The notes beneath the pieces were generated by a model that was not told where the DNA came from, did no database searches, and saw only the letters and a list, made by a program, of their open reading frames with translations. A stretch of DNA of 64,000 bases from Bacillus multifaciens (lineage in GTDB: Bacteria; Bacillota; Bacilli; Bacillales; Bacillaceae_G): the NCBI RefSeq assembly GCF_030756675.1, contig NZ_JAVBXD010000006.1:1-64000 (forward strand). Reading direction: 5' to 3'. Numbering within the stretch: position 1 is the stretch's first letter; each line of letters begins with the position of its first letter. Below are positions 1-64,000 of the stretch, in pieces. The translations under genes were made by a program, and so were the position numbers.

Positions 1-13
1 TTCTTAATTATAC

Positions 14-69
14 AAAAATGTACCATACAGAGAGAGACTTTTTTAGTGTCTACTCTATAGGGTACATTT
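14..69. repeat. Long imperfect hairpin at window start
   Basis: The arms AAAATGTACC and GGTACATTTT enclose a second pairing block (CAGAGAGAGAC against GTGTCTACTCT) around a T-rich loop, giving a stem of about 20 bp. It lies directly in front of the dispersed repeat copy at 72. It could be a terminator for a gene left of the window or part of the repeat. The rest of 1-298 holds no gene that I can see. Confidence 0.5.
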
Positions 70-71
70 TA

Positions 72-145
72 CTTCTATGCACGGCCAGATGCTCTCGTCC
101 TCCCCTAAAAAGAAAGAGGTTTTTATGTCGTTTTTTTAATTTGGA
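72..145 (+). repeat. Dispersed bcr-like repeat, copy 1
   Basis: It contains the core CTATGCACGGCCAGATGC followed by a C-rich block, a short A/G-rich stretch and TATGTCG before a T-run. The same order of blocks recurs at 5556, 17097, 38044 and 60913 in this window. It is non-coding and lies between genes, as expected for the short interspersed (bcr) repeats of the B. cereus group. I cannot assign the exact family from memory. Confidence 0.6.
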
Positions 146-298
146 TATATATAAATATATTCCACTCTATCCAGTATATCGAATACTATGAATCTCACAA
201 GTATGAATTAACGTTTTAAAGTGGCTGATTTTCTAGCAACAAACAATGTCATTTCTGTTTGTATCCATTTTTGAATAGAAAATATCTTATATTCCCAA

Positions 299-1381
299 TT
301 ATAAATCAGTATATTTTCTCATTAGTAATTCGATTGGTCCCCTTGTAAGGCGGGATCGCCAAATATAGGACAGAACAATTGCACTTACAAAGAAAAGAAT
401 AGAACACATAAGCGAAATATATAGAGTTTGATTTTCCAGCAAATTTACAAATACTAAACCAACTAAAAAGAGTACGTGCCCAATATAATGTGTTAATGCC
501 ATTTGTCCTGTTAGGATAAGAGATTTTGTAATTATATTTTTAGTGAAAATTTCTGTAAAATATATACATAAGATGATAACGATAACAGCTGAACTTGAAC
601 TAGATAAAATATAAAAAACATTTGGAGGCATAGGCTTTGTGGAAAAGATATACATTGCAATGTCTTCTTCTATATAGGGACTTATTGTTTTAATAAGAAA
701 AAACGAAAGGCTTTCTAGTACAATAAATGAAAAAGAGGCATACCATAATAATTTTTTTCTAATATCATTTTGCGTAAAATCTAGCCTTCCTAACCACATA
801 CCAAGTAGAAAGAAGCATAGCCAAGGAAAAATAGGATGAAATCCATTGAATAAGAGATTACGCCAAAAACCTTCTAGTGTCCAAAATGTTGAGTATTCAT
901 GGAAAGATGTATCCCAGCCTTTCGTATAATCAAATATTAGTTGGGAAATTTGGGCTGTAGTTAAAATTACGATGCAAGAATAGAGAAGTGTACGGTTTGA
1001 TGCGACAATATAAAAAGAAGATAGAAACATATAAAATGCATAATAGTGTAATATATCAGCATTCCAGCCAATTATATATAAGAAGATTCCTAGAATTAAT
1101 AGAAAGAACGCTCTCCTCCAAATTGTATGTTTATTCTTTTTAATAAGAATAAGGTCTTTCGTTACACGTGCTTTTTTAGTCATGAGAGAGATTCCAATCC
1201 CAGCTAAAATTACAAATATTGCAGAAGCCCTTCCTTCAAAAAGGCCTGTGAAATGAATGATCCACGCTGCCCCTTTACCATCGGCTCCCATTGCCAATTT
1301 ATAATTCACAATGACCATTCCGAATATCGCGAGTGCTCTAGCGAAATCGAAACCTGTTACTCTTTTTGATTTTTCAACCAT
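299..1381 (-). CDS. DUF418-like multipass membrane protein
   Basis: This 360-residue protein has about ten hydrophobic segments. The N-terminus (FDFARALAIFGMVIVN) and the C-terminal RGPIELLMRK motif are typical of DUF418 / acyltransferase-like membrane proteins, whose substrates are mostly unknown. The ATG at 1381 was chosen because AAGGGGAG precedes it at good spacing; an upstream ATG at 1426 would run into the regulator gene. It lies 14 bp behind the TetR gene on the same strand, so the two form an operon and the protein is probably controlled by that repressor. The family call is firm; the biochemical function is not known. Confidence 0.75.
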   Translation of the reverse strand: MVEKSKRVTGFDFARALAIFGMVIVNYKLAMGADGKGAAWIIHFTGLFEGRASAIFVILAGIGISLMTKKARVTKDLILIKKNKHTIWRRAFFLLILGIFLYIIGWNADILHYYAFYMFLSSFYIVASNRTLLYSCIVILTTAQISQLIFDYTKGWDTSFHEYSTFWTLEGFWRNLLFNGFHPIFPWLCFFLLGMWLGRLDFTQNDIRKKLLWYASFSFIVLESLSFFLIKTISPYIEEDIAMYIFSTKPMPPNVFYILSSSSSAVIVIILCIYFTEIFTKNIITKSLILTGQMALTHYIGHVLFLVGLVFVNLLENQTLYISLMCSILFFVSAIVLSYIWRSRLTRGPIELLMRKYTDL

Positions 1382-1395
1382 TGTATTACTCCCCT

Positions 1396-1959
1396 TTATA
1401 AAATACTCTTTACAGTTAACCTCCAAATTTCTTCTGCATGGAGAATAATTGCACTTCCCATATATTTATCTAGCCCTTCGACAACTAAAGTGAGTAATTG
1501 TGCCTTCGCTTCAATTTTTTCATTTTTTAGAACTCCTAATTCAACTCCAAAGTGTAAAATTCTAGTAAACCCTTCTAAATATTCCTGCAGTACTTCTTGT
1601 AGCCAGTTTTCATACTTTTCTTCGCGCATGCTCAACACAACAAATTCATTTAATATTTTGGAGTAATAAACGTCTTTTTCTTGGACCTGTATCATATGAA
1701 TCCCATCATGAATAAGCTGTGTTTCAAAATTTTCTTTGTTATATTTGTGCATTGAAAAAAATCTAGAGAAATTAATTTCTTTTACAATTACTTTAAACAA
1801 TTCTTTAATTAATTCTTCCTTTGAAGAAAAGTAATAATAAATGGCAGGTTTAGTCACCCCCACTTCTTTTGCAATCATAGATAAACTAGTTTTTTCAAAT
1901 CCATTTTCGGCAAATAGCTTATAAGCTGTTTCTAATATTTGTTCGTATTTTGATGACAT
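1396..1959 (-). CDS. TetR/AcrR family transcriptional regulator
   Basis: This 187-residue protein has an N-terminal helix-turn-helix (AKEVGVTKPAIYYYFSSKEEL) typical of TetR repressors, followed by a variable ligand-binding domain. The ATG at 1959 is preferred because AAGGAGAG lies about 10 bp upstream; a GTG three codons earlier touches the ribosome binding site. It heads an operon with the DUF418 membrane protein. A palindrome matching a TetR operator lies directly upstream beside the -10 box, so the gene is probably autoregulated. The MFS gene reading away from it at 2228 could be a second target. The ligand cannot be inferred. Confidence 0.9.
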   Translation of the reverse strand: MSSKYEQILETAYKLFAENGFEKTSLSMIAKEVGVTKPAIYYYFSSKEELIKELFKVIVKEINFSRFFSMHKYNKENFETQLIHDGIHMIQVQEKDVYYSKILNEFVVLSMREEKYENWLQEVLQEYLEGFTRILHFGVELGVLKNEKIEAKAQLLTLVVEGLDKYMGSAIILHAEEIWRLTVKSIL

Positions 1960-1980
1960 GAGGTACACTCTCCTTTTTAT

Positions 1981-1998
1981 TTACTTACCGGTAGGTAA
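1981..1998. promoter_or_regulatory. Probable TetR operator (18-bp palindrome)
   Basis: TTACTTACCGGTAGGTAA is a palindrome with one mismatched pair. It lies just upstream of the tetR start and directly beside the -10 box at 1999-2004, the expected place for an autorepressor site. Confidence 0.75.
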
Positions 1999-2027
1999 AT
2001 TATAAAGGATATTATTTCCATATTCAA
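1999..2027 (-). promoter_or_regulatory. Sigma-A promoter of tetR operon
   Basis: Read on the minus strand: TTGAAT, 17-bp spacer, TATAAT. The palindromic operator abuts the -10 box, so repressor binding would block transcription. Confidence 0.65.
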
Positions 2028-2227
2028 TAGGCGAAATGACAATTTATTTTCTTATGAACAGAAGGTGTAAATACAACACATATATCTTCTAAGTCAAAAA
2101 ATTTGAAATTCTTCTTTTAAACCCTTAGTATATACTCTGACTCAAAATTTATAGTTATACGATGTAATGTAAAAAAGGAGGTTTTATATAGGATTTTCAC
2201 TACTATTAAAGACTGAGAGGTTTTCCT

Positions 2228-3430
2228 ATGTGGCGTAATAAAAATGTATGGATCGTTCTCACCGGTGAATTTATTGCCGGGATAGGGTTATGGCTAGGGA
2301 TTCTAGGTAATTTGGAATTCATGCAAAAGCATGTACCATCTGACTTTATGAAATCCATTATTATGTTTATTGGTTTATTAGCTGGTGTCCTTGTTGGGCC
2401 CATGGCTGGAAGATTTATTGACCAATATTCTAAGAAAAAAGTTCTTTTATATGCAGGGTTAGGCCGTGTATTAAGCGTTATTTTTATGTTTTTCGCTATT
2501 GAGTACGAAAGTATTTCATTTATGATTTTATTTATGATCGCCATTCAAATTTCTGCAGCTTTTTATTTCCCTGCACTACAATCTGTTATCCCACTTATTG
2601 TTCAGGAGCATGAATTATTACAAATGAATGGAATTCATATGAATATCGCAACAATCGCTCGAATTGTCGGCACCTCACTAGGCGGTCTCCTACTCGTTGT
2701 AATGAGTCTGAAATATATGTATGCTTTTTCAATGGCTACATATGCACTATTATTCTTTGCTACTTTTTTATTAAACTTTGAAGATACAAAAACAAATATA
2801 ACTAATGAAAAGAAACGCCAAAATACAAGTTTCATGGAAGTATTTCGCATTCTAAAAGAAATCCCAATCGCGTTTCGTGCTTTAATTTTAAGTATTATTC
2901 CACTTTTATTTATTGGCGGATTTAATTTAATGGTTATAAATATTAGTGAAATGCAGCATGATACAACAATTAAAGGGTTTATTTATACAATCGAAGGTTT
3001 ATCTTTTATGCTTGGTGCGTTTGTCATAAAACGTTTGTCAGAGCACGTTTCTCCATATAAATTACTATATATCTTTTCAATTTGTATTGCTTTTTCTCAC
3101 TTATCACTCTTTTTCAGTGATATAAAATGGATGACACTTGTTTCTTTCGGTATGTTTGGATTTAGTGTTGGTTGCTTCTTTCCCGTTATGTCAACCATTT
3201 TCCAAACGAAAATTGATAAAAGCTACCATGGACGTATATTCTCATTCCGTAATATGTTTGACCGTGTCATGTTCCAAATTGTCTTACTCGGAACGGGTTT
3301 TTTCTTAGATACAATTGGATTACAATATATGGTGCTTATCTTTGGTGTTATTTCTTTGTTTATTATTTTCATTTCAATATTGCAGCAAAAACAATTAAAC
3401 AAAAACACTTCTCAAACACCAAATATGTAG
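2228..3430 (+). CDS. MFS transporter, drug-efflux type
   Basis: This 400-residue protein has about twelve membrane segments. The loop after the second segment, GPMAGRFIDQYSKKKVL, is a variant of the MFS motif A (GxxxDRxGRR), and the length fits the MFS_3-like exporters common in Bacillus. A GAGAGG ribosome binding site precedes the ATG. It diverges from the tetR operon, with the tetR operator in the shared 270-bp gap, so common control is possible. A hairpin with a T-run follows the stop. The substrate is unknown. Confidence 0.85.
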   Translation: MWRNKNVWIVLTGEFIAGIGLWLGILGNLEFMQKHVPSDFMKSIIMFIGLLAGVLVGPMAGRFIDQYSKKKVLLYAGLGRVLSVIFMFFAIEYESISFMILFMIAIQISAAFYFPALQSVIPLIVQEHELLQMNGIHMNIATIARIVGTSLGGLLLVVMSLKYMYAFSMATYALLFFATFLLNFEDTKTNITNEKKRQNTSFMEVFRILKEIPIAFRALILSIIPLLFIGGFNLMVINISEMQHDTTIKGFIYTIEGLSFMLGAFVIKRLSEHVSPYKLLYIFSICIAFSHLSLFFSDIKWMTLVSFGMFGFSVGCFFPVMSTIFQTKIDKSYHGRIFSFRNMFDRVMFQIVLLGTGFFLDTIGLQYMVLIFGVISLFIIFISILQQKQLNKNTSQTPNM

Positions 3431-3432
3431 GA

Positions 3433-3461
3433 GCCATCTCATTTTTGAGATGGCTTTTCTT
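3433..3461 (+). terminator. Rho-independent terminator after MFS gene
   Basis: GCCATCTC pairs with GAGATGGC around a 6-base loop and is followed by TTTTCTT. It sits between the convergent ends of the MFS gene and pduL. Confidence 0.8.
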
Positions 3462-4032
3462 ATGATAAAATCAGTTTACCGAAATCTCCTGTTTTTATAT
3501 TTGCACTGTTTGCTTCATCAGTATCAATATGCATATCTAAAGCATACGTATCCTTCACTCGGATTAATACTTGATTAAAAATCAGCCCTCTATCACCTTT
3601 AACTTTCACACTCACATATTGTCCTTCACTCACTTGAAACTGCGTTGCATCTTGTGGTGTCATATGAATGTGCCGCTCAGCGACAATTACTCCTTTATCA
3701 ATTTGAAATTCACCATTTGGACCAATTAAGGTAATACCAGGTGTCCCATCAATGTTTCCCGATGAGCGCAGCGGGGCATCGATGCCAAGATGACGAGCAT
3801 CTGTTTTTGAAATCTCGACCTGTGTAAATTTGCGAACTGGTCCAAGAATTCGTACTTTCACAATTTCGGATTTCTCTGTTTTGATCGTAACTGTTTCTTC
3901 TGCTGCGAATTCTCCAGGCTGAGAAAGCTCTTTTGCTACCGTTAACTCATAACCTTCTCCAAAAAGCTTTTCTAAATCTTCCTTTGTCACATGAATATGT
4001 CGATTTGATACACCAATAGGAATGTTCTTCAT
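3460..4032 (-). CDS. pduL: PduL-type phosphate acyltransferase
   Basis: This 190-residue protein belongs to the PduL family, which moves acyl groups between CoA and phosphate (phosphotransacetylase or phosphopropionyltransferase) and is unrelated to Pta. It shows both family halves with their zinc-ligand His motifs, VSNRHIHVT near the start and AERHIHMT past the middle. The ATG at 4032 has AAAGGAG upstream at ideal spacing; the in-frame ATG at 4059 lacks one. It has no N-terminal encapsulation extension and no microcompartment genes nearby, so it probably works as a free cytoplasmic enzyme. Confidence 0.9.
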   Translation of the reverse strand: MKNIPIGVSNRHIHVTKEDLEKLFGEGYELTVAKELSQPGEFAAEETVTIKTEKSEIVKVRILGPVRKFTQVEISKTDARHLGIDAPLRSSGNIDGTPGITLIGPNGEFQIDKGVIVAERHIHMTPQDATQFQVSEGQYVSVKVKGDRGLIFNQVLIRVKDTYALDMHIDTDEANSANIKTGDFGKLILS

Positions 4033-4193
4033 TTTATTTCTCCTTTTGTTGATATACACTTTCTATTATTTCCCCCTTTATAAAAATTAGTTATAAAAAA
4101 TAGCAGCTAACATGTGAACTAAGAGTTTGAGTTTTTTGTATTTGTTTTTATTAAAAAATATACGGTAAAGGAAATTTTATTATCAACACTATT

Positions 4194-4221
4194 TTTACAT
4201 CTACATCAAAAATGGTAAAAT
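4194..4221 (+). promoter_or_regulatory. Possible promoter of aminotransferase gene
   Basis: TTTACA, 16-bp spacer, TAAAAT, about 90 bp upstream of the start codon. This is a motif match only. Confidence 0.35.
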
Positions 4222-4310
4222 AAATTTATGCGTGTTTTCAGAAAAGCGTAACAATACAAATAACAGGACAAGTTTTAATAACAAGAAGAGTATTTTAGGA
4301 GGCGTTATCC

Positions 4311-5504
4311 ATGAATTATAAGTTAGCAAATCGTATGGAAGCATTTCAATCCTCAATTTTTAGTGAACTAGCAACATATAAAAAAAAGAAAATTGCAGAA
4401 GGTCATGAAATTATTGATTTAAGCATTGGAAACCCAGATATGCCACCTGCTGATATTGTCATAGACACACTTGTAAATGCAGCAAACGAAAAGAATAATT
4501 ATGGTTATACATTAACAGGTACACAAGAATTTCACGAAGCCGTAACAGAATATTATAAGATGAATCACCATGTAACTTTAAATGTTGACAATGAGGTCTT
4601 ATTATTAATGGGATCACAAGACGGACTTGTTCATTTACCAATGGTTTTTGCTGATTCAGACGATATAATTCTTGTTCCAGATCCAGGATACACTGCGTAT
4701 GCAACAGGACTTGCAATGGCAGGAGCAACTCCATATTTTATGCCGTTAAAAAAAGAAAATCATTTTCTTCCTGATTTACATACGATTCCAAAAGAAGTTG
4801 CTCAAAAAGCAAAAATGATGATTTTAAACTTACCTGGTAATCCTGTACCAGCAATGGCAACAAAAGCATTTTTTACTGATGTGATTGTCTTTGCAAAAAA
4901 GCACAACATTATTGTCGTTCACGACTTTGCTTACTCTGAATTTTATTATGATAATCAAAAACCTATTAGTTTTCTATCCGTTCCTGGAGCAAAAGACGTT
5001 GGCGTAGAAATTAACTCATTATCTAAAAGTTATAGCTTAGCCGGCAGTCGCATCGGTTACATAATTGGAAATAAAGACATTGTCGGAGCGCTCAAGCAAT
5101 TTAAATCAAACACAGACTACGGCGTCTTTCTTCCCATTCAAAAAGCGGCAACCGTTGCTTTAAAAGAGGGTGCTACATATTGCGCAGCAAACCGGATAAT
5201 CTATCAAAAACGAAGAGATACACTTATTAATGGGCTAACAGAAGCGGGGTGGCATGTTGAAAAACCACCTGGAAGTATGTTTATATGGGCTGAAATTCCA
5301 AAAGGCTATACTTCTTTAGAGTTCGCATATACATTAATTGATCGTGCCAATGTCGTTGTTACACCAGGTCATGCATTTGGTCCACATGGAGAAGGGTTTG
5401 TTCGCATTGCCCTTGTACAAAATGAAGAAAAATTAATACAAGTAGTTAACAACATTAAAAATAGTGGCATTTTTTCTAATAAAGGTGCTTTAATTAAAAA
5501 TTAA
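4311..5504 (+). CDS. Class I/II PLP-dependent aminotransferase
   Basis: This 397-residue fold-type I aminotransferase is closest in layout to the LL-diaminopimelate/alanine/aromatic aminotransferase group. It shows the N-terminal IIDLSIGNPDMPP motif, the PLP-lysine motif SLSKSYSLAGSR with Lys239, and a C-terminal VRIAL motif with the carboxylate-binding Arg. The usual NNPTG motif is altered to LPGNPVPAM. GGAGG precedes the ATG. It is a single gene, so substrate specificity cannot be deduced; diaminopimelate or alanine are possible. Confidence 0.85.
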   Translation: MNYKLANRMEAFQSSIFSELATYKKKKIAEGHEIIDLSIGNPDMPPADIVIDTLVNAANEKNNYGYTLTGTQEFHEAVTEYYKMNHHVTLNVDNEVLLLMGSQDGLVHLPMVFADSDDIILVPDPGYTAYATGLAMAGATPYFMPLKKENHFLPDLHTIPKEVAQKAKMMILNLPGNPVPAMATKAFFTDVIVFAKKHNIIVVHDFAYSEFYYDNQKPISFLSVPGAKDVGVEINSLSKSYSLAGSRIGYIIGNKDIVGALKQFKSNTDYGVFLPIQKAATVALKEGATYCAANRIIYQKRRDTLINGLTEAGWHVEKPPGSMFIWAEIPKGYTSLEFAYTLIDRANVVVTPGHAFGPHGEGFVRIALVQNEEKLIQVVNNIKNSGIFSNKGALIKN

Positions 5505-5555
5505 TTACATTTTTTCTTCTCTTTTCTATATATACAAGTTAAAAAAACGATAAAT

Positions 5556-5632
5556 CCTTTTAGGGGAGACGAGCGCATCTGGCCGTGCATAGAAGCGATC
5601 AGAGCCTTTTCCTGCCACATGCACTGTTCTTC
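5556..5632 (-). repeat. Dispersed bcr-like repeat, copy 2
   Basis: On the minus strand it reads GTGGCAGGAAAAGGC, then CTTCTATGCACGGCCAGATG and a C-rich block ending CCCCTAAAAG. It is the closest match to copy 1 in the core and also carries the 5' block shared with copy 5. Confidence 0.65.
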
Positions 5633-5677
5633 CCTCTTATCTAACAACAGAATAATATATAATCAAGGAGGTCATGC

Positions 5678-6082
5678 ATGAGTAATATTAATATTCAAAG
5701 CATACTGCCGCACCGGTACCCATTTTTAATGATCGATGGCATCGTTGAAATAGATACCGGTAAATCGGTAAAGGGTTATAAAAATATAAGTTGCAACGAA
5801 TGGTTTATAACCGAATCGCAAACGACGATGCCACATATGTTAATTGTTGAAGCAATTGCACAACTCGGAACATTTGTCAGCATGGAAAATACTGATGGGT
5901 TGGGATTTCTTTCATCACTAGAAGGAGTAGAATTTTTAGGGGCCGTTCAGCCTGGCGATCGATTAGACCTATATTATGAAGTTATTCGTAATAAGCGTGG
6001 ATTCATCCTTGAGAAAGGCCATGCCACTGTAAATAAGAGAACCATTGTCAGTGTAGATAAATTATTAGTGTACATGCACTGA
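5678..6082 (+). CDS. FabZ-like hotdog-fold protein, catalytic His missing
   Basis: This 134-residue protein resembles 3-hydroxyacyl-ACP dehydratases (FabZ). It starts with ILPHRYPFLMIDGI and carries MLIVEAIAQLG with the family Glu (Glu58) on the central helix. In FabZ the other catalytic residue is the His of GHFPG; here that stretch reads ITESQTTMPH, so the His is absent. It may be a non-dehydrating thioester-binding hotdog protein or act with altered chemistry. A GGAGG site lies 7 bp before the ATG. It stands alone between a repeat and a transposable element. Confidence 0.75.
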   Translation: MSNINIQSILPHRYPFLMIDGIVEIDTGKSVKGYKNISCNEWFITESQTTMPHMLIVEAIAQLGTFVSMENTDGLGFLSSLEGVEFLGAVQPGDRLDLYYEVIRNKRGFILEKGHATVNKRTIVSVDKLLVYMH

Positions 6083-6107
6083 AGTCCAATTTAGATTTAC
6101 AAAAATT

Positions 6108-6143
6108 AGAACAGTGACATTTACACTCACTGTTCTGTTCTGT
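6108..6143 (+). terminator. Terminator after FabZ-like gene
   Basis: AGAACAGTGA pairs with TCACTGTTCT around a 9-base loop and is followed by a T-rich stretch. Confidence 0.7.
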
Positions 6144-6299
6144 TCTTTTCTCTTCTATCATACCTTTCGAGAGGACTCCCACCTCTAAACATATATGAAA
6201 GTGGTGAGGTGAATCGAAAAAAATATTTTATGTTCAAGTAAAAAGACAGAAACGTACGTTCTCGTTTTGGTATAATATCCTTAACAAGGAGGTGAAAAA

Positions 6300-7769
6300 A
6301 TGACAATGGAAAATCAAACAAATTATAAAACTCTTCAGATTTGGATTAAAAAAGGACATCGTATGTATTCTTATTTTCAAGAATCTTGCCAAAACGCTAA
6401 AAATATGTACAACACGACAAACTTTTATATACGACAAGTGTATACAGGTTTGACACAAGATAAAGAATTGCAACTTTTACAAAAAGAAGTTTTGGATACA
6501 ATTGATAAAAACATGGGGAAGATGAATAATACACAACTTCTTGCCTATCAAAAGAAATTGGAAAAAGAGAAAACAAAGCCAAAAGAAAAACAAAAAGAAG
6601 TGAAATGTAATTTGTTTTCAGAACCAACTACAGAAAAACCTTATGTAGATTATAATTTTCTAGATGCATTATTTAAAGCGATGATGCAGAAAGATTATCG
6701 TGCTTTGCCTACGCAATCTAGTCAATCCATCATGAAAAATGTATTCCAAAATTGGAAGTCTTTTTTCGCTAGTTTAAAAAATTATAAAAAGAATCCCAAC
6801 AAATATACTGGAAAACCTAGAATTCCAAAGTATATTCGTTCTTCTGAAAAGGAAATCTTGTATACCAATCAAGATTGTGTCATTAAAAATGATAAGTTTT
6901 TAAAGTTTCCAAAGACAAAATTGCAATTAAACATTGGGAAATTGGAGTTTACTGAAGGGAAACTGAAGCAAGTTCGTGTGATCCCAAAATACAATGGATA
7001 TGTGGTAGAGTTAGTGATAGATGTTCCTTCAGAACAACAACCCATTGAAGAGAATGGTCGTTATATGAGTATTGATTTAGGGATTGATAACCTTGCAACC
7101 ATTGTAACAAACACAGGTATGAAGCCTGTACTTGTTAAGGGCAAGCATGTCAAAAGCATAAATCAATATTACAATAAAATGAAGAGCCATTTTACAAGTG
7201 TTTTAAGGCAAGGTAAACAAACAAATAAAGGCTCTTTTACTTCTAAAAGAATAGAAAAACTTCATCAAAAGCGTTACCTGAAAATAAAAGACATCTTCCA
7301 TAAGGCTAGCCATCATATTGTAAAACTAGCTCAAGAAGAGGAAGTTTGTAAAATCGTTATTGGTCAAAACAAAAGTTGGAAACAAGAAACTGATATGGGA
7401 AAGAAAAATAACCAAACATTTTGCCATATCTCACATCGTTTATTGATTCAAATGATTACATACAAAGCAAATGCGGTAGGTATTCAAGTTGTTGTAACCG
7501 AGGAGTCTTACACATCAAAAGCAAGTTTTCTAGATCATGACTTTATTCCAATGTATGGTACAAATAACCAAAATGTAACTTTTTTAGGAAAACGAATGAA
7601 GCGTGGTATGTATCGTTCTGCAAAAGGAATCGAAATCAACGCAGACGTAAACGCTGCGGCTAATATTTTACGAAAAGTAGTCCCGAATGCATGGACAGAC
7701 GGGATAGAGGGGTTAGGCGTGAAACAGCTCGCTAGTGTGTTAACTCCACTGACGTTAATCGTCCGTTAG
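6300..7769 (+). CDS. tnpB: TnpB, RNA-guided nuclease of IS605 family
   Basis: This 489-residue OrfB/TnpB protein belongs to a family of RuvC nucleases guided by an RNA made from the element's 3' end. The RuvC-I Asp is D259 in SIDLGIDNLAT and the RuvC-III Asp is D449 in NADVNAAANI. At the usual RuvC-II position the motif is VIGQNKSWKQE (from about residue 353), with Gly/Gln instead of the canonical Glu. A Glu pair (E401/E402, TEESYTSKAS) lies further on. The zinc-ribbon cysteines normal for TnpB between RuvC II and III are absent. AAGGAGGTG lies at ideal spacing before the ATG. The gene appears intact. Confidence 0.9.
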   Translation: MTMENQTNYKTLQIWIKKGHRMYSYFQESCQNAKNMYNTTNFYIRQVYTGLTQDKELQLLQKEVLDTIDKNMGKMNNTQLLAYQKKLEKEKTKPKEKQKEVKCNLFSEPTTEKPYVDYNFLDALFKAMMQKDYRALPTQSSQSIMKNVFQNWKSFFASLKNYKKNPNKYTGKPRIPKYIRSSEKEILYTNQDCVIKNDKFLKFPKTKLQLNIGKLEFTEGKLKQVRVIPKYNGYVVELVIDVPSEQQPIEENGRYMSIDLGIDNLATIVTNTGMKPVLVKGKHVKSINQYYNKMKSHFTSVLRQGKQTNKGSFTSKRIEKLHQKRYLKIKDIFHKASHHIVKLAQEEEVCKIVIGQNKSWKQETDMGKKNNQTFCHISHRLLIQMITYKANAVGIQVVVTEESYTSKASFLDHDFIPMYGTNNQNVTFLGKRMKRGMYRSAKGIEINADVNAAANILRKVVPNAWTDGIEGLGVKQLASVLTPLTLIVR

Positions 7770-7815
7770 GTCGAAACGTTAGAAACCCCCACTTCAAGCT
7801 TTGGTAAGTGGGGGA
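7690..7815 (+). ncRNA. Predicted TnpB guide RNA (omega/reRNA) scaffold
   Basis: In TnpB elements the guide RNA scaffold covers the end of the tnpB gene and the right end, and the guide comes from the flank. Here this would be the last roughly 80 bases of the ORF, the GACGTT/AACGTT-rich segment and the CCCCCACTT stem-loop. The guide would then run into the 3' end of the germination C gene, starting near 7816. The span is inferred by analogy; no direct transcript evidence exists. Confidence 0.45.
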
Positions 7816-7822
7816 GTATTCA

Positions 7823-9028
7823 TTAAGATCCTTTTGCTCCATAACCTTTAATATTTATTTTTACGCTATATTTGATTGGAACTTTACTAAATGTTTTATC
7901 CCAATCTTTTTTGACCTTTTCCCATACTTTTGGGTTCTTAATTCTTAATCTGTTTCCAAAGCCAGCAACGTCAACCTCATATTCTTTTTGTATCTTTTTT
8001 AATGTGTGATCTACTAGTCGATTCACTTCTTGTATAACAGCTTTTTCTGCTCTTGTTAGAAATTTATTATTAAAAGAATTCCCTGAAGTAACCCAATTTT
8101 CAGATATTTGCCCCTCTGATTCGATTTTTACATCAAAAGAAATTTTGTTTCCTTTAACTTGTGGTGTGATCGTGCTTTTCATAGACGCCACCTCATACAT
8201 GATAGGTTGCCCTGTCTCTTTATCAACACCTTTCACTAAACCACCTTTCCCTTTACCCGTTATCCATGTTAAGCCTTCTAATTCTTTTTCAGACAAAAAA
8301 CCACGCAGTTTTTTTGTTTTCCCTTTAATAATAGCAGCTCCCGAAAATTTCACTTCCCCTTTTGCCGATACCACATTTTGCAATAGAAAACTGGATTCTG
8401 ATTGCATCTTGCCAGGTAATTTAGCAAGAGGAACAGGAGGTAAAATCCTTGATGTTCTATATTGATTATCTGCAATTCCATAGAGACGAAGTGCCGGAAT
8501 TTCTCCTGGTTCCTTCATTTCTAACGTATTGCTAGCTCGTCCTTTGCTAATTAACATGAGGCAGCTTGGTCGAATCTCATTATCACGAAGATAAATATCA
8601 AGTATCTTTTTCAAACTATACGTACGCGCAAGATTTGCACTTATAACAATCACTTTTGTATGGTGGAAAATCACGGGGCGATCTCTTCTTAATGAAACTT
8701 CTCGAATCATTTGATGGAGAGAATCACCGGTTTCAGAAACATTCGTATAAGCTTTTTGCCCTGACGCCCCGCCCTTCCCACCTCCACCAGATGATTGTGG
8801 GTTAACAAATTGATAGGTAGTGGTTATAAGGTTCTTTTTTGGATATCCTCCGTCTTCTTCTTCTAGTGCTTTTTCAACAGTCGACTCCTTGCCCTTATCA
8901 AATGCCAAACCTACTTCAAAACCAAGCTCTTCAATTACATGACTGCTCCAGCATCCTGTAAGAGAAAAAAGGAAAAGTACTAACGGTAAAACTAGGAGGA
9001 ATCGTATATTATTAAGATTTTGTTTCAT
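7823..9028 (-). CDS. Ger(x)C family germination lipoprotein
   Basis: This 401-residue protein is the C subunit of a GerA-type nutrient receptor, which sits in the inner spore membrane and helps trigger germination. It begins with a signal peptide and lipobox LTGC (lipidated Cys26), followed by the usual three-domain GerAC fold. It carries a Gly/Ser-rich insert (SSGGGGKGGASG) near residue 80. The start overlaps the end of the B gene by 17 bp, so the genes are translationally coupled. An IS605-type element abuts its stop codon. Which B. cereus receptor this is cannot be told with certainty. Confidence 0.9.
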   Translation of the reverse strand: MKQNLNNIRFLLVLPLVLFLFSLTGCWSSHVIEELGFEVGLAFDKGKESTVEKALEEEDGGYPKKNLITTTYQFVNPQSSGGGGKGGASGQKAYTNVSETGDSLHQMIREVSLRRDRPVIFHHTKVIVISANLARTYSLKKILDIYLRDNEIRPSCLMLISKGRASNTLEMKEPGEIPALRLYGIADNQYRTSRILPPVPLAKLPGKMQSESSFLLQNVVSAKGEVKFSGAAIIKGKTKKLRGFLSEKELEGLTWITGKGKGGLVKGVDKETGQPIMYEVASMKSTITPQVKGNKISFDVKIESEGQISENWVTSGNSFNNKFLTRAEKAVIQEVNRLVDHTLKKIQKEYEVDVAGFGNRLRIKNPKVWEKVKKDWDKTFSKVPIKYSVKINIKGYGAKGS

Positions 9029-10115
9029 TCTTTCCCTTCCTCCATCTTACGATCATGAGGAGAAGAATTGGCAATACACCGAATAAAAACAAAGCAGTAT
9101 TCCCGATCATATCTCCAAGTTTAAATAAATCGTTAGTATTCTTTGGGATTAAAGCAATAACGTAAACAACTGGTAGTAATCCATACATAAACGAATGAAT
9201 ATTCTTTTTAAAAAGTTGAGCCAATCCAAAAGCAGCAGCATAGTAACAGATTGTATAAGTTGAAAAGATTTGCATAATCCATATTACAAGTAATAAAGAT
9301 TCAAACCGTTCAAATATTAAACCAGGGATTTCAAAACTTCTCATGAGATCAAACGTTGGCCATGTTCTCGTTATTACGCCATCGATAGAAAAAGCTCCAA
9401 TTACCATCACAACTGTAATAACATAAAAAATTAAAGGAATAACAGTTCCGACTAGCACAACTTTTACACCTTTGTTCGGCTTCTCCATAAACACCAACAG
9501 GAGCAACATGATTTCGGCACCTGAATATGCGAGAGTTGTTGTTTTGATCCCTTTTAGTACTGGCATAATACCTAATCCTAATACTGGACGGAGATTATCT
9601 GTCTCAAATATTCCGATACTCATAAAGGCAGTTAATAAAAAAATAAAGATTGTAATCGGAAATATAATCCCAAACATACGAGCCATCGGATTGATGCCAC
9701 CTATCATCAAATAGAGACCTACCCACATAAATGTCATGATAATAGCCCAGCCAGGTGTTCCTTCCAGTAAAAAGAAACTTGTTACTTCCTCCAGTATTCT
9801 CACTTCAAATGAGGAAAGGGTAAAAAAGTAAATGATAATACATAGACTAAGTAACCCGCCTATCCATTTCCCTACAATATCTTGGCTATACTGATAAAAT
9901 GTTTTTTCAGGAAACTGTTGACTTAATTTGACCATGATTATCCCCGTAACCATTGCAATCAATCCGCCTAAAATAACAGTTATCCATACATCTGGTGTTT
10001 TCACTTTCTCGGCAGCTGTTCTAGGCAAGGTGAGAATACCTGCTGCAAGTACATAATTGATCATAATAACAGCTGCTTGTGAGGTCTCAATTCGATCTTT
10101 AGGATTGGTAATCAT
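9012..10115 (-). CDS. GerAB family spore germination permease
   Basis: This 367-residue protein has about ten membrane segments and belongs to the APC-superfamily B subunits that bind the germinant. The N-terminal TSQAAVIMINYVLAAGILTLPR is characteristic. AAGGAAGTG precedes the ATG. It is the middle gene of the operon: 27 bp after the A gene, overlapping the C gene. Full family length suggests a functional receptor. Confidence 0.92.
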   Translation of the reverse strand: MITNPKDRIETSQAAVIMINYVLAAGILTLPRTAAEKVKTPDVWITVILGGLIAMVTGIIMVKLSQQFPEKTFYQYSQDIVGKWIGGLLSLCIIIYFFTLSSFEVRILEEVTSFFLLEGTPGWAIIMTFMWVGLYLMIGGINPMARMFGIIFPITIFIFLLTAFMSIGIFETDNLRPVLGLGIMPVLKGIKTTTLAYSGAEIMLLLLVFMEKPNKGVKVVLVGTVIPLIFYVITVVMVIGAFSIDGVITRTWPTFDLMRSFEIPGLIFERFESLLLVIWIMQIFSTYTICYYAAAFGLAQLFKKNIHSFMYGLLPVVYVIALIPKNTNDLFKLGDMIGNTALFLFGVLPILLLMIVRWRKGKNETKS

Positions 10116-10142
10116 CGCTGGTCACTTCCTTTTCAAAGTAAG

Positions 10143-11717
10143 CTATCCTTTTCGTATTGGATCTTTCGTACGCAGCATCTTTGGACGACGTTTCATCATT
10201 TGAAATGGAACGCGAACTATAAAGTCTTTCCAATCACTTGATCGATAAGGAACAGCTGGACTAACATAGGGCACACCGAAACTCTTTAGCTTCACCAAAT
10301 GACTACATAAGAAGAGAAAAAACAAAATAAGTCCATACAACCCAAACAAGGCAGCGCAAAACATACCTACAAAGCGAAGGATGCGAAGAGGAATCGCTGT
10401 ACTATAATGAGAGAGCGCAAATGAAGAGATTGCCGTTGCAGCTACTACAATAACCATAATAGGACTAACAATTCCTGCTTCAACCGCAGCCTGTCCAATA
10501 ATGAGTCCGCCAACGATTCCCATCGCCGAGCCAATTGGTTTTGGCAAGCGCAGTCCAGCTTCTCGTAAAATTTCAATAGCGACTTCCATAAGTAATGCTT
10601 CTATAATCGCAGGAAAAGGAACACCTATCCGTCCTCCTATAATAGAAATGGCTAACTTAGTCGGAATTAATCCAGGATGAAACGAGATAAAGGAAATATA
10701 CAAGGCAGGTGTAAAAAGAGCAATAATAGCTGCTCCAAAACGTAATACACGGATGAGTGTGCCTGGAATCCAACGCTCATAATAATCTTCAGGCGATTGC
10801 ATCATCATACTAAATGTAACTGGAGCAATTAACGCAAAAGGCGTTCCGTCTAATAAAATTGCCACCCGCCCTTCCATCAATGCAGCAACGACTCGATCAG
10901 GACGCTCCGTACTTTGCACCTGTGCAAAAGGACTAAAATAATTATCTTCGATGAGCTGTTCTACATATCCTGATTCCGGTACATTATCAATATCAATTTT
11001 CTGAATTCTTCTCTTCACTTCTTCTACCAATTCCGAATCAGCAATCTCTTTCATATAAGCGACGACGAGTTCTTTTTTTGCTCGCTTTCCCACTTGGAAT
11101 TTTATTAATGATAATCCTTCATTTTCACCATGGCGTCGTAACAGAGCGGTATTATCACTTAAAATTTCTGTGAAACCGATCCGCGGACCTCTAACTGATA
11201 CCTCTGATATAGGCTCTTCTATATTCCGGGTTCGTCCTTTCGTTGTACTGAGAATCAACACATCTGTTGTGCCATCAACCAAAAGAGCTGTTGAACCTAT
11301 CAATACTTTCGACATCAAACTCTTTATATCATGAACTTCTTTTACTGCACTTATGGAAAGGACTTGCTCTTTAATAAATTCTTTTGAAACCGTCCCTTTC
11401 TTATAAGTTGAGTCATGTTTATATTCTTCATAAAAATCAATCATTAATGATTTCATAATATGTGTTTCGATGAGCTCTTTATCTGACAATCCTTCCACAA
11501 AAATAATTGCCGCTTGAATACCTGTACGCCCGATGTTAAACTCCCGAAAGTGTACATCTGAGTTTTCACTAATTTCTTTCTTTACAAGTTCTAGATCCAC
11601 CGTAAAATTGCCTGTGAAATTTTTAGAGGTGTTTTGAACGGACATAATTCCTTGCTTATTTTCATACATATTTGCTGTTTTTTTCATTTGTTGATTTTTT
11701 GACTCCTGTTCTCTCAT
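10143..11717 (-). CDS. GerAA family spore germination protein
   Basis: This 524-residue protein is the A subunit of a nutrient germinant receptor. A soluble N-terminal half of about 270 residues is followed by membrane segments near the C-terminus, beginning after the conserved [20 protein letters not shown] region. The ATG at 11717 follows AAGAGTG; a GTG start at 11774 is possible but has a poorer site. It is the first large gene of the A-B-C operon. Such operons are normally made in the forespore under SigG. No frameshift is seen. Confidence 0.92.
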
Positions 11718-11892
11718 TCTTATCACTCTTTCTCTAAAAAGCTTATTATATATCCGCCTAATACGAAACTTCACCAGTAATCACCGACTTTGGTATCACA
11801 TTACAGTAAATGTTTATCAAACTGAGAGGTTGTTGATAAAGCTAGCCTATTGTAGTTGACTTCAAAATGGATACATTAAATCATTCATTTCG

Positions 11893-12018
11893 TTATTTTT
11901 CCTCTAATGTATGGATCCAACTAAAAATTTTTGAAATCACATACGGAATGAACAACACAATAAAGGATTGTCCAAAAACTTTCCATTCGGGGAGATAGGC
12001 AACGATTGTTTTCCACAT
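11893..12018 (-). CDS. Small single-TM protein ahead of ger operon
   Basis: A 41-residue ORF begins MWKTIVAYLPEWK, contains one hydrophobic helix (FIVLFIPYVISKIF) and ends in a short charged tail. AGGATGG lies before the ATG. It is on the operon strand, about 175 bp upstream of the A gene start. Some ger operons encode small membrane D subunits; this one is shorter than the usual two-helix type. The coding call rests on start context and protein-like composition. Confidence 0.55.
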   Translation of the reverse strand: MWKTIVAYLPEWKVFGQSFIVLFIPYVISKIFSWIHTLEEK

Positions 12019-12056
12019 TTTAACCATCCTATATCATCGGAATTTCATACGTAATT

Positions 12057-12086
12057 ATTATGTGTTTTGTGCGGAAATTTAATCCA
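12057..12086 (-). promoter_or_regulatory. Possible SigG-type promoter for small ORF/ger operon
   Basis: On the minus strand GGATTA, a 17-bp spacer and CATAATA lie about 40 bp upstream of the small ORF. The -10 resembles the SigG consensus CATACTA; the -35 match is weak. Confidence 0.25.
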
Positions 12087-12131
12087 ACCAAATACAGTGT
12101 AACTGCTCTGCTACCATATAAAAATGTAAAT

Positions 12132-12169
12132 GAAACAGAGGTCACGCTTCATAGCGTGACCTCTGTTTC
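12132..12169 (-). terminator. Strong terminator after helD
   Basis: GAAACAGAGGTCACGC pairs perfectly with GCGTGACCTCTGTTTC around a 6-base loop and is followed on the minus strand by ATTTACATTTTT. It begins just beyond the helD stop. Confidence 0.85.
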
Positions 12170-12171
12170 AT

Positions 12172-14520
12172 TTATTTATTCTGTGTATAAGTATTCGCCT
12201 CGACCGTTGATAAAAACGGACTTAATTCATTTTTAAAATAAATATATAACTCGTGCATAGCACGTGTACAAGCCGTGTAGAAAAGCTTACGTTCACTTTC
12301 TTTTCTATATCGTTGATTTGAAGCGTTATAAATAATTACAGCGTCAAACTCTACACCTTTTGCTAAATATGAAGGTACGATAAGTACTCCCGGATCAAAC
12401 GAAGTTGTTTCTTTTTCGATAAGGTGAATTTGTACATGTTGCTGCAATGTATTATATGCCGCTTTACTTTCCTCGGCAGTTTTACAAATAATTGCTATCG
12501 TTTTATGATTATTTTTTTGCAAATCTTTAATCCGATTTACAATATTTCGATGTAATTCCTCATCTGTTTCTACTGCTGTTATAACAGGTTTTCTCCCCTC
12601 GCGCTCAAATGGTTCAATACGGTTACCTTCTGATATTAGTTGCCTTGTGAATTCAATAATTTGTTTCGTGGAACGATAACTACGTGTAAGTTCAATCTTT
12701 TTACTTTTTTCCTCTCCATACAAAGCATATAATTGCGAAAATCCATTTTCGGCCGCATGTACATGTATCGTTTGATTAAAATCACCAAGTACCGTCATTT
12801 TACTATGTGGAAATAATCGCTTCAAAAAGGTGAATTGAAAAACAGAATAATCTTGTGCTTCATCAATAAATAAATGCATTGCAGATGTATTTCGTTGTAA
12901 GTCTTCCAGCTGATCTTTTAAATATAAATAAGGCGTCGCATCCTCATAAGTCATATGAAAATTCCGTATACACCTAACTGTTTCTTCGCATATTTCTTTC
13001 CAGCATGACGGTAAGTTATTATGATCTGTAAATTGTTTTACAAACAACGGATCAGTGAATAACTGTAAATAAATAGCGGTCATATTAATAAATTGAAACT
13101 GTTTCACCCGTTTTCGAATTGGTTTAAAATGCTTTTTCACAACCATTGCAGCTAACATTTGTTGTTCACGTTCAAAATCATCAAATGTATTCGTATCATT
13201 TTGTCTCTCTTGTTGCAGTTTTTTATGGATTTTTGCATACGTTTCTTTATCAAATAGCTGTATTTCCTCTTCAACCCAAAGTTCTTTTCGCTCTAACTGC
13301 TCTCTTTTCTTTAATTCTTTCAGTAACCACTCAGAAATTAATTTCATTCGATTCGGAATCCGCATGGATTCAGGAAAAGAATAAAATTTCTCTAGAATTT
13401 CCTCTTTCGATATTAAAACATTCCTGCGAAATTTCACGTCTTTAAAAATCATTCCAGCTTGTTTCAAATATGCCACATAACTGTCTACAACTTTAACAAA
13501 ATGTGCACTTGCTTTATATTGAATGCCTTGCATACGTATTAAATATGCTGTGTCTTCTTTCTCTGAAAGTACATATTCCATTTGCGTAAACGGATCTTCT
13601 ACATGAAACGTTTTCTCTATATGCTCCTCTATATACTCTTGAAATGTGGTTTGTTTCATATTCTCTTCTCCTAATTCAGGAAGAACAGTCGAAATATAAC
13701 TATTAAACATTGGATTAGGAGAAAAAAGAATGATTTGATCTGCATGTAATGTATCTCGATATCGATATAGTAAATAAGCCACACGCTGCAATGCAGCCGA
13801 TGTTTTTCCGCTTCCTGCTGCTCCTTGTACAATGAGTAGACGACTCGTTTCATTACGAATAATTAGATTTTGTTCTTTTTGAATCGTAGAAACGATACTT
13901 TTCATTTGTGTATTTGCATTCTTTCCTAACACTTCTTGCAATAATGCATCACCAATTGTTACCCCTGAATCAAACATGCTGTCCATTTGACCGTAACGAA
14001 TGATAAATTGTCTCTTTAAAGTTACTTCTCCTGTAATCATTTCATTTTGCACCTTATATACGGCCGGTCCCAACGGAAAATCATAATACAAACTGGATAT
14101 TGGTGCTCTCCAATCATAAACAAGAAATTGTTCTGTACTCTCATCAAAAAACGAATGAATGCCAAGATAAATTTGATCCGAACTTCTTTCACCATCTTCT
14201 AAAAAATCAATTCTCCCAAAATACGGGGATTGCTCCAGTCGTTTTAACATTGTAAGCTGCTTATCTGCATGATAGTGACTGCGTTCTCTTTCAGCTAGCA
14301 ACTCTACTTGTTGCTTTATACTTGCCGCTGTTTCAACGGCCTCTTCAGCATTATCGAAGTTAGCTGTTACATCGTTCCAAAAGTTTTTTCGAATTTGAAC
14401 TACTTCTTTCTTTCCACTACTTACATATTGTTGAAGACTATCTATGTGCACTTTAATTTTCCGTACAACTTCCTCTATTCGTTTTTGTTCCCTCTTCCAC
14501 TCTTGTTCATACTGCTCCAT
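12172..14520 (-). CDS. helD: HelD-type RNA polymerase recycling ATPase
   Basis: This 782-residue protein is a superfamily 1 helicase-like ATPase that removes stalled RNA polymerase from DNA. The N-terminus is a long charged coiled coil (the arm that enters the secondary channel). Walker A is GAAGSGKTS, Walker B is LFIDEAQDYS, and ELTRSYRST and VEFDAVI further on match UvrD-like motifs. The ATG at 14520 follows AAGGAG; an in-frame ATG 17 codons upstream lacks a site. It is monocistronic with a strong terminator. UvrD/Rep DNA helicase is the usual misannotation. Confidence 0.85.
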   Translation of the reverse strand: MEQYEQEWKREQKRIEEVVRKIKVHIDSLQQYVSSGKKEVVQIRKNFWNDVTANFDNAEEAVETAASIKQQVELLAERERSHYHADKQLTMLKRLEQSPYFGRIDFLEDGERSSDQIYLGIHSFFDESTEQFLVYDWRAPISSLYYDFPLGPAVYKVQNEMITGEVTLKRQFIIRYGQMDSMFDSGVTIGDALLQEVLGKNANTQMKSIVSTIQKEQNLIIRNETSRLLIVQGAAGSGKTSAALQRVAYLLYRYRDTLHADQIILFSPNPMFNSYISTVLPELGEENMKQTTFQEYIEEHIEKTFHVEDPFTQMEYVLSEKEDTAYLIRMQGIQYKASAHFVKVVDSYVAYLKQAGMIFKDVKFRRNVLISKEEILEKFYSFPESMRIPNRMKLISEWLLKELKKREQLERKELWVEEEIQLFDKETYAKIHKKLQQERQNDTNTFDDFEREQQMLAAMVVKKHFKPIRKRVKQFQFINMTAIYLQLFTDPLFVKQFTDHNNLPSCWKEICEETVRCIRNFHMTYEDATPYLYLKDQLEDLQRNTSAMHLFIDEAQDYSVFQFTFLKRLFPHSKMTVLGDFNQTIHVHAAENGFSQLYALYGEEKSKKIELTRSYRSTKQIIEFTRQLISEGNRIEPFEREGRKPVITAVETDEELHRNIVNRIKDLQKNNHKTIAIICKTAEESKAAYNTLQQHVQIHLIEKETTSFDPGVLIVPSYLAKGVEFDAVIIYNASNQRYRKESERKLFYTACTRAMHELYIYFKNELSPFLSTVEANTYTQNK

Positions 14521-14720
14521 ATTGTCACTCCTTATCGACAAAAAAATTTTGACCAAAAGTTTGACAAACACAGGTGTTTTTTGATAAAATTAAATTGGGT
14601 AATTATTGAATAAAAGATAATATTTTCTATTGGTCATTTTTTCATTTTAACATATACATCTTACTTAGTTCAATGAAAATCAATACAATTATCAAACAAT
14701 TTTACTCTATATGAGAGATC

Positions 14721-14756
14721 AAAAAAATCGATTCCCTATTTAGGAATCGATTTTTT
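14721..14756. terminator. Bidirectional terminator
   Basis: AAAAAATCGATTCC pairs with GGAATCGATTTTTT around a 7-base loop, just downstream of the 694-residue membrane protein gene. Confidence 0.8.
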
Positions 14757-14787
14757 GACGTATTCAATCACTTCTTATCGTTTTATT

Positions 14788-16872
14788 TTATTGAATTCCG
14801 ATTACTCTACTATTTCCGTTCTTCGCAATTTGGACTTTTGCATACTTCCCTTCCCCTTTCACAAGGCTAACAGGAACTCCACGTGTACTTCCAATCGTAA
14901 CATATCCATAATTCATATATCCCTTAATCCAAATTCCTTTTTCTTTCGGGTAGTCACCGATCTTTATTTGATCTAGACGATAATTCTTTTCTTGTTCTTT
15001 TTTCAATTTTATATACACTGTTGTTTTTGATTCTTTTTTTGTTTCACGATTCAACATCATTTCATTTGCTTCCGCTTCTATTTTGAAAGAAAACCATACT
15101 TTTTTCATATCCCCTAATTCTGTAACTGGATTTTCCAATTCTAACAATACAATATTACTGTTAGAATAGTTCCATTCTTGTTGTGTAACAGTACCTAGTA
15201 ATATAAAACCAGAAAGTATACCTACTAACCATATATGTTTTTTCTTATAGGTTCCGTTATATTTTATTATGTTCTCTTGTTTATGCTGCTTATTTGTTAA
15301 TAACAATACAATCCCTGCCAGAAACAACATCCCGCTCAATCCGTAGTTTCCAATGTAATTTGTCTCATACATAATAAAATTCGTAAATAAATAGATTACA
15401 ATGCCAATCCGCTTCATTACAATATCTCTTACATACAAAATGCCTAGTACAAGAAGTAATATATATCCACCATGTGCACTTACAATAAACCAATAATCAG
15501 CTCCTTCGTATTTCCCTAACAAATAGAAAAATGCATATACCAATCCAAATCCAATACTATGTCTGAATAAAAATTTATTTTTCCGTACAATCGCAAAAAT
15601 GAAAAATCCGATATGAATGAATACGAGATAACTCATACTTGTTGTATATTCCTCATCTCTTATACATTCACTTACAATAATTCCTTCCAATAGCCACCAT
15701 AAACTATATTGTTCTGCCTTATGCTTTGCAAATAGACAATATCCAAATATACAAATAGCATACAACAATCCCCATATGTAATGGTGACTTGTTACAAGTG
15801 TTGTAATTCCTGACATGATAGCGAAAACAAATAAAAATATCCGCAAAAATTTTGCTGTTATTTTTTTATATCCCAAAATTCCAAGCACACTTAGTGTAGC
15901 GCTTATAATCATGATAATGCTGCTTTCCCTTACTATTTCCCATAAAATAAAGTACAGACTCGCAAGAAAAAGAATACTCCCTATTGAGCTTACGAAAACA
16001 TATAGCACGTACTCTCCTATTTTCCGATGGTTTATGTTCGTTTGATTCTTTTTTTCTTGCCAAGTGAGATATTGCTGAGAAATAACAACAAACAAGCCAA
16101 CAAGTCCCATCAATATATAAGAGATATTCATAGTTAAATTTACAAATAAATTCGTTATATCTATCAATGCATACAACGACCAAGCCGTTAAAATTGCACC
16201 AGTTGTTATTTTATACAAATTTCTTTCTTTTATTTTTTTGAATACCGTAATGTATACAACTGTCAAGAATATTGCACACACTACTTTTATCAAATAATTT
16301 GGTTCTCCTCCATCGTATAATCGTTCAAGGTACACTGTCCACAATCCTAATAAACTAGTTGTATAAAATACAAAACGTCCTGTCATTTCTCTTCCGAATC
16401 GGTACCATATAACTGAAGCAACAGTTATCATAGTAGATTGCCACTTGTCCGTGAAAGCAAACCATGTTATTTCATCGATATTTGATAAAAAGAAAAACAA
16501 TGCTCCGCCGCTAAGCACATACCACTCTGCTTTTTTATCAGTTATATAAAAATATAACACGGGGAGTAACCAACTAATTGAAAGCCATAACTCTTCATTT
16601 TCTATACCGTAAATGTTTCGAAACATCCAACATGACCACGCATAAGCTAGATAGATCGTTACACACATCCCTCTCATAAACAACACATTTGCAAACATTA
16701 CATTCCTTATTACAAAATAGCCCCCAAGTGCAAGAAGAGGTACCCCTAGTACGGCTAAACTTTGATAAACCGTCTCCCATGAGTAACGCATCGTCATCAT
16801 TAAAACGATATAAGCACCAAGCAAAGACCATACTCCAAGTATTCTAACAATATCATCTTTCCAGTCCTTCAT
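14788..16872 (-). CDS. GDYXXLXY-like polytopic membrane protein
   Basis: This 694-residue protein has about 18 hydrophobic helices over residues 1-540, followed by a C-terminal extracytoplasmic domain of about 150 residues. In that domain ELENPVTELGDMKKVWFSF occupies the place of the family signature GDYxxLxY, followed by the expected TVYIKL and KGYMNYGYVTIG elements. It resembles the DUF2157/DUF4401/GDYXXLXY class, whose function is unknown. GGAGGGAT precedes the ATG. It is a single gene between two terminators. No enzyme activity can be proposed. Confidence 0.65.
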   Translation of the reverse strand: MKDWKDDIVRILGVWSLLGAYIVLMMTMRYSWETVYQSLAVLGVPLLALGGYFVIRNVMFANVLFMRGMCVTIYLAYAWSCWMFRNIYGIENEELWLSISWLLPVLYFYITDKKAEWYVLSGGALFFFLSNIDEITWFAFTDKWQSTMITVASVIWYRFGREMTGRFVFYTTSLLGLWTVYLERLYDGGEPNYLIKVVCAIFLTVVYITVFKKIKERNLYKITTGAILTAWSLYALIDITNLFVNLTMNISYILMGLVGLFVVISQQYLTWQEKKNQTNINHRKIGEYVLYVFVSSIGSILFLASLYFILWEIVRESSIIMIISATLSVLGILGYKKITAKFLRIFLFVFAIMSGITTLVTSHHYIWGLLYAICIFGYCLFAKHKAEQYSLWWLLEGIIVSECIRDEEYTTSMSYLVFIHIGFFIFAIVRKNKFLFRHSIGFGLVYAFFYLLGKYEGADYWFIVSAHGGYILLLVLGILYVRDIVMKRIGIVIYLFTNFIMYETNYIGNYGLSGMLFLAGIVLLLTNKQHKQENIIKYNGTYKKKHIWLVGILSGFILLGTVTQQEWNYSNSNIVLLELENPVTELGDMKKVWFSFKIEAEANEMMLNRETKKESKTTVYIKLKKEQEKNYRLDQIKIGDYPKEKGIWIKGYMNYGYVTIGSTRGVPVSLVKGEGKYAKVQIAKNGNSRVIGIQ

Positions 16873-16970
16873 CCCCCATCCCTCCTTCTATAAGTGTATT
16901 CTTTTTATACATATTTTTCACTTATAATTTGTATATTTTTCCTTTTGTGATTTTAGTTGGGAAATCTATG

Positions 16971-17013
16971 AAAAAAAGCTCAATGTTTCTCTTTTTTCAT
17001 AGAAACATCGAGC
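16971..17013 (-). terminator. Terminator for hydrolase transcript
   Basis: On the minus strand GCTCGATGTTTCT pairs with AGAAACATTGAGC (one mismatch) and is followed by seven T residues. It lies about 200 bp after the hydrolase at 17220. The remaining part of 16873-17219 holds only repeat copy 3. Confidence 0.6.
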
Positions 17014-17096
17014 ATCTTACACATTCTATACTAAATAAATTCATTTTTATTTCTCGAGATATACATCGATGCTATGAAGAATACAACATAACCGCT

Positions 17097-17170
17097 CCTA
17101 TGCATGGCCAGATGCTCTCCTCCTCCCAAAAAAAGAAAGGGTCTTTATGTTGGTTTTTCAATTTGTATTT
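17097..17170 (+). repeat. Dispersed bcr-like repeat, copy 3
   Basis: It carries TCCTATGCATGGCCAGATGC, then a C-rich block, AAAGAAAGGGTCTTTATG and GGTTTTTCAATTTG. Its 3' half is nearly the same as that of copies 1 and 4. Confidence 0.65.
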
Positions 17171-17219
17171 ATATACTCTGTCTTAAGTATAAACAACCGT
17201 CCTAACTTTTCTATTCATA

Positions 17220-18146
17220 CTATAATAATTCCTTTATAGCGTTTATCACGACCTCTGGATTCTCTAATTGAATTGAATGACCATTCTCTGTTTGAATGTG
17301 TTTCGTACAGTTTGTTAGTTGACATAAAAGTTGCTGCTGTTCTTTCCATATAGGATCTGAATTATTAGAGCTTATGATAACTACCGGCATGTTTTCACGT
17401 AAATTTCCTGCTCGTTTTACTTGGTTCGCTGATTCTTCACTGTATAACATTTCTTTATAAACCGCTTCATATGCCCGAGGAGTATATCCCACGTGTTTTA
17501 CATGATTTTGAACTTGCGCCGGAAGACTTCTTCCTCCTACCGGTATTTTTAATAGACGCGGCAAACCAATTGTAGAGGTGATATATCCTAATCTCATCTG
17601 CTTTAAGCTTTTTACGTATTGCTGCGATCTGTCTGTATTCATTTCCTCTTTCAAGTATCGATTTTCATGTACCGCATCAACCAATACAATTCCTGCTACT
17701 TCATCTGGATATTGACTTGTAAATAATCGCATATTTAGTCCTGCAAATGAATGTCCCACTAAAATATAAGGAGGCGAAATCCCCATTTTGTCTAAAGCCC
17801 TTTTCAAATCATTCACTACTTCTTGACTAGTCGATAAACCACTTCTTGTATCACTCCAACCATATCCAGCCCGGTCAAAAGAAACCACTCTTGTAAACTT
17901 TGATAATTCAGGCTGGACAAGACACCAGGCTAAACAATTACCGCTTAAACCTGCATCTAAAATAACAGTGGCATTTCCATTTTCTTCACCAGAAATAATA
18001 GCATGAACGCTGCGACCATCGACTTTCACGATACTTCCAGGTTCTTTCGTTTCGTTCATTTTTCTTATATACAGATTTCCCGCTGTAAACGGAAATAGTA
18101 CTGTGCTAATTGTGGTTTTTAAAAGATAATCAGTTTGAAAAGTCAT
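17220..18146 (-). CDS. Alpha/beta hydrolase
   Basis: This 308-residue protein has the nucleophile elbow GHSFAG after PPYILV, the oxyanion region VILDAGLSGNCLAW and the C-terminal catalytic His in ENGHSIQLENP. A hydrophobic N-terminal stretch may tether it to the membrane. The ATG at 18146 was chosen, with GGATGGGGG about 10 bp upstream; a TTG 8 codons earlier is possible. A distant relative with the same PPYIL-HS arrangement lies at 36920 beside a two-component system. The substrate is unknown. Confidence 0.8.
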   Translation of the reverse strand: MTFQTDYLLKTTISTVLFPFTAGNLYIRKMNETKEPGSIVKVDGRSVHAIISGEENGNATVILDAGLSGNCLAWCLVQPELSKFTRVVSFDRAGYGWSDTRSGLSTSQEVVNDLKRALDKMGISPPYILVGHSFAGLNMRLFTSQYPDEVAGIVLVDAVHENRYLKEEMNTDRSQQYVKSLKQMRLGYITSTIGLPRLLKIPVGGRSLPAQVQNHVKHVGYTPRAYEAVYKEMLYSEESANQVKRAGNLRENMPVVIISSNNSDPIWKEQQQLLCQLTNCTKHIQTENGHSIQLENPEVVINAIKELL

Positions 18147-18342
18147 GACATTAATTGTACCCCCATCCAACTTTTTAAAAATTGATGTTACCCTTATTAA
18201 CTAGAGTTCATCCTCCGGAAATAAATAAATTCATTTTATTCCTCTCCAAACTAATTATTCGTCGTTCATTATGAAATCTCTTTTAAAAACTGTATATTTT
18301 CACCAAAATTCAAAAAATTTATCCTATTTTTAAATTTCAGGG

Positions 18343-18371
18343 TTTACAAACGGAACCCAACTGTATATACT
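18343..18371 (+). promoter_or_regulatory. Strong sigma-A promoter of small-ORF cluster
   Basis: TTTACA, 17-bp spacer, TATACT, about 40 bp before the first small ORF. A perfect palindrome CTTACGTAAG lies at about the transcription start, a possible operator. Confidence 0.7.
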
Positions 18372-18411
18372 TACTTACGTAAGAAAAAATTTCCAAAGGA
18401 GGTCGAATGAT

Positions 18412-18486
18412 ATGATGAAAGTAACTGTATACGTAGCACCTGTTTCACAATCAAATAAATATTCGACCATCCATATGGGGAATTGA
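18412..18486 (+). CDS. 24-residue leader-like peptide
   Basis: It begins MMKVTVYVAPVSQS and stops after 24 residues. An optimal AAAGGAGG lies about 10 bp upstream, and the strong promoter at 18343 drives it. It is followed by two tandem terminators and then the YrzI-like gene. It resembles the first part of a longer product or a leader peptide; no known family is recognised. Confidence 0.55.
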   Translation: MMKVTVYVAPVSQSNKYSTIHMGN

Positions 18487-18517
18487 AAATCGTGTTTACT
18501 ATGATTTAAATTATTCT

Positions 18518-18552
18518 GCCACAGGAGGTCGGATGCCTCCCTGTGGCTTTTT
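18518..18552 (+). terminator. First of two tandem hairpins (attenuator-like)
   Basis: GCCACAGGAGG pairs with CCTCCCTGTGGC and is followed by TTTTT. It lies 31 bp after the 24-residue ORF. Confidence 0.75.
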
Positions 18553-18560
18553 CATGCCTT

Positions 18561-18595
18561 GCCGCAGGAGCACTCTGTCTTCCTGTGGCTTTTTT
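18561..18595 (+). terminator. Second tandem hairpin
   Basis: GCCGCAGGAG pairs with CTTCCTGTGGC and is followed by TTTTTT. Its sequence is a near-duplicate of the first hairpin. Confidence 0.75.
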
Positions 18596-18649
18596 GTGCG
18601 ATTTTCATATTCTTATGATTTTATACACTTGAAAGGGGTTAAAAATAAT

Positions 18650-18790
18650 ATGACATTTCATGTATTCTTTTTAACGATTACGATTCAAAAGACTCGTCTA
18701 TCTGAAGAAGAACTTGAACATAAACAACGTGTTCAACAAATCGTGGACGAAGTAAAAGATCGTCAAATATCGTTTTATAACCATCTGTAA
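18650..18790 (+). CDS. YrzI family small protein
   Basis: This 46-residue protein begins MTFHVFFLTITIQKTRLSEE and continues as a charged helix. The hydrophobic start, ITIQK and LSEEE pattern is that of the YrzI family of Bacillus, whose role is unknown. GAAAGGGG precedes the ATG at good spacing. It follows two terminators, so its own transcript would be made only on read-through or from a nearby promoter. Confidence 0.8.
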   Translation: MTFHVFFLTITIQKTRLSEEELEHKQRVQQIVDEVKDRQISFYNHL

Positions 18791-18828
18791 TTTCGAATAC
18801 CAAATAACGATGAAAGGAGATATTTAAA

Positions 18829-18885
18829 ATGATTTTATCTAAGCGAAAAATTATGATTTGGATTGTAGAGGTAGACTCCGCATAA
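18829..18885 (+). CDS. 18-residue small ORF
   Basis: The peptide MILSKRKIMIWIVEVDSA is preceded by AAAGGAGA at 8-bp spacing. It lies 38 bp after the YrzI-like gene on the same strand, third in the small-ORF cluster. The rest of 18886-19085 shows nothing further. The coding call depends only on the ribosome binding site. Confidence 0.4.
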   Translation: MILSKRKIMIWIVEVDSA

Positions 18886-19085
18886 CTTAGTATTTCTTAA
18901 GTTTGGATTACGAATAAATAGAGCTATTGAAAATTACCTCTGTCAAGTTTGCAACATACAGTAATACAGTATATAAAATCAAAAAACATACTGTTTGAAT
19001 AGTTCGAGAGGAATCATTTTTTAAATTAGAAACATGCTCTCATCAATCGACCTTTTATCGGTTAAAATCTGATATGCAAACAAAA

Positions 19086-19120
19086 ACAAGGTTGCTATAA
19101 ATAATTATAAGCAACCTTGT
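19086..19120. terminator. Terminator between small-ORF cluster and sulP
   Basis: ACAAGGTTGCT pairs with AGCAACCTTGT. It is followed on the minus strand by TTTTTG and on the plus strand by a T-rich stretch, so it can serve both sides. Confidence 0.75.
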
Positions 19121-19144
19121 TCACAATTTTTATTCATTACTTTT

Positions 19145-20908
19145 TTAAAAATCTAATGCATTCACTTTATCTTTTACTTTATTCACTTTCTGAGGTTGTT
19201 GAGAAAGTTGGCTGCATTCACGAAACGCAAAATGTTTACAACCTATACACTTTTTCGTATCCAAATGTTCTAAAGCGTAGTTAATTGCATCCCCTGTATG
19301 CTCAAAGAAGTTCTGTTCCGCAATCTCAGCATATAGTCCATTTCTAACTAAAGTTGTTTTTAGTTCAGATTGAATTCCTGAGACTAGAAGTATACCACCT
19401 TGTTGTTTAAAAGAATGAACAATACTTCTAAAATAAGACTCTCCCGTCGTATCAATAAAAGGAACTTTCCCCATTCGTAAAATTAAAACTTTCGGTTTAT
19501 AATGAATGGTTGCTAATATATTTTGTTCAAATGTTTGAGCAGCACCAAAGAATAATGGACCTTCTATTGTATAAATACTAATTTGCGGACAATCATGAGC
19601 CTTATTCACCACATGTGGTAACAATTTTTCATTCTTTTTCGAATGATCTGGAAGCACTTTTGATATAACTAGCATGTTGCTCATACGTTTTGTAAATAAA
19701 ATAATAGCTAAAATAAGACCGATTTCTACAGCTGTTGTTAAACTTGTAAATACAGTTAACAAAAATGTTACAACTAATACAAGAGAATCTCCGCTCTTCA
19801 TTTTAAGGATATGGGCAAAATGTTTTTGTTCACTCATGTTCCAAGCTACTACCATTAAAATAGGAGCCATACTCGCAAGTGGAATGTGCGAAGCATACGG
19901 AGCTAATAATATAAGTATTAATAAAACAAAGATTCCATGAATAACACCTGATATCGGTGAAGTAGCTCCGCTCTTAATATTAGTTGCTGTTCGAGCAATT
20001 GCTCCAGTTGCCGGAATACCTCCAAATAATGGTGTCACAATATTGGCAATTCCCTGCCCAATAAGTTCTTTGTTACTATTGTGTTTACTATTTGTCATAC
20101 CATCTGCCACGACAGCGGATAGAAGAGATTCAATACCACCGAGCATCGCAATTACAAATGCCGGACCCATCAGCTGTTTGATACGCTCGAATGTAATTTC
20201 TGGTACATGAAACTGCGGAAGTGTATTAGGTATTGTACCATATGCTGTACCGATAGTGGGTACATGGCCTGAGAAAAATACCGTTGCAATTAAAGTTGAA
20301 ATTACAATCGCTACTAATGAACCAGGCACTTTTGGAAAGATTTTTGGTGTTACGAGTATAACAACAAGACAAATGAAAGCTGTTATAATGCTATAAAAAT
20401 TGATGGTATCAATATGAATAAAGATTTCGTTCAGATTTGCTATAAATGCCTCATGCTTTTTTATACCTGTTAAACCTAAAAAGCTAGCAATTTGCCCTAT
20501 AAAAATAGTAACAGCAATACCTGATGTAAAACCAACTGTTACAGGACGCGGGATAAACTTAATTAAAGATCCCAATTTAAAAATCCCCATTAAACATAAA
20601 AGAATTCCAGCTAATAAGCCCGCCAGTAACAAATTTTCATATCCATAGGTAATTACAATACTTAAAAGAATCGGAACAAAAGCACCTGTCGGCCCTCCTA
20701 TTTGATATCTTGAACCACCAAATAGCGCAGTTAAAATTCCAGCAATACATGTAGTATAAATCCCATACTCTGGTTTAACCCCAGAAGCTATAGCAAAAGA
20801 CATAGCAAGTGGAATCGCAACAACTCCGACAATCGTTCCTGAAAGAAGATCCTTTTGAAAGTGCCCCAATGAGTATCCTTCAAATCTTCCTGTAAATAAC
20901 CCTTTCAT
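19145..20908 (-). CDS. SulP family anion permease with STAS domain
   Basis: This 587-residue protein has a SulP/SLC26 membrane domain (residues about 15-420, with VVAIPLAMSFAIASGV and GGPTGAFVP) and a cytoplasmic STAS domain (about 440-560). Family members carry sulfate, bicarbonate or other anions. The C-terminus adds an unusual Cys motif, CIGCKHFAFREC. AGAAGGG precedes the ATG. It lies 110 bp behind an ArsR regulator and a Cys-rich protein on the same strand and is likely controlled with them. The transported anion cannot be told. Confidence 0.88.
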   Translation of the reverse strand: MKGLFTGRFEGYSLGHFQKDLLSGTIVGVVAIPLAMSFAIASGVKPEYGIYTTCIAGILTALFGGSRYQIGGPTGAFVPILLSIVITYGYENLLLAGLLAGILLCLMGIFKLGSLIKFIPRPVTVGFTSGIAVTIFIGQIASFLGLTGIKKHEAFIANLNEIFIHIDTINFYSIITAFICLVVILVTPKIFPKVPGSLVAIVISTLIATVFFSGHVPTIGTAYGTIPNTLPQFHVPEITFERIKQLMGPAFVIAMLGGIESLLSAVVADGMTNSKHNSNKELIGQGIANIVTPLFGGIPATGAIARTATNIKSGATSPISGVIHGIFVLLILILLAPYASHIPLASMAPILMVVAWNMSEQKHFAHILKMKSGDSLVLVVTFLLTVFTSLTTAVEIGLILAIILFTKRMSNMLVISKVLPDHSKKNEKLLPHVVNKAHDCPQISIYTIEGPLFFGAAQTFEQNILATIHYKPKVLILRMGKVPFIDTTGESYFRSIVHSFKQQGGILLVSGIQSELKTTLVRNGLYAEIAEQNFFEHTGDAINYALEHLDTKKCIGCKHFAFRECSQLSQQPQKVNKVKDKVNALDF

Positions 20909-21018
20909 TATAAACCCTTCTTTTCTGTTTTAATAAATCTTACTTTTTCCAAAAAATTAACTACCTCTTAATAAATTTGAATTGTAAATACATATTCTTA
21001 TATAAAGAAATCGTTAAC

Positions 21019-21459
21019 TTAATATTTACTAAACGTTTTGCTCAAATGACGTTCTAATTCACCTATATCTCCGTTCTCTTGTGCAAAAGTTTTCAATCTT
21101 TTTGCTAAAAGCAATCCATCTCGACTATCTAGCTTTTTCATATCTATAAATGATGTAATCTTTACTGTCTCTGGTGTATTATCCCTACGAAACATTTGCC
21201 CCGGAATTTCACTCCAAAAACGATTCCATTCATCCAGTAATCCTATTTGATCAAATAAAAAACTTTGAATCCCACATAACCAAGCTGTACAAGCCGTATT
21301 TCTCTTCTGACACCCAACATTATCTTGTAAATGCTGGCATGAAAAACAACAAGAATTCCCGCTCTTAATACAAACTTTACAAACGTGATAAGCTCCTACT
21401 GAGCGAAATATCTCAATTCCATGTTGAATAATAACGTCTTTCTTAACTTCGATACTCAA
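21019..21459 (-). CDS. Cysteine-rich protein in ArsR-SulP operon
   Basis: This 146-residue protein has eight Cys within residues 27-62 (CKVC, CCFSC, C, C and C spaced over 36 residues), which could bind a metal or an iron-sulfur cluster. The C-terminal half is an ordinary soluble domain. I do not recognise the family. The TTG start follows AAGGAGGGGG, and the gene overlaps the ArsR gene by 17 bp, showing translational coupling. Its place between an ArsR regulator and an anion permease with a Cys tail suggests a redox or metal/sulfur-linked role (inference). Confidence 0.75.
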   Translation of the reverse strand: MSIEVKKDVIIQHGIEIFRSVGAYHVCKVCIKSGNSCCFSCQHLQDNVGCQKRNTACTAWLCGIQSFLFDQIGLLDEWNRFWSEIPGQMFRRDNTPETVKITSFIDMKKLDSRDGLLLAKRLKTFAQENGDIGELERHLSKTFSKY

Positions 21460-21799
21460 CCCCCTCCTTAACTATGTTTTTATCATCATCTTCTAACATT
21501 GAAATCGTATCAATTAAATGGTTATTAAAAATTGCTCGTGCAACTTCGAGTAAATTCATAATCATTGGATCTCGAAGAGCGTATAAAACTCTTTTCCCAT
21601 CTTTCGTACCAACAACAATATTTTTTGCACGTAGTACACTTAACTGTTGTGAAACTGCCGATCCTTCCTTATTCAGAATACTTTGAAGTTCATTTACACT
21701 TTTTTCACCCTCTGATAACAATTCGAGAATTCGGATCCGTAAAGGATGTGATAAGGCTTTAAAGAAGTCAGCCTTAAACTGTTGCATTTCGTTTCCCAT
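21443..21799 (-). CDS. ArsR/SmtB family transcriptional repressor
   Basis: This 118-residue winged-helix protein begins FKALSHPLRIRILELL and has the recognition helix region EGSAVSQQLSVLRAKNIV. It contains no Cys and only two His, so it lacks the classical metal or thiol sensor sites of the family. GGAGGCG precedes the ATG. It is the first gene of an operon with the Cys-rich protein and the SulP permease. A long palindrome over its promoter is the likely autoregulatory operator. Confidence 0.9.
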   Translation of the reverse strand: MGNEMQQFKADFFKALSHPLRIRILELLSEGEKSVNELQSILNKEGSAVSQQLSVLRAKNIVVGTKDGKRVLYALRDPMIMNLLEVARAIFNNHLIDTISMLEDDDKNIVKEGVEYRS

Positions 21800-21836
21800 T
21801 CAAACGCCTCCATTACTTACTTTTAAAGACTTTACA

Positions 21837-21880
21837 AGTATTCTATACATCTTCAAATGTTTGAATATGTATAGAATACT
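21837..21880. promoter_or_regulatory. 44-bp palindromic operator of ArsR operon
   Basis: AGTATTCTATACAT and ATGTATAGAATACT are perfect inverted repeats that flank TTCAAA-TG-TTTGAA. The whole forms one dyad with a single mismatched pair. It overlaps the -10 box and lies just downstream of the promoter, as an ArsR-family repressor site would. Confidence 0.8.
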
Positions 21881-21901
21881 GCTATAGTTAGTAATTTTCA
21901 A
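21873..21901 (-). promoter_or_regulatory. Sigma-A promoter of ArsR-SulP operon
   Basis: On the minus strand TTGAAA, a 17-bp spacer and TATTCT. The -10 box lies in the palindrome. Confidence 0.65.
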
Positions 21902-21990
21902 TACAAATTTTTAACCATTAAAAAGGCCCAAAATTCAAAAAATCCTATGTATATTTTAATTATTCGTATTACAATTATACTTAGAACGAA

Positions 21991-22020
21991 AGAAGACCAG
22001 TTACACTCTGTAACCGGTCC
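21991..22020. terminator. Terminator after AI-2E transporter gene
   Basis: GACCAGTTAC pairs with GTAACCGGTC (one mismatch) around a short loop, with TTCTTTC following on the minus strand. Confidence 0.75.
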
Positions 22021-22025
22021 TCTTT

Positions 22026-23108
22026 TTATTTCTTATTTCTTTTCATTTTAAAAAGCCTAACTAAGTTTGAAATGATTGTTTTCAGTACAGCATAAGTTGG
22101 TACAGCTAAAATCATTCCAATAATTCCAGCAAAATTTCCGACACCAAGAATCAACATGATAATTGTTAAAGGATGAATATTTAATTTCTCACTCATAATT
22201 CGCGGTGATAAAATGTTACTCTCAAATTGCTGAACAATCGTTACTACAACAATAACCCATAACGCCTGCATCGGCGATACAAAAAGACCAACAATAACCG
22301 CTGGTGCCGCTCCTATAAACGGACCTAAATTTGGAATAATATTCGTAAATGCTGCCACAATCCCTAAAATAAAAGCATAAGGCAACCCAATGATTAAATA
22401 ACCAACAAACGTGAAAGCTCCGACAAATAAACAAACAAGTGCTTGACCTTGAATATAAGCTGCAAGCGTTTCATTCGTTTCTTTAAAAAGACGAAACCCT
22501 TCTTCACGATAAGATTCTGGTAAAAAACGAACTGCTGCTCCAGGGAATTTATGACCATCTTTAAACATATAAAACAAAATAAATGGAACTGTGAAAACAA
22601 CCAATGCAACGTTTGTTATTATTCCAAATAATGCTGTTGCACTCGCTGTAAGCGTATTTGGTATCTCTTTCAAATACGCAAGAGCGTTCTTTTCTAACGT
22701 CTGTAACGAAACATAATCCTGTGTTGTAAGCCATTGAAATAGCTTATGATTTGATAAATCTGCTATGTATTCTTTCCCCACTTTAATATACGTTGGCATA
22801 TTCGTTACTAAATCCATCAACTGATGAGATACAGTTGGAACAACAACGCCAACTGCAACAGCTATTAATGAAATAATAAAGACATATAGTAACAAAATTG
22901 ATAAGCTGCGTGGTACCTTTTTGTTCTCTAAAAAAAGTAACACGGGATTAAACATAAAATACAAAAATGCCGCAATTAAAATAGGGAAAAATAAAGTGGA
23001 TATAAAAATACCGATTGGTTGAAATAAAAACGAAATTTTTGTACAGATAAAAATAATCGCTACAACCATCAATACTTCTAATGTCCAAAAATGAACTTTT
23101 GATTTCAA
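22026..23108 (-). CDS. AI-2E (PerM/YdbI) family transporter
   Basis: This 360-residue protein has about eight membrane segments, with the long amphipathic region and the conserved GxPYAFILGIVAAFTNIIPNLGPFIG motif of the AI-2E transporter family. Members have been linked to autoinducer or Na+/Li+ export, but the substrate here is unknown. The TTG start has AAAGGAGG about 8 bp upstream. It is a single gene. Confidence 0.88.
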   Translation of the reverse strand: MKSKVHFWTLEVLMVVAIIFICTKISFLFQPIGIFISTLFFPILIAAFLYFMFNPVLLFLENKKVPRSLSILLLYVFIISLIAVAVGVVVPTVSHQLMDLVTNMPTYIKVGKEYIADLSNHKLFQWLTTQDYVSLQTLEKNALAYLKEIPNTLTASATALFGIITNVALVVFTVPFILFYMFKDGHKFPGAAVRFLPESYREEGFRLFKETNETLAAYIQGQALVCLFVGAFTFVGYLIIGLPYAFILGIVAAFTNIIPNLGPFIGAAPAVIVGLFVSPMQALWVIVVVTIVQQFESNILSPRIMSEKLNIHPLTIIMLILGVGNFAGIIGMILAVPTYAVLKTIISNLVRLFKMKRNKK

Positions 23109-23261
23109 AAAAAGTGCCTCCTTTTAAATTTCTTCTATACATTGTAACAAATTGTAGCAAAAATTTATATGCTATTTCCACGTTCTATATTCCAAAACAT
23201 AAATAAATACACTACAATAAAGGCATACGTGAAACTTTTGTCAGTAGAGTTTTCATTCTAT

Positions 23262-23385
23262 GATGATTATTAGTTGAACCAATCGGACTTTTACGGGCGG
23301 TTATTCCTTCCCTATCTCCTTTGTATATCTCAAAGTCCTGAAGTGAGGATTCAATTGTCCGTAAGTAGCAAGATAAAAATTTGCA
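23262..23385 (+). repeat. Degenerate bcr-like repeat (second family)
   Basis: TTAGTTGAACCAATCGGACT is followed by a TTACGG-type block, a C-rich stretch and a closing TTGTCCGTAAG. The same order is found inverted at 53219-53365. It lies in the 5' region of the HNH-like gene. Confidence 0.55.
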
Positions 23386-23402
23386 ACTAAAAGGTGATAA
23401 TT

Positions 23403-24215
23403 ATGCCAATATGCAGTATATGTAGAGATGATAAACAATGTATAGAACAATATGTAATTCCAGAAGTGTTATGTGGATATTACTATATCAGCACTGTGTG
23501 TGAAACATGCCATGAAAACGCGCTAGCAAGTATAGATCGTCTATTAATTAGTCATAAATTAATCCAGTATAAAATTGATCAACTTAAACATCAAATTGAC
23601 TCTCCTCTTCTTCTAGATATATATAATGAAGAAGAATATGCAAATGAAGAAACGGAAAGTGATGAGTTCCAATTCTCAAATTCTCTCATTATGAAACTAT
23701 GTAAAAGACACGATATCTCACTTCATGATGAAATATGGAAAGAAGAACGAGTAACAAGAGTTGCGGGTTCTATTCAACGTGAATTACTCCTTGATAACCG
23801 CAAATATAAAATGGGTTTACTGAAAATGGCTTACTTATTTGCTGCAAATACAATAGATGGTTATTTTCATGACCCTGATGCAGTAGTTATTTCTAACATT
23901 TTATCTAACATAGATTTCATTGAATTAAAAGATAGAAATATTGTACGAGAGTTAAGTAAAAGTTCATTATGGAACACTTTAAATACCGATTGCGAAAACC
24001 ACTATTTTATTCTACTAAGCGACAAAGATGGATTATTTTGTTTTATTCGCCTCTTTGATGTGTTTGATGTGGTTGTTCATCTATCTAGAAAAAGATACAA
24101 TCTCCCGTCACCAATTGTTGGTATAAATGATGCAATCAATCAAGAATTTTATACAAAAAGCTTAAAAGAATATATGAATGGATTATTTAAGCCAACAAAC
24201 GGAATTCAATCTTAA
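23403..24215 (+). CDS. HNH-like zinc-finger protein
   Basis: This 270-residue protein has an N-terminal Cys4 knuckle, CSICRDDKQC then YVIPEV and VCETCHE, arranged like an HNH endonuclease core (CxxC, IP, CxxCH). A clear catalytic His before the IP motif is missing, so nuclease activity is doubtful. The remaining 200 residues are not recognised. The ATG at 23403 was chosen because AAAAGGTG precedes it. It stands alone with its own terminator. Confidence 0.6.
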   Translation: MPICSICRDDKQCIEQYVIPEVLCGYYYISTVCETCHENALASIDRLLISHKLIQYKIDQLKHQIDSPLLLDIYNEEEYANEETESDEFQFSNSLIMKLCKRHDISLHDEIWKEERVTRVAGSIQRELLLDNRKYKMGLLKMAYLFAANTIDGYFHDPDAVVISNILSNIDFIELKDRNIVRELSKSSLWNTLNTDCENHYFILLSDKDGLFCFIRLFDVFDVVVHLSRKRYNLPSPIVGINDAINQEFYTKSLKEYMNGLFKPTNGIQS

Positions 24216-24232
24216 AAAGTCAATGTAATCCC

Positions 24233-24260
24233 AAAAGGAGAACGTACGCTCTCCTTTTTT
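24233..24260 (+). terminator. Terminator after HNH-like gene
   Basis: AAAAGGAGA pairs with TCTCCTTTT around an 8-base loop and is followed by more T residues. Confidence 0.8.
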
Positions 24261-24284
24261 ACATGTACAAAATTGTGCTATAAT
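24258..24284 (+). promoter_or_regulatory. Promoter of predicted antitoxin RNA
   Basis: It has an extended -10 box (TGC-TATAAT) with TTTACA 15 bp upstream. It points towards the 3' end of the toxin-like ORF on the other strand. Confidence 0.5.
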
Positions 24285-24289
24285 AACTA

Positions 24290-24468
24290 TGAAAAGAACG
24301 ATACAATCACTTAAACAAGTTTAATTAGCATATAATAAAAAAAAGACTAGCGTGCGGCAACACACTAGTCCCATATAACTCAGCAGAGTGGATTATTCAT
24401 TATCCTATTTGTTTCTCATGAATTAAACAACCCACCTTCTATTGGCGTAGAGTGGGTTGTTATTTTTT
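24290..24468 (+). ncRNA. Predicted antisense antitoxin RNA
   Basis: An RNA started by the promoter at 24258-24284 would end at the AACCCAC/GTGGGTT hairpin followed by TTATTTTTT (24429-24468). It would overlap the 3' end of the toxin-like mRNA, as in Bacillus type I systems such as bsrG/SR4. No longer ORF lies within it. The existence of this RNA is inferred from its signals. Confidence 0.4.
24337..24370 (-). terminator. Terminator of toxin-like mRNA
   Basis: On the minus strand GACTAGTGTG pairs with CGCTAGTC and is followed by eight T residues, about 90 bp beyond the toxin-like stop codon. Confidence 0.7.
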
Positions 24469-24552
24469 GAGCTTATCGATTAATAACACGACAAACGTTA
24501 GCAATGCAACGAGAAAAAGACCACCTTGCAAAAGCAACGAAAGTTCACTCAA
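24460..24552 (-). CDS. Holin-like type I toxin candidate
   Basis: This 30-residue protein begins MSELSLLLQGGLFLVALLTF and continues as one membrane helix with a DKLKK tail. That is the pattern of the putative holin-like toxins of Bacillus. GGAGGTGAT lies 4 bp before a TTG start. A divergent promoter and terminators on both strands around its 3' end support a toxin/antisense-RNA pair. The family match is from memory. Confidence 0.6.
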   Translation of the reverse strand: MSELSLLLQGGLFLVALLTFVVLLIDKLKK

Positions 24553-24652
24553 TTTATCACCTCCCAACACTTAGAGAAGTGATAATAAAACAACCACTCT
24601 GACCATGAGTTACTCTTTCATTTTATCATAAATTTCATTTCTTTACGATGAA

Positions 24653-24821
24653 AACCGGCAAGCTTTATACTTGCGGGTTATTTTATTGTGTTGAGAAAAA
24701 ACAAATGTGACATACTAAGAAAAGGAAGGTAGTCATATGTGGAATTTGTAATCATTCCAAAAGAATAAGCATTACGAAAGAACCCTTACAAACCGAGCAT
24801 TTTATCTTTCGGCTTGTAAGG
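24653..24821. terminator. Two hairpins in the 24.6-24.8 kb gap
   Basis: AACCGGCAAG pairs with CTTGCGGGTT at 24653-24679. CCTTACAAACCGA pairs with TCGGCTTGTAAGG at 24784-24821; read on the minus strand this second hairpin ends in TTCTTTC and is the likely terminator of the four-gene operon that ends at 24845. No gene is seen in this gap. Confidence 0.6.
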
Positions 24822-24844
24822 ATTCATAAATGATCAGCTTTTTA

Positions 24845-25903
24845 TTATTGATGAAGTTGTACTTTATTCATTACTGTATCATAAAACGCTCTCTCATCAT
24901 CCACATTGATGTGAACTTTTGTTACTGTTTTTTGAAACCCATAAAACATAGTTGCCTGCATTGGCTCCACTAACACGATTTCGAGTTTTGCTGGTTCTTT
25001 CATAAACTCGTTTACTGTCGCATCAAAAATTTGTTTTTGTTCAATTTTAGAAGGTAATGCCCCTTTATTATGATGTATGCATTCAATATTACCAAATGGT
25101 ACAATAAGCTGTTTCGTCAACCCAACTTGTAAAATAAGCTCTTTATCAGTTACAACATATGGACATAAACGAATTGCTTGTATTTCTGCTAAGAAAAATA
25201 TCACAGCGTAAATATTTAAGATTAGTAGAATCCATGCTACAATCGGATTCCATTGATGAAGAAAATAATGAAAACCGATTGATTCAATTAAAGTTGCATG
25301 TATAAGCATAATATTAAATGCAATGACACCTGTTTTTTTATGATATGTAAACATTCCTGAATCTGCAGGTACTTTTTTACGCCAAGAAAATAACGCGTAA
25401 TAAAACAACTTACATTCTGATAACAATACATTCACAGCGACACTTTCGAAAACGGAATCGTATACTGCCCTTTCGATGGCATATGAAAAAGATGGATACG
25501 TGAGCTTGTATTTCTTATAAGCACGAACAATCGCAGGTAGTTTTCTTGCTATTTTGTAAAAAAGATACAATTCTAAGCAAAGAAATGCAATTTCCCCGGC
25601 TACTACTATATATGTGACAAACGAATAAGATTCAAAATACGGATTAGGAATAATAAATCTTGCAGCCACATAACCTGCAAGTATCACAGGAAAAATATAT
25701 TTTAGTGAATATCGCCTTCTTATAATCAGTATGTAAGTGACGATTGGAATAGTAAGTATAAAATCAAATAGAGAAGCAAGTACTACTCGGTTTGGTAAAG
25801 GCGACATGATTGGTAGTGCATAAAGAAGAATATTCGAAAGGATAATCAAACTCGTAATAGCAAACCAAATTAACCATCGTTTCTTCGATATAGTATGATT
25901 CAT
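24845..25903 (-). CDS. Membrane protein of unknown function, 4th in operon
   Basis: This 352-residue protein has about seven hydrophobic segments (three pairs in residues 10-120, two more near 195-245) and a C-terminal soluble beta-rich region of about 100 residues that looks PH-like. I do not recognise a specific family. AAGGAATG precedes the ATG. It follows the TPR gene by 14 bp, and a hairpin follows it. Confidence 0.65.
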   Translation of the reverse strand: MNHTISKKRWLIWFAITSLIILSNILLYALPIMSPLPNRVVLASLFDFILTIPIVTYILIIRRRYSLKYIFPVILAGYVAARFIIPNPYFESYSFVTYIVVAGEIAFLCLELYLFYKIARKLPAIVRAYKKYKLTYPSFSYAIERAVYDSVFESVAVNVLLSECKLFYYALFSWRKKVPADSGMFTYHKKTGVIAFNIMLIHATLIESIGFHYFLHQWNPIVAWILLILNIYAVIFFLAEIQAIRLCPYVVTDKELILQVGLTKQLIVPFGNIECIHHNKGALPSKIEQKQIFDATVNEFMKEPAKLEIVLVEPMQATMFYGFQKTVTKVHINVDDERAFYDTVMNKVQLHQ

Positions 25904-25917
25904 GTAATCATTCCTTT

Positions 25918-26391
25918 TTATTTAAAAGTTTCATTTAAATGATCTCTGTAAAATGTAATTGCTCTTTCATAGTTCTTTACACCTTCCGTTTTCACTACCA
26001 CGTCTAGCAGCAGTTTCATCGCATCTTCATGAGATTGTACATTGTACTTTGCAATGGATAAAAATACTTTCATGGCGTCATCATCTGGATAACATTTTAT
26101 TCCCGATTCCAATGTAGCAATAGCTTTCTCATACTCTCCAATACACCGATATGTACTTCCTAAACAAATATAAGCACCTCGCAAACTTTCCCCTTCTAAT
26201 CCTAGTTCAATAGCTTTCTCGTAATACGGGACGGCTTCCGTTTCCATTCCCATAGCATCGTGTGTGTATGCACATTGATACAAAATTTCTGGATTTTGAG
26301 TAAAGTTTGTTAAACTTAACAATATCTCTCTTGATTGGGCAAACTTTTTCTCATTACGTAATTGAATCGCTTTTTTTAATAGATTTTCCAT
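25918..26391 (-). CDS. Tetratricopeptide repeat protein
   Basis: This 157-residue protein is built of TPR-like helical pairs (ILYQCAYTHDAMGMETEAVPYYEKAIE and similar), a protein-interaction scaffold. The ATG at 26391 is preferred; AGGTGGAG lies at close spacing, and a GTG three codons earlier is possible. It lies between the CoaB-like and membrane protein genes in one operon. Confidence 0.75.
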   Translation of the reverse strand: MENLLKKAIQLRNEKKFAQSREILLSLTNFTQNPEILYQCAYTHDAMGMETEAVPYYEKAIELGLEGESLRGAYICLGSTYRCIGEYEKAIATLESGIKCYPDDDAMKVFLSIAKYNVQSHEDAMKLLLDVVVKTEGVKNYERAITFYRDHLNETFK

Positions 26392-26426
26392 CTTCTCCAC
26401 CTACAATATGTATTCTTTTTTAACTC

Positions 26427-27125
26427 TCATGAATGAATAACAACTTGTTCTTTTTCAGAGTGTATCATTGTAAGTTTATTAATAAGACTTCTTGCTGTAT
26501 TTGCTTTATCTAGACATACTTGAACTTCACTACCTTTAGAAATAATATAGTGATTTGTTTCAGTGGTATATAGTGCATTGGAAGCATTTGCAACTATGAA
26601 ATCTGCTTGTGCACCTTCCATTCGGATTTGTGCTCTCGTTATTAATTCTTGTTGACTTATACCACTCTCTAACTTAAATCCTACTAACACAACACCCGGA
26701 TCCCATTGTTTAATTTGAGATAGTACTTTGGGAGCTTTCTTAAAATGAATAACTGGCGGCATATCGCTTGATAACTTTCCTAATTGATCCATTACATTTC
26801 CTTCTTGATCGACAATTTTATCAACAATCCAATCCGAGCCAGCTACCGCCATAATGACAATATCTACTTTTTCACTTGTAATAATTTGTTTCATTTTCTC
26901 TTGTAAATCAATAATTCCTTCAAACGAATGAGAAGAAAGATTATGAGTCGCATCAGGTTTTTCTGCAAAATAACCATGTAAATATATAACAGAAGCCCCG
27001 TTCTTCAACGCTTCTTCTGCAAGAAGTTTTCCCATTCTTCCTGTCGATAAATTCGTATGTCCACGTACTTCATCCCATTTTTCTATACAGCCACCACTAG
27101 TTATGAGTACCTTTTTCCCCTTCAT
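26427..27125 (-). CDS. Stand-alone CoaB-like (DFP) protein
   Basis: This 232-residue protein resembles the phosphopantothenate-cysteine ligase half of Dfp/CoaBC. It begins VLITSGGCIEKWDEVRGHTNLSTGRMGKLLAEE, the nucleotide-binding and substrate motif region, and has AVAGSDWIVDK and LVGFKLES further on. The decarboxylase half is absent. It may make 4'-phosphopantothenoyl-cysteine or be a paralogue with another carboxylate. The ATG at 27125 follows AAAGG at 9 bp. It is the second gene of a four-gene operon, after an AAC(3)-like gene. Confidence 0.8.
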   Translation of the reverse strand: MKGKKVLITSGGCIEKWDEVRGHTNLSTGRMGKLLAEEALKNGASVIYLHGYFAEKPDATHNLSSHSFEGIIDLQEKMKQIITSEKVDIVIMAVAGSDWIVDKIVDQEGNVMDQLGKLSSDMPPVIHFKKAPKVLSQIKQWDPGVVLVGFKLESGISQQELITRAQIRMEGAQADFIVANASNALYTTETNHYIISKGSEVQVCLDKANTARSLINKLTMIHSEKEQVVIHS

Positions 27126-27137
27126 GTTTCCCATCCT

Positions 27138-27962
27138 TTAATTAGAGATTTGCTTCGTTTGCTTTTGTGTAAAAAACCATTCCGTTCCAAAATCAACGAC
27201 TTCTCGTTGCTTCATTAATTTACATGATGCGTTCCCTATTTTTCCAAATATAACTGATCCGGTTTCATCAAATGCTTTTCCTAATGGCTCAAAATCATCA
27301 GAATCATAATCAAATTCCTCATACTCTTTCCATATGCGAGCTCCATTTTCGATAATCGGTGCTCCAATTTGGACTGTTTCTCGATATTGCGAACGAACTT
27401 CAGATAAATGAAGTGATGTATTCGAATCATGATCTACTCCGATTAATAAAATATATCCATCTAAATCATACATTTTTCCCAAAGGTGACTGTTCTCCAAA
27501 ACTAGGAGTAAGGATGTGATCATCAATAATTTGTTTTGCGTGTTTCCCCCACGCTGCAAAGCTATGTAACGGATGATTACTTCTTTTTGTATTTGGATAT
27601 GTCCGAAAACACTCCACTATTTTCCCCATACTTCGCGTTGGTGTTGTTTCCGGATGAAACGGTGGTACATTGTCACGAATAATTTCCCACCAACTTTCTG
27701 GGACAGGTGGCATTTGCCAATTTTTCGGATCAGACAAATCACTTGTTTGAGTTGGCATAATGATTGTTCCTTCTTCTGTAACTACTTCCATTAAAGCTTC
27801 TACTACCGCCAAAGCCCCACCACTTACCCAACCAATCGAACTAAGTGATGAGTGTACAATAACGTTCATTCCTTCTGTAACACCTAATTTTCGTAAATCG
27901 CTTACAATTGTATGAATTGTATTTGGCATTTTTGTTTTTGCGATTAAATCGTTTATGCTCAT
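27138..27962 (-). CDS. AAC(3)-family N-acetyltransferase (YokD-like)
   Basis: This 274-residue protein belongs to the aminoglycoside 3-N-acetyltransferase family, which transfers acetyl from acetyl-CoA. It has the family pattern [25 protein letters not shown], the [11 protein letters not shown] motif with conserved His, and [17 protein letters not shown]. Relatives in B. anthracis (BA2930) and B. subtilis (YokD) have been studied structurally and their natural substrates are unclear. The ATG at 27962 follows GAGGGG. It is first of four genes spaced by 12, 26 and 14 bp. Confidence 0.85.
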
Positions 27963-28079
27963 AATAAATCCCCTCGTACCTTCTAATAAAATTTCTTTTA
28001 TCTTCCATTTATATATTATCATATTTTTCTTAATTTTTAATCTTTAAAAAAGGGACTACCTTTTACCATAAACAGAAAA

Positions 28080-28102
28080 AAGATGACCTTTAAAGATCAT
28101 CT
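28080..28102 (-). terminator. Terminator of DMT transporter gene
   Basis: AAGATGA pairs with TCATCTT around a 9-base loop and is followed on the minus strand by TTTTCTG. Confidence 0.65.
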
Positions 28103-28104
28103 TC

Positions 28105-29043
28105 TCATGCTGTTATTTTCTCCTCTTTTTTCTCCATAACCGCCGCAAAACTATGTAAAATCATCCCCACGACAACAAGACTCATTCCAACCCAAGACAA
28201 GGTTGATGGTAATGGTGCTGACAATAATATTAATTCACCAAATAGCGCGAATAATACTTCACCAGATTGCGTCGCTTCAACTGTTGCCAATTTTTGCAGA
28301 TCATCTTTTACAAGATCCGTCGCAAAAAAGAATAATACAGTTGCAATAAGACCTGAACTAATTGCAACTACCAAACATTGCAGTACTTGATCTGATGATG
28401 GTAATCCAACCGTTACAATTCCATATCCAGATAAAAGAAACCAAAAAGGTAAACTAGCCAACGTCATCCCTAACACCCTTTGAAATACATCCAATTCGCC
28501 GTTACACACTTGCATCATTTTACGATTACCAAGTGGATATGCGAACGCTGCAAGCATCACTGGTACTACACATAAAATAGTTTCTTGAATTCCTAGTGAC
28601 GATGCATGTTCTATTTGCATAATGGCGACTCCAATTAAAATAACGCTGGACATCGCCAACTCTTTTATCGGTATTTTATTATGTATCACTTGATTCGAAA
28701 AAAATGGTGTTAACAAAATGCCCGCAATTATTGTCATTTGCCAAGTTAATGCGACGAGCCATCCTGGTCCATAAGCCCCGGCAAAGCTCAATGGTGCATA
28801 GAATAGTCCAAAACCTACAACACTCCATAACAACCATTCAGCTGGTTGTTTCTTCATATACTGAATAAGCTGCTTTCCATTCCCTCTATACATAACAATG
28901 ATTAGTAATAGCGGAACCATAAAGAAATAACGTAAAGATGCGCTCCAAATCCAGCTTCCTCCTTGTAAATCCATTGCTCTGTTTAGCACAAAAGTAAACG
29001 CAAAGAAAAAAGAAGCTAGTATTCCTAATAGAATCGCTTTCAT
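28105..29043 (-). CDS. DMT superfamily efflux transporter
   Basis: This 312-residue protein has about ten membrane segments in two EamA-like halves. The N-terminus (ILLGILASFFFAFTFVLNRAMDLQGG) and length fit the multidrug-resistance efflux DMT group of Bacillus. AGGGAG precedes the ATG. A GNAT gene on the same strand lies 27 bp upstream, so the two may be co-transcribed. The substrate is unknown. Confidence 0.82.
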   Translation of the reverse strand: MKAILLGILASFFFAFTFVLNRAMDLQGGSWIWSASLRYFFMVPLLLIIVMYRGNGKQLIQYMKKQPAEWLLWSVVGFGLFYAPLSFAGAYGPGWLVALTWQMTIIAGILLTPFFSNQVIHNKIPIKELAMSSVILIGVAIMQIEHASSLGIQETILCVVPVMLAAFAYPLGNRKMMQVCNGELDVFQRVLGMTLASLPFWFLLSGYGIVTVGLPSSDQVLQCLVVAISSGLIATVLFFFATDLVKDDLQKLATVEATQSGEVLFALFGELILLSAPLPSTLSWVGMSLVVVGMILHSFAAVMEKKEEKITA

Positions 29044-29070
29044 GTATAACTCCCTATGACATTAATGTTC

Positions 29071-29571
29071 TTATAAAAATAGAACCATATATTCTTCATC
29101 TCGATACACTTCATCCATTTTCAATGCCTTTTTTTCTAGACCATACGTTTCAAATCCAATTGATTGATATAATTTTTTTGCTACAATATTATTTGAAACA
29201 ACTGATAAACTAATTTGTTCTACATTTAACTGCTTCGCTTTTTTCACGACTTCATTTATTAAGTTACGTGCATACCCTCTTCCTCTACTTTGAGCACTTA
29301 CATACATTCCAACAATATGCCCTTTATGACGAAGTGCTGCTCTTGATTCTGTTAATAGTGTTACAATCCCTACTAACTTATTATTCTCATCTAAAGCGCC
29401 AAATGTATGGCTATGTTCTCCTTGTAAATTTTTGATTACTTCTTGAATCGGCTCTTCCTTTTTGATTGCTTCTTCATATGTAGTAATATAAGCTTCTGGA
29501 TTTTTTTGCAATGCTTCTAAGCGTAAATCCCAATAATTTTCTGCATCTACTTCAGTTAACATTCTAATCAT
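29071..29571 (-). CDS. GNAT family N-acetyltransferase
   Basis: This 166-residue protein has the acetyl-CoA-binding motif VSAQSRGRGYARNLINEVV and the C-terminal NIVAKKLYQSIGFETYG, typical of GNAT enzymes. AAAGGATG lies before the ATG. Its acceptor is unknown. It lies just ahead of the DMT transporter. Confidence 0.88.
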   Translation of the reverse strand: MIRMLTEVDAENYWDLRLEALQKNPEAYITTYEEAIKKEEPIQEVIKNLQGEHSHTFGALDENNKLVGIVTLLTESRAALRHKGHIVGMYVSAQSRGRGYARNLINEVVKKAKQLNVEQISLSVVSNNIVAKKLYQSIGFETYGLEKKALKMDEVYRDEEYMVLFL

Positions 29572-29697
29572 CTGACTTCATCCTTTCTTACATAATAAAA
29601 TATAAACCTGCCTTTAGACAGGTTCTACAAAATTAGATCTTTTCCTATATATTTAATAAACAACATTTTGTTTACATAATAGTATTATATGTATCTT

Positions 29698-30666
29698 TTA
29701 CTTCTGTAATGAAAAAATACGAAGTACCTCATCAACTTTATTCATTGTAGCATCACTTAACTGAATATTTTCAGTTTGATAAAAATGAAACGCCTTTTGT
29801 AAACCGTTATACAAATTTATTTGTGGTACATATAAATAATGTGCATTTAATTTTTCTATATTCATAGTATAAGTAACATTACGGAACGGAAAATAATTTC
29901 GTGTTGAAATGCCAGGATTTAAAACTGTTTCATCTATTTCCACAGTATGCGCTTCTCTTCCTACGATTTGGCTTGCTGTATCGACAAATGTATTCCATGT
30001 AATATCTTCTGGATACGACAAATTATAAGCTTGTCCATTAGATTGTTCTGAACCTATTACACTTTCCATCACTCGAACTACATCATCGATATGAACAAAT
30101 TGCACTGGACCTACATTTTTTGGAATTGGAATCGTAAGTTTTTTTGTCAAGCGATCGAATATGTACGCTTCTCTATACAAATTATTGCCCTCACCATATA
30201 TATACGAAGGTCTAAAAATCGTAATTGGAAATCCTTCTTGTTTATGTAAGGAAAATAAATAATCTTCCGCTTCTTTTTTATCAAGTCCATATTGCCCCCA
30301 ATTATAATTTTCTGCTCGCTCAAAATCTTCAAATAAAGTTTGGTTAGTAGGAGCGTATACTGCTCCTGAACTACAAAATACATATCGCTTTAATTTACTT
30401 GTATCTACATAATCTAGTAATGTTTTTACATGATTCTTATGATAAGCCGTAATATCAAAAATATAGTCATACTGTTTATTTGAAATATTCTTCTTTATGT
30501 CTAAGGGAACATTTCGATCTCCTATAAGATGTGTATGTACTCCCTCATACATAATTTTCCGTGTTCCTCTAGTAAAAATATCTACTTCATATCCTTTTGA
30601 GATTAAAAACTTTGCTAATGCTTCACTAACAAACTGCGTACCACCCATTACTAATATTTGAACCAT
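29698..30666 (-). CDS. NAD-dependent epimerase/dehydratase
   Basis: This 322-residue extended short-chain dehydrogenase begins with the Rossmann motif VLVMGGTQFVSEALAKFL, a variant of GxxGxxG, and has the catalytic-type YGLDKKEAE (YxxxK). The central region resembles sugar-nucleotide epimerases of the isoflavone reductase/UDP-glucose epimerase type. AAAGGAGG precedes the ATG. The substrate is not evident from the context. Confidence 0.82.
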   Translation of the reverse strand: MVQILVMGGTQFVSEALAKFLISKGYEVDIFTRGTRKIMYEGVHTHLIGDRNVPLDIKKNISNKQYDYIFDITAYHKNHVKTLLDYVDTSKLKRYVFCSSGAVYAPTNQTLFEDFERAENYNWGQYGLDKKEAEDYLFSLHKQEGFPITIFRPSYIYGEGNNLYREAYIFDRLTKKLTIPIPKNVGPVQFVHIDDVVRVMESVIGSEQSNGQAYNLSYPEDITWNTFVDTASQIVGREAHTVEIDETVLNPGISTRNYFPFRNVTYTMNIEKLNAHYLYVPQINLYNGLQKAFHFYQTENIQLSDATMNKVDEVLRIFSLQK

Positions 30667-30697
30667 ATATATTTCCTCCTTTATCAGAAAATCTATT

Positions 30698-31117
30698 TTA
30701 TAACTCTAATTCATAGTGTTTCATAACAACTTCCATATTAAATTTTCTCATCATAAATTTCTCTGGTTCTATAATTCTTTCAAATCCAAATTGCTCATAT
30801 AACGCATGTGCATCTTTTGTAACTAACATAAATCGTGTCCAGTTAAGCTTTGGATGCTTTACAATCGTCTCCATTAACCACTTGCTTAATCCTTTTCCTC
30901 TATAAGCAGATACAATAAAGACATCCGCCAACCAAGAAAAACGCACAAAATCCGTAACAACTCTTGCAAACCCAATTTGTTGATTCGTTGCACTTTCATA
31001 TACTCCATAACAAAGCGATGAGTTATTAATAGCTTCAGTAACTAATTCTTTTTGTATTCCTTTTGCCCAATAGGAATTATTGCAAAGAAAATCATGGATG
31101 GTATCGATTTGTAACAA
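30698..31117 (-). CDS. GNAT family N-acetyltransferase, start uncertain
   Basis: This protein of about 139 residues has the GNAT motif VSAYRGKGLSKWLMETIV and the conserved HALYEQFGFERI. The only start in frame is a TTG at 31117 with a poor ribosome binding site. The frame stays open upstream to a TAA near 31196 without ATG, GTG or a well-placed site, while a good AAGGAAGG lies about 45 bp upstream in another arrangement. A small N-terminal lesion or an unusual start is possible. Confidence 0.75.
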   Translation of the reverse strand: MLQIDTIHDFLCNNSYWAKGIQKELVTEAINNSSLCYGVYESATNQQIGFARVVTDFVRFSWLADVFIVSAYRGKGLSKWLMETIVKHPKLNWTRFMLVTKDAHALYEQFGFERIIEPEKFMMRKFNMEVVMKHYELEL

Positions 31118-31193
31118 ATCTTTATTGGTTGAAATATAATAATTGTTATTCTTCTTTACGTATAAGGCTGATTCCTTCCTTTCAAATTCCCCC

Positions 31194-31964
31194 TTATTTT
31201 ACATAAGATAAAGGTAAATGCAGTTGGTTTGGAATAGTAGTTAAAAACTCTGGTGTATATTTCAGCGTAATAGAATAAGAATGTTGCACAAATTGTATTG
31301 TGTCTTCTTTTTTATTTACGTTTTGGATAAATTCTAGATCCGGAGTTCCAAAGGTGATGTTCATTTTGGGCATTAATGCTCCCATATCAATTGGAATCCA
31401 CGGCCTTCCTTCTTTCACAACAACCGCATGTGCAGTACCGCCAATTACAAAATTGAATATATCTTGGTCATGCATCGTCTTCATTTGTAATGTATTTTTC
31501 AACCATTCTCGAAACATAGGAACAGACGGAACTGGAAATCCGACTTCTCTTACATACATAACTTGTAAAGGACCATTTCTTTGTAAAACCTCTTCTTGTA
31601 CATATTCATGTGAAATAATCTCAAGAATATTCCCATCACTATCTTTGAAATATACGGCTTTACTTACCTTAGAATGATACGTAACTTTTTCACCTTGTTT
31701 ATCCTTTAAAATTTGTACACCCGATTGTGTGAGCCACAATGCAATTTCATCAAACAGAGAATACGGCACTTGAAAAGCAAAATGAGTTGGCACAATTGGT
31801 TCTAATATTTCTTTGAAACTAATGGTTGTAAAATGAGTAACTTGAAACCGAATAAACGTTTCTGTTTGCTTTGCAATTGGAAATTGTAGGATATCAGCAT
31901 ATACTTGTTTTACGCCTTCAATGGATAATGTTTGTAATTCTATATCTGCAAAATGTGTAATCAT
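31194..31964 (-). CDS. VOC (glyoxalase-like) superfamily protein
   Basis: This 256-residue protein has two beta-alpha-beta-beta-beta VOC modules (residues about 1-115 and 130-250). Metal-site-like His and Glu residues are visible (HFADIEL at the start, DSDGNILEIISHE in the first module). The enzymatic role is unknown. The ATG at 31964 follows GAGGG. Confidence 0.75.
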   Translation of the reverse strand: MITHFADIELQTLSIEGVKQVYADILQFPIAKQTETFIRFQVTHFTTISFKEILEPIVPTHFAFQVPYSLFDEIALWLTQSGVQILKDKQGEKVTYHSKVSKAVYFKDSDGNILEIISHEYVQEEVLQRNGPLQVMYVREVGFPVPSVPMFREWLKNTLQMKTMHDQDIFNFVIGGTAHAVVVKEGRPWIPIDMGALMPKMNITFGTPDLEFIQNVNKKEDTIQFVQHSYSITLKYTPEFLTTIPNQLHLPLSYVK

Positions 31965-32050
31965 ATAGCATCCCTCACAATGGTTATTTACTACTAGTGT
32001 ATAAAACATACTTAGTAAAAGAATCCACTTAAAGAGGGATCATGTAATTG

Positions 32051-32206
32051 CTACTTTTGTAGTATAGGCATGTTCACTGATAAATCTTCTCCCTCTATTA
32101 CAATTGCCATCAAACCAGTTTTTGTACTTGTCTCATGATTTTCTCCCTTTTCCCAAAAAGCAGCTTGTCCTGCCTGAATAGGAATCTTTTCTTTATTCTC
32201 TCCGCA
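32051..32206 (-). pseudogene. 5'-truncated cupin remnant
   Basis: A minus-strand frame encodes CCGENKEKIPIQAGQA, continuing with FWEKGENHETS, GLMAIVIEGEDL and a stop. This is the C-terminal half of a small cupin-domain protein (xxIxAGxxxFWxxGExHE pattern). It has no start codon and begins inside the 3' end of the GNAT gene in another frame, so a deletion probably joined the two. It has no own promoter. Confidence 0.6.
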
Positions 32207-32741
32207 ACATTTCAAAAAACTCTTCTTTTAACATACTAAAACGAAAACGATCAACAAATTCTCCGAGTCTCAGTCGATCTTTTCTCATTAATCCTTCACA
32301 TACAAATCCAGCCCGTTTATAACTCTTCATCGCTTTCGTATTATCTGCATCTACTCGTAGCCAAATTTTTTCTAAATCGAACTCTTCAAATCCAATTTGC
32401 AGCATTTCATATAAAGCAGCCATTCCGTATCCTTTTCCCCAATATCGTTTATCTCCAATCGCAATTCCTAGCTCTGCATTTTTATTTGTTCGATCAAAAT
32501 TTTTCAAATCTACCCAGCCGATATGCACACCTTCTTCGGAACAAATTGCTCTTTGTTCATAGCCATTTGTTCGATTGATACACATTTCAATCCATTTTCT
32601 TGTATCTTCATGCGTAAATGGTGGATATTGATCTGGAACTACTAGGTGACGTGTTACTTCTTTATCTAAAGACCATTGATATCGATCTTCTATATCATCT
32701 AATGACAATTCTCTTAATTGAATATTCGGCAAATTGAACAT
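32193..32741 (-). CDS. GNAT family acetyltransferase, RimJ/RimL type
   Basis: This 182-residue protein has the RimJ/RimL motifs GIAIGDKRYWGKGYGMAALYEML and NTKAMKSYKRAGFVCEG. The ATG at 32741 follows AAGGAATG at good spacing, 4 bp after the stop of the beta-lactamase-like gene. It is the third gene of a minus-strand operon behind the nucleotidyltransferase and beta-lactamase-like genes. Its acceptor is unknown. Confidence 0.85.
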   Translation of the reverse strand: MFNLPNIQLRELSLDDIEDRYQWSLDKEVTRHLVVPDQYPPFTHEDTRKWIEMCINRTNGYEQRAICSEEGVHIGWVDLKNFDRTNKNAELGIAIGDKRYWGKGYGMAALYEMLQIGFEEFDLEKIWLRVDADNTKAMKSYKRAGFVCEGLMRKDRLRLGEFVDRFRFSMLKEEFFEMLRRE

Positions 32742-32745
32742 GTAA

Positions 32746-33411
32746 TCATTCCTTATTTTTATATGTTTGTACAATTAATTCTCCTATATTTTTCAGTACT
32801 TGTTCTAATTGATACCACTCTGTATTTTCACCTTTTGCTTGAACAAAACCAATACAAAATAATACGCGATCTTCTAAATATAAATAACCAACATCATTAC
32901 AAACTGTTTCAAGCCCACCAGTCATATGCAGCCATTCATATTGATTAGAGAATCGAAAACCATCTGGGTCTTCTTGTTCTTTTAAAGATTCGAAGATAAG
33001 CATATTTTCTTTTTTGTACTGATATAAGAATTTCATGAATTGAAATACACTAGCTGGTGTTCCGCAATTTTGAATTATACTTGTATTATCCTTGTTAACG
33101 AGTATATCGAGTTTCATATGCTGTAATTCACTATTTATCTCTTCTATATCAATTTTTTCTACAATAGAATCATATGCTTCTCTCGAATGTTTACTAATAG
33201 CCTCTTTGATTGTTATGGGTGTTATATACTCATGTTTCTGAAAAGCAATACTACCTACAATCCATTTTGCCAAACTCGCTAAAGGGAAATTTTTATTTTC
33301 ATTTATACATAAGGTTTCCTTTGTTTTGGTGTCATATAAATACAGACCTATTTCTACAGAAGAAGGAATGAGTTGTAGGATATCCTTTATCAATAGTTTA
33401 TTAAGACCCAT
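32746..33411 (-). CDS. Beta-lactamase class A-like serine hydrolase
   Basis: This 221-residue protein has FPLASLAKW, the SxxK motif of penicillin-recognising enzymes, and a C-terminal MTGGLETVCNDVGYL in the place of the KTG box. It is shorter than a typical class A enzyme and has no signal peptide, so it is probably cytoplasmic and not a secreted beta-lactamase. Its start overlaps the stop of the nucleotidyltransferase gene (TAATG). Confidence 0.7.
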   Translation of the reverse strand: MGLNKLLIKDILQLIPSSVEIGLYLYDTKTKETLCINENKNFPLASLAKWIVGSIAFQKHEYITPITIKEAISKHSREAYDSIVEKIDIEEINSELQHMKLDILVNKDNTSIIQNCGTPASVFQFMKFLYQYKKENMLIFESLKEQEDPDGFRFSNQYEWLHMTGGLETVCNDVGYLYLEDRVLFCIGFVQAKGENTEWYQLEQVLKNIGELIVQTYKNKE

Positions 33412-34121
33412 TACTTTTCACCCTTTCCAATACAAAAACCCTCAAAAAGACGGCCTCCGTACATGTCTAAAATACCATCCACAAATACAATAATTTGCTC
33501 CTTCTCTCCCGTTTTATAAAATTGTTCAAATGTAGATACAAACTCTGCAGCAACCTGTTCATCATATTTCTTTAAAGTTTTCATGAACCACTTTGAGTGT
33601 CCTGTCCAACAATTATTCATTCGCAATATAAACTCATGAACAAGATCCGCAAGATGATTTGCAATAAACAATTCATCTTCTCGTTTTGCTACGCCAATAA
33701 AGTCGTCTAATACATCTGTAATGAAATATCGTTTCTGTTGTATCATTTCATTTGTCCATGGTTCTGGTCCTTTTTCTAATAGTTGCTGCGCTTCTTTCTT
33801 TATTGATGGTATGATGCCATTTATATCTTTTAACACAATTCCCTCAACAACAAGTTGCGGTAAAGAAGGACGACCACGTTTACAATCACTCGCAAAAAAG
33901 TCTTTATAAGACGTAAAGTTGTGAACAAATACTTCAACAGGCCATCCGTTAGCTATGAAAGATTCACGATACGCTGAAGAAAGCGTACTATCAAAAATGA
34001 TAATGTCTAGATCAGAAGTTTTCGTTCCTTCTCCCCTTGCGATGCTTCCTCCTAAAAGAGCCGCGTCACAATTTGGAAATTGAGATGCAAGAATTTGTTT
34101 AGCTGCCTCTACTGGTTCCAT
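33411..34121 (-). CDS. Nucleotidyltransferase domain protein
   Basis: This 236-residue protein has the nucleotidyltransferase motif GGSIARGEGTKTSDLDIIIF, with the GGSxAxG and DxD residues. The helical C-terminal half resembles the domain of aminoglycoside nucleotidyltransferase-like proteins. The ATG at 34121 follows AGGAGAG. It is first in a three-gene operon with the serine hydrolase and GNAT genes. Its substrate is unknown; the grouping could be a modifying or resistance cluster. Confidence 0.78.
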   Translation of the reverse strand: MEPVEAAKQILASQFPNCDAALLGGSIARGEGTKTSDLDIIIFDSTLSSAYRESFIANGWPVEVFVHNFTSYKDFFASDCKRGRPSLPQLVVEGIVLKDINGIIPSIKKEAQQLLEKGPEPWTNEMIQQKRYFITDVLDDFIGVAKREDELFIANHLADLVHEFILRMNNCWTGHSKWFMKTLKKYDEQVAAEFVSTFEQFYKTGEKEQIIVFVDGILDMYGGRLFEGFCIGKGEK

Positions 34122-34346
34122 ATGTATCTCTCCTACTAGTTTATTATTTATATATTCTTTACTATCTATTGTCACTCATGATATATTCGACATTACTTTT
34201 TGATTTCCCTATTTTTTAACAAAAATACGGTATGTGAAATTCAAAAACTAATCTTTTCCGAACCTAGCTATAGCTAACTCATATATTTTAAAAACATTTT
34301 TCTTGAAAAAGACAAAATTTGAAACGATAGTTTAAGACCTTTTATT

Positions 34347-34979
34347 TTAATTAAAAAATCCTTTAACTAGACTGTACATAGACCATAAACCGAACATAAA
34401 TAAAATGAAACCAGAAATACGATTCACAATGTTTAAAGAGAAATTTTTCATTCGATTCATCAATATTCCAGTTACACTACTAAGAATTAACCACCATAAT
34501 GTTGAACCCAAAAACACTCCCAACACTACAACTAAGATGGTCGTCGTATCATCATTCAAATTAGAAATTCCCAGCCCAGAAAAAATGGCTAAGAAAGATA
34601 AAATGGTTACTGGATTTGTTAAAGTTAAAAAAAAGGTAGAAACATATGCTGAAAAAGCATTATTACCATTGGCCTTAGCTGATGTTTTTGACGGTTTTGA
34701 AACAAAAATTTTCAGTCCTAAATATAATAAAAACACACCACCAATAAAATGAATCCATCCTTGTTGTTCAATTAAAAAATCAGTTATAAGTGTTAAGCCG
34801 AGTCCAGCAATCATCCCATACAGACCATCAGCTGTTGCTGCACCTAACCCCGACATAAAACCAATAAATTTCCCATGCGCCAGTGTGCGTCGTATACATA
34901 AAACTCCAATAGGTCCAACAGGGGCTGCGATACTAAGCCCAATAATTAATCCTTTAATAAACAATTCAACGGCCACCAT
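34347..34979 (-). CDS. LysE family translocator
   Basis: This 210-residue protein has six hydrophobic segments and the LysE start KGLIIGLSIAAPVGPIGVLCIRRTL, with LGLKIFVSKP and NPVTILSFLAIF. The family exports amino acids or related metabolites. GGAGGGGGAG precedes the ATG. It is a single gene; specificity is unknown. Confidence 0.88.
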   Translation of the reverse strand: MVAVELFIKGLIIGLSIAAPVGPIGVLCIRRTLAHGKFIGFMSGLGAATADGLYGMIAGLGLTLITDFLIEQQGWIHFIGGVFLLYLGLKIFVSKPSKTSAKANGNNAFSAYVSTFFLTLTNPVTILSFLAIFSGLGISNLNDDTTTILVVVLGVFLGSTLWWLILSSVTGILMNRMKNFSLNIVNRISGFILFMFGLWSMYSLVKGFFN

Positions 34980-35154
34980 ACTCCCCCTCCAATATTAATA
35001 CTATCCTTTTATATATCTAAATCACGTTTACATTCGTATCGCGCTATAATCAACACAATATTCAAAATACTATTATAACATGTCTTCTATACTGGTAATA
35101 AACCAATTATGTAACTGACCTGCTCCAACCGGTTTTTAAGGTTAGTTAAAGAAG

Positions 35155-35196
35155 AAAAAAGGTACACCACTATATAATTAGTGATGTACCTTTTTT
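35155..35196. terminator. Terminator after sensor kinase gene
   Basis: AAAAAAGGTAC pairs with GTACCTTTTTT with further pairing (ACCAC/GTGAT) inside. It lies 40 bp after the kinase gene. Confidence 0.75.
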
Positions 35197-35236
35197 AATA
35201 TAATGTGTAACATTATAAACAATTTCAAAGTACACT

Positions 35237-36238
35237 TTATATATTTTTTTCGATCGCGCTAAAACTAAATATAGTCCCATCTTTATTTGACTGTAAAGTA
35301 TATTTGATATTGAGCAGTCTAGATATATCCTCAATTATTTTTAATCCCAGCCCCGTACTTTTACCATTCATATCAAATCCAATTCCGTTATCCCTAATAG
35401 AAACAATACTATTTTCAATCGTTACCACAAGTTTTTTAGCTTTTGAATGTTGTAACGTATTTTGAAACACGTTATCAAACAACCTTTGAAGCCACAAATT
35501 ATTACTAGTCCATATCAAATCTTTATTTATTGGACTATATATTAATTCCATGTCATGCATACTATACAGATAACTCCATTTTTTAACCATCATTCCTAAT
35601 AGATCATGTATATTCACATCATCATTTACAATATAAGAATTCTCTAACATATCTGTAGATTGCATTTTAAATTCATTGGTTAATTCAGCAATATACTGTA
35701 TTTGTTGATATAACGATTCTAGTACTTGTGTTTGGCCATGATATTGATCTTCTAAATAAAATAATTGTAACCTCATAGCGGTTAAAGGTGTATTAATATC
35801 ATGTCTTAGTTTATTTAAAAGCTCCTTTTTCATTTCCTCTTGCTGTTTAAGTTCTAATTCTCGATATGTAGTTCTTTCAATTAATAAATTTACTGATTTA
35901 ATTAATTCCCCGACTTCATCATCGTTTTTCACATCTAATGTATTCGGAACCTTTTTATCGCTAGCTAAATGTCGAATTGTTTTATTTAATATATTTATTT
36001 TATTTAATAGCGAGTTAATTGATTTCGAGAATAAAAATGCTAACATTAATAGCGATACAAAAAAGATAACTAACATTGTAGGATATGCAAATGATTCATG
36101 AAAAGGAATGCCCTTGTTCTTCGCTTTAAAGGCAATATCATAAATTACTGACATAAAGACACTAATCAATAGCAATAACAATGGCACGCTACTAATAGCG
36201 ATAAATAATAATAACTGGTATTTCTTTTTTAATTTCAT
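35237..36238 (-). CDS. Sensor histidine kinase
   Basis: This 333-residue kinase has two membrane segments (about 8-30 and 52-72) with a short extracellular loop. A HAMP-like linker follows, then the H-box LRHDINTPLTAMRL and the ATP-binding N box, with DNGIGFD and TGLGLKI. Its start overlaps the regulator stop by 4 bp (ATGA), so the pair is coupled. The short sensor loop (about 20 residues) suggests that the signal is sensed in or near the membrane, possibly cell-envelope stress. Confidence 0.9.
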   Translation of the reverse strand: MKLKKKYQLLLFIAISSVPLLLLLISVFMSVIYDIAFKAKNKGIPFHESFAYPTMLVIFFVSLLMLAFLFSKSINSLLNKINILNKTIRHLASDKKVPNTLDVKNDDEVGELIKSVNLLIERTTYRELELKQQEEMKKELLNKLRHDINTPLTAMRLQLFYLEDQYHGQTQVLESLYQQIQYIAELTNEFKMQSTDMLENSYIVNDDVNIHDLLGMMVKKWSYLYSMHDMELIYSPINKDLIWTSNNLWLQRLFDNVFQNTLQHSKAKKLVVTIENSIVSIRDNGIGFDMNGKSTGLGLKIIEDISRLLNIKYTLQSNKDGTIFSFSAIEKNI

Positions 36239-36906
36239 TTCTTCATGTAGGTATTTAGTCTATACCCTTCTCCATATATATTTTGAATAATTTCACCGTT
36301 CTTATCATTGATTTTTGTTCTAATCTTTTTTATATGTACATTCACGATATTGGGATTTCGGTCTTCAAGTTGCCATAAGTAATCAAAAAAATGTTCTTTC
36401 GTTAAAATCCTATCCTTATTTTCATATAAATAAAAGAATATTTTACGCTCAATTGCGGTAAATACAACTTCATTATGCAGGCTACTTCTGAAAACCTTTT
36501 TATGTTCTGCATCAATATATACATGTTTAATTTGTGTAAAAGTACCATATTGATTATCTAGCATTTTCTGCATTCTTAATAACAACTCTCGCGGATCAAA
36601 AGGTTTTATCATATAATCTTCCCCGATTGTCAAACCTTGAAGTTTGCTATCCATATCACTTCGAGCGGATAGAAAAATAACTGGAATATTTAATCCGAGA
36701 TTTTTTATTTTCTTTGTAATTTGATAGCCATCTTCACCTGGCAACATAATATCCATTATGACTAAATCTATCTCATGGATGATTCTAGTAATATCTTTTC
36801 CTTCTTTCTTCCAACATACGTTGTACCCTTCGCGTTGCAAAATTTTTTGCAATAAATCACCAATCATCAAATCATCTTCAATAATTAAAATGTTATATCC
36901 CCTCAT
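36235..36906 (-). CDS. OmpR-family response regulator
   Basis: This 223-residue protein has an N-terminal receiver domain with phosphorylatable Asp in VIMDIMLPGEDG and the conserved Lys in IKPFDPREL, then a winged-helix DNA-binding domain ending in VHIKKIRTKI and IYGEGYRL. The ATG at 36906 is preferred; a GTG just before it is also possible. It lies between a hydrolase gene (upstream) and the kinase gene in one operon. Confidence 0.92.
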   Translation of the reverse strand: MRGYNILIIEDDLMIGDLLQKILQREGYNVCWKKEGKDITRIIHEIDLVIMDIMLPGEDGYQITKKIKNLGLNIPVIFLSARSDMDSKLQGLTIGEDYMIKPFDPRELLLRMQKMLDNQYGTFTQIKHVYIDAEHKKVFRSSLHNEVVFTAIERKIFFYLYENKDRILTKEHFFDYLWQLEDRNPNIVNVHIKKIRTKINDKNGEIIQNIYGEGYRLNTYMKK

Positions 36907-36919
36907 CACATAAAACCCT

Positions 36920-37903
36920 TCATTTTTTATCTTTCTTATTCATAAACTCCATTGCCAGGTTGTAAATTTCATCTGGTTCGTATAAATAAATACAGTGTGT
37001 ACCACTAATTTGTACAACTTCTGACTTTGACAGCTGTTTGGCAAAATCCTTATAATTTTCATACTTTTGTTTTGTATATTTCGAGTTTTTATATTGTTCA
37101 GCAACTGCATCTATAAACAATATCGGTGTTTCTTTTGGGAATGGTAGATGAATTGATTTCCTCCCATTTTCATATACCTGTAAAAGCTCTTGCTCCATAT
37201 CATCATTAAAGAACTGTTTATAAGCTATTGCTTTATATACCTCTTTTTCCTGTTCAGTTAAAAAGGATTGTCGAATTACTTCGGGATTATAAGCTAAAGA
37301 TGGTATTAATCGATGCAATCCGATTTTTGTAAAAATATTCATTCCTTTTACTTTTAGTGTATCTACTTGACCTAGTTTTTGCGTTACATATTGTTGTGGT
37401 AAGCCAATATCTAACGCAATTATTCCTTTTATCTCATTTGGATACTTTTGTGCCCAGTAGATAGCTTCTAGACCGGATAATGAGTGAGGCATTAATATAT
37501 ATGGCGGCTTATTACCACTTTGAATAAGCGCCTTCCTAGTCTGTTCTAATATTGTATCAATATCTCTGTCATCTTTAAAAGTATCACTGTATCCGTAACC
37601 CGCTCTTTCAATGACAGCAATCTTATTTTCTTTTGAGAACTTACTGTACAGTCCTTTCAATTCATAAACAGGAGCAGCTATCCCTGCACCAGACATAAAT
37701 ACATATGTATCCTCACCGCTACCTTCATTATATACATTCATTTTTTTATTATTAAAATAAACTGACGTTCCCTTACTTTTAATTAACGCTGACTCTTCGC
37801 TTAATTGGTAGTTATGGTATATACATACAGATACCAATACAAGTAAAATAACCGCAATGAACGCAACAAATATATTTTTTAATACTTTACATAATTTTCT
37901 CAT
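36920..37903 (-). CDS. Membrane-anchored alpha/beta hydrolase
   Basis: This 327-residue protein has an N-terminal membrane anchor (FVAFIAVILLVLVSVCIY), the nucleophile motif MPHSLSG after PPYIL and a C-terminal catalytic-type His in SGTHCIYLYEP. AAGGAG precedes the ATG. It lies 13 bp ahead of the response regulator, so it shares the operon and may be linked with the signal or be a target. The substrate is unknown. Confidence 0.82.
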   Translation of the reverse strand: MRKLCKVLKNIFVAFIAVILLVLVSVCIYHNYQLSEESALIKSKGTSVYFNNKKMNVYNEGSGEDTYVFMSGAGIAAPVYELKGLYSKFSKENKIAVIERAGYGYSDTFKDDRDIDTILEQTRKALIQSGNKPPYILMPHSLSGLEAIYWAQKYPNEIKGIIALDIGLPQQYVTQKLGQVDTLKVKGMNIFTKIGLHRLIPSLAYNPEVIRQSFLTEQEKEVYKAIAYKQFFNDDMEQELLQVYENGRKSIHLPFPKETPILFIDAVAEQYKNSKYTKQKYENYKDFAKQLSKSEVVQISGTHCIYLYEPDEIYNLAMEFMNKKDKK

Positions 37904-38043
37904 AGAATTCTCCTTTCAAGCTATATTGAAAGGATACGAGATAAAAATAAATTTCTAATAAATTTTCATCTATATTTTTTAACATATGTTGCTATGCAAA
38001 ATAAAACATAACCCATACTCGTTTTTTCCTTTTGTTTTAACCT

Positions 38044-38125
38044 TGCCTGTGGGAGAAAAAGGCCCTGAGCGTTTCTATGTTCTCCCCCCCTAAAAAAGGT
38101 TGGATGTCGGTTTTTCAACTTGTAA
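38044..38125 (+). repeat. Dispersed bcr-like repeat, copy 4
   Basis: CTGTGGGAGAAAAAGGCCCTGAGCGTTTCTATG is degenerate, followed by a C-run and TAAAAAAGG, TGGATGTCGGTTTTTCAA. It shares both halves with the other copies but lacks the GGCCAGATG core. Confidence 0.5.
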
Positions 38126-38139
38126 TTACACAAATTAAT

Positions 38140-38427
38140 TTACAAACATTTTTCAGGATTGATTTCAATAAACTCCCATTTTCCTTTCATATTCTTTTTA
38201 TATTGCGCAGCCAAAATATCTGTATCATTTGTTAGTTGAAAAAATACAAAGCGATATTTGTTCCTGTCAGTACCAATCACATCAATTATTTTCGTATAAC
38301 CTTCTTGTTTTGTTGGAAGTCTTTCTTTTACAAGTTTACACCAATTCCCGAACTTGATATCAACTACCGCCTCCGCATTATGTTGCCAAAGGTGATAAGC
38401 AGCACATAAAAAATCTTCACCCCAAAA
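38140..38427 (-). pseudogene. 5'-truncated unrecognised gene
   Basis: A minus-strand frame of about 95 codons is open without a start codon: a TGA stands just before FWGEDFLCAAYHLW, and the first ATG lies near the end. The protein then reads in full to a TAA next to repeat copy 4 (ends GKWEFIEINPEKCL). Codon use looks genuine. The family is not recognised. The 5' part is lost, so it is probably a relic. Confidence 0.5.
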
Positions 38428-38612
38428 TCATTTATTTTTAAAATATATGGTTTCACTAAACGATTAATAAACAAAATTCAAAGAATCTTGCATCGCTTTC
38501 AAAAATCACTTCATTTCTTGTAAATATATTTTTTTACAGTACTATACATAAAATTCCTAATATAATAGAATGAAATAGAATGGGATTATTAGAAATAGAA
38601 AGAAGGACATTT

Positions 38613-39440
38613 ATGCGTAACAAATCATCTCTTGTAACTTTATTTAAAAGAACTCTTATTATGTGTGTAGGAATATCATGCATATACGGTGTGTCTACCA
38701 AATCGAGTCACATTGTAAAAGCTAGTACGGACGATTCTCCACAATCTGTTCAGCTAGTAAGCGAAATACAAACTGCACTAGCTCCAAAGGAGACACCGGA
38801 ACAATACAATGGTCAAGTTAGAAAAGTAGCTTATCTTACTTTTGACGATGGACCAGGAAAGTATACTGCTCAATTATTGGATATATTAAAACAAAATGAT
38901 GCGAAAGCTACTTTTTTCCTTATTGGCTCTAATGTTAAAGAATATCCAAATTTAGTAAAACGCGAATTAGCAGAAGGTCACTATGTCGGCATGCATAGTA
39001 TGTCACATGATTTCGCGAAGCTATACAAGCAAGGCGGTTATGTGAACGAAATGAAAGAAGATCAAAAGTTAATTGCTAATATAATCGGACGAGATCCAAA
39101 ATTAACACGTCCACCATACGGTTCTATGCCAGGCCTAAATGAAGCATTACGAAATCAAGTCGCTGAAAATGGTTTGCGAGTATGGGACTGGACTATCGAT
39201 TCTTTAGATTGGAAGTATAATAAAATGCCAGTGGATGCTGCTTCTACTAAAATTGTAGAAAATGTAATTGCAGGTGCAAAAACGAACAAAGAAGTAATCC
39301 TACTTCATGATATTCACCCACAATCTGTTTCTGCCGTATCTGCTATTATTAAAGGGTTAAAAGAAAAAGGCTATGAGTTTGAAAGTTATAATGAAAATGA
39401 GCATTTCGAATTAAACTTTTGGCATGATAAACGAATTTAA
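38613..39440 (+). CDS. Polysaccharide (peptidoglycan-type) deacetylase
   Basis: This 275-residue protein has an N-terminal signal sequence (LFKRTLIMCVGISCIYGV), then a NodB domain. It has TFDDGPGKYT with the catalytic/metal Asp pair, HSMSHD (metal His), RPPYGS, the DWTIDSLDW motif and LLHDIH, so all catalytic motifs of carbohydrate esterase family 4 are present. The ATG at 38613 follows GAAGG; an ATG 11 codons earlier is weaker. Paralogues in B. anthracis deacetylate cell-wall GlcNAc. It is a single gene with its own terminator. Confidence 0.9.
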   Translation: MRNKSSLVTLFKRTLIMCVGISCIYGVSTKSSHIVKASTDDSPQSVQLVSEIQTALAPKETPEQYNGQVRKVAYLTFDDGPGKYTAQLLDILKQNDAKATFFLIGSNVKEYPNLVKRELAEGHYVGMHSMSHDFAKLYKQGGYVNEMKEDQKLIANIIGRDPKLTRPPYGSMPGLNEALRNQVAENGLRVWDWTIDSLDWKYNKMPVDAASTKIVENVIAGAKTNKEVILLHDIHPQSVSAVSAIIKGLKEKGYEFESYNENEHFELNFWHDKRI

Positions 39441-39449
39441 TATAAATAA

Positions 39450-39486
39450 AAGGGCTGATTTCTACATCTTAAGAATCAGCCCTTTT
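39450..39486 (+). terminator. Terminator after deacetylase gene
   Basis: AAGGGCTGATT pairs with AATCAGCCCTT and is followed by TT. Confidence 0.8.
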
Positions 39487-39717
39487 ATAATTAAAGTATG
39501 CTCCATTATATGAAAATGTAGTTTTGTATTATAGTTTGATAAAAAATGACGCTACTAACTCTTATAAGACAGCAAATAAAAAAGAATCCATTTTGAAAAT
39601 ATAGATGTGATATTTATCAAATAGTTTAACGTAATTCCGAAAAAAGTCCCCATCTTCAAGCGCGTAACGCGCAAGAGCCCAACAGTAAGGTAGGGATGAA
39701 TTTCAGTTAGGCATCGC

Positions 39718-40965
39718 CTAACTGATTTGTAAGAACTGCCAATTGTTCGTATGGTGTATACGTTCTATATCTGATATCTTTACTTGCTTATAAGATTTAG
39801 CTGGATTTTGTATATATTGTCCATCGATATCTTGTACGTATACCATTTTCCCTGTAAATCCTGTCACAAATCCTACTTGTCCAAATACTTTCACTTTATC
39901 TCCTAAGTAGATTCCATCTACATACGGTGTGTTTTTCTTGTTCCGTTTTGCACTTGTATTCTTTATTTTCTTGCCTTTTCTTGCAGTTGCTTCATGTAGG
40001 GAACGCTTTTTCTTTCTAAATTGCTTGATGCGAAATTCACCACTTTGATCATATTCTTGCAAATATTTGGGACTTGTAATCGCAATTGCGTCATTTATAT
40101 GTGTTTTTGATAAACCTAATTCTTTTCGTTTTGGTGTTGTGTAGCTGCCATACGTAGTGTCACAATCTAAACGATTCATGATTTGTAACCGCAATATATT
40201 CATAAAGGCTGTCTCTTTATATTGTTTTGGCTTCTTAAAAACATGTTTAAGTTTCCCTTGATGAAATTTTTGATGACATTCATCATGTACGGTTACGAGG
40301 TTATCTGCCATATCCGAACCACCATTGCATCGTTCGATGATATGATGCGTATGCAAGATGCCACCTTGTTTCTTACAAATTTGACAGGTGTAATTGTCTC
40401 TTGCGAATACATAATATCTAGTATTCCAAAAACCAAAAGCATCTCCTTGTTGGTATTCTGTTCCTTGTATATCGGGATTTTTTAGCTTTTGGGCATCAAA
40501 CTTTCCTACTTCGACAATCACTTTTGGCGAAGATAAGAGTGACTTGAATGTTTCAATCCAATGAATTTGATTATCTACTTTGCTTTGAATCGATGGAGGC
40601 AACCATCCTTTTTTCTTTTTTCGATTGAGAAAACGCGCTTTGCGATACCTTATTTTTCGCTGTCTTCTTCCTCTGCGTAATGCAGCTCTTAGTGTGAGAT
40701 TTTCTTTGACGTCCTGACGTAACTGGATGGTTCCTTTTGCTAACACATTGTTTTCAGTGGTAATCGCAATGCCGATATGCTTTACTCCGCTGTCAACACC
40801 GATTGTAACGGGCTGCACCGCTTCACCTGTGGCATATTGCAATTGAATTGTAAACGGAGTGTATCCAATAATCTTTGCTTTTCCTTGTTTGAGAAGAAGC
40901 CTAGCCTTACGAGGACTACAAGGCATAAGTGGTTCTCCTCTTAAATTCTTAACAAATACACGCAT
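39718..40965 (-). CDS. iscB: IscB, RNA-guided RuvC-HNH nuclease
   Basis: This 415-residue protein has the IscB domain order. The N-terminal PLMP-like motif (EPLMPCSPRKARLLLKQGKA) is followed by RuvC-I Asp58 (GVDSGVKHIG), an Arg-rich bridge helix (about 93-115) and RuvC-II Glu152 (VIVEVGKFD). The HNH domain (about 190-235) has Cys194-x2-Cys197, His207/208 and the ending CHQKFH; RuvC-III has His289/Asp292 (HINDAI). All catalytic residues are present. IscB is the ancestor of Cas9 and cuts DNA guided by an omega-RNA, encoded here just upstream. AGGAGGG precedes the ATG. Confidence 0.93.
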   Translation of the reverse strand: MRVFVKNLRGEPLMPCSPRKARLLLKQGKAKIIGYTPFTIQLQYATGEAVQPVTIGVDSGVKHIGIAITTENNVLAKGTIQLRQDVKENLTLRAALRRGRRQRKIRYRKARFLNRKKKKGWLPPSIQSKVDNQIHWIETFKSLLSSPKVIVEVGKFDAQKLKNPDIQGTEYQQGDAFGFWNTRYYVFARDNYTCQICKKQGGILHTHHIIERCNGGSDMADNLVTVHDECHQKFHQGKLKHVFKKPKQYKETAFMNILRLQIMNRLDCDTTYGSYTTPKRKELGLSKTHINDAIAITSPKYLQEYDQSGEFRIKQFRKKKRSLHEATARKGKKIKNTSAKRNKKNTPYVDGIYLGDKVKVFGQVGFVTGFTGKMVYVQDIDGQYIQNPAKSYKQVKISDIERIHHTNNWQFLQIS

Positions 40966-40974
40966 GTTTTGTCC

Positions 40975-41195
40975 CTCCTAAGAGTTTGTTTCCCTTCGCC
41001 AATGTTTGTAGGTGTTGGCAACTTCTTATACAAGAAGGCTTGTGGTTGACCGTTCCTTCCCAATCAGAACTGCTACAGAGCCACCATAGAGCCAAGAACT
41101 AGGGAATTATTCTTGGGTATGCAACCTACGAACGGAGTCCACGAAAGACTGTGGCTAGACAACCAAGGCTTTTTTTAAGCCCCCACTTCAAAACG
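40975..41195 (-). ncRNA. IscB omega-RNA scaffold
   Basis: The 230-bp region between the sigma gene stop and iscB is rich in paired segments on the minus strand: CCAAGAA/TTCTTGG, CTTCTTGTATAAGAAG and TTGCCAAC/ATTGGCGA, plus an AAGCCTTGGTTGTCTAGCC 5' part. This position and architecture are those of known IscB omega-RNAs. The guide would be read from the sequence beyond the element end (the sigma gene 3' part, from about 41219 upward). Confidence 0.75.
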
Positions 41196-41197
41196 TG

Positions 41198-42088
41198 TTA
41201 GCGTTTAAGTGGTGGGTAGTTGACCTTTTCAGGATTTAACACGATATAAATAGATATAATTTTATTCCCATCAAACCTAAAGCTCATTACCGCTTGCATT
41301 CCAGTACAATTTGTGATTACAATTCCAGGAGAGCCATTTACCCTTGTTTGTATTATAGAATATTCATCTTGATTCGCAAGGAATTTTTTTGCTAAAACAA
41401 TAAGAAGTTTTTGTACACGCACTGCCCCATAAACAGGTTTAGCTGCAGCGGTTACTTTGCCGCCGCCATCTGCATAATATGCGATGTCTTTCCCTAGAAC
41501 TTCCATCATCTGATTTGTATTTCCCTGCTGAATAGCGTTTATAAAACATGTAATGACTTGTTCGTGATCTTCTTTCACAGTTTCGACCACAATTTGCTTT
41601 TCAAGTTCTGGAAGCTCCTTTTTTATCCTACTTAAGATTTTACGGCAATTTGCTTCTTTTTTCTGTACAATTTCAGCAATCGTTTCATAGTCATATTCCA
41701 AAATTTCACGGAGTATAAAAATAGCTCTTTCAATTGGATTCAATTGTTCAAATAATACAAGCAAAGCATATGACATATCATTTTTCATCATCATTTCTTG
41801 TAATGGATCTGCTTCAATTGCTGCAATTGGTTCTGGTAGCCATGTCCCCACATATAACTCTCGTTTTTTCTTAGAAGACTTCAACATATCTAAACAACGA
41901 TTGGTAACTAATTTACACAAAAATGCTTTTACATTTTTGCTGTGCTTCAATTCGTATTCATTCAACTTTATAAATACATCTTGTATAACATCTTCTGTAT
42001 CAGCAATACTACCAGTCATTTTATAAGCAAGTGAGAAAAGAAGAGATTTATACTCAATATATAATTGACTTAGTTCAGCGTTTTCCAT
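41198..42088 (-). CDS. ECF41-type sigma factor, 3' end rewritten by IS
   Basis: This 296-residue sigma factor has region 2 (SLLFSLAYKMTGSIADTEDVIQDVFIK), region 4 (LNPIERAIFILREI) and a C-terminal SnoaL-like domain. WLPEP, DGGGK and NPEKV (for NPDKL) are the signature motifs of the ECF41 group, in which the C-terminal domain regulates activity. After NPEKV the last codons (NYPPLKR) come from the end of the inserted IscB element, so the natural tail is replaced. A FAD-dependent oxidoreductase gene lies directly upstream, the usual ECF41 partnership with a redox enzyme. Confidence 0.88.
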   Translation of the reverse strand: MENAELSQLYIEYKSLLFSLAYKMTGSIADTEDVIQDVFIKLNEYELKHSKNVKAFLCKLVTNRCLDMLKSSKKKRELYVGTWLPEPIAAIEADPLQEMMMKNDMSYALLVLFEQLNPIERAIFILREILEYDYETIAEIVQKKEANCRKILSRIKKELPELEKQIVVETVKEDHEQVITCFINAIQQGNTNQMMEVLGKDIAYYADGGGKVTAAAKPVYGAVRVQKLLIVLAKKFLANQDEYSIIQTRVNGSPGIVITNCTGMQAVMSFRFDGNKIISIYIVLNPEKVNYPPLKR

Positions 42089-42125
42089 TGAAAAAAATCC
42101 TCACCTTCTATTTCATTCGGCACAA

Positions 42126-43307
42126 TTAGACAAGTAAACTAGCTTGATTCCATGTTCGTTCTCGTATACGAGAACCTATTTTACCCGATAAAATGAAATC
42201 AAGTCCCCATTTTTGAACCCAAACAAATCCATTGTTAGGTCCAAGACTAATACAATATAATTTGACAGGATAAGGTTTATGAATAATAGAGTTAGATACT
42301 CCATATATCTCATTCTTTAAAATTTTACTTAATCTCGTCGCCTGAGGAATCGCTTCTTTACACGTCATTCCATCTACTTGTTTTGTTTTTTTATCAACAA
42401 CTCTTGCACAGTCTCCGATTGCGTATATATGTGAATACCCTTTTATAGAATACGTATCAGTAACTAATATTTGGTTCTCATTAGATAACGGAAGATTAAA
42501 TGTTTGAATAATCGGATTCACTTTAACCCCCGGTGTCCAAATACACTCTCCTACTGTATATGTTGTTCCATTTGTACAAACTAACTGACCATTTTCAAAT
42601 TTCATCACTCTCGTTTTAGAGATGCATTTTATTCCGATTTTTTTGAGTTCATATGTTAATCGGTCACTTACTTTTACCGGAACCCCTCGTAATAAATGTT
42701 CTTTTGAATCAAATAAAATGACTTCTACCTCAGCTGGATTAAGTCCTACTTTTTGAACTTCTCCTTTAAACCAAACACATATTTCTGCAGAAGTCTCAAT
42801 ACCAGTAATCCCTCCGCCTACAATCGCGATGCGCAATAGTTCTCGCCTTACTTCTTTATTTTCTTCTATTTTTGCTAGTTGAATTAAAGAAAGCAATTTT
42901 TGTCTTATCTCTATAGCGGTCTTCGTACTACTTAATGTTGTTCCGCCTAACGTACTAGGAATTTCTTGAATGACACTCCCTAGTGCTAATACAAGATAAT
43001 CGTATTGCACTGTTTTTATTCTTTCATCTTCTAATTTTATGTCTATTTCTTTTTTAGAATGATTACACGTTATCGCTTCTCCCTTTATAAATTCCATTCC
43101 ATCTGTACAATACCTCTTTAATGGAACTTTTAAATCCGCATCTTCAACCACTGACTTAAACAATAAAACCTTCCGAAAATGAAACGAACTTTTATCCACT
43201 AACGTAATTTTCACTTCTTTTCCTAGTGAAATACCTAATTCTTTTTTTAATCCATTTAATAAATTAATACCAGCAAATCCTCCGCCTAATATAACAATAT
43301 GTTTCAT
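42126..43307 (-). CDS. NADH dehydrogenase-like FAD oxidoreductase
   Basis: This 393-residue protein has the FAD-binding HIVILGGGFAGINLL, a second NAD(P) Rossmann motif IAIVGGGITGIETSAE and the IGDCARV motif near the C-terminus, the pattern of type II NADH dehydrogenase-like enzymes. The ATG at 43307 is preferred because AAGGGGG precedes it at 7 bp. It lies 37 bp ahead of the ECF41-type sigma factor gene and is its likely partner. The electron acceptor is unknown. Confidence 0.85.
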   Translation of the reverse strand: MKHIVILGGGFAGINLLNGLKKELGISLGKEVKITLVDKSSFHFRKVLLFKSVVEDADLKVPLKRYCTDGMEFIKGEAITCNHSKKEIDIKLEDERIKTVQYDYLVLALGSVIQEIPSTLGGTTLSSTKTAIEIRQKLLSLIQLAKIEENKEVRRELLRIAIVGGGITGIETSAEICVWFKGEVQKVGLNPAEVEVILFDSKEHLLRGVPVKVSDRLTYELKKIGIKCISKTRVMKFENGQLVCTNGTTYTVGECIWTPGVKVNPIIQTFNLPLSNENQILVTDTYSIKGYSHIYAIGDCARVVDKKTKQVDGMTCKEAIPQATRLSKILKNEIYGVSNSIIHKPYPVKLYCISLGPNNGFVWVQKWGLDFILSGKIGSRIRERTWNQASLLV

Positions 43308-43394
43308 TTTCATTCCCCCTTTACCCTTAAAACGATTCGATTTATTTACTTGTGACATTTTAAAAGGAGAATTTATAAAAAAGAGTACAAAAAA

Positions 43395-43418
43395 ACATCC
43401 CCTACATGAAGGGGATGT
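43395..43418 (-). terminator. Terminator after ABC-F gene
   Basis: ACATCCCC pairs with GGGGATGT around an 8-base loop and is followed on the minus strand by TTTTTTTG. Confidence 0.8.
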
Positions 43419-43424
43419 TACTAT

Positions 43425-45092
<1,668 letters not shown>

Positions 45093-45103
45093 TCACCGAA
45101 TGT

Positions 45104-45141
45104 CCTAAAAGTCGTAGTTTACGACTCACTTATTTTAGACT
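45104..45141 (-). promoter_or_regulatory. Leader hairpin ahead of ABC-F gene
   Basis: CTAAAA...TTTTAG encloses GTCGTA/TACGAC, giving a folded leader of about 85 nt between promoter and start. A second small hairpin (CGCTGGATGCAGCG) lies closer to the AGGAGG site. This may be a regulatory leader. Confidence 0.45.
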
Positions 45142-45147
45142 ATTGCT

Positions 45148-45177
45148 ATTATATAGTAGAACTCGAATGAATAGCAA
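45148..45177 (-). promoter_or_regulatory. Sigma-A promoter of ABC-F gene
   Basis: TTGCTA, 18-bp spacer, TATAAT on the minus strand, about 95 bp before the start codon. The rest of 45178-45450 shows no gene. Confidence 0.7.
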
Positions 45178-45450
45178 CGATAGATTCATTTTCTGCAAGG
45201 AAATCAAAAAGCTTTCCGCATTAATTCCGCTTTACTATCCTATTTCGTATAAAAAGCTGTTCAAAATGTTTTTTCATATCTTTTCGAAAAACAAAAAATT
45301 AAATAGCAAAAGTTATTGATATTAAGAAAACTATTACAAGTAAACAATAAACTCTATACGCTACTAAAGAGTCAATAATTTAATATAAAATGCCTCTATT
45401 TTCCTTGTTTATATAGCTTTTTGGTATATAAGTGAGGAACTAGGATCTCC

Positions 45451-46659
45451 TTAACATTGTAAATCCATATTTTTTGTTTTAAATAAAACAAAAGACAATC
45501 CTGCCGAGATACAGATTAGTACAGCACCAAATATATACACCATTCTAATACCAAAATATTCAGCTATAGCTCCTACTATAAATATAGAAATGCTTGAAAC
45601 TGTTGACAACAAAACATTACGAGAAGCATATACTTTTGGAAGTAATGACACATCTATATTTGTTTGAAATGCAGTTTGCTGTGCTATATCCCGTATTTGA
45701 TACGCCGGTCCCATCGCAATACAGAGTATAAGCGATAAGAGAGGCATACTACTAAGCCCATATAACAAAGTAAGAATGCTGAACAAAAAAGAGCCAGTTG
45801 CCATACTTAGTACAAGATTTGTTTGAATCTTTTTTGCTAGATATATCGTTATAATTCCTCCGACAATGGTACCAATATAATAACTAGCATTAATGTACCC
45901 CCACCATTGTTCTCCTTTGTGGAGTATTTCTTTTACATAAACCAATGTGATTGCACCAACCCAGATTTGACCTGCAATTCCTTCGATTACATCCATTAAT
46001 GTAACTAATCGCAAGGTTGAGTTACTCCAAAGATGAATCCAACCTTCCTTCATAAGGGTCCACTTAGATGCTCCTTGCTGCTCTCTTTTCTGATTGTACA
46101 GAGAGCGAATAGCAAAGTATAAACAAACTATAGAAATCCATAAAAAGACAGCCGTTATTAGTAAAGTAGAAGTATACCCCATTTTTACAACAATAAATCC
46201 CGTCAGCGTATAGCCACCAATTTGTACCGCTTGATTGGAGATCGATAACAAGCTATTTGCTTTTACAAGTTCTTCTTTTAAAACGATTTTGGGAACTATA
46301 GAATTCAATAAGGGACTCCCCCATCCTTCAACAAAAGAAAGTATCAATATGTAAGTGAGTAAAATATAAATATGAGAAGTTAAGAATGTAAATCCTAATA
46401 GTAAAAAAGTAATCAAGATACTCTTAGTTATTTGCAAGTTTACAAGTGCTTTTGACGTAGAAGTATTTTGTAGAATTAGCGGTGCTGACAAACCAGCTAT
46501 TAATCTTGTAAGAGCTTTCAAAAAAGGAAATAAAGAAGCAAATAAAACAGATTCCGTTTTCTGATAAATAAAAGTTGTAATGACCATAATATATACGACA
46601 TCAGCTAACGAGATGGTTGTTTGAGCTATCCAGAACGAATAAAATCTATAATTTTTCAT
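45451..46659 (-). CDS. MFS transporter
   Basis: This 402-residue protein has about twelve membrane segments. It resembles the MFS_3 drug/siderophore exporter group rather than sugar or nitrate permeases. The ATG at 46659 was chosen with GGAGG 5 bp upstream; a GTG two codons earlier overlaps the site. It is a single gene; the substrate is unknown. Confidence 0.8.
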   Translation of the reverse strand: MKNYRFYSFWIAQTTISLADVVYIMVITTFIYQKTESVLFASLFPFLKALTRLIAGLSAPLILQNTSTSKALVNLQITKSILITFLLLGFTFLTSHIYILLTYILILSFVEGWGSPLLNSIVPKIVLKEELVKANSLLSISNQAVQIGGYTLTGFIVVKMGYTSTLLITAVFLWISIVCLYFAIRSLYNQKREQQGASKWTLMKEGWIHLWSNSTLRLVTLMDVIEGIAGQIWVGAITLVYVKEILHKGEQWWGYINASYYIGTIVGGIITIYLAKKIQTNLVLSMATGSFLFSILTLLYGLSSMPLLSLILCIAMGPAYQIRDIAQQTAFQTNIDVSLLPKVYASRNVLLSTVSSISIFIVGAIAEYFGIRMVYIFGAVLICISAGLSFVLFKTKNMDLQC

Positions 46660-46942
46660 TGCCACCTCCAGATAAGAAATATAATTTAATTGTAACTATT
46701 ATAAAATAAATAGAATTTAAATGTTTAATACAAATATTCAAGAGATAAACCTAATGCATTACCACATAACAATTTTCGGAAATGAATGACGAACAATTGA
46801 ATGGCTATTAAAAATAGGGTAGCACTTCTTAAATATAGCCAAGACAACGGACCTACACAATCCTAACTAAAATTCACTTGCACACTTCAAACAAGTAAAA
46901 GAATATACTATTGCATACATGACCCATTGGAGTGAATTTATT

Positions 46943-47146
46943 ATGAACCTCTTTCCAATAAGGGTTGTTGCCGTTACCCCTGTAGCAACCCCTGCCATCC
47001 ACGTTGCCGCCATTCATACGGCAAGTCCCGTTGTAGGAATTGTAACGCCATTCATTTGGCCATATCCACCCATTCACTTATCGGTAACACATCCACACGT
47101 CAGCTATTATTACCATCACTTTCCTACAATATATAGAAAGTATTGA
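46943..47146 (+). CDS. His/Val/Pro-rich small protein
   Basis: This 67-residue protein begins MNLFPIRVVAVTPVATP and contains clusters of His and Pro (HTASP, YPPIHLSVTHPHVSYYYHH). GGAGTGA lies 7 bp before the ATG, and a strong terminator follows the stop. The composition recalls small spore-coat or metal-binding peptides; no family is recognised. An ORF on the opposite strand here has no ribosome binding site and is ignored. Confidence 0.6.
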   Translation: MNLFPIRVVAVTPVATPAIHVAAIHTASPVVGIVTPFIWPYPPIHLSVTHPHVSYYYHHFPTIYRKY

Positions 47147-47166
47147 TGAACCGTTTCATTATTACC

Positions 47167-47208
47167 GAACATAAAAAGCGCCATTTTTACATAGCGCTTT
47201 TTATGTTC
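47167..47208. terminator. Strong bidirectional terminator
   Basis: GAACATAAAAAGCGC pairs with GCGCTTTTTATGTTC. It lies between the convergent ends of the small His-rich gene and the Eis-like gene. Confidence 0.85.
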
Positions 47209-47226
47209 TATATCCATTCGAAATGA

Positions 47227-48399
47227 TTAAAAGAAATCATAAAAAAACGGCTGCTCGGAAGGAATCAAATTTTCAAATTGTTTTATGTCTTTTTCCCTCC
47301 CAGTAATGTTACCAATTTGATATAATTCCAATGGCCTTTTGTAACCGAAAAGCACTGTAGAAAGTGCATTAATGTTTACATGTACCCCCTTTCCTTTTAA
47401 TGCTGCAGCTTCTTCTTCGCTTAACATAACTATTTCTTTCTCTCGTATAACTACTGTTTGATTATTCCAATGTGCATATGAATCAGAAATATGTAAAATA
47501 ACCTCTTCCTCGTTATTTTCCCAAGCAAATGGATATTGCTTAAGAAAACGCTCAACATCTACGATTCTAGCCATAAAGTAAGGTTTTACTTCCGCTTTAA
47601 TACGCGGCTCTTGCAATGAAAACAGCAATGGCTCTTTTTCATGAACGATCATCTCAAGTTCTTGTATCATTGAATCATGCTGACAAATGAAGTTCCATAA
47701 ACCCGTTCTAGCTTCACTGTCTAATGGTACAAATTCTTCTATTTTCATCTTAGAGCTTTCTATTTTATACAAAATATAGCCCATTGGCTCATCTGCTCGA
47801 TTATAATAAACGGCTGCATTTAGGTCACCATAAACAAAATTTAACCAAATATCTCGATCTCGAACTAACATCCCAGAATATTTCTTCGCAAATTGCTCAT
47901 ATACGATTTCAATCTCTTTCAAATGAGAGTCCTTCTTACATCGTTTGATACTTCCTGATACATGTTCTTTCATGATTAAATCCGCTTTTGTTAATGAACA
48001 TACAAGACGATTCACAAACAGTTCCCATCCATATTTTCTGTAAAATGAAACAGAAAATGGGTGTAGCATGGAAACGCTATAACCGTCTTGTCTCATCGTC
48101 TCTAAAACATGTTTTAATAGTTTTTTTACATGACCGTTTCGTCTAAATTCTGGGTATGTAGCTACGCCTGCAATTCCACCCATTTTGAACTTTTCTTTCC
48201 CTAAAAATATTTCAAACGGGATAAGGTGTAATTTTGCGGCAAGTTCTTTTTCTTCTAATATCCCAAATATTTGATGATACTTTTTCATAAGCTGAAGACG
48301 TTTTTCAATTTGATCTTCTGCTACCTTGTATTGAAAGGCATATTCAGATAGCCGAATTGCCTCCCGGTATTGTTCTTCTACTAATTGAATTACTTCCAT
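47227..48399 (-). CDS. Eis-like GNAT acetyltransferase with SCP2 domain
   Basis: This 390-residue protein has an N-terminal GNAT domain (VATYPEFRRNGHVKKLLKHVL), a second GNAT-like domain and a C-terminal sterol-carrier-like domain ending in PFFYDFF, the three-part layout of the Eis family. Eis enzymes acetylate amines of aminoglycosides or peptides, using the C-terminal carboxylate as a base. GGGGGAACG precedes the ATG. The natural substrate is unknown. Confidence 0.88.
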   Translation of the reverse strand: MEVIQLVEEQYREAIRLSEYAFQYKVAEDQIEKRLQLMKKYHQIFGILEEKELAAKLHLIPFEIFLGKEKFKMGGIAGVATYPEFRRNGHVKKLLKHVLETMRQDGYSVSMLHPFSVSFYRKYGWELFVNRLVCSLTKADLIMKEHVSGSIKRCKKDSHLKEIEIVYEQFAKKYSGMLVRDRDIWLNFVYGDLNAAVYYNRADEPMGYILYKIESSKMKIEEFVPLDSEARTGLWNFICQHDSMIQELEMIVHEKEPLLFSLQEPRIKAEVKPYFMARIVDVERFLKQYPFAWENNEEEVILHISDSYAHWNNQTVVIREKEIVMLSEEEAAALKGKGVHVNINALSTVLFGYKRPLELYQIGNITGREKDIKQFENLIPSEQPFFYDFF

Positions 48400-48485
48400 G
48401 CTCCGTTCCCCCTACATCGTATTCATACATACACATGCAAAACATAATATACCACAATAATCAGAAAATATAAATTTTCCGAATA

Positions 48486-48521
48486 AAAACCCGATAGATC
48501 TTATATCAATCTATCGGGTTT
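48486..48521 (-). terminator. Terminator of aromatic operon
   Basis: AAACCCGATAGAT pairs with ATCTATCGGGTTT; the aroA stop codon lies inside the stem. A T-rich stretch follows on the minus strand. Confidence 0.85.
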
Positions 48522-49803
48522 CTAATTTCAGCTTCTCAATCTCTTCAAAAAATCCTGGATATGATACGAAGGCAGCTTCTGCATCCTGGATCATCGTCTC
48601 TCCATTCGCAATACATCCGGCAATTGCTAGCATCATTCCAATCCGATGATCCCCATGACTGTTTACGGTATTTCCGTTTAATGATGTTTTTCCATAAATA
48701 ATCATTCCATCATCTGTCGCTTCTATACGTGCCCCTAGTTTTGTTAGTTCTTCTACCACTGTATCAATTCGATTCGTTTCCTTTACCTTCAACTCATGAG
48801 CATCTTTAATAATCGTAACCCCTTCTGCTTGCGTTGCTGCAAGAGCGATAATTGGGATTTCATCAATTAACCTTGGGATAATGTCACCGCCAATCTCAAT
48901 TCCCTTTAACTTTGATGTTTCGATTGTAAGATTAGCGGCAGGTTCCGCTGCATCTCTATCGTATTGTCCAATTGTTAATTTTGCCCCCATTTTTATAAGA
49001 ACATCAATAATTCCCGTTCTTGTTGGATTGATTCCAACATTTTGTAATGTAAGCTTACTATTTGAAGTAATTGCTCCACCTACTAAGAAAAATGCAGCCG
49101 ATGAAATATCTCCTGGTACATGAATGTTCGTTCCTGTTAGCTGTTGTCCGCCTTCTATTGAAACTTTCGGCCCGTCTCTCTTCACTTGAATGCCAAATGC
49201 TTGAAGCATTCGTTCTGTATGATCCCTTGATACATGAGGCTCTGTAACACTTGTTACACCTCGTGCTCCTAGACCTGCTAATAAAATAGCCGATTTCACC
49301 TGCGCACTTGCAACAGGAGAAATATAATCAATTGCTTGAAGATTCCCTCCTCGTATCGTTAACGGTGTAAATGTTCCATCTTCTCTTCCATCAATTGCTG
49401 CTCCCATTAAGCTAAGCGGTTGTGTAACACGTTTCATTGGGCGTTTTCCAATAGAATGATCACCTTGCAAGCAGAAATGAAGGTTTGTATTCGCTAGTAT
49501 GCCAAGTAATAAACGAATCGTTGTACCAGAATTCCCAACATCAAGTACTTGCCCCGCTTCTTGTAACCCTTCCATTCCTGTTCCAATTACTTCTACTTCA
49601 TCTCCGTTTTGCGTTATGGATACCCCCATCTCACAAAAACAAGAGATCGTGCTTAAACAGTCTGCCCCTGGTAAAAAGCCCTTAATCGTTGTTTTTCCGT
49701 GGGCGATAGCGCCAAACATGACTGAACGATGTGAAATTGATTTATCACCTGGAATTACAATCGTTCCTCGCAATCCTTCTATAGCTGTCTGTACAGTTTT
49801 CAT
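48511..49803 (-). CDS. aroA: 5-enolpyruvylshikimate-3-phosphate synthase
   Basis: This 430-residue enzyme joins shikimate 3-phosphate and phosphoenolpyruvate. It has [45 protein letters not shown] and DHRIGMMLA, all expected motifs, and resembles class II EPSP synthases. AAGGTG precedes the ATG. It is last in the operon, 17 bp after tyrA, and ends in the terminator. Confidence 0.96.
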
Positions 49804-49820
49804 ATTTACCGCACCTTCTT

Positions 49821-50921
49821 TTATATATTTTCATATGTTTGATACTGTTCACGCTGTAAAGCTTGCGTTGCTTTCAAACGATCTTCTTCTGTCTGAAAAC
49901 TAATTCGTAACACCCCAAGTAATCCTTCACGTGCTTCTAGTATTTGCAAATTTGTTATACTAATCTCATGCTTTGCAAGTATGCTTGTAATATGCGCTAA
50001 CGCCCCAACTTTATCTAAAACATCAACATATAAGTCATGATAAGCTGGAATCGCCCCGCTTTTGCGGACAGGCATAGAATCGCGATATTCTTTTGCCTTA
50101 GCGAAGTAATTGTGTAATACTTCGGCATCTCCTTCTGCAACTGTATGGTGCAGTTGCTTCATTTCTGTAATCCATTCCTCTAATAGTTGTAATAAGTGAG
50201 AACGGTTTTGCCTTACAATATCACACCACATTTTCGGACTACTAGAAGCAATACGGGTAATGTCTTTAAAACCGCCTGCTGCCAGTATATGAATTAACGG
50301 ATTATCTCCGGCATGCTTCTCTACTTGCTTCACTAACCCTGCCGCAATTAAATGGGGAAAATGACTAACTACACCTGTTACATAATCGTGTTCCTCTGTA
50401 TGTAACACAAGAAAATGCGAACGCGTTCCTTTTAACCAATCTTTTAATTGTTCAACCTTCTCTGCCTGAACATGGCGCATCGGTGTTAAAATGTAATATG
50501 CATTTTCAAATAAATGCGCCTTTGCACTTTCAACTCCCGTTTTATGAGATCCCGCCATCGGATGCCCGCCAATAAACGTAACACCGCCGGGCAGCAACAT
50601 TTCTGCTTCTTTCATAATTGTGCCTTTTGTACTTCCAACATCCGTCACGATGACATCTTCACGTAATTTATACGAAGCAAGTTGTTTTAATAACTTAGTT
50701 GTTTCTTCAACAGGAGATGCAAAAATAATTAAATGCGCTTCTTCACATATTGTTTGTAAGTTCACTCCCGCTTCGTCGATTACGTTCAATTGTTTTGCAC
50801 GTTCCACTTGCTCACTTTGAATGTCATAACCAGTAATGATGACATTGTGTTCTCGCTTTATTGCTAAAGCAAGTGAACCGCCAATTAATCCTGTTCCTAT
50901 TAATACAACTTTTTTACACAT
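49821..50921 (-). CDS. tyrA: Prephenate dehydrogenase with ACT domain
   Basis: This 366-residue enzyme oxidises prephenate to 4-hydroxyphenylpyruvate for tyrosine synthesis. The Rossmann motif is [18 protein letters not shown], and the [10 protein letters not shown] active-site motif follows. The C-terminal 75 residues ([21 protein letters not shown]) are an ACT domain for tyrosine feedback. The start overlaps the hisC stop (ATGTGTAA); an ATG three codons earlier is also possible. Its presence agrees with the Tyr-specific T-boxes of the operon. Confidence 0.95.
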
Positions 50922-52008
50922 GTGCCTCATCTCGAGACCTACTATTATGAAAGTGTCGTTTTAACACTGCGATCACTCCTTCATTTTGTTTACCCGTACC
51001 GATTGTGATGCGAACACCATTTAAAAATGGACGAACGATATATCCAGCGTGTGCACAAAGTTCATAAATTTCTTGAGCATTTTCTAACGGTAAAAAGATA
51101 AAGTTCGTTTGAGATGAATAAAATGGAATCTCATTTTCTATACAAAAGCTTTCATATTGCTGCAATCCTTCTCGGTTTGCACGAGTGATCCTTTGTAAAA
51201 ATGAATCATCATTCCACGCAACTACGGCAGCTTTTTGTGCAAGTGATGATACATTAAACGGAAGACGAACAACATTTAATTTCTCAATGATTGCTTCATT
51301 TCCAACTGCATAACCAACGCGAAATGCTGCTAATCCGTATGCCTTTGAAAATGTTCTTAAGATAAGAAGGTTCTTATACTCTTTCAAAAGTGAAATAGTA
51401 TCTGGAAAGTCACCCGCTGTGACATATTCATAATACGCTTCATCAATTACAACTAATGTTTCTTTATGAACTTGCTCCATAAATTCACGTAATTTTCGGT
51501 CATTCACATATGTGCCTGTTGGATTATTCGGATTACAAATCCAAATAATTTTTGTTTTTTCATTCATGACTGCCGCGATTTCATCTAAGTTATAGACTCC
51601 ATTTTGAAGCGGTACTTCCTTGACCTCACACCCTTCAATTACTGCATGATGGCGGTATTGCGGGAATGTTTCTCCAGCCGTCACAATATTATCGCCTTGG
51701 CAAAGCATTGTTCGGCTAATAATTTGAATGACTTCATCAAGACCACTACCACATAAAATTTCTTCTTTTTTCACATCCAATTTCTCCGCAATCGTTTGAC
51801 GAAGCTCAACCGCTCCTCCGTCCGGGTATAAAGCATATGCATTCAGCTCTTTTCGTAATCCTTCCATCACACGAGTTGAACAACCAAATGGATTTTCATT
51901 TGATGCTAATTTTACAAATGAATGGACACCATAATCTGCTTGCATTTGTTTTGCTGATTTACCTGGTTTATAAGGTTGCAACGCCCGTAGTTGTTCTTTT
52001 ACTTTCAT
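50914..52008 (-). CDS. hisC: Histidinol-phosphate/aromatic aminotransferase
   Basis: This 364-residue class I aminotransferase has NPNNPTGTYV and the PLP-lysine motif RTFSKAYGLAAFRVGY. In this setting, between aroC and tyrA, it most likely carries out the last aminotransfer step to tyrosine and phenylalanine, as HisC does in B. subtilis. GGAGG precedes the ATG. No other his genes are near. Confidence 0.92.
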   Translation of the reverse strand: MKVKEQLRALQPYKPGKSAKQMQADYGVHSFVKLASNENPFGCSTRVMEGLRKELNAYALYPDGGAVELRQTIAEKLDVKKEEILCGSGLDEVIQIISRTMLCQGDNIVTAGETFPQYRHHAVIEGCEVKEVPLQNGVYNLDEIAAVMNEKTKIIWICNPNNPTGTYVNDRKLREFMEQVHKETLVVIDEAYYEYVTAGDFPDTISLLKEYKNLLILRTFSKAYGLAAFRVGYAVGNEAIIEKLNVVRLPFNVSSLAQKAAVVAWNDDSFLQRITRANREGLQQYESFCIENEIPFYSSQTNFIFLPLENAQEIYELCAHAGYIVRPFLNGVRITIGTGKQNEGVIAVLKRHFHNSRSRDEAHV

Positions 52009-52022
52009 AAAAATCCTCCTTT

Positions 52023-53195
52023 TTAAAATTCTTTCGCGTATTTTTTATGCTGAGCAATATTTTCCTTAATAAGATCCATACGATCTTGCCCAAATTGGTC
52101 TACTATCGCATTTGCCAGTTCCCAAGCGACAACAGCTTCTGCCACTACACTTGCCGCCGGTACAGCGCAGCTATCAGAACGTTCAATACTTGCTTGAAAC
52201 ACTTCCTTCGTATCAATATCCACACTTGCCAGTGGTTTATATAATGTCGGAATTGGTTTCATAACACCTCTGACAACAATCGGCATTCCTGTTGTCATTC
52301 CGCCCTCTAATCCACCAGCATTATTCGTTTTTCGTGTGTAACCCGTTTCTTCATCCCACAAAATCTCATCATGTACAGCACTTCCCGGTTGTCCGGCTGC
52401 CTCAAAACCAATGCCGATTTCAGCGCCTTTAAATGCATTAATACTCATGATTGCCGCTGCTAACTTTACGTCTAATTTCCTGTCATAATGAACATAACTG
52501 CCAACACCAACCGGCATTCCTTCCGCGATTACTTCCACGATGCCACCAATAGAATCTCCGTTACTTTTCGCCGCATCAATTTCTGCCATCATTGCTTGCT
52601 CCGCTTCTTGATCTAAGCAGCGAACAGGCGAATGTTCTGAAATCATCTGCATCTCTTCTAATGATTTATGTGAAATTTGTTTAGCTTTTACGCCACCAAT
52701 TTCAAGCACATGACCTGTAATATTTACTCCTAACTCTGTTAAAATCTTTTTCGCAACAGCTCCTGCCGCTACTCTTACCGTTGTCTCCCTTGCAGAAGAA
52801 CGTTCTAACACATTACGTATATCACGATGTCCATACTTTATTGCCCCGTTTAAATCAGCATGCCCTGGACGTGGCTTTGTAATTGTTCGTTTCATTTCTT
52901 TACTTTCCTGTTCAGAAATCGGTTCTGTTCCCATTACGTTTGTCCAATGTTTGAAATCATCATTTTTTACAATCAATGTAATCGGTGAACCAAGAGTATA
53001 ACCATGTCGTACACCGCTTACGATTTCCACTGTATCTGTTTCAATTTGCATACGTCTTCCGCGGCCATAGCCCTTTTGGCGTCTTAATAGCTCTTTATTT
53101 ATACCTTCTGCAGTTACATTTAGACCTGCCGGAACACCTTCCAAAATAACCGTCAATTGCGGGCCATGTGATTCTCCAGCTGTTATATATCTCAT
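52023..53195 (-). CDS. aroC: Chorismate synthase
   Basis: This 390-residue enzyme converts EPSP to chorismate with reduced FMN. It shows [45 protein letters not shown] and the C-terminal [14 protein letters not shown] motifs in full. The ATG at 53195 is preferred (AAGGGAG at 8 bp). It is the first gene after the third T-box and bcr-like repeat. In B. subtilis the same gene is called aroF. Confidence 0.96.
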
Positions 53196-53218
53196 TTCCA
53201 TTTCTCCCTTATCATTTT

Positions 53219-53365
53219 ATCCCGCGCTAACGGACAGTAAGACTCCTTCCACAAGATTCTGAAAAGTCAAAGAAGATGGGTAGGAGGTAACTGTCCATAA
53301 GAGCCCGATTAGTTCAACTAACCAGCAGTGGGAGATAAACCCTCCTACTGCTGGAAGTTTCACTT
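53219..53365 (-). repeat. bcr-like repeat between T-box 3 and aroC
   Basis: On the minus strand it contains CCAGCAGTAGGAGGG/CTCCCACTGCTGG as a hairpin, then TTAGTTGAACTAATCGGGCT, TTATGGACAG and a closing GTCCGTTAGCGCGGG. The order matches 23262-23385. It is in the untranslated region between the T-box terminator and the aroC start, so every aroC transcript carries it. Confidence 0.7.
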
Positions 53366-53368
53366 TAT

Positions 53369-53628
53369 AAAAAAACCCCTACTGATTTCGTTCAGTAGGG
53401 GCGACAATACGCGCGGTACCACCCTAGTTATAGACAAAAATGTCTACCTCTTTTTATTGTTAACGATCATTTTGACCGTCTTTCCCTTTATAAAAACTTT
53501 CGTCTTTACTACGAAAAAGATGCTCCAGGGGTGTAATTCACACATATCTTTGTACTGATTTCCACCAACCATCAGCTCTCTGCAACAAGAAAATACATGC
53601 TACTGCTTCCCTATCAACGCAATAGTTA
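53369..53628 (-). promoter_or_regulatory. Tyr T-box riboswitch, internal (aroG-aroC)
   Basis: The T-box motif AGGGTGGTACCGCG (53412-53425) precedes a CCCCTACTGA/TCAGTAGGGG terminator with T-run. Stem I holds the GAGAGC and GGTTGG blocks and the specifier-loop GAATTAC, which places UAC (53533-53535, Tyr) as specifier. It begins right after the aroG stop, with no room for an obvious promoter of its own, so it acts on read-through transcripts from aroG and gates aroC-hisC-tyrA-aroA. Confidence 0.85.
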
Positions 53629-53633
53629 TTTCA

Positions 53634-54710
53634 TTATGATAACTTATTTTTAAATCCTTTTAACTCTTCCATGAAGGCATGGAACTGCGGAATATCCATT
53701 TGTTGTGCTGAATCCGATAAAGCAACTGCTGGGTCTGGATGCACTTCTGCCATAACAGCATCTGCCCCAATCGCTAATGCTGCTTTCGCAGTTGGTAAAA
53801 GTAAATCTTTTCGCCCTGTTGAATGCGTTACATCTACAACAACCGGTAAATGTGTTTCTTTCTTTAAAATTGGCACTGCGGAAATATCAAGTGTATTTCG
53901 CGTTGCTCTTTCATATGTGCGAATGCCGCGTTCACATAGAATAATTTGATCATTCCCTTGAGCAATAATGTATTCTGCTGCATTCACAAATTCATCAATT
54001 GTCGCTGCTAAACCGCGTTTCAGTAATACCGGTTTATTCACTTTTCCAACGGCTCTTAATAAATCGAAGTTTTGCATATTACGAGCGCCTACTTGAATCA
54101 CATCGACGTAATCAAGTGCCATTTCTACATCATTAGGATTTAAGATTTCGCTAATAATCGCTAAATCAAATTCGTCAGCAACTTGGCGTAAAATTTGCAG
54201 CCCTTCTTCCCCCAATCCTTGGAAGTCGTATGGAGATGTTCTCGGTTTAAATGCACCACCGCGCATTAGTTTTATTCCTTGTTCTTTCATCGCCTGAGCA
54301 ACTTGGCGAACTTGCTCTAAACTTTCAACTGCGCACGGCCCCATAATGAACGTTTGTGCGCCGCTTCCTAGCAATTCACCTTTTACATCAACAATCGTAT
54401 TTTCTTGTTTCTTTTTACGTGAAACTAATAATGCTTTACGATTATCATCTTCTTGCAGTTCTAAGCTCGCTTTAAAAATTGTTTTGAAAATATGTTGCAC
54501 TGTAGATGTTTCAAATGGTCCTTCGTTATGCTCTGCAAGCATATCGAGTACTTCACGCTCACGAACAGGATCGAAGCGTTTCGTTCCTTGCAATTTCTTT
54601 TGTTGTCCGATTTCTTGTACAACCTTTGCGCGCTCATTCAATAAGTGCAGAAGTTGTAAGTTAATCTCATCCACCTGTTTACGTAATTGTTCTAATTCAT
54701 GATTTCCCAT
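53634..54710 (-). CDS. aroG: Bifunctional chorismate mutase/DAHP synthase
   Basis: This 358-residue protein joins an N-terminal AroQ-type chorismate mutase (residues 1-85, [23 protein letters not shown]) to a DAHP synthase ([35 protein letters not shown]), the entry enzyme of the shikimate pathway. It equals B. subtilis AroA(G); the N-terminal domain serves for feedback by prephenate and chorismate. AAGGAGG precedes the ATG. It follows two tandem T-boxes. Confidence 0.95.
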
Positions 54711-54831
54711 TAAAAATTCCTCCTTGTATCTTTTTGAAGTTATATAATAAGGGATTGAAAATTCCCTATTTTCTGAACTTATCTCTTATAACAAAGCAAA
54801 GATGATAACGATTTCTCATATAAAATATATG

Positions 54832-55088
54832 AAAAAACCCCTACTGATCCAATCAGTAGGGACGATTATTATCGCGGTACCACCCTAGTTGCAGACACAT
54901 TTGTCTACCTCTCTTTATTGTTAACGATCGTTTTGACCGTCTTTCCCTTCATAAAGACTTCTGCCTTTACTACGAAAAAGATGCTCCAGGATTGTAATTC
55001 ATGTTTGTTTATGTACTAGTTCACACCAACCACCAGCTCTCTGTTACAGGGAAACAACCACTACTCTCTTTCCTATCATTGCGCTTAT
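54832..55088 (-). promoter_or_regulatory. Tyr T-box riboswitch, second in tandem
   Basis: The T-box motif lies at 54873-54886, with the terminator CCCTACTGATTGGATCAGTAGGG and T-run downstream. The specifier-loop GAATTAC gives UAC (54994-54996). It is nearly identical in sequence to the T-box just upstream, a recent duplication, and lies immediately before aroG. Confidence 0.88.
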
Positions 55089-55120
55089 TATTTGATTATC
55101 ATTTAGATCCGCGTATATGC

Positions 55121-55388
55121 AAAAAATCCCTACTGATCCAATCAGTAGGGACGATTATTATCGCGGTACCACCCTAGTTGTAGACACATTTGTCTACCTC
55201 TCTTCATTGTTAACGATCATTTTGACCGTCTTTCCCTTCATAAAGACTTCTGTCTTGACTACGAAAAAGATGCTCCAGGACTGTAATTCACGTTTACCTT
55301 TGTACTGATTTCCACCAACCATCAGCTCTCTATAACAGGGAGATAAACACTACTTTGTTCCCTTCAATGCATTGTTTTTATTAAGTAT
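55121..55388 (-). promoter_or_regulatory. Tyr T-box riboswitch, first in tandem
   Basis: The T-box motif lies at 55162-55175 and is followed by the CCCTACTGA/TCAGTAGGG terminator with T-run. The specifier-loop GAATTAC gives UAC (55283-55285). It starts just after the operon promoter, so it is the first checkpoint of the aro transcript. Confidence 0.88.
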
Positions 55389-55395
55389 GATTTGT

Positions 55396-55425
55396 ATTAT
55401 AAAAGGTCATTTTAAAATATGTCAA
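55396..55425 (-). promoter_or_regulatory. Consensus sigma-A promoter of aro operon
   Basis: TTGACA, 18-bp spacer, TATAAT on the minus strand, a perfect match in both boxes. The transcription start would be at about 55389, just before the first T-box. Confidence 0.85.
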
Positions 55426-55473
55426 CACTTTTTCATTATTTTTTATATTTTTATTTTAATTGCATCGTATGTT

Positions 55474-58400
55474 TCAAAATAGCAAATGTGAATCATTTTC
55501 ATTTCGATTAATCATTCCTATTCGCATTATCTCATTTTGAATACGTTCAAGTAACGTATTTTCAAGCTTCATCTCATCAAACAATAACCAAAGATGAATC
55601 ACTTCATTTTCAATACACTCTGCATCATTTATCTTTGTTAATAAAACAAAAAATAATGTTGCATATACTTTAGAATTTTGATGGATTAGCTCATTTTTTT
55701 CCAACAGCTGTTTCAATAACTCCTTCAATGCTTGTTTTTCTTCTTGCAATGAAGTTATAGAAAAATAAGATAAAACAGTTTCAATCCCTTTTTCAGCAAT
55801 AACATCCATGTATAACACAAACCGCAAAAAGATAATATATTCTTTCTCTGCTATTATACTCATTTTAGGGCGTTCTACTAAAAAATCTGCAAGCCAATTT
55901 CGCCAAAATTTTTGTTGTTCTTTTATGCTCAAACTTTTTACATAATACGAGACATTTTCTACAAACTTTACCTTCTCTACCTCTTCTCCCTGTATAAAAA
56001 GAGTGTTCAACCAATCAAGTTGTTTATCCCAATATAAAATACACTTTAAAAAGACGAGACTTAACCATTTCATAAATACTTCTTGTGTTTGTTTATTCAA
56101 TAAATGTAAATATCGAACAGCAAAAGCAATATATTTCTTTGTTTGTATAAATAAAGGCAAATTAATTTGCGTATTTACAAACCCTGCCCATGCATACTTT
56201 GTTTCCTCTTCATTTTGTTGCAAATCTAAATAAGGAATCATATGCTTTCTACACCAGTGCTTCTCGATATGATAGAGAAATGTTAAATCTGCTGTTAGCC
56301 TCGCAATCATAATATTTACGTAGTATGATTTTTTCCGCATTTGCTCTTCAAATACATACAAATAAGCATGTATATTTCGATCATATAAATGTTCATATGC
56401 TAGAAGTTTTAACAAAACTGCTGTTGTTTTCCCTACCGGATGCTGAGCAGCCTCATTATAATAATCTACTTGCTCTTTACTTCCTGCGTGCTCTCCTTTC
56501 ATAACATGAGGAAACATCGAAAAAGCAAGCTGTTTTATTGCTCGAATTGTTTCTTCTTGAAATTCAGCTAATTGATTGCTCTTTTCATACAGAAAACTAC
56601 TAATAATCCAATGATAAGTAGCATGCCTTACAAATTGATGTAGTAATGGTAAAAGCTCTTGCATCTGTTTATCTGTTAATTTTCGATTATTTCGCCACTC
56701 TCTTATGAATACAAACCATACTTCTTTACTCACTTCTTTATACTTAACTAATTGATACGCAAGAGAAATACTCCACTGTACATTTGTTTTACAAGCCTTT
56801 GAAAGCATTTCTAAAAAATGATGTTTCTCAAACAATCCTTCTTGTGAATATTGAAGTACTTGCCTTATCATTTCTTCCTCTTTCATATGTAACAAACCAT
56901 CAGTTGTTAAATTACATGTAATTGTTTGTAATGTCCGCTCTTCTTGTAAATCAGGAAACTGCCTCGATAAAAAATGAGGGAATTTTTGTTTCATAAATTC
57001 ATATGTTCGTTTCGTTCGTTCATTAGTTGGATCGCACATATATAGCCAATCGATTAAGTTACAAGCCAGATAACACGTCTTTTCTTCAAACTGCTTCTCT
57101 ATAGTTGTCAGCACTTTTTGTTTCGTATGTTCAGATACATGCTCATAATGATTCTTTAACAATTGAAACACTTCATGCTTACAGGAGTCTTCAGTTAGCA
57201 TTTGATGTTGTAACAACCATTCTATTTTCTCATTTTGCGTTCGGAAAACCGTATGGTTCATACTATGCACTGCAATTCGTTTTTGCAGCGTATTTCCAAA
57301 TTCCATCATAAAAGAAATATAAAAGTTTGCTTTATCTTCGAAATGGACACAAACATAGTCCATACAATCTCTAACAATATTAATTAAAAAAGAAAATCCA
57401 CGAGGTTGGCTATCTTGCTCATGCGGTTCAATTGCACTTCGCGATTCACTAACTGAATCATGGATTTGAAGTGCCTGTTGTTTTAGTCCTAATCTCTGTA
57501 GTTTTTCTAATCCAACTTGCAAAATCGGAATCGAAAAATAAGAAAGATGTGGTTTTATTTTCACTTCCCATATGTGCTGCATCTTTGAAAAGGTTGTATC
57601 TGACAAATGGTTTGTTTCCGCTAACTCTACAACATCCTGCATTTCTGGTTCCCATTGCCGAAGTCGCTTCAATTTTAGTTTTCCGTCTAATATGCAAGTA
57701 AATAAAAGAACTATAATTTCTTTATGTTTCGGGTACGTACATTTATGAAGCAAAGAAGGCAGATTTTCTATAAAAAACTCATTTTCCCTCGCCTTTTCTA
57801 ACAATAATAAGAGCCACTTCGCAAACGTATCCATATGTATCGGTTGTTCCATATCCACTAAAAATGTACATATCGTATTCCATAACAAGGCAGATATTTC
57901 TGTATTATTTTTATACATCAACTGAAATAATTCATTTTGATGACTTACTAAAAAATGATCAACAATCCACTTTGCAAGCAACTGATCTTTTTCGGAAGTC
58001 TCAGCTTCCTCCGAAAATAAATTCCGCAATTGCCCGTCTTTTTCTAACCATTCTACCCATTCGTAGTCTCTTGCAAATTCAACAAAGTAACGAAGTGTCT
58101 CAATCTTTTTTATTGATTGTTTAACATAAGACAACTGTTCTTGTTCTAAAGATGGTGGAACCGTTACAATATCACGAATTCGTGTTCTCTTTGTAATATA
58201 ATTATCCCCCATTAACTCTGCCCATCGCTGCACTGCTTTTGCTAATGATTGATGATTTTGCGACTTATTCGGATAGACAATAGGCTTAATCCCTAAATGC
58301 TCCCAGTGATATGTATTATCCCCCTGAGCAACAAACGCATACCGCCTCGTACTTGGTGGTAATCCAGTTGCTAAGTACTTCATAACAGGGTCATTATGAC

Positions 58401-58989
58401 TATATCCAATAAACAAAACTGTATAATTAGAAAATAAATCAACTAAAAATCGTCTTGCCCATCCTTCTGTTAAGTAAGCCCTTCCAAAATCACCATCAGT
58501 CAAAATTAAATTTTCTTCTTCTTGTTCTACATTCCCATGAATATATGCCAACCCTTTAAATGCTCTTCCCGTTGGAAGCGCCGGAGCGTAATATATATTT
58601 GCTTTACGTTTTGATTCCTCAATTACCGTTGAAAAATGCCGATCAAAATTTGTAGTTACAATCCGAACATTTTCATCAACTGAAAATAATTGTAAAATAG
58701 AATAGTGTAATGGATTTGGCTTTGAATCTGCTACATGAACAAGATTCTTCGCAATCTGATGAACATCTTTCGTTTTTGCAATTTTCCCAAGATAATAATC
58801 GTGCGGTTCATTTTCCTCACGTTTGTCTACATATAGTGCATTCGCAATATCATCCACTAAATCATCAAAATTTGGTAAGTTTGAATTGCCTTTCATAGAT
58901 ACTCCAGCTCCAACAAATAAAACCAGTTTTCCTTGTTCGAATTTATCAAATAGTTCATCTGGAATTTCTACCTCTGAAGTAATCCACAC
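55474..58989 (-). CDS. SIR2-domain defence-associated sirtuin-like protein
   Basis: This 1171-residue protein has an N-terminal SIR2 domain with LFVGAGVS (27-31), TTNFD (113-116), the catalytic-type His of YIHGN (151) and FIGYSHNDP (195-200), an NAD-binding set typical of anti-phage NADases. The remaining 900 residues are helical and not recognised in detail, resembling the long C-terminal part of the defence-associated sirtuins (DSR1/DSR2, SIR2-DUF4020). The GTG at 58989 was chosen, 7 bp after AAGGGGGG. In this class the SIR2 part is thought to deplete NAD on phage sensing. It is a single gene next to core metabolism. Confidence 0.8.
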   Translation of the reverse strand: MWITSEVEIPDELFDKFEQGKLVLFVGAGVSMKGNSNLPNFDDLVDDIANALYVDKREENEPHDYYLGKIAKTKDVHQIAKNLVHVADSKPNPLHYSILQLFSVDENVRIVTTNFDRHFSTVIEESKRKANIYYAPALPTGRAFKGLAYIHGNVEQEEENLILTDGDFGRAYLTEGWARRFLVDLFSNYTVLFIGYSHNDPVMKYLATGLPPSTRRYAFVAQGDNTYHWEHLGIKPIVYPNKSQNHQSLAKAVQRWAELMGDNYITKRTRIRDIVTVPPSLEQEQLSYVKQSIKKIETLRYFVEFARDYEWVEWLEKDGQLRNLFSEEAETSEKDQLLAKWIVDHFLVSHQNELFQLMYKNNTEISALLWNTICTFLVDMEQPIHMDTFAKWLLLLLEKARENEFFIENLPSLLHKCTYPKHKEIIVLLFTCILDGKLKLKRLRQWEPEMQDVVELAETNHLSDTTFSKMQHIWEVKIKPHLSYFSIPILQVGLEKLQRLGLKQQALQIHDSVSESRSAIEPHEQDSQPRGFSFLINIVRDCMDYVCVHFEDKANFYISFMMEFGNTLQKRIAVHSMNHTVFRTQNEKIEWLLQHQMLTEDSCKHEVFQLLKNHYEHVSEHTKQKVLTTIEKQFEEKTCYLACNLIDWLYMCDPTNERTKRTYEFMKQKFPHFLSRQFPDLQEERTLQTITCNLTTDGLLHMKEEEMIRQVLQYSQEGLFEKHHFLEMLSKACKTNVQWSISLAYQLVKYKEVSKEVWFVFIREWRNNRKLTDKQMQELLPLLHQFVRHATYHWIISSFLYEKSNQLAEFQEETIRAIKQLAFSMFPHVMKGEHAGSKEQVDYYNEAAQHPVGKTTAVLLKLLAYEHLYDRNIHAYLYVFEEQMRKKSYYVNIMIARLTADLTFLYHIEKHWCRKHMIPYLDLQQNEEETKYAWAGFVNTQINLPLFIQTKKYIAFAVRYLHLLNKQTQEVFMKWLSLVFLKCILYWDKQLDWLNTLFIQGEEVEKVKFVENVSYYVKSLSIKEQQKFWRNWLADFLVERPKMSIIAEKEYIIFLRFVLYMDVIAEKGIETVLSYFSITSLQEEKQALKELLKQLLEKNELIHQNSKVYATLFFVLLTKINDAECIENEVIHLWLLFDEMKLENTLLERIQNEIMRIGMINRNENDSHLLF

Positions 58990-59283
58990 ACCCGATCCCC
59001 CCTTACCTAAAAATGTTAATTCCCTCTTTCTAATATAACATTTTCTTTGTTTTTTTAACATTCAGAAAAGTGAAAGATAACAAACGATTAACTTTTTCTT
59101 GTAATTTTTTCTTGAAATTACAAGAAACTCAGGAAATAAAATACGCACTAAAAACATTTGAGTTATCATTACGTATTTATCCTCCGTCTTTTTAGAAAAC
59201 ACCTTACAAATTGCATCTTGAATTTCCCATGCATAAAGTCCCTATTTTCATTCAAACTAAATAGAAAAAGAGAGGTTCCAATA

Positions 59284-59733
59284 ATGAGTCATCTTACAAT
59301 TATGCTGATCAAATTTATATCCTGTATGATTGCTTTTGCAATTGGTTTAGATTTATTCTTTGATGCAACCATTGTTGACATCTTTTCCTTTAGTTTATTT
59401 ATTACTATCGCGTCGTATATGTTAGGAGATCAAATTATCTTGCCCCGAGCTGGAAATACCGCTGCACTCATGATTGATTTTCTTTTTACTTATATGAGTG
59501 TATGGATTTTCGGAAGCGTACTGTTAGACAACTATATGCAAATTGCTTGGGGAAGTATTTTATCAGCTATTATAGTTACAGGAGCAGAAACTTTTGTTCA
59601 CCGCTATTTAATGGATCGCATTGCTACTTATCAAACAATTGAAAGAAAACCTTTCACTTTCAACAGATCGCTAGCTTATGGAACAGAATTTGCTGAGGAG
59701 CAAGATATTACTGATACGAAAAAACGGAAATGA
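59284..59733 (+). CDS. YndM-like (DUF2512) membrane protein
   Basis: This 149-residue protein has four membrane segments (IMLIKFISCMIAFAIGLDL, LFITIASYMLGDQ and others) and a charged C-terminal tail, fitting the YndM/DUF2512 family of Bacillus, which is of unknown function. GAGAGGTTCC precedes the ATG at 59284; longer frames upstream lack a site. It diverges from the SIR2 gene and has its own terminator. Confidence 0.8.
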   Translation: MSHLTIMLIKFISCMIAFAIGLDLFFDATIVDIFSFSLFITIASYMLGDQIILPRAGNTAALMIDFLFTYMSVWIFGSVLLDNYMQIAWGSILSAIIVTGAETFVHRYLMDRIATYQTIERKPFTFNRSLAYGTEFAEEQDITDTKKRK

Positions 59734-59788
59734 TACAACCACTTTAGAGATTTGAATTAAAAAAATACTGCGTTTCTTGAACAAAAAG

Positions 59789-59823
59789 AAAAATCCTGAG
59801 AAATACTCTTTCTCAGGATTTTT
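59789..59823 (+). terminator. Terminator after YndM-like gene
   Basis: AAAAATCCTGAGA pairs with TCTCAGGATTTTT around a 9-base loop. Confidence 0.8.
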
Positions 59824-59938
59824 CGTCAAATTAAAGTCATTGTTTATCAAGCTACACTTCGTTCCACTTGACTCTTATGAAGAAGCTTTTAATGGACGAA
59901 ATGCAATAGTGAAATATGATTAAAGTAACAAATTTTTT

Positions 59939-60643
59939 TCATTTTAACGTTTGAGGTTTTCTCCAATACCCTCTATCTTTATGATACAAAATCAAAGCAA
60001 TCACTAAAATTCCAGATGCAATCCAAATCGATTTATTTCCTATATGAGTGGTAGTAAATGTACCGAATAGCGCACCGAGTATAAAAGAAAGAATAATAAC
60101 AAAAAATTCATTAAATCGTTTTTTCTCTTCTTGATCACGTTTTATAAACGCTAAATATGCTGCCTGTGTTACAGTTCGAAGATTTCCTGTTGTCATCGTT
60201 GAATTGTAGGCCCACTTGTCAAGCTTATTAAAAGTAGAGATTTGTAAAGATGATACAAACGCAATACATACTGTTACCACGATGTTAGGGATACTTTTTG
60301 GCAAGAACCCTACAACGATTAAAACGATACATTCTAGTATAAGAATAGAACGTCTGTAACTATGCAACGCATGTCTTATATGAGGAATCTTTACTACTTC
60401 CGATATTAAAACCCCTAACATAAAAGCTAAAATAGGTGGAATATAAAGCAAAGCATTATGCCATTCTCCGTTAGCTGCTCTTATAGCGAGCAATACTACA
60501 TTGCCTGTCTGTGCATTGGCAAACACTCCGTCCCTACTGATGAAAGTATACGCATCTAAAAAGCCTCCAACTACAGCTAACAAAACACCTAAATAAACAG
60601 AGTTTGAAGATAATGAGGGGATTGTACTTAGCTTGTCTTTCAT
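59939..60643 (-). CDS. YoaK family (DUF1275) membrane protein
   Basis: This 234-residue protein has about six membrane segments. LAVVGGFLDAYTFISRDGVFANAQTGNVVLLA is the characteristic DUF1275 block. The function is unknown. AAGGAG precedes the ATG. It is a single gene. Confidence 0.88.
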   Translation of the reverse strand: MKDKLSTIPSLSSNSVYLGVLLAVVGGFLDAYTFISRDGVFANAQTGNVVLLAIRAANGEWHNALLYIPPILAFMLGVLISEVVKIPHIRHALHSYRRSILILECIVLIVVGFLPKSIPNIVVTVCIAFVSSLQISTFNKLDKWAYNSTMTTGNLRTVTQAAYLAFIKRDQEEKKRFNEFFVIILSFILGALFGTFTTTHIGNKSIWIASGILVIALILYHKDRGYWRKPQTLK

Positions 60644-60912
60644 ATTATTATCTCCTTGTACCTTATGTTACATATATTATCGATTTATACAAAAACAACA
60701 TTATTATGAAATCGTTTACAAATTATTCGCAATCTCTAACTAATGTCGCTTCCTTTTACTTTTTCCTAATATGATATAATACCATACCAAGTTTTTCAGC
60801 TACAATCAACACAATTATTGAACATATTTTAAATGTTTAATTTCGTTCACATTTATAGATTTTTTCGTAACTACTCAGTTACTCTGTAAAAAAAGATAGA
60901 AAAGCATTTTTT

Positions 60913-60980
60913 TAAATGGGCGAGTGGGACCGGCGATGCATAGGCGCGGTCAGGGCCTTTTCCTGCCACACGCAATGTTT
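60913..60980 (-). repeat. Dispersed bcr-like repeat, copy 5
   Basis: On the minus strand it reads GTGTGGCAGGAAAAGGCCCT, then GACCGCGCCTATGCATCGCC. It shares the GGCAGGAAAAGGC and CTATGCA blocks with copy 2; the 3' half has diverged. Confidence 0.55.
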
Positions 60981-60994
60981 GAAAACAAAAGCAG

Positions 60995-61150
60995 AGTCTG
61001 GTCGAGGTCACTGAAAAAGTCCACTTCATAAGAAAATGGAGTCCACCACCTACTATATACAGGTGATGGACTCCGTTATGTTTCGGCATATTGATAAAAT
61101 GCGTGTTATCTTTTCAAAGTAATCACTTTTTCAGTGTCTTCGTCTGGTCA
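60995..61150. mobile_element. Degenerate IS scar or MITE-like element
   Basis: CACTGAAAAAGT at 61009-61020 is repeated inverted at 61125-61136, and an internal hairpin GGAGTCCACCACCT/AGGTGATGGACTCC (61038-61074) lies between. GTCTGGTC occurs outside both ends. I suspect the ends of an IS1182-like element, but no transposase frame survives. The rest of 60644-61207 shows no gene. Confidence 0.4.
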
Positions 61151-61207
61151 TAAGTTCTTTTACGTTCTCATCATTTCAGTAATCCATTTATGAGCATAAT
61201 AAATTAT

Positions 61208-61849
61208 TTATTCATTTGCTGTACTTTTTTTTGAGTAATATGCTGAAAGTAAATTAAACTCTACATGCAAAAATATTGAAAACACAATTGGTAGTGAGTA
61301 ATCCGCAATCGCACCAAATATGATTCCACCTAAAAATGCGAACAGCATAAATTTTATACTAGTCTGATTAAAGCTGTAATATTGTAAGTGAGCTACAGCG
61401 AACAGAAAGGAAGATATTAGGATCGGTACTGTAACTGGTATGGAAGCTATTTCTAAATAAAGAGGGTATATTGGGAATGCATTGTTAAGTATTGGTATAA
61501 TCATCCCTCTGAAAATTACTTCTTCAAAAATAGGATACATAATTACAAAGTTTAAAATATTCTTTTTCCCAATCGGCATATATCCTGAGTATCGCGAAAT
61601 GAATATATTCGTTATCGCGGTACTCGAGATTAATAGAACAATTGATTCGTAGTGAATTGGTAACCGGAATACATAATTATCTTCATAAAAATAACTAATT
61701 ACCGTCAGCAATGTTCCCCATATATAAATAATTTCATTTTCTATCTTTCGGTACAACGTTCTGCCAATAATAACGCCAACTGTAATATCAACAATTTTAT
61801 ATGAAAAAGCTAATAAAACAGCAAGTACCAAAGCAATAAAGTAGCTCAT
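61208..61849 (-). CDS. CPBP family intramembrane metalloprotease
   Basis: This 213-residue protein has about six membrane segments and the catalytic motifs of the CPBP/CAAX family: FEEVIFRG, a His in FAVAHLQYY and FLHVEFNL. Members protect against bacteriocins, process prenylated proteins or act in secretion; the role here is unknown. The ATG is preceded by a weak GGTGAT. It is a single gene behind the IS scar. Confidence 0.85.
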   Translation of the reverse strand: MSYFIALVLAVLLAFSYKIVDITVGVIIGRTLYRKIENEIIYIWGTLLTVISYFYEDNYVFRLPIHYESIVLLISSTAITNIFISRYSGYMPIGKKNILNFVIMYPIFEEVIFRGMIIPILNNAFPIYPLYLEIASIPVTVPILISSFLFAVAHLQYYSFNQTSIKFMLFAFLGGIIFGAIADYSLPIVFSIFLHVEFNLLSAYYSKKSTANE

Positions 61850-61983
61850 ATCGATGTATCACCGCATCTCACAAGAAAATTTCGGTTTTTAATACGAATC
61901 AAAAATTAAAGTCTATATATTTAGCTGCTTGCTAAGCTTTTATCTATTGCCACTTTTCACAAAACAACATATGTGGTTCATAC

Positions 61984-62015
61984 CATAAAGGTTTTACAAC
62001 TTCAAAACCTTTATG
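61984..62015 (-). terminator. Terminator of APH-like gene
   Basis: CATAAAGGTTTT pairs with AAAACCTTTATG around an 8-base loop and contains the stop codon region. Confidence 0.7.
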
Positions 62016-62887
62016 ATCTTCCACAGTATATGATGCAACCTTTCTATCATTTCATCTAATTGGTGCGGCGCAAAACGTAATGACCAGACTACTAATGAAA
62101 AGATAACCATTCCAGCATAAATGGAATAAAGCAGCCAAAAATCTTCAGGAATATTATGATTAAAATATCCTTGAATTTGCCCTATTGAAAATGGAATGCT
62201 CTCATTCCTTTGAAATAAAGCTACTTTTACAAAATCATGAATTGGGTCTCCCCAATCAAAATTATTGAAATCAATTACCCCAGCATACCTATTATTGTCT
62301 ACGATAATATTTTGTAAATGAAAATCGTCGTGCTGAAATCGATTCGGACGTCCTTTTAATAAATACTTATTTTCTTCAATAAAATTAATAACCTTATAAT
62401 CATTTTCAATCTTTATTCCACTTTTTTCATAAGCATCAAGGTATCGATAATGCTTTTGCATTGCTTGTTCATACCAAGATTTGATAGTAATAGGTGCTTC
62501 AAGCAAATGCATTCTAGATAGCTGTCCTCCTGCTTCAATACCAATCTTGTATTGTTCTTGATCAGTAAGAACGGTTAATGTTTCTTTTACATCAACGCCC
62601 TCAATAAAAGAATAAATTGTGTAGCAAGAATTCATTTCTTCTAAAATCCCGATTTTTATCGGCTTAGGGGATTTAACATAATATTCTTGCATTCTTTTCA
62701 ATATTTGAAACTCCGTCTGCTTTCTTTCATACCCTTCTAAACTACCTGTTCTTAGTAAGAATTTCCCATCACCAGAATAGACTACATACTTTTCATCTGG
62801 AGAATATCCTTTAGATAATCTTTCAACTCTATTAGCACAATATAAGAAATCAATTTTTTCTTGAAGAAATCGAGGAACGTTCTCCAT
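61994..62887 (-). CDS. Aminoglycoside phosphotransferase-like kinase
   Basis: This 297-residue protein has the kinase-like fold of the APH/choline kinase group, with the catalytic loop FQHDDFHLQNIIV and the DFG-like metal motif GVIDFNNFDWGDPIHDF. Such proteins phosphorylate small molecules (aminoglycosides, sugars or choline). The substrate is unknown. GGAGG precedes the ATG. Confidence 0.85.
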   Translation of the reverse strand: MENVPRFLQEKIDFLYCANRVERLSKGYSPDEKYVVYSGDGKFLLRTGSLEGYERKQTEFQILKRMQEYYVKSPKPIKIGILEEMNSCYTIYSFIEGVDVKETLTVLTDQEQYKIGIEAGGQLSRMHLLEAPITIKSWYEQAMQKHYRYLDAYEKSGIKIENDYKVINFIEENKYLLKGRPNRFQHDDFHLQNIIVDNNRYAGVIDFNNFDWGDPIHDFVKVALFQRNESIPFSIGQIQGYFNHNIPEDFWLLYSIYAGMVIFSLVVWSLRFAPHQLDEMIERLHHILWKIIKVLKL

Positions 62888-62960
62888 AGTTTACCTCCAT
62901 TATAGATTTTTCAAATGCCTTTCTAATTCTTTCATTACATTACGATAGTTATAGTAATTA

Positions 62961-63596
62961 TCATTTCTTTACATCAATCGGAAAAATCACATCTATTCCT
63001 ATCTTACTTAATTCTTCCTGAATAAAATAACAATGCTCTGCGCCGATTGTTATTAAAATCCTTTCTTTTTCATTACTTGTAGCATATTTAATAATGTTAT
63101 CTATAATTTGTTCATTTCTTTTACACCATACAATTTCATGTACAGCGGGGTTCTTTTCTTTTAGCCATAATTGTTTTTTCTTGATTATTTCATTCGTCGT
63201 ATGAGAATTTAAAGGGAATGGTTCTAAAACCGTCACTTTAAATATATTTTCATATATTTGACTCAACTCATGTTCCAAGTGCTTTCTCGACTCTTCATTA
63301 TAATAAGAAAAGTAGTTTAGGCTTGTTACCTCGTCATCAAACCAATCAATAGGTGCGAATGAAATACCTTCACTCTCACATAGTGGGAGAATTAAAGATC
63401 TATATTCAGAGGGGCCTAAATATCCTTCATAATTTCTATTTTCTAAGTACCGTTTATAATCTTCTGGTCTCACCTCTCCAAGAATTGAATTTGGTTGAAA
63501 AGTACGAATAGCATCCTCCATTAAATGTAGCGGATATTTTAACTTTTGACGTAAATCATCTGTGTGTACAGTTCCAAATAAACCAATTATAGCCAT
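62961..63596 (-). CDS. Unrecognised soluble protein
   Basis: This 211-residue protein begins MAIIGLFGTVHTDDLRQKL and contains ILGEVRPEDYKRYL and a C-terminal ILITIGAEHCYFIQEEL. The GTVH, GE.RPE and GAEH pattern faintly recalls TraB/TIKI-type proteins, but this is not secure. The ATG at 63596 follows GAGG at 9 bp. It lies 21 bp behind the DUF2332 gene and is probably co-transcribed. Confidence 0.6.
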   Translation of the reverse strand: MAIIGLFGTVHTDDLRQKLKYPLHLMEDAIRTFQPNSILGEVRPEDYKRYLENRNYEGYLGPSEYRSLILPLCESEGISFAPIDWFDDEVTSLNYFSYYNEESRKHLEHELSQIYENIFKVTVLEPFPLNSHTTNEIIKKKQLWLKEKNPAVHEIVWCKRNEQIIDNIIKYATSNEKERILITIGAEHCYFIQEELSKIGIDVIFPIDVKK

Positions 63597-63617
63597 AAAA
63601 TTCATCCTCTATATACC

Positions 63618-64000
63618 CTACATCACGTTCCAATCAAACCATCTACCATGTCCGTCTGTCTCTCCAACCGTTTGCTGGTACTCAACACCATCTATATAAT
63701 AATCAAGGTGAAGATTTCGATCCCACATATTATTGTAAAGATGGAAAACGTCTCGTTTACTTCCAATCATTTTTATTTTTTCTAGCAGTTCATACTTAGA
63801 CTTTTCTGGCATTTGATTTGCGACATGAGTATGAAAAATACAAATTACAGTATCCTTCGGAAGTTTTTCCACAACTTCTGTAAGTAAAGCCACTCCATCA
63901 CCTTCTATAAGTTCTACTGGATTTTCAATTAAACATGTAGCTGCCTTTTCAAAAAGTGCTATCCTTTCTTCATGTTCTGGCCAAATAAGCGATTTTAACC
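63618..64000 (-). CDS. DUF2332 protein, partial (runs past the window)
   Basis: The frame is open to the right edge, reading LKSLIWPEHEERIALFEKAA and continuing to the stop at 63618; the N-terminal part lies outside the window. The WPEHEER motif and the later TVICIFHTHVANQ fit the C-terminal half of DUF2332 proteins, of unknown function. No internal start should be taken as the gene start. Confidence 0.75.
   Translation of the reverse strand, partial: LKSLIWPEHEERIALFEKAATCLIENPVELIEGDGVALLTEVVEKLPKDTVICIFHTHVANQMPEKSKYELLEKIKMIGSKRDVFHLYNNMWDRNLHLDYYIDGVEYQQTVGETDGHGRWFDWNVM

Follow-up and report, generated by a model that had tools for sequence, protein, structure and literature searches.

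The window, comprising the first 64,000 nucleotides of contig NZ_JAVBXD010000006.1 of Bacillus multifaciens, contains an IscB–ωRNA element, one end of which falls within the final codons of a same-strand gene for an ECF41-type sigma factor, as the initial annotation had claimed. On the minus strand, the order is oxidoreductase gene, sigma gene, HEARO/ωRNA and iscB (Table 1). We consider it probable that this transposase-less element is expressed by read-through from the invaded operon and that guide-directed cleavage retains it at this site. The locus shows a low-harm mode of entry into coding sequence, in which a short in-frame tail and a stop codon are brought along. In addition, a guide at the 5′ end needs transcription from outside, and the promoter of the invaded operon is a clear candidate.

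Table 1 Features of the IscB locus and its operon, in window coordinates.
Feature	Position	Strand	Basis
TTAA, predicted target/TAM motif, host DNA	39626–39629	−	Matching place in related copies; sister site
IscB–ωRNA element, 1,595 bp	39630–41224	−	Flanks of related copies and sister-element empty site
iscB, 415 aa, RuvC and HNH residues present	39718–40965	−	ORF, profile searches, structure alignment
ωRNA scaffold (HEARO, RF02033), 5′ end = element end	40984–41224	−	Covariance-model match
Element-encoded sigma end, VNYPPLKR + stop	41198–41224	−	Reading frame
ECF41-type sigma factor gene, 296 aa	41198–42088	−	ORF, profile and structure searches
Predicted 16-nt guide, sigma coding strand through K of NPEK	41225–41240	−	Directly 5′ of HEARO
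Oxidoreductase ORF (Pyr_redox_2) preceding sigma; start probably at 43313 or 43307	42126–43358	−	ORF, Pfam
ECF41-like promoter TGTCACA-n16-CGTT, one base off CGTC	43331–43357	−	Pattern search; same pattern before homologous operon

The IscB protein scored 361.6 bits against the NCBIfam model guided_IscB (NF040563, cut-off 175) and matched the Pfam domains RRXRR and HNH. Its PLMP motif lies at residue 12, the RuvC residues are D58, E152, H289 and D292, and the HNH histidines occupy positions 207–208, bearing out the earlier reading of a complete IscB with all RuvC and HNH residues. The catalytic stretches align with the IscB chains of solved structures. The RNA-guided architecture is common to the window protein and to IsrB and OgeuIscB, both of known structure, although the sequences are distant; IsrB carries a linker in place of the HNH domain that IscB has. 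A single HEARO match above the gathering score was found in the window, directly upstream of iscB, covering model positions 1–211 of 211 with 93.2 bits (gathering score 83, E-value 1e-17 for the whole window). The “structured 220-nt region” described earlier upstream of IscB was thus correct as to structure, but its length required correction to a HEARO scaffold of 241 nt. As in known IscB–ωRNA (OMEGA) systems, the window element combines PLMP, RuvC and HNH with HEARO directly upstream, a guide in the 5′ flank and an NTRA-type motif directly 3′ of the target. We observed no basic difference from these systems: the TTAA motif occurs at several close copies, and several other copies are likewise in phase at a gene end. 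As an element, it stays within the IscB kind already known.

To place the ends, related copies were collected from two sources: 57 loci in genome contigs, roughly half of which match the HNH part only, and Bacilli genomes, where at least 49 HEARO places were found in 31 of 398 genomes with up to five candidates scored per genome; 40 of these were taken into the comparison. The copies gave as candidate boundaries a GTCAAC start and, on the iscB side, the TTAA, TTGA or ATGA that follows a hairpin region common to close copies. The HEARO model fixed the 5′ end of 40 copies; 34 of these begin with GTCA, 16 of them with GTCAAC, and the bases preceding GTCA are unrelated between distinct insertions. 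Fourteen further regions comprised the sigma region of genome G670 and 13 element loci, of which ten yielded a start in a search for GTCAAC and three did not (L297, L299 and L300). The resulting 54 starts consist of the 40 model-placed and ten motif-placed ones together with L126, L128, L003 and the window; the motif-placed starts are circular as evidence for GTCAAC, whereas the 40 model-placed starts are not.

A direct view of the boundaries came from a sister element in genome G523, situated where an acetyltransferase gene ends. Eight of 13 further genomes from the genus share this gene end; the element is absent from seven of the eight (L373–L379) and present in one (L372). The empty sites pass from the guide side directly into ATGA- or ATGG-type sequence, with L378 aligned one base off. 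The filled copy reads ...ATGAGC/GTCAAC...AAG/ATGAACG, so that the ATGAACG of the empty sites stands directly behind the element. Its 3′ flank agrees with the empty loci over some bases only, and farther out it aligns with L373, L374, L375 and L377 only past a gap of ~55 bases. Because the empty sites join the guide side to the motif, we take GTCAAC as the first bases of the element and the ATGA-type motif as host DNA. By analogy, the window element would span the interval given in Table 1, with TTAA outside it; the extent of 39645–41240 proposed in the initial annotation was right about the presence of an element but is shifted at both ends by the comparison of copies. No empty site of the window locus was found among the genomes compared, in which the nearest sigma homologue is 57% identical.

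No transposase gene was recognized inside the element, whose ORFs of at least 60 aa are iscB and one antisense ORF of 87 aa only, and a simple HUH motif scan detected no TnpA in the window. TnpA is reported to accompany only a few IscB loci (PMC9755519), and transposase-less loci are the usual state. IS200/IS605-type ends lacking a target duplication and lying beside a short fixed motif were seen at the sister element, and in the window by end comparison only. As judged from sequence, the ends and insertion behavior appear to resemble those of the IS200/IS605 group, yet without TnpA the element is not a full member. A plasmid search with positions 39300–42400 returned no match.

The invaded gene encodes a sigma factor that scored 292.6 bits against NF007214 (SigJ subfamily, cut-off 271) and 322.4 bits against TIGR02957, just under the cut-off of 323.25. 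Besides sigma2, sigma4 and the C-terminal extension, the protein contains the WLPEP and DGGGK motifs. The first base of the element falls in phase 0 of the gene at residue 289, the last host codon being K288 of NPEK, and its first 27 bases supply the final sigma codons and the stop. The tail had initially been described as replaced after NPEKV by NYPPLKR; the replacement holds, but the boundary lies one residue earlier, as the valine is also element-encoded. The next triplet past the element, TTA, would encode leucine, the residue that 24 of 36 relatives carry at that place; this supports the boundary only. With Ecf41Bli and SigJ (5xe7), the window sigma shares the domains, WLPEP, DGGGK, NPEK, the oxidoreductase–sigma order and an ECF41-like promoter, but it alone derives its last eight residues from a transposon end. 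Bacillus subtilis is reported to have no ECF41 sigma factor (PMC3426412).

We compared this C-terminus with those of 36 homologous sigma loci, which are the best matches rather than a random sample, two genomes contributing two loci each. All 36 contain NP[DEN]K[LIV], with leucine in 24, isoleucine in 11 and valine in one, followed by 3–15 residues; the window sigma has valine at that place and then seven residues. The element-type C-terminus occurs in none of the 36, so the occurrence in relatives lacking the element that the initial annotation had named as speaking against its reading was not seen among these loci. The nearest homologue, in genome G670, ends in NPDKLKVH. A search of the genome contigs with the sigma protein gave no match.

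The predicted guide lies directly 5′ of HEARO, at the length of ~16 nt that IscB is reported to require (PMC9640706), and consists of the sigma gene’s own 3′ coding sequence; the initial annotation’s proposal to this effect is borne out as a prediction. No further site matching the guide with up to three mismatches was found elsewhere in the window. The TAMs described for studied relatives are NTGA, TTGA and ATGA for IsrB, with a preference for NTG(A), and NNRR for OgeuIscB. By analogy, these are compatible with the motifs found 3′ of the window element and of sister elements, the TTAA of the window fitting the NNRR type only. Like IscB, TnpB–ωRNA systems take their guide from the flank, but they carry it at the element’s 3′ end, as opposed to the 5′ end in IscB. 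Since the guide precedes the scaffold, the promoter of an IscB RNA must lie outside the element, in the host.

No exact match to the ECF41 consensus TGTCACA-n15-17-CGTC was found in the window, and up to two mismatches gave nine matches against a chance mean of 8.06. The lone one-mismatch site, at 43331–43357 on the minus strand, sits immediately ahead of where the oxidoreductase gene probably starts. When the −10 part was widened to CGTY, a pattern picked after the site had been seen, this site was the sole exact match, and three sites had up to one mismatch, where chance predicts a mean of 1.27. The CGTY pattern also occurs before the homologous G670 operon, as the one match in 10 kb; 32 of 200 shuffles contained at least one. 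The site draws its weight from its place and from the recurrence of the pattern before the G670 operon. Published work on ECF41 lists CGTT and TGTT as −10 variants and describes, for 97 of 107 loci with that gene order, promoters ahead of the oxidoreductase-type gene (PMC3426412). On the minus strand, the stretch from the sigma gene to iscB showed no terminator-like site; the G670 operon differs in that its sigma gene is followed by an inverted repeat and by a run of T. With an ECF41-like promoter ahead and no terminator-like site before the ωRNA, read-through could express it, and we infer that this is its likeliest source. A sigma-70-like match within the sigma gene (41379–41352, minus strand) is an alternative candidate promoter.

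To see how such elements sit relative to host genes, we examined 47 insertions including the window, after removing duplicates (L261, L264, L269 and L295), loci with an unclear start (L280 and L286) and one with a short flank (L003); neighbor genes were ORFs of at least 80 aa, greedily picked. The upstream neighbor is co-directional in 34 insertions and opposed in 13 (p = 0.003). On the 3′ side, 39 of 48 elements had an iscB and 37 had a neighbor ORF; 25 of these 37 ORFs are co-directional. Within 100 nt, Pfam supports 18 of 22 co-directional neighbors (window included) and three of seven opposed ones. Twelve co-directional ORFs end inside the first bases of the element and two exactly at its edge, while two opposed ORFs overlap that edge. 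For the response regulator of L253, the AraC-type regulator of L298 and the acetyltransferase of L293, the Pfam match reaches the model end, and for the SH3 protein of L126 it almost does; a transposase zinc-ribbon gene (L275) and a glucosaminidase gene (L279) look truncated. Because in-frame tails recur at other IscB insertions, the arrangement is not peculiar to the sigma gene.

As a control, 40 TnpB loci were hand-picked at one to three per genome; 31 have a co-directional upstream neighbor, a count that unrecognized TnpA genes may inflate, and they do not differ from IscB (p = 0.63). The idea that retention behind co-directional genes is specific to IscB through its 5′ guide was consequently rejected, and we do not claim that the bias reflects selection for transcribing the guide. 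Among the genome contigs, the nearest IscB copies (L001–L004, 62–69% identical) lie on short contigs with the name prefix Meg22 that were binned as Deltaproteobacteria and Woesearchaeota, reflecting either a binning error or transfer. One locus (L136) contains two consecutive iscB genes, with identities to the query of 28% and 44%. Another genome has two copies (L134 and L139), with an iscB frame of 771 codons in the former and a stop at 417 in the latter.

Taken together, the reading we favor is that the element entered the last codons of the ECF41 sigma gene in sense orientation, directly ahead of TTAA, and that the sigma factor would retain its entire regulatory domain and differ slightly in its tail. 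Transcription of the oxidoreductase–sigma operon would continue into the element, yielding a transcript in which the last 16 host bases of the sigma gene, after processing, serve as guide, followed by the scaffold and iscB. IscB and ωRNA would then cut chromosomes carrying the uninterrupted site, where the guide match is followed by TTAA, and spare their own copy, where it is followed by GTCA. Such cleavage may retain the element at its site following excision, and a retention role has been proposed for TnpB–ωRNA in a preprint (PMC11870625). Two points hold our confidence in this account at probable: the promoter pattern was widened only once the site had been seen, and the account overlaps with a reading of the locus as a silent remnant.

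On that second reading, which we hold to be unlikely, a transposase-less IscB copy is little transcribed and cuts nothing. The lack of TnpA would fit, whereas the intact iscB with its catalytic residues, the RNA that fits the full model and the preservation of both ends argue against it. Co-option of IscB by the host, to act on the sigma gene as a regulatory or defense module, seems very improbable: the co-directional, operon-like place of IscB behind an ECF41-like promoter would suit such a role, but both nuclease sites are intact, the transposon ends are kept, and the element-type tail, seen in none of the 36 homologous loci, gives no sign of a conserved arrangement.

The initial annotation had also suggested that the insertion alters sigma activity. 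In its developed form, the swapped NPDKL end and tail would change autoinhibition, so that the oxidoreductase operon, and hence iscB, is mis-regulated. The boundary does fall inside NPDKL, described as the link of the C-terminal domain to the sigma2–sigma4 linker (PMC7730460), and C-terminal truncation changes ECF41 activity, with strong activation reported for proteins shortened to 204 and 206 residues (PMC3426412); the window sigma retains 296. Against this, the element-supplied valine also occurs at that place in one of the 36 homologous loci, the tail of seven residues lies within their range, and several other IscB insertions end genes likewise, the Pfam domains there being matched in full at the end. 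The suggestion was therefore not borne out, and we regard mis-regulation as quite unlikely. With an allowed motif and a tail of normal length, a large effect on the sigma factor is not indicated by the sequence; a subtle one is possible, because the boundary lies inside NPDKL. Slightly more doubtful still is a single loop in which the nuclease would be under the control of a sigma factor whose restraining NPDKL it had rewritten, while ωRNA from the regulator’s mRNA would be aimed at uninterrupted regulator genes.

Elsewhere in the window, a second RNA-guided nuclease, TnpB, is encoded at 6300–7769 on the plus strand (guided_TnpB, 174.7 bits, cut-off 100). A gene at 55474–59061 (minus strand) encodes a protein of 1195 aa with a SIR2-like N-terminal part, related to the anti-phage protein Dsr1 at 263.5 bits against an equivalog cut-off of 1400, and the product of 27138–28022 (minus strand) is related to aminoglycoside 3-N-acetyltransferases below the cut-off (191.5 versus 270). 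A deacetylase gene that adjoins the element has a close relative among solved structures, and an upstream ABC-type ATPase ORF reaches up to 83% identity to genomes of a family represented by 19 in the comparison; the sequence thus resembles that of the Bacillus group. Three T-box leaders lie on the minus strand at 53394–53626, 54855–55088 and 55144–55376, two of them close together, and the genes around them resemble, by eye, those of aromatic amino-acid synthesis.
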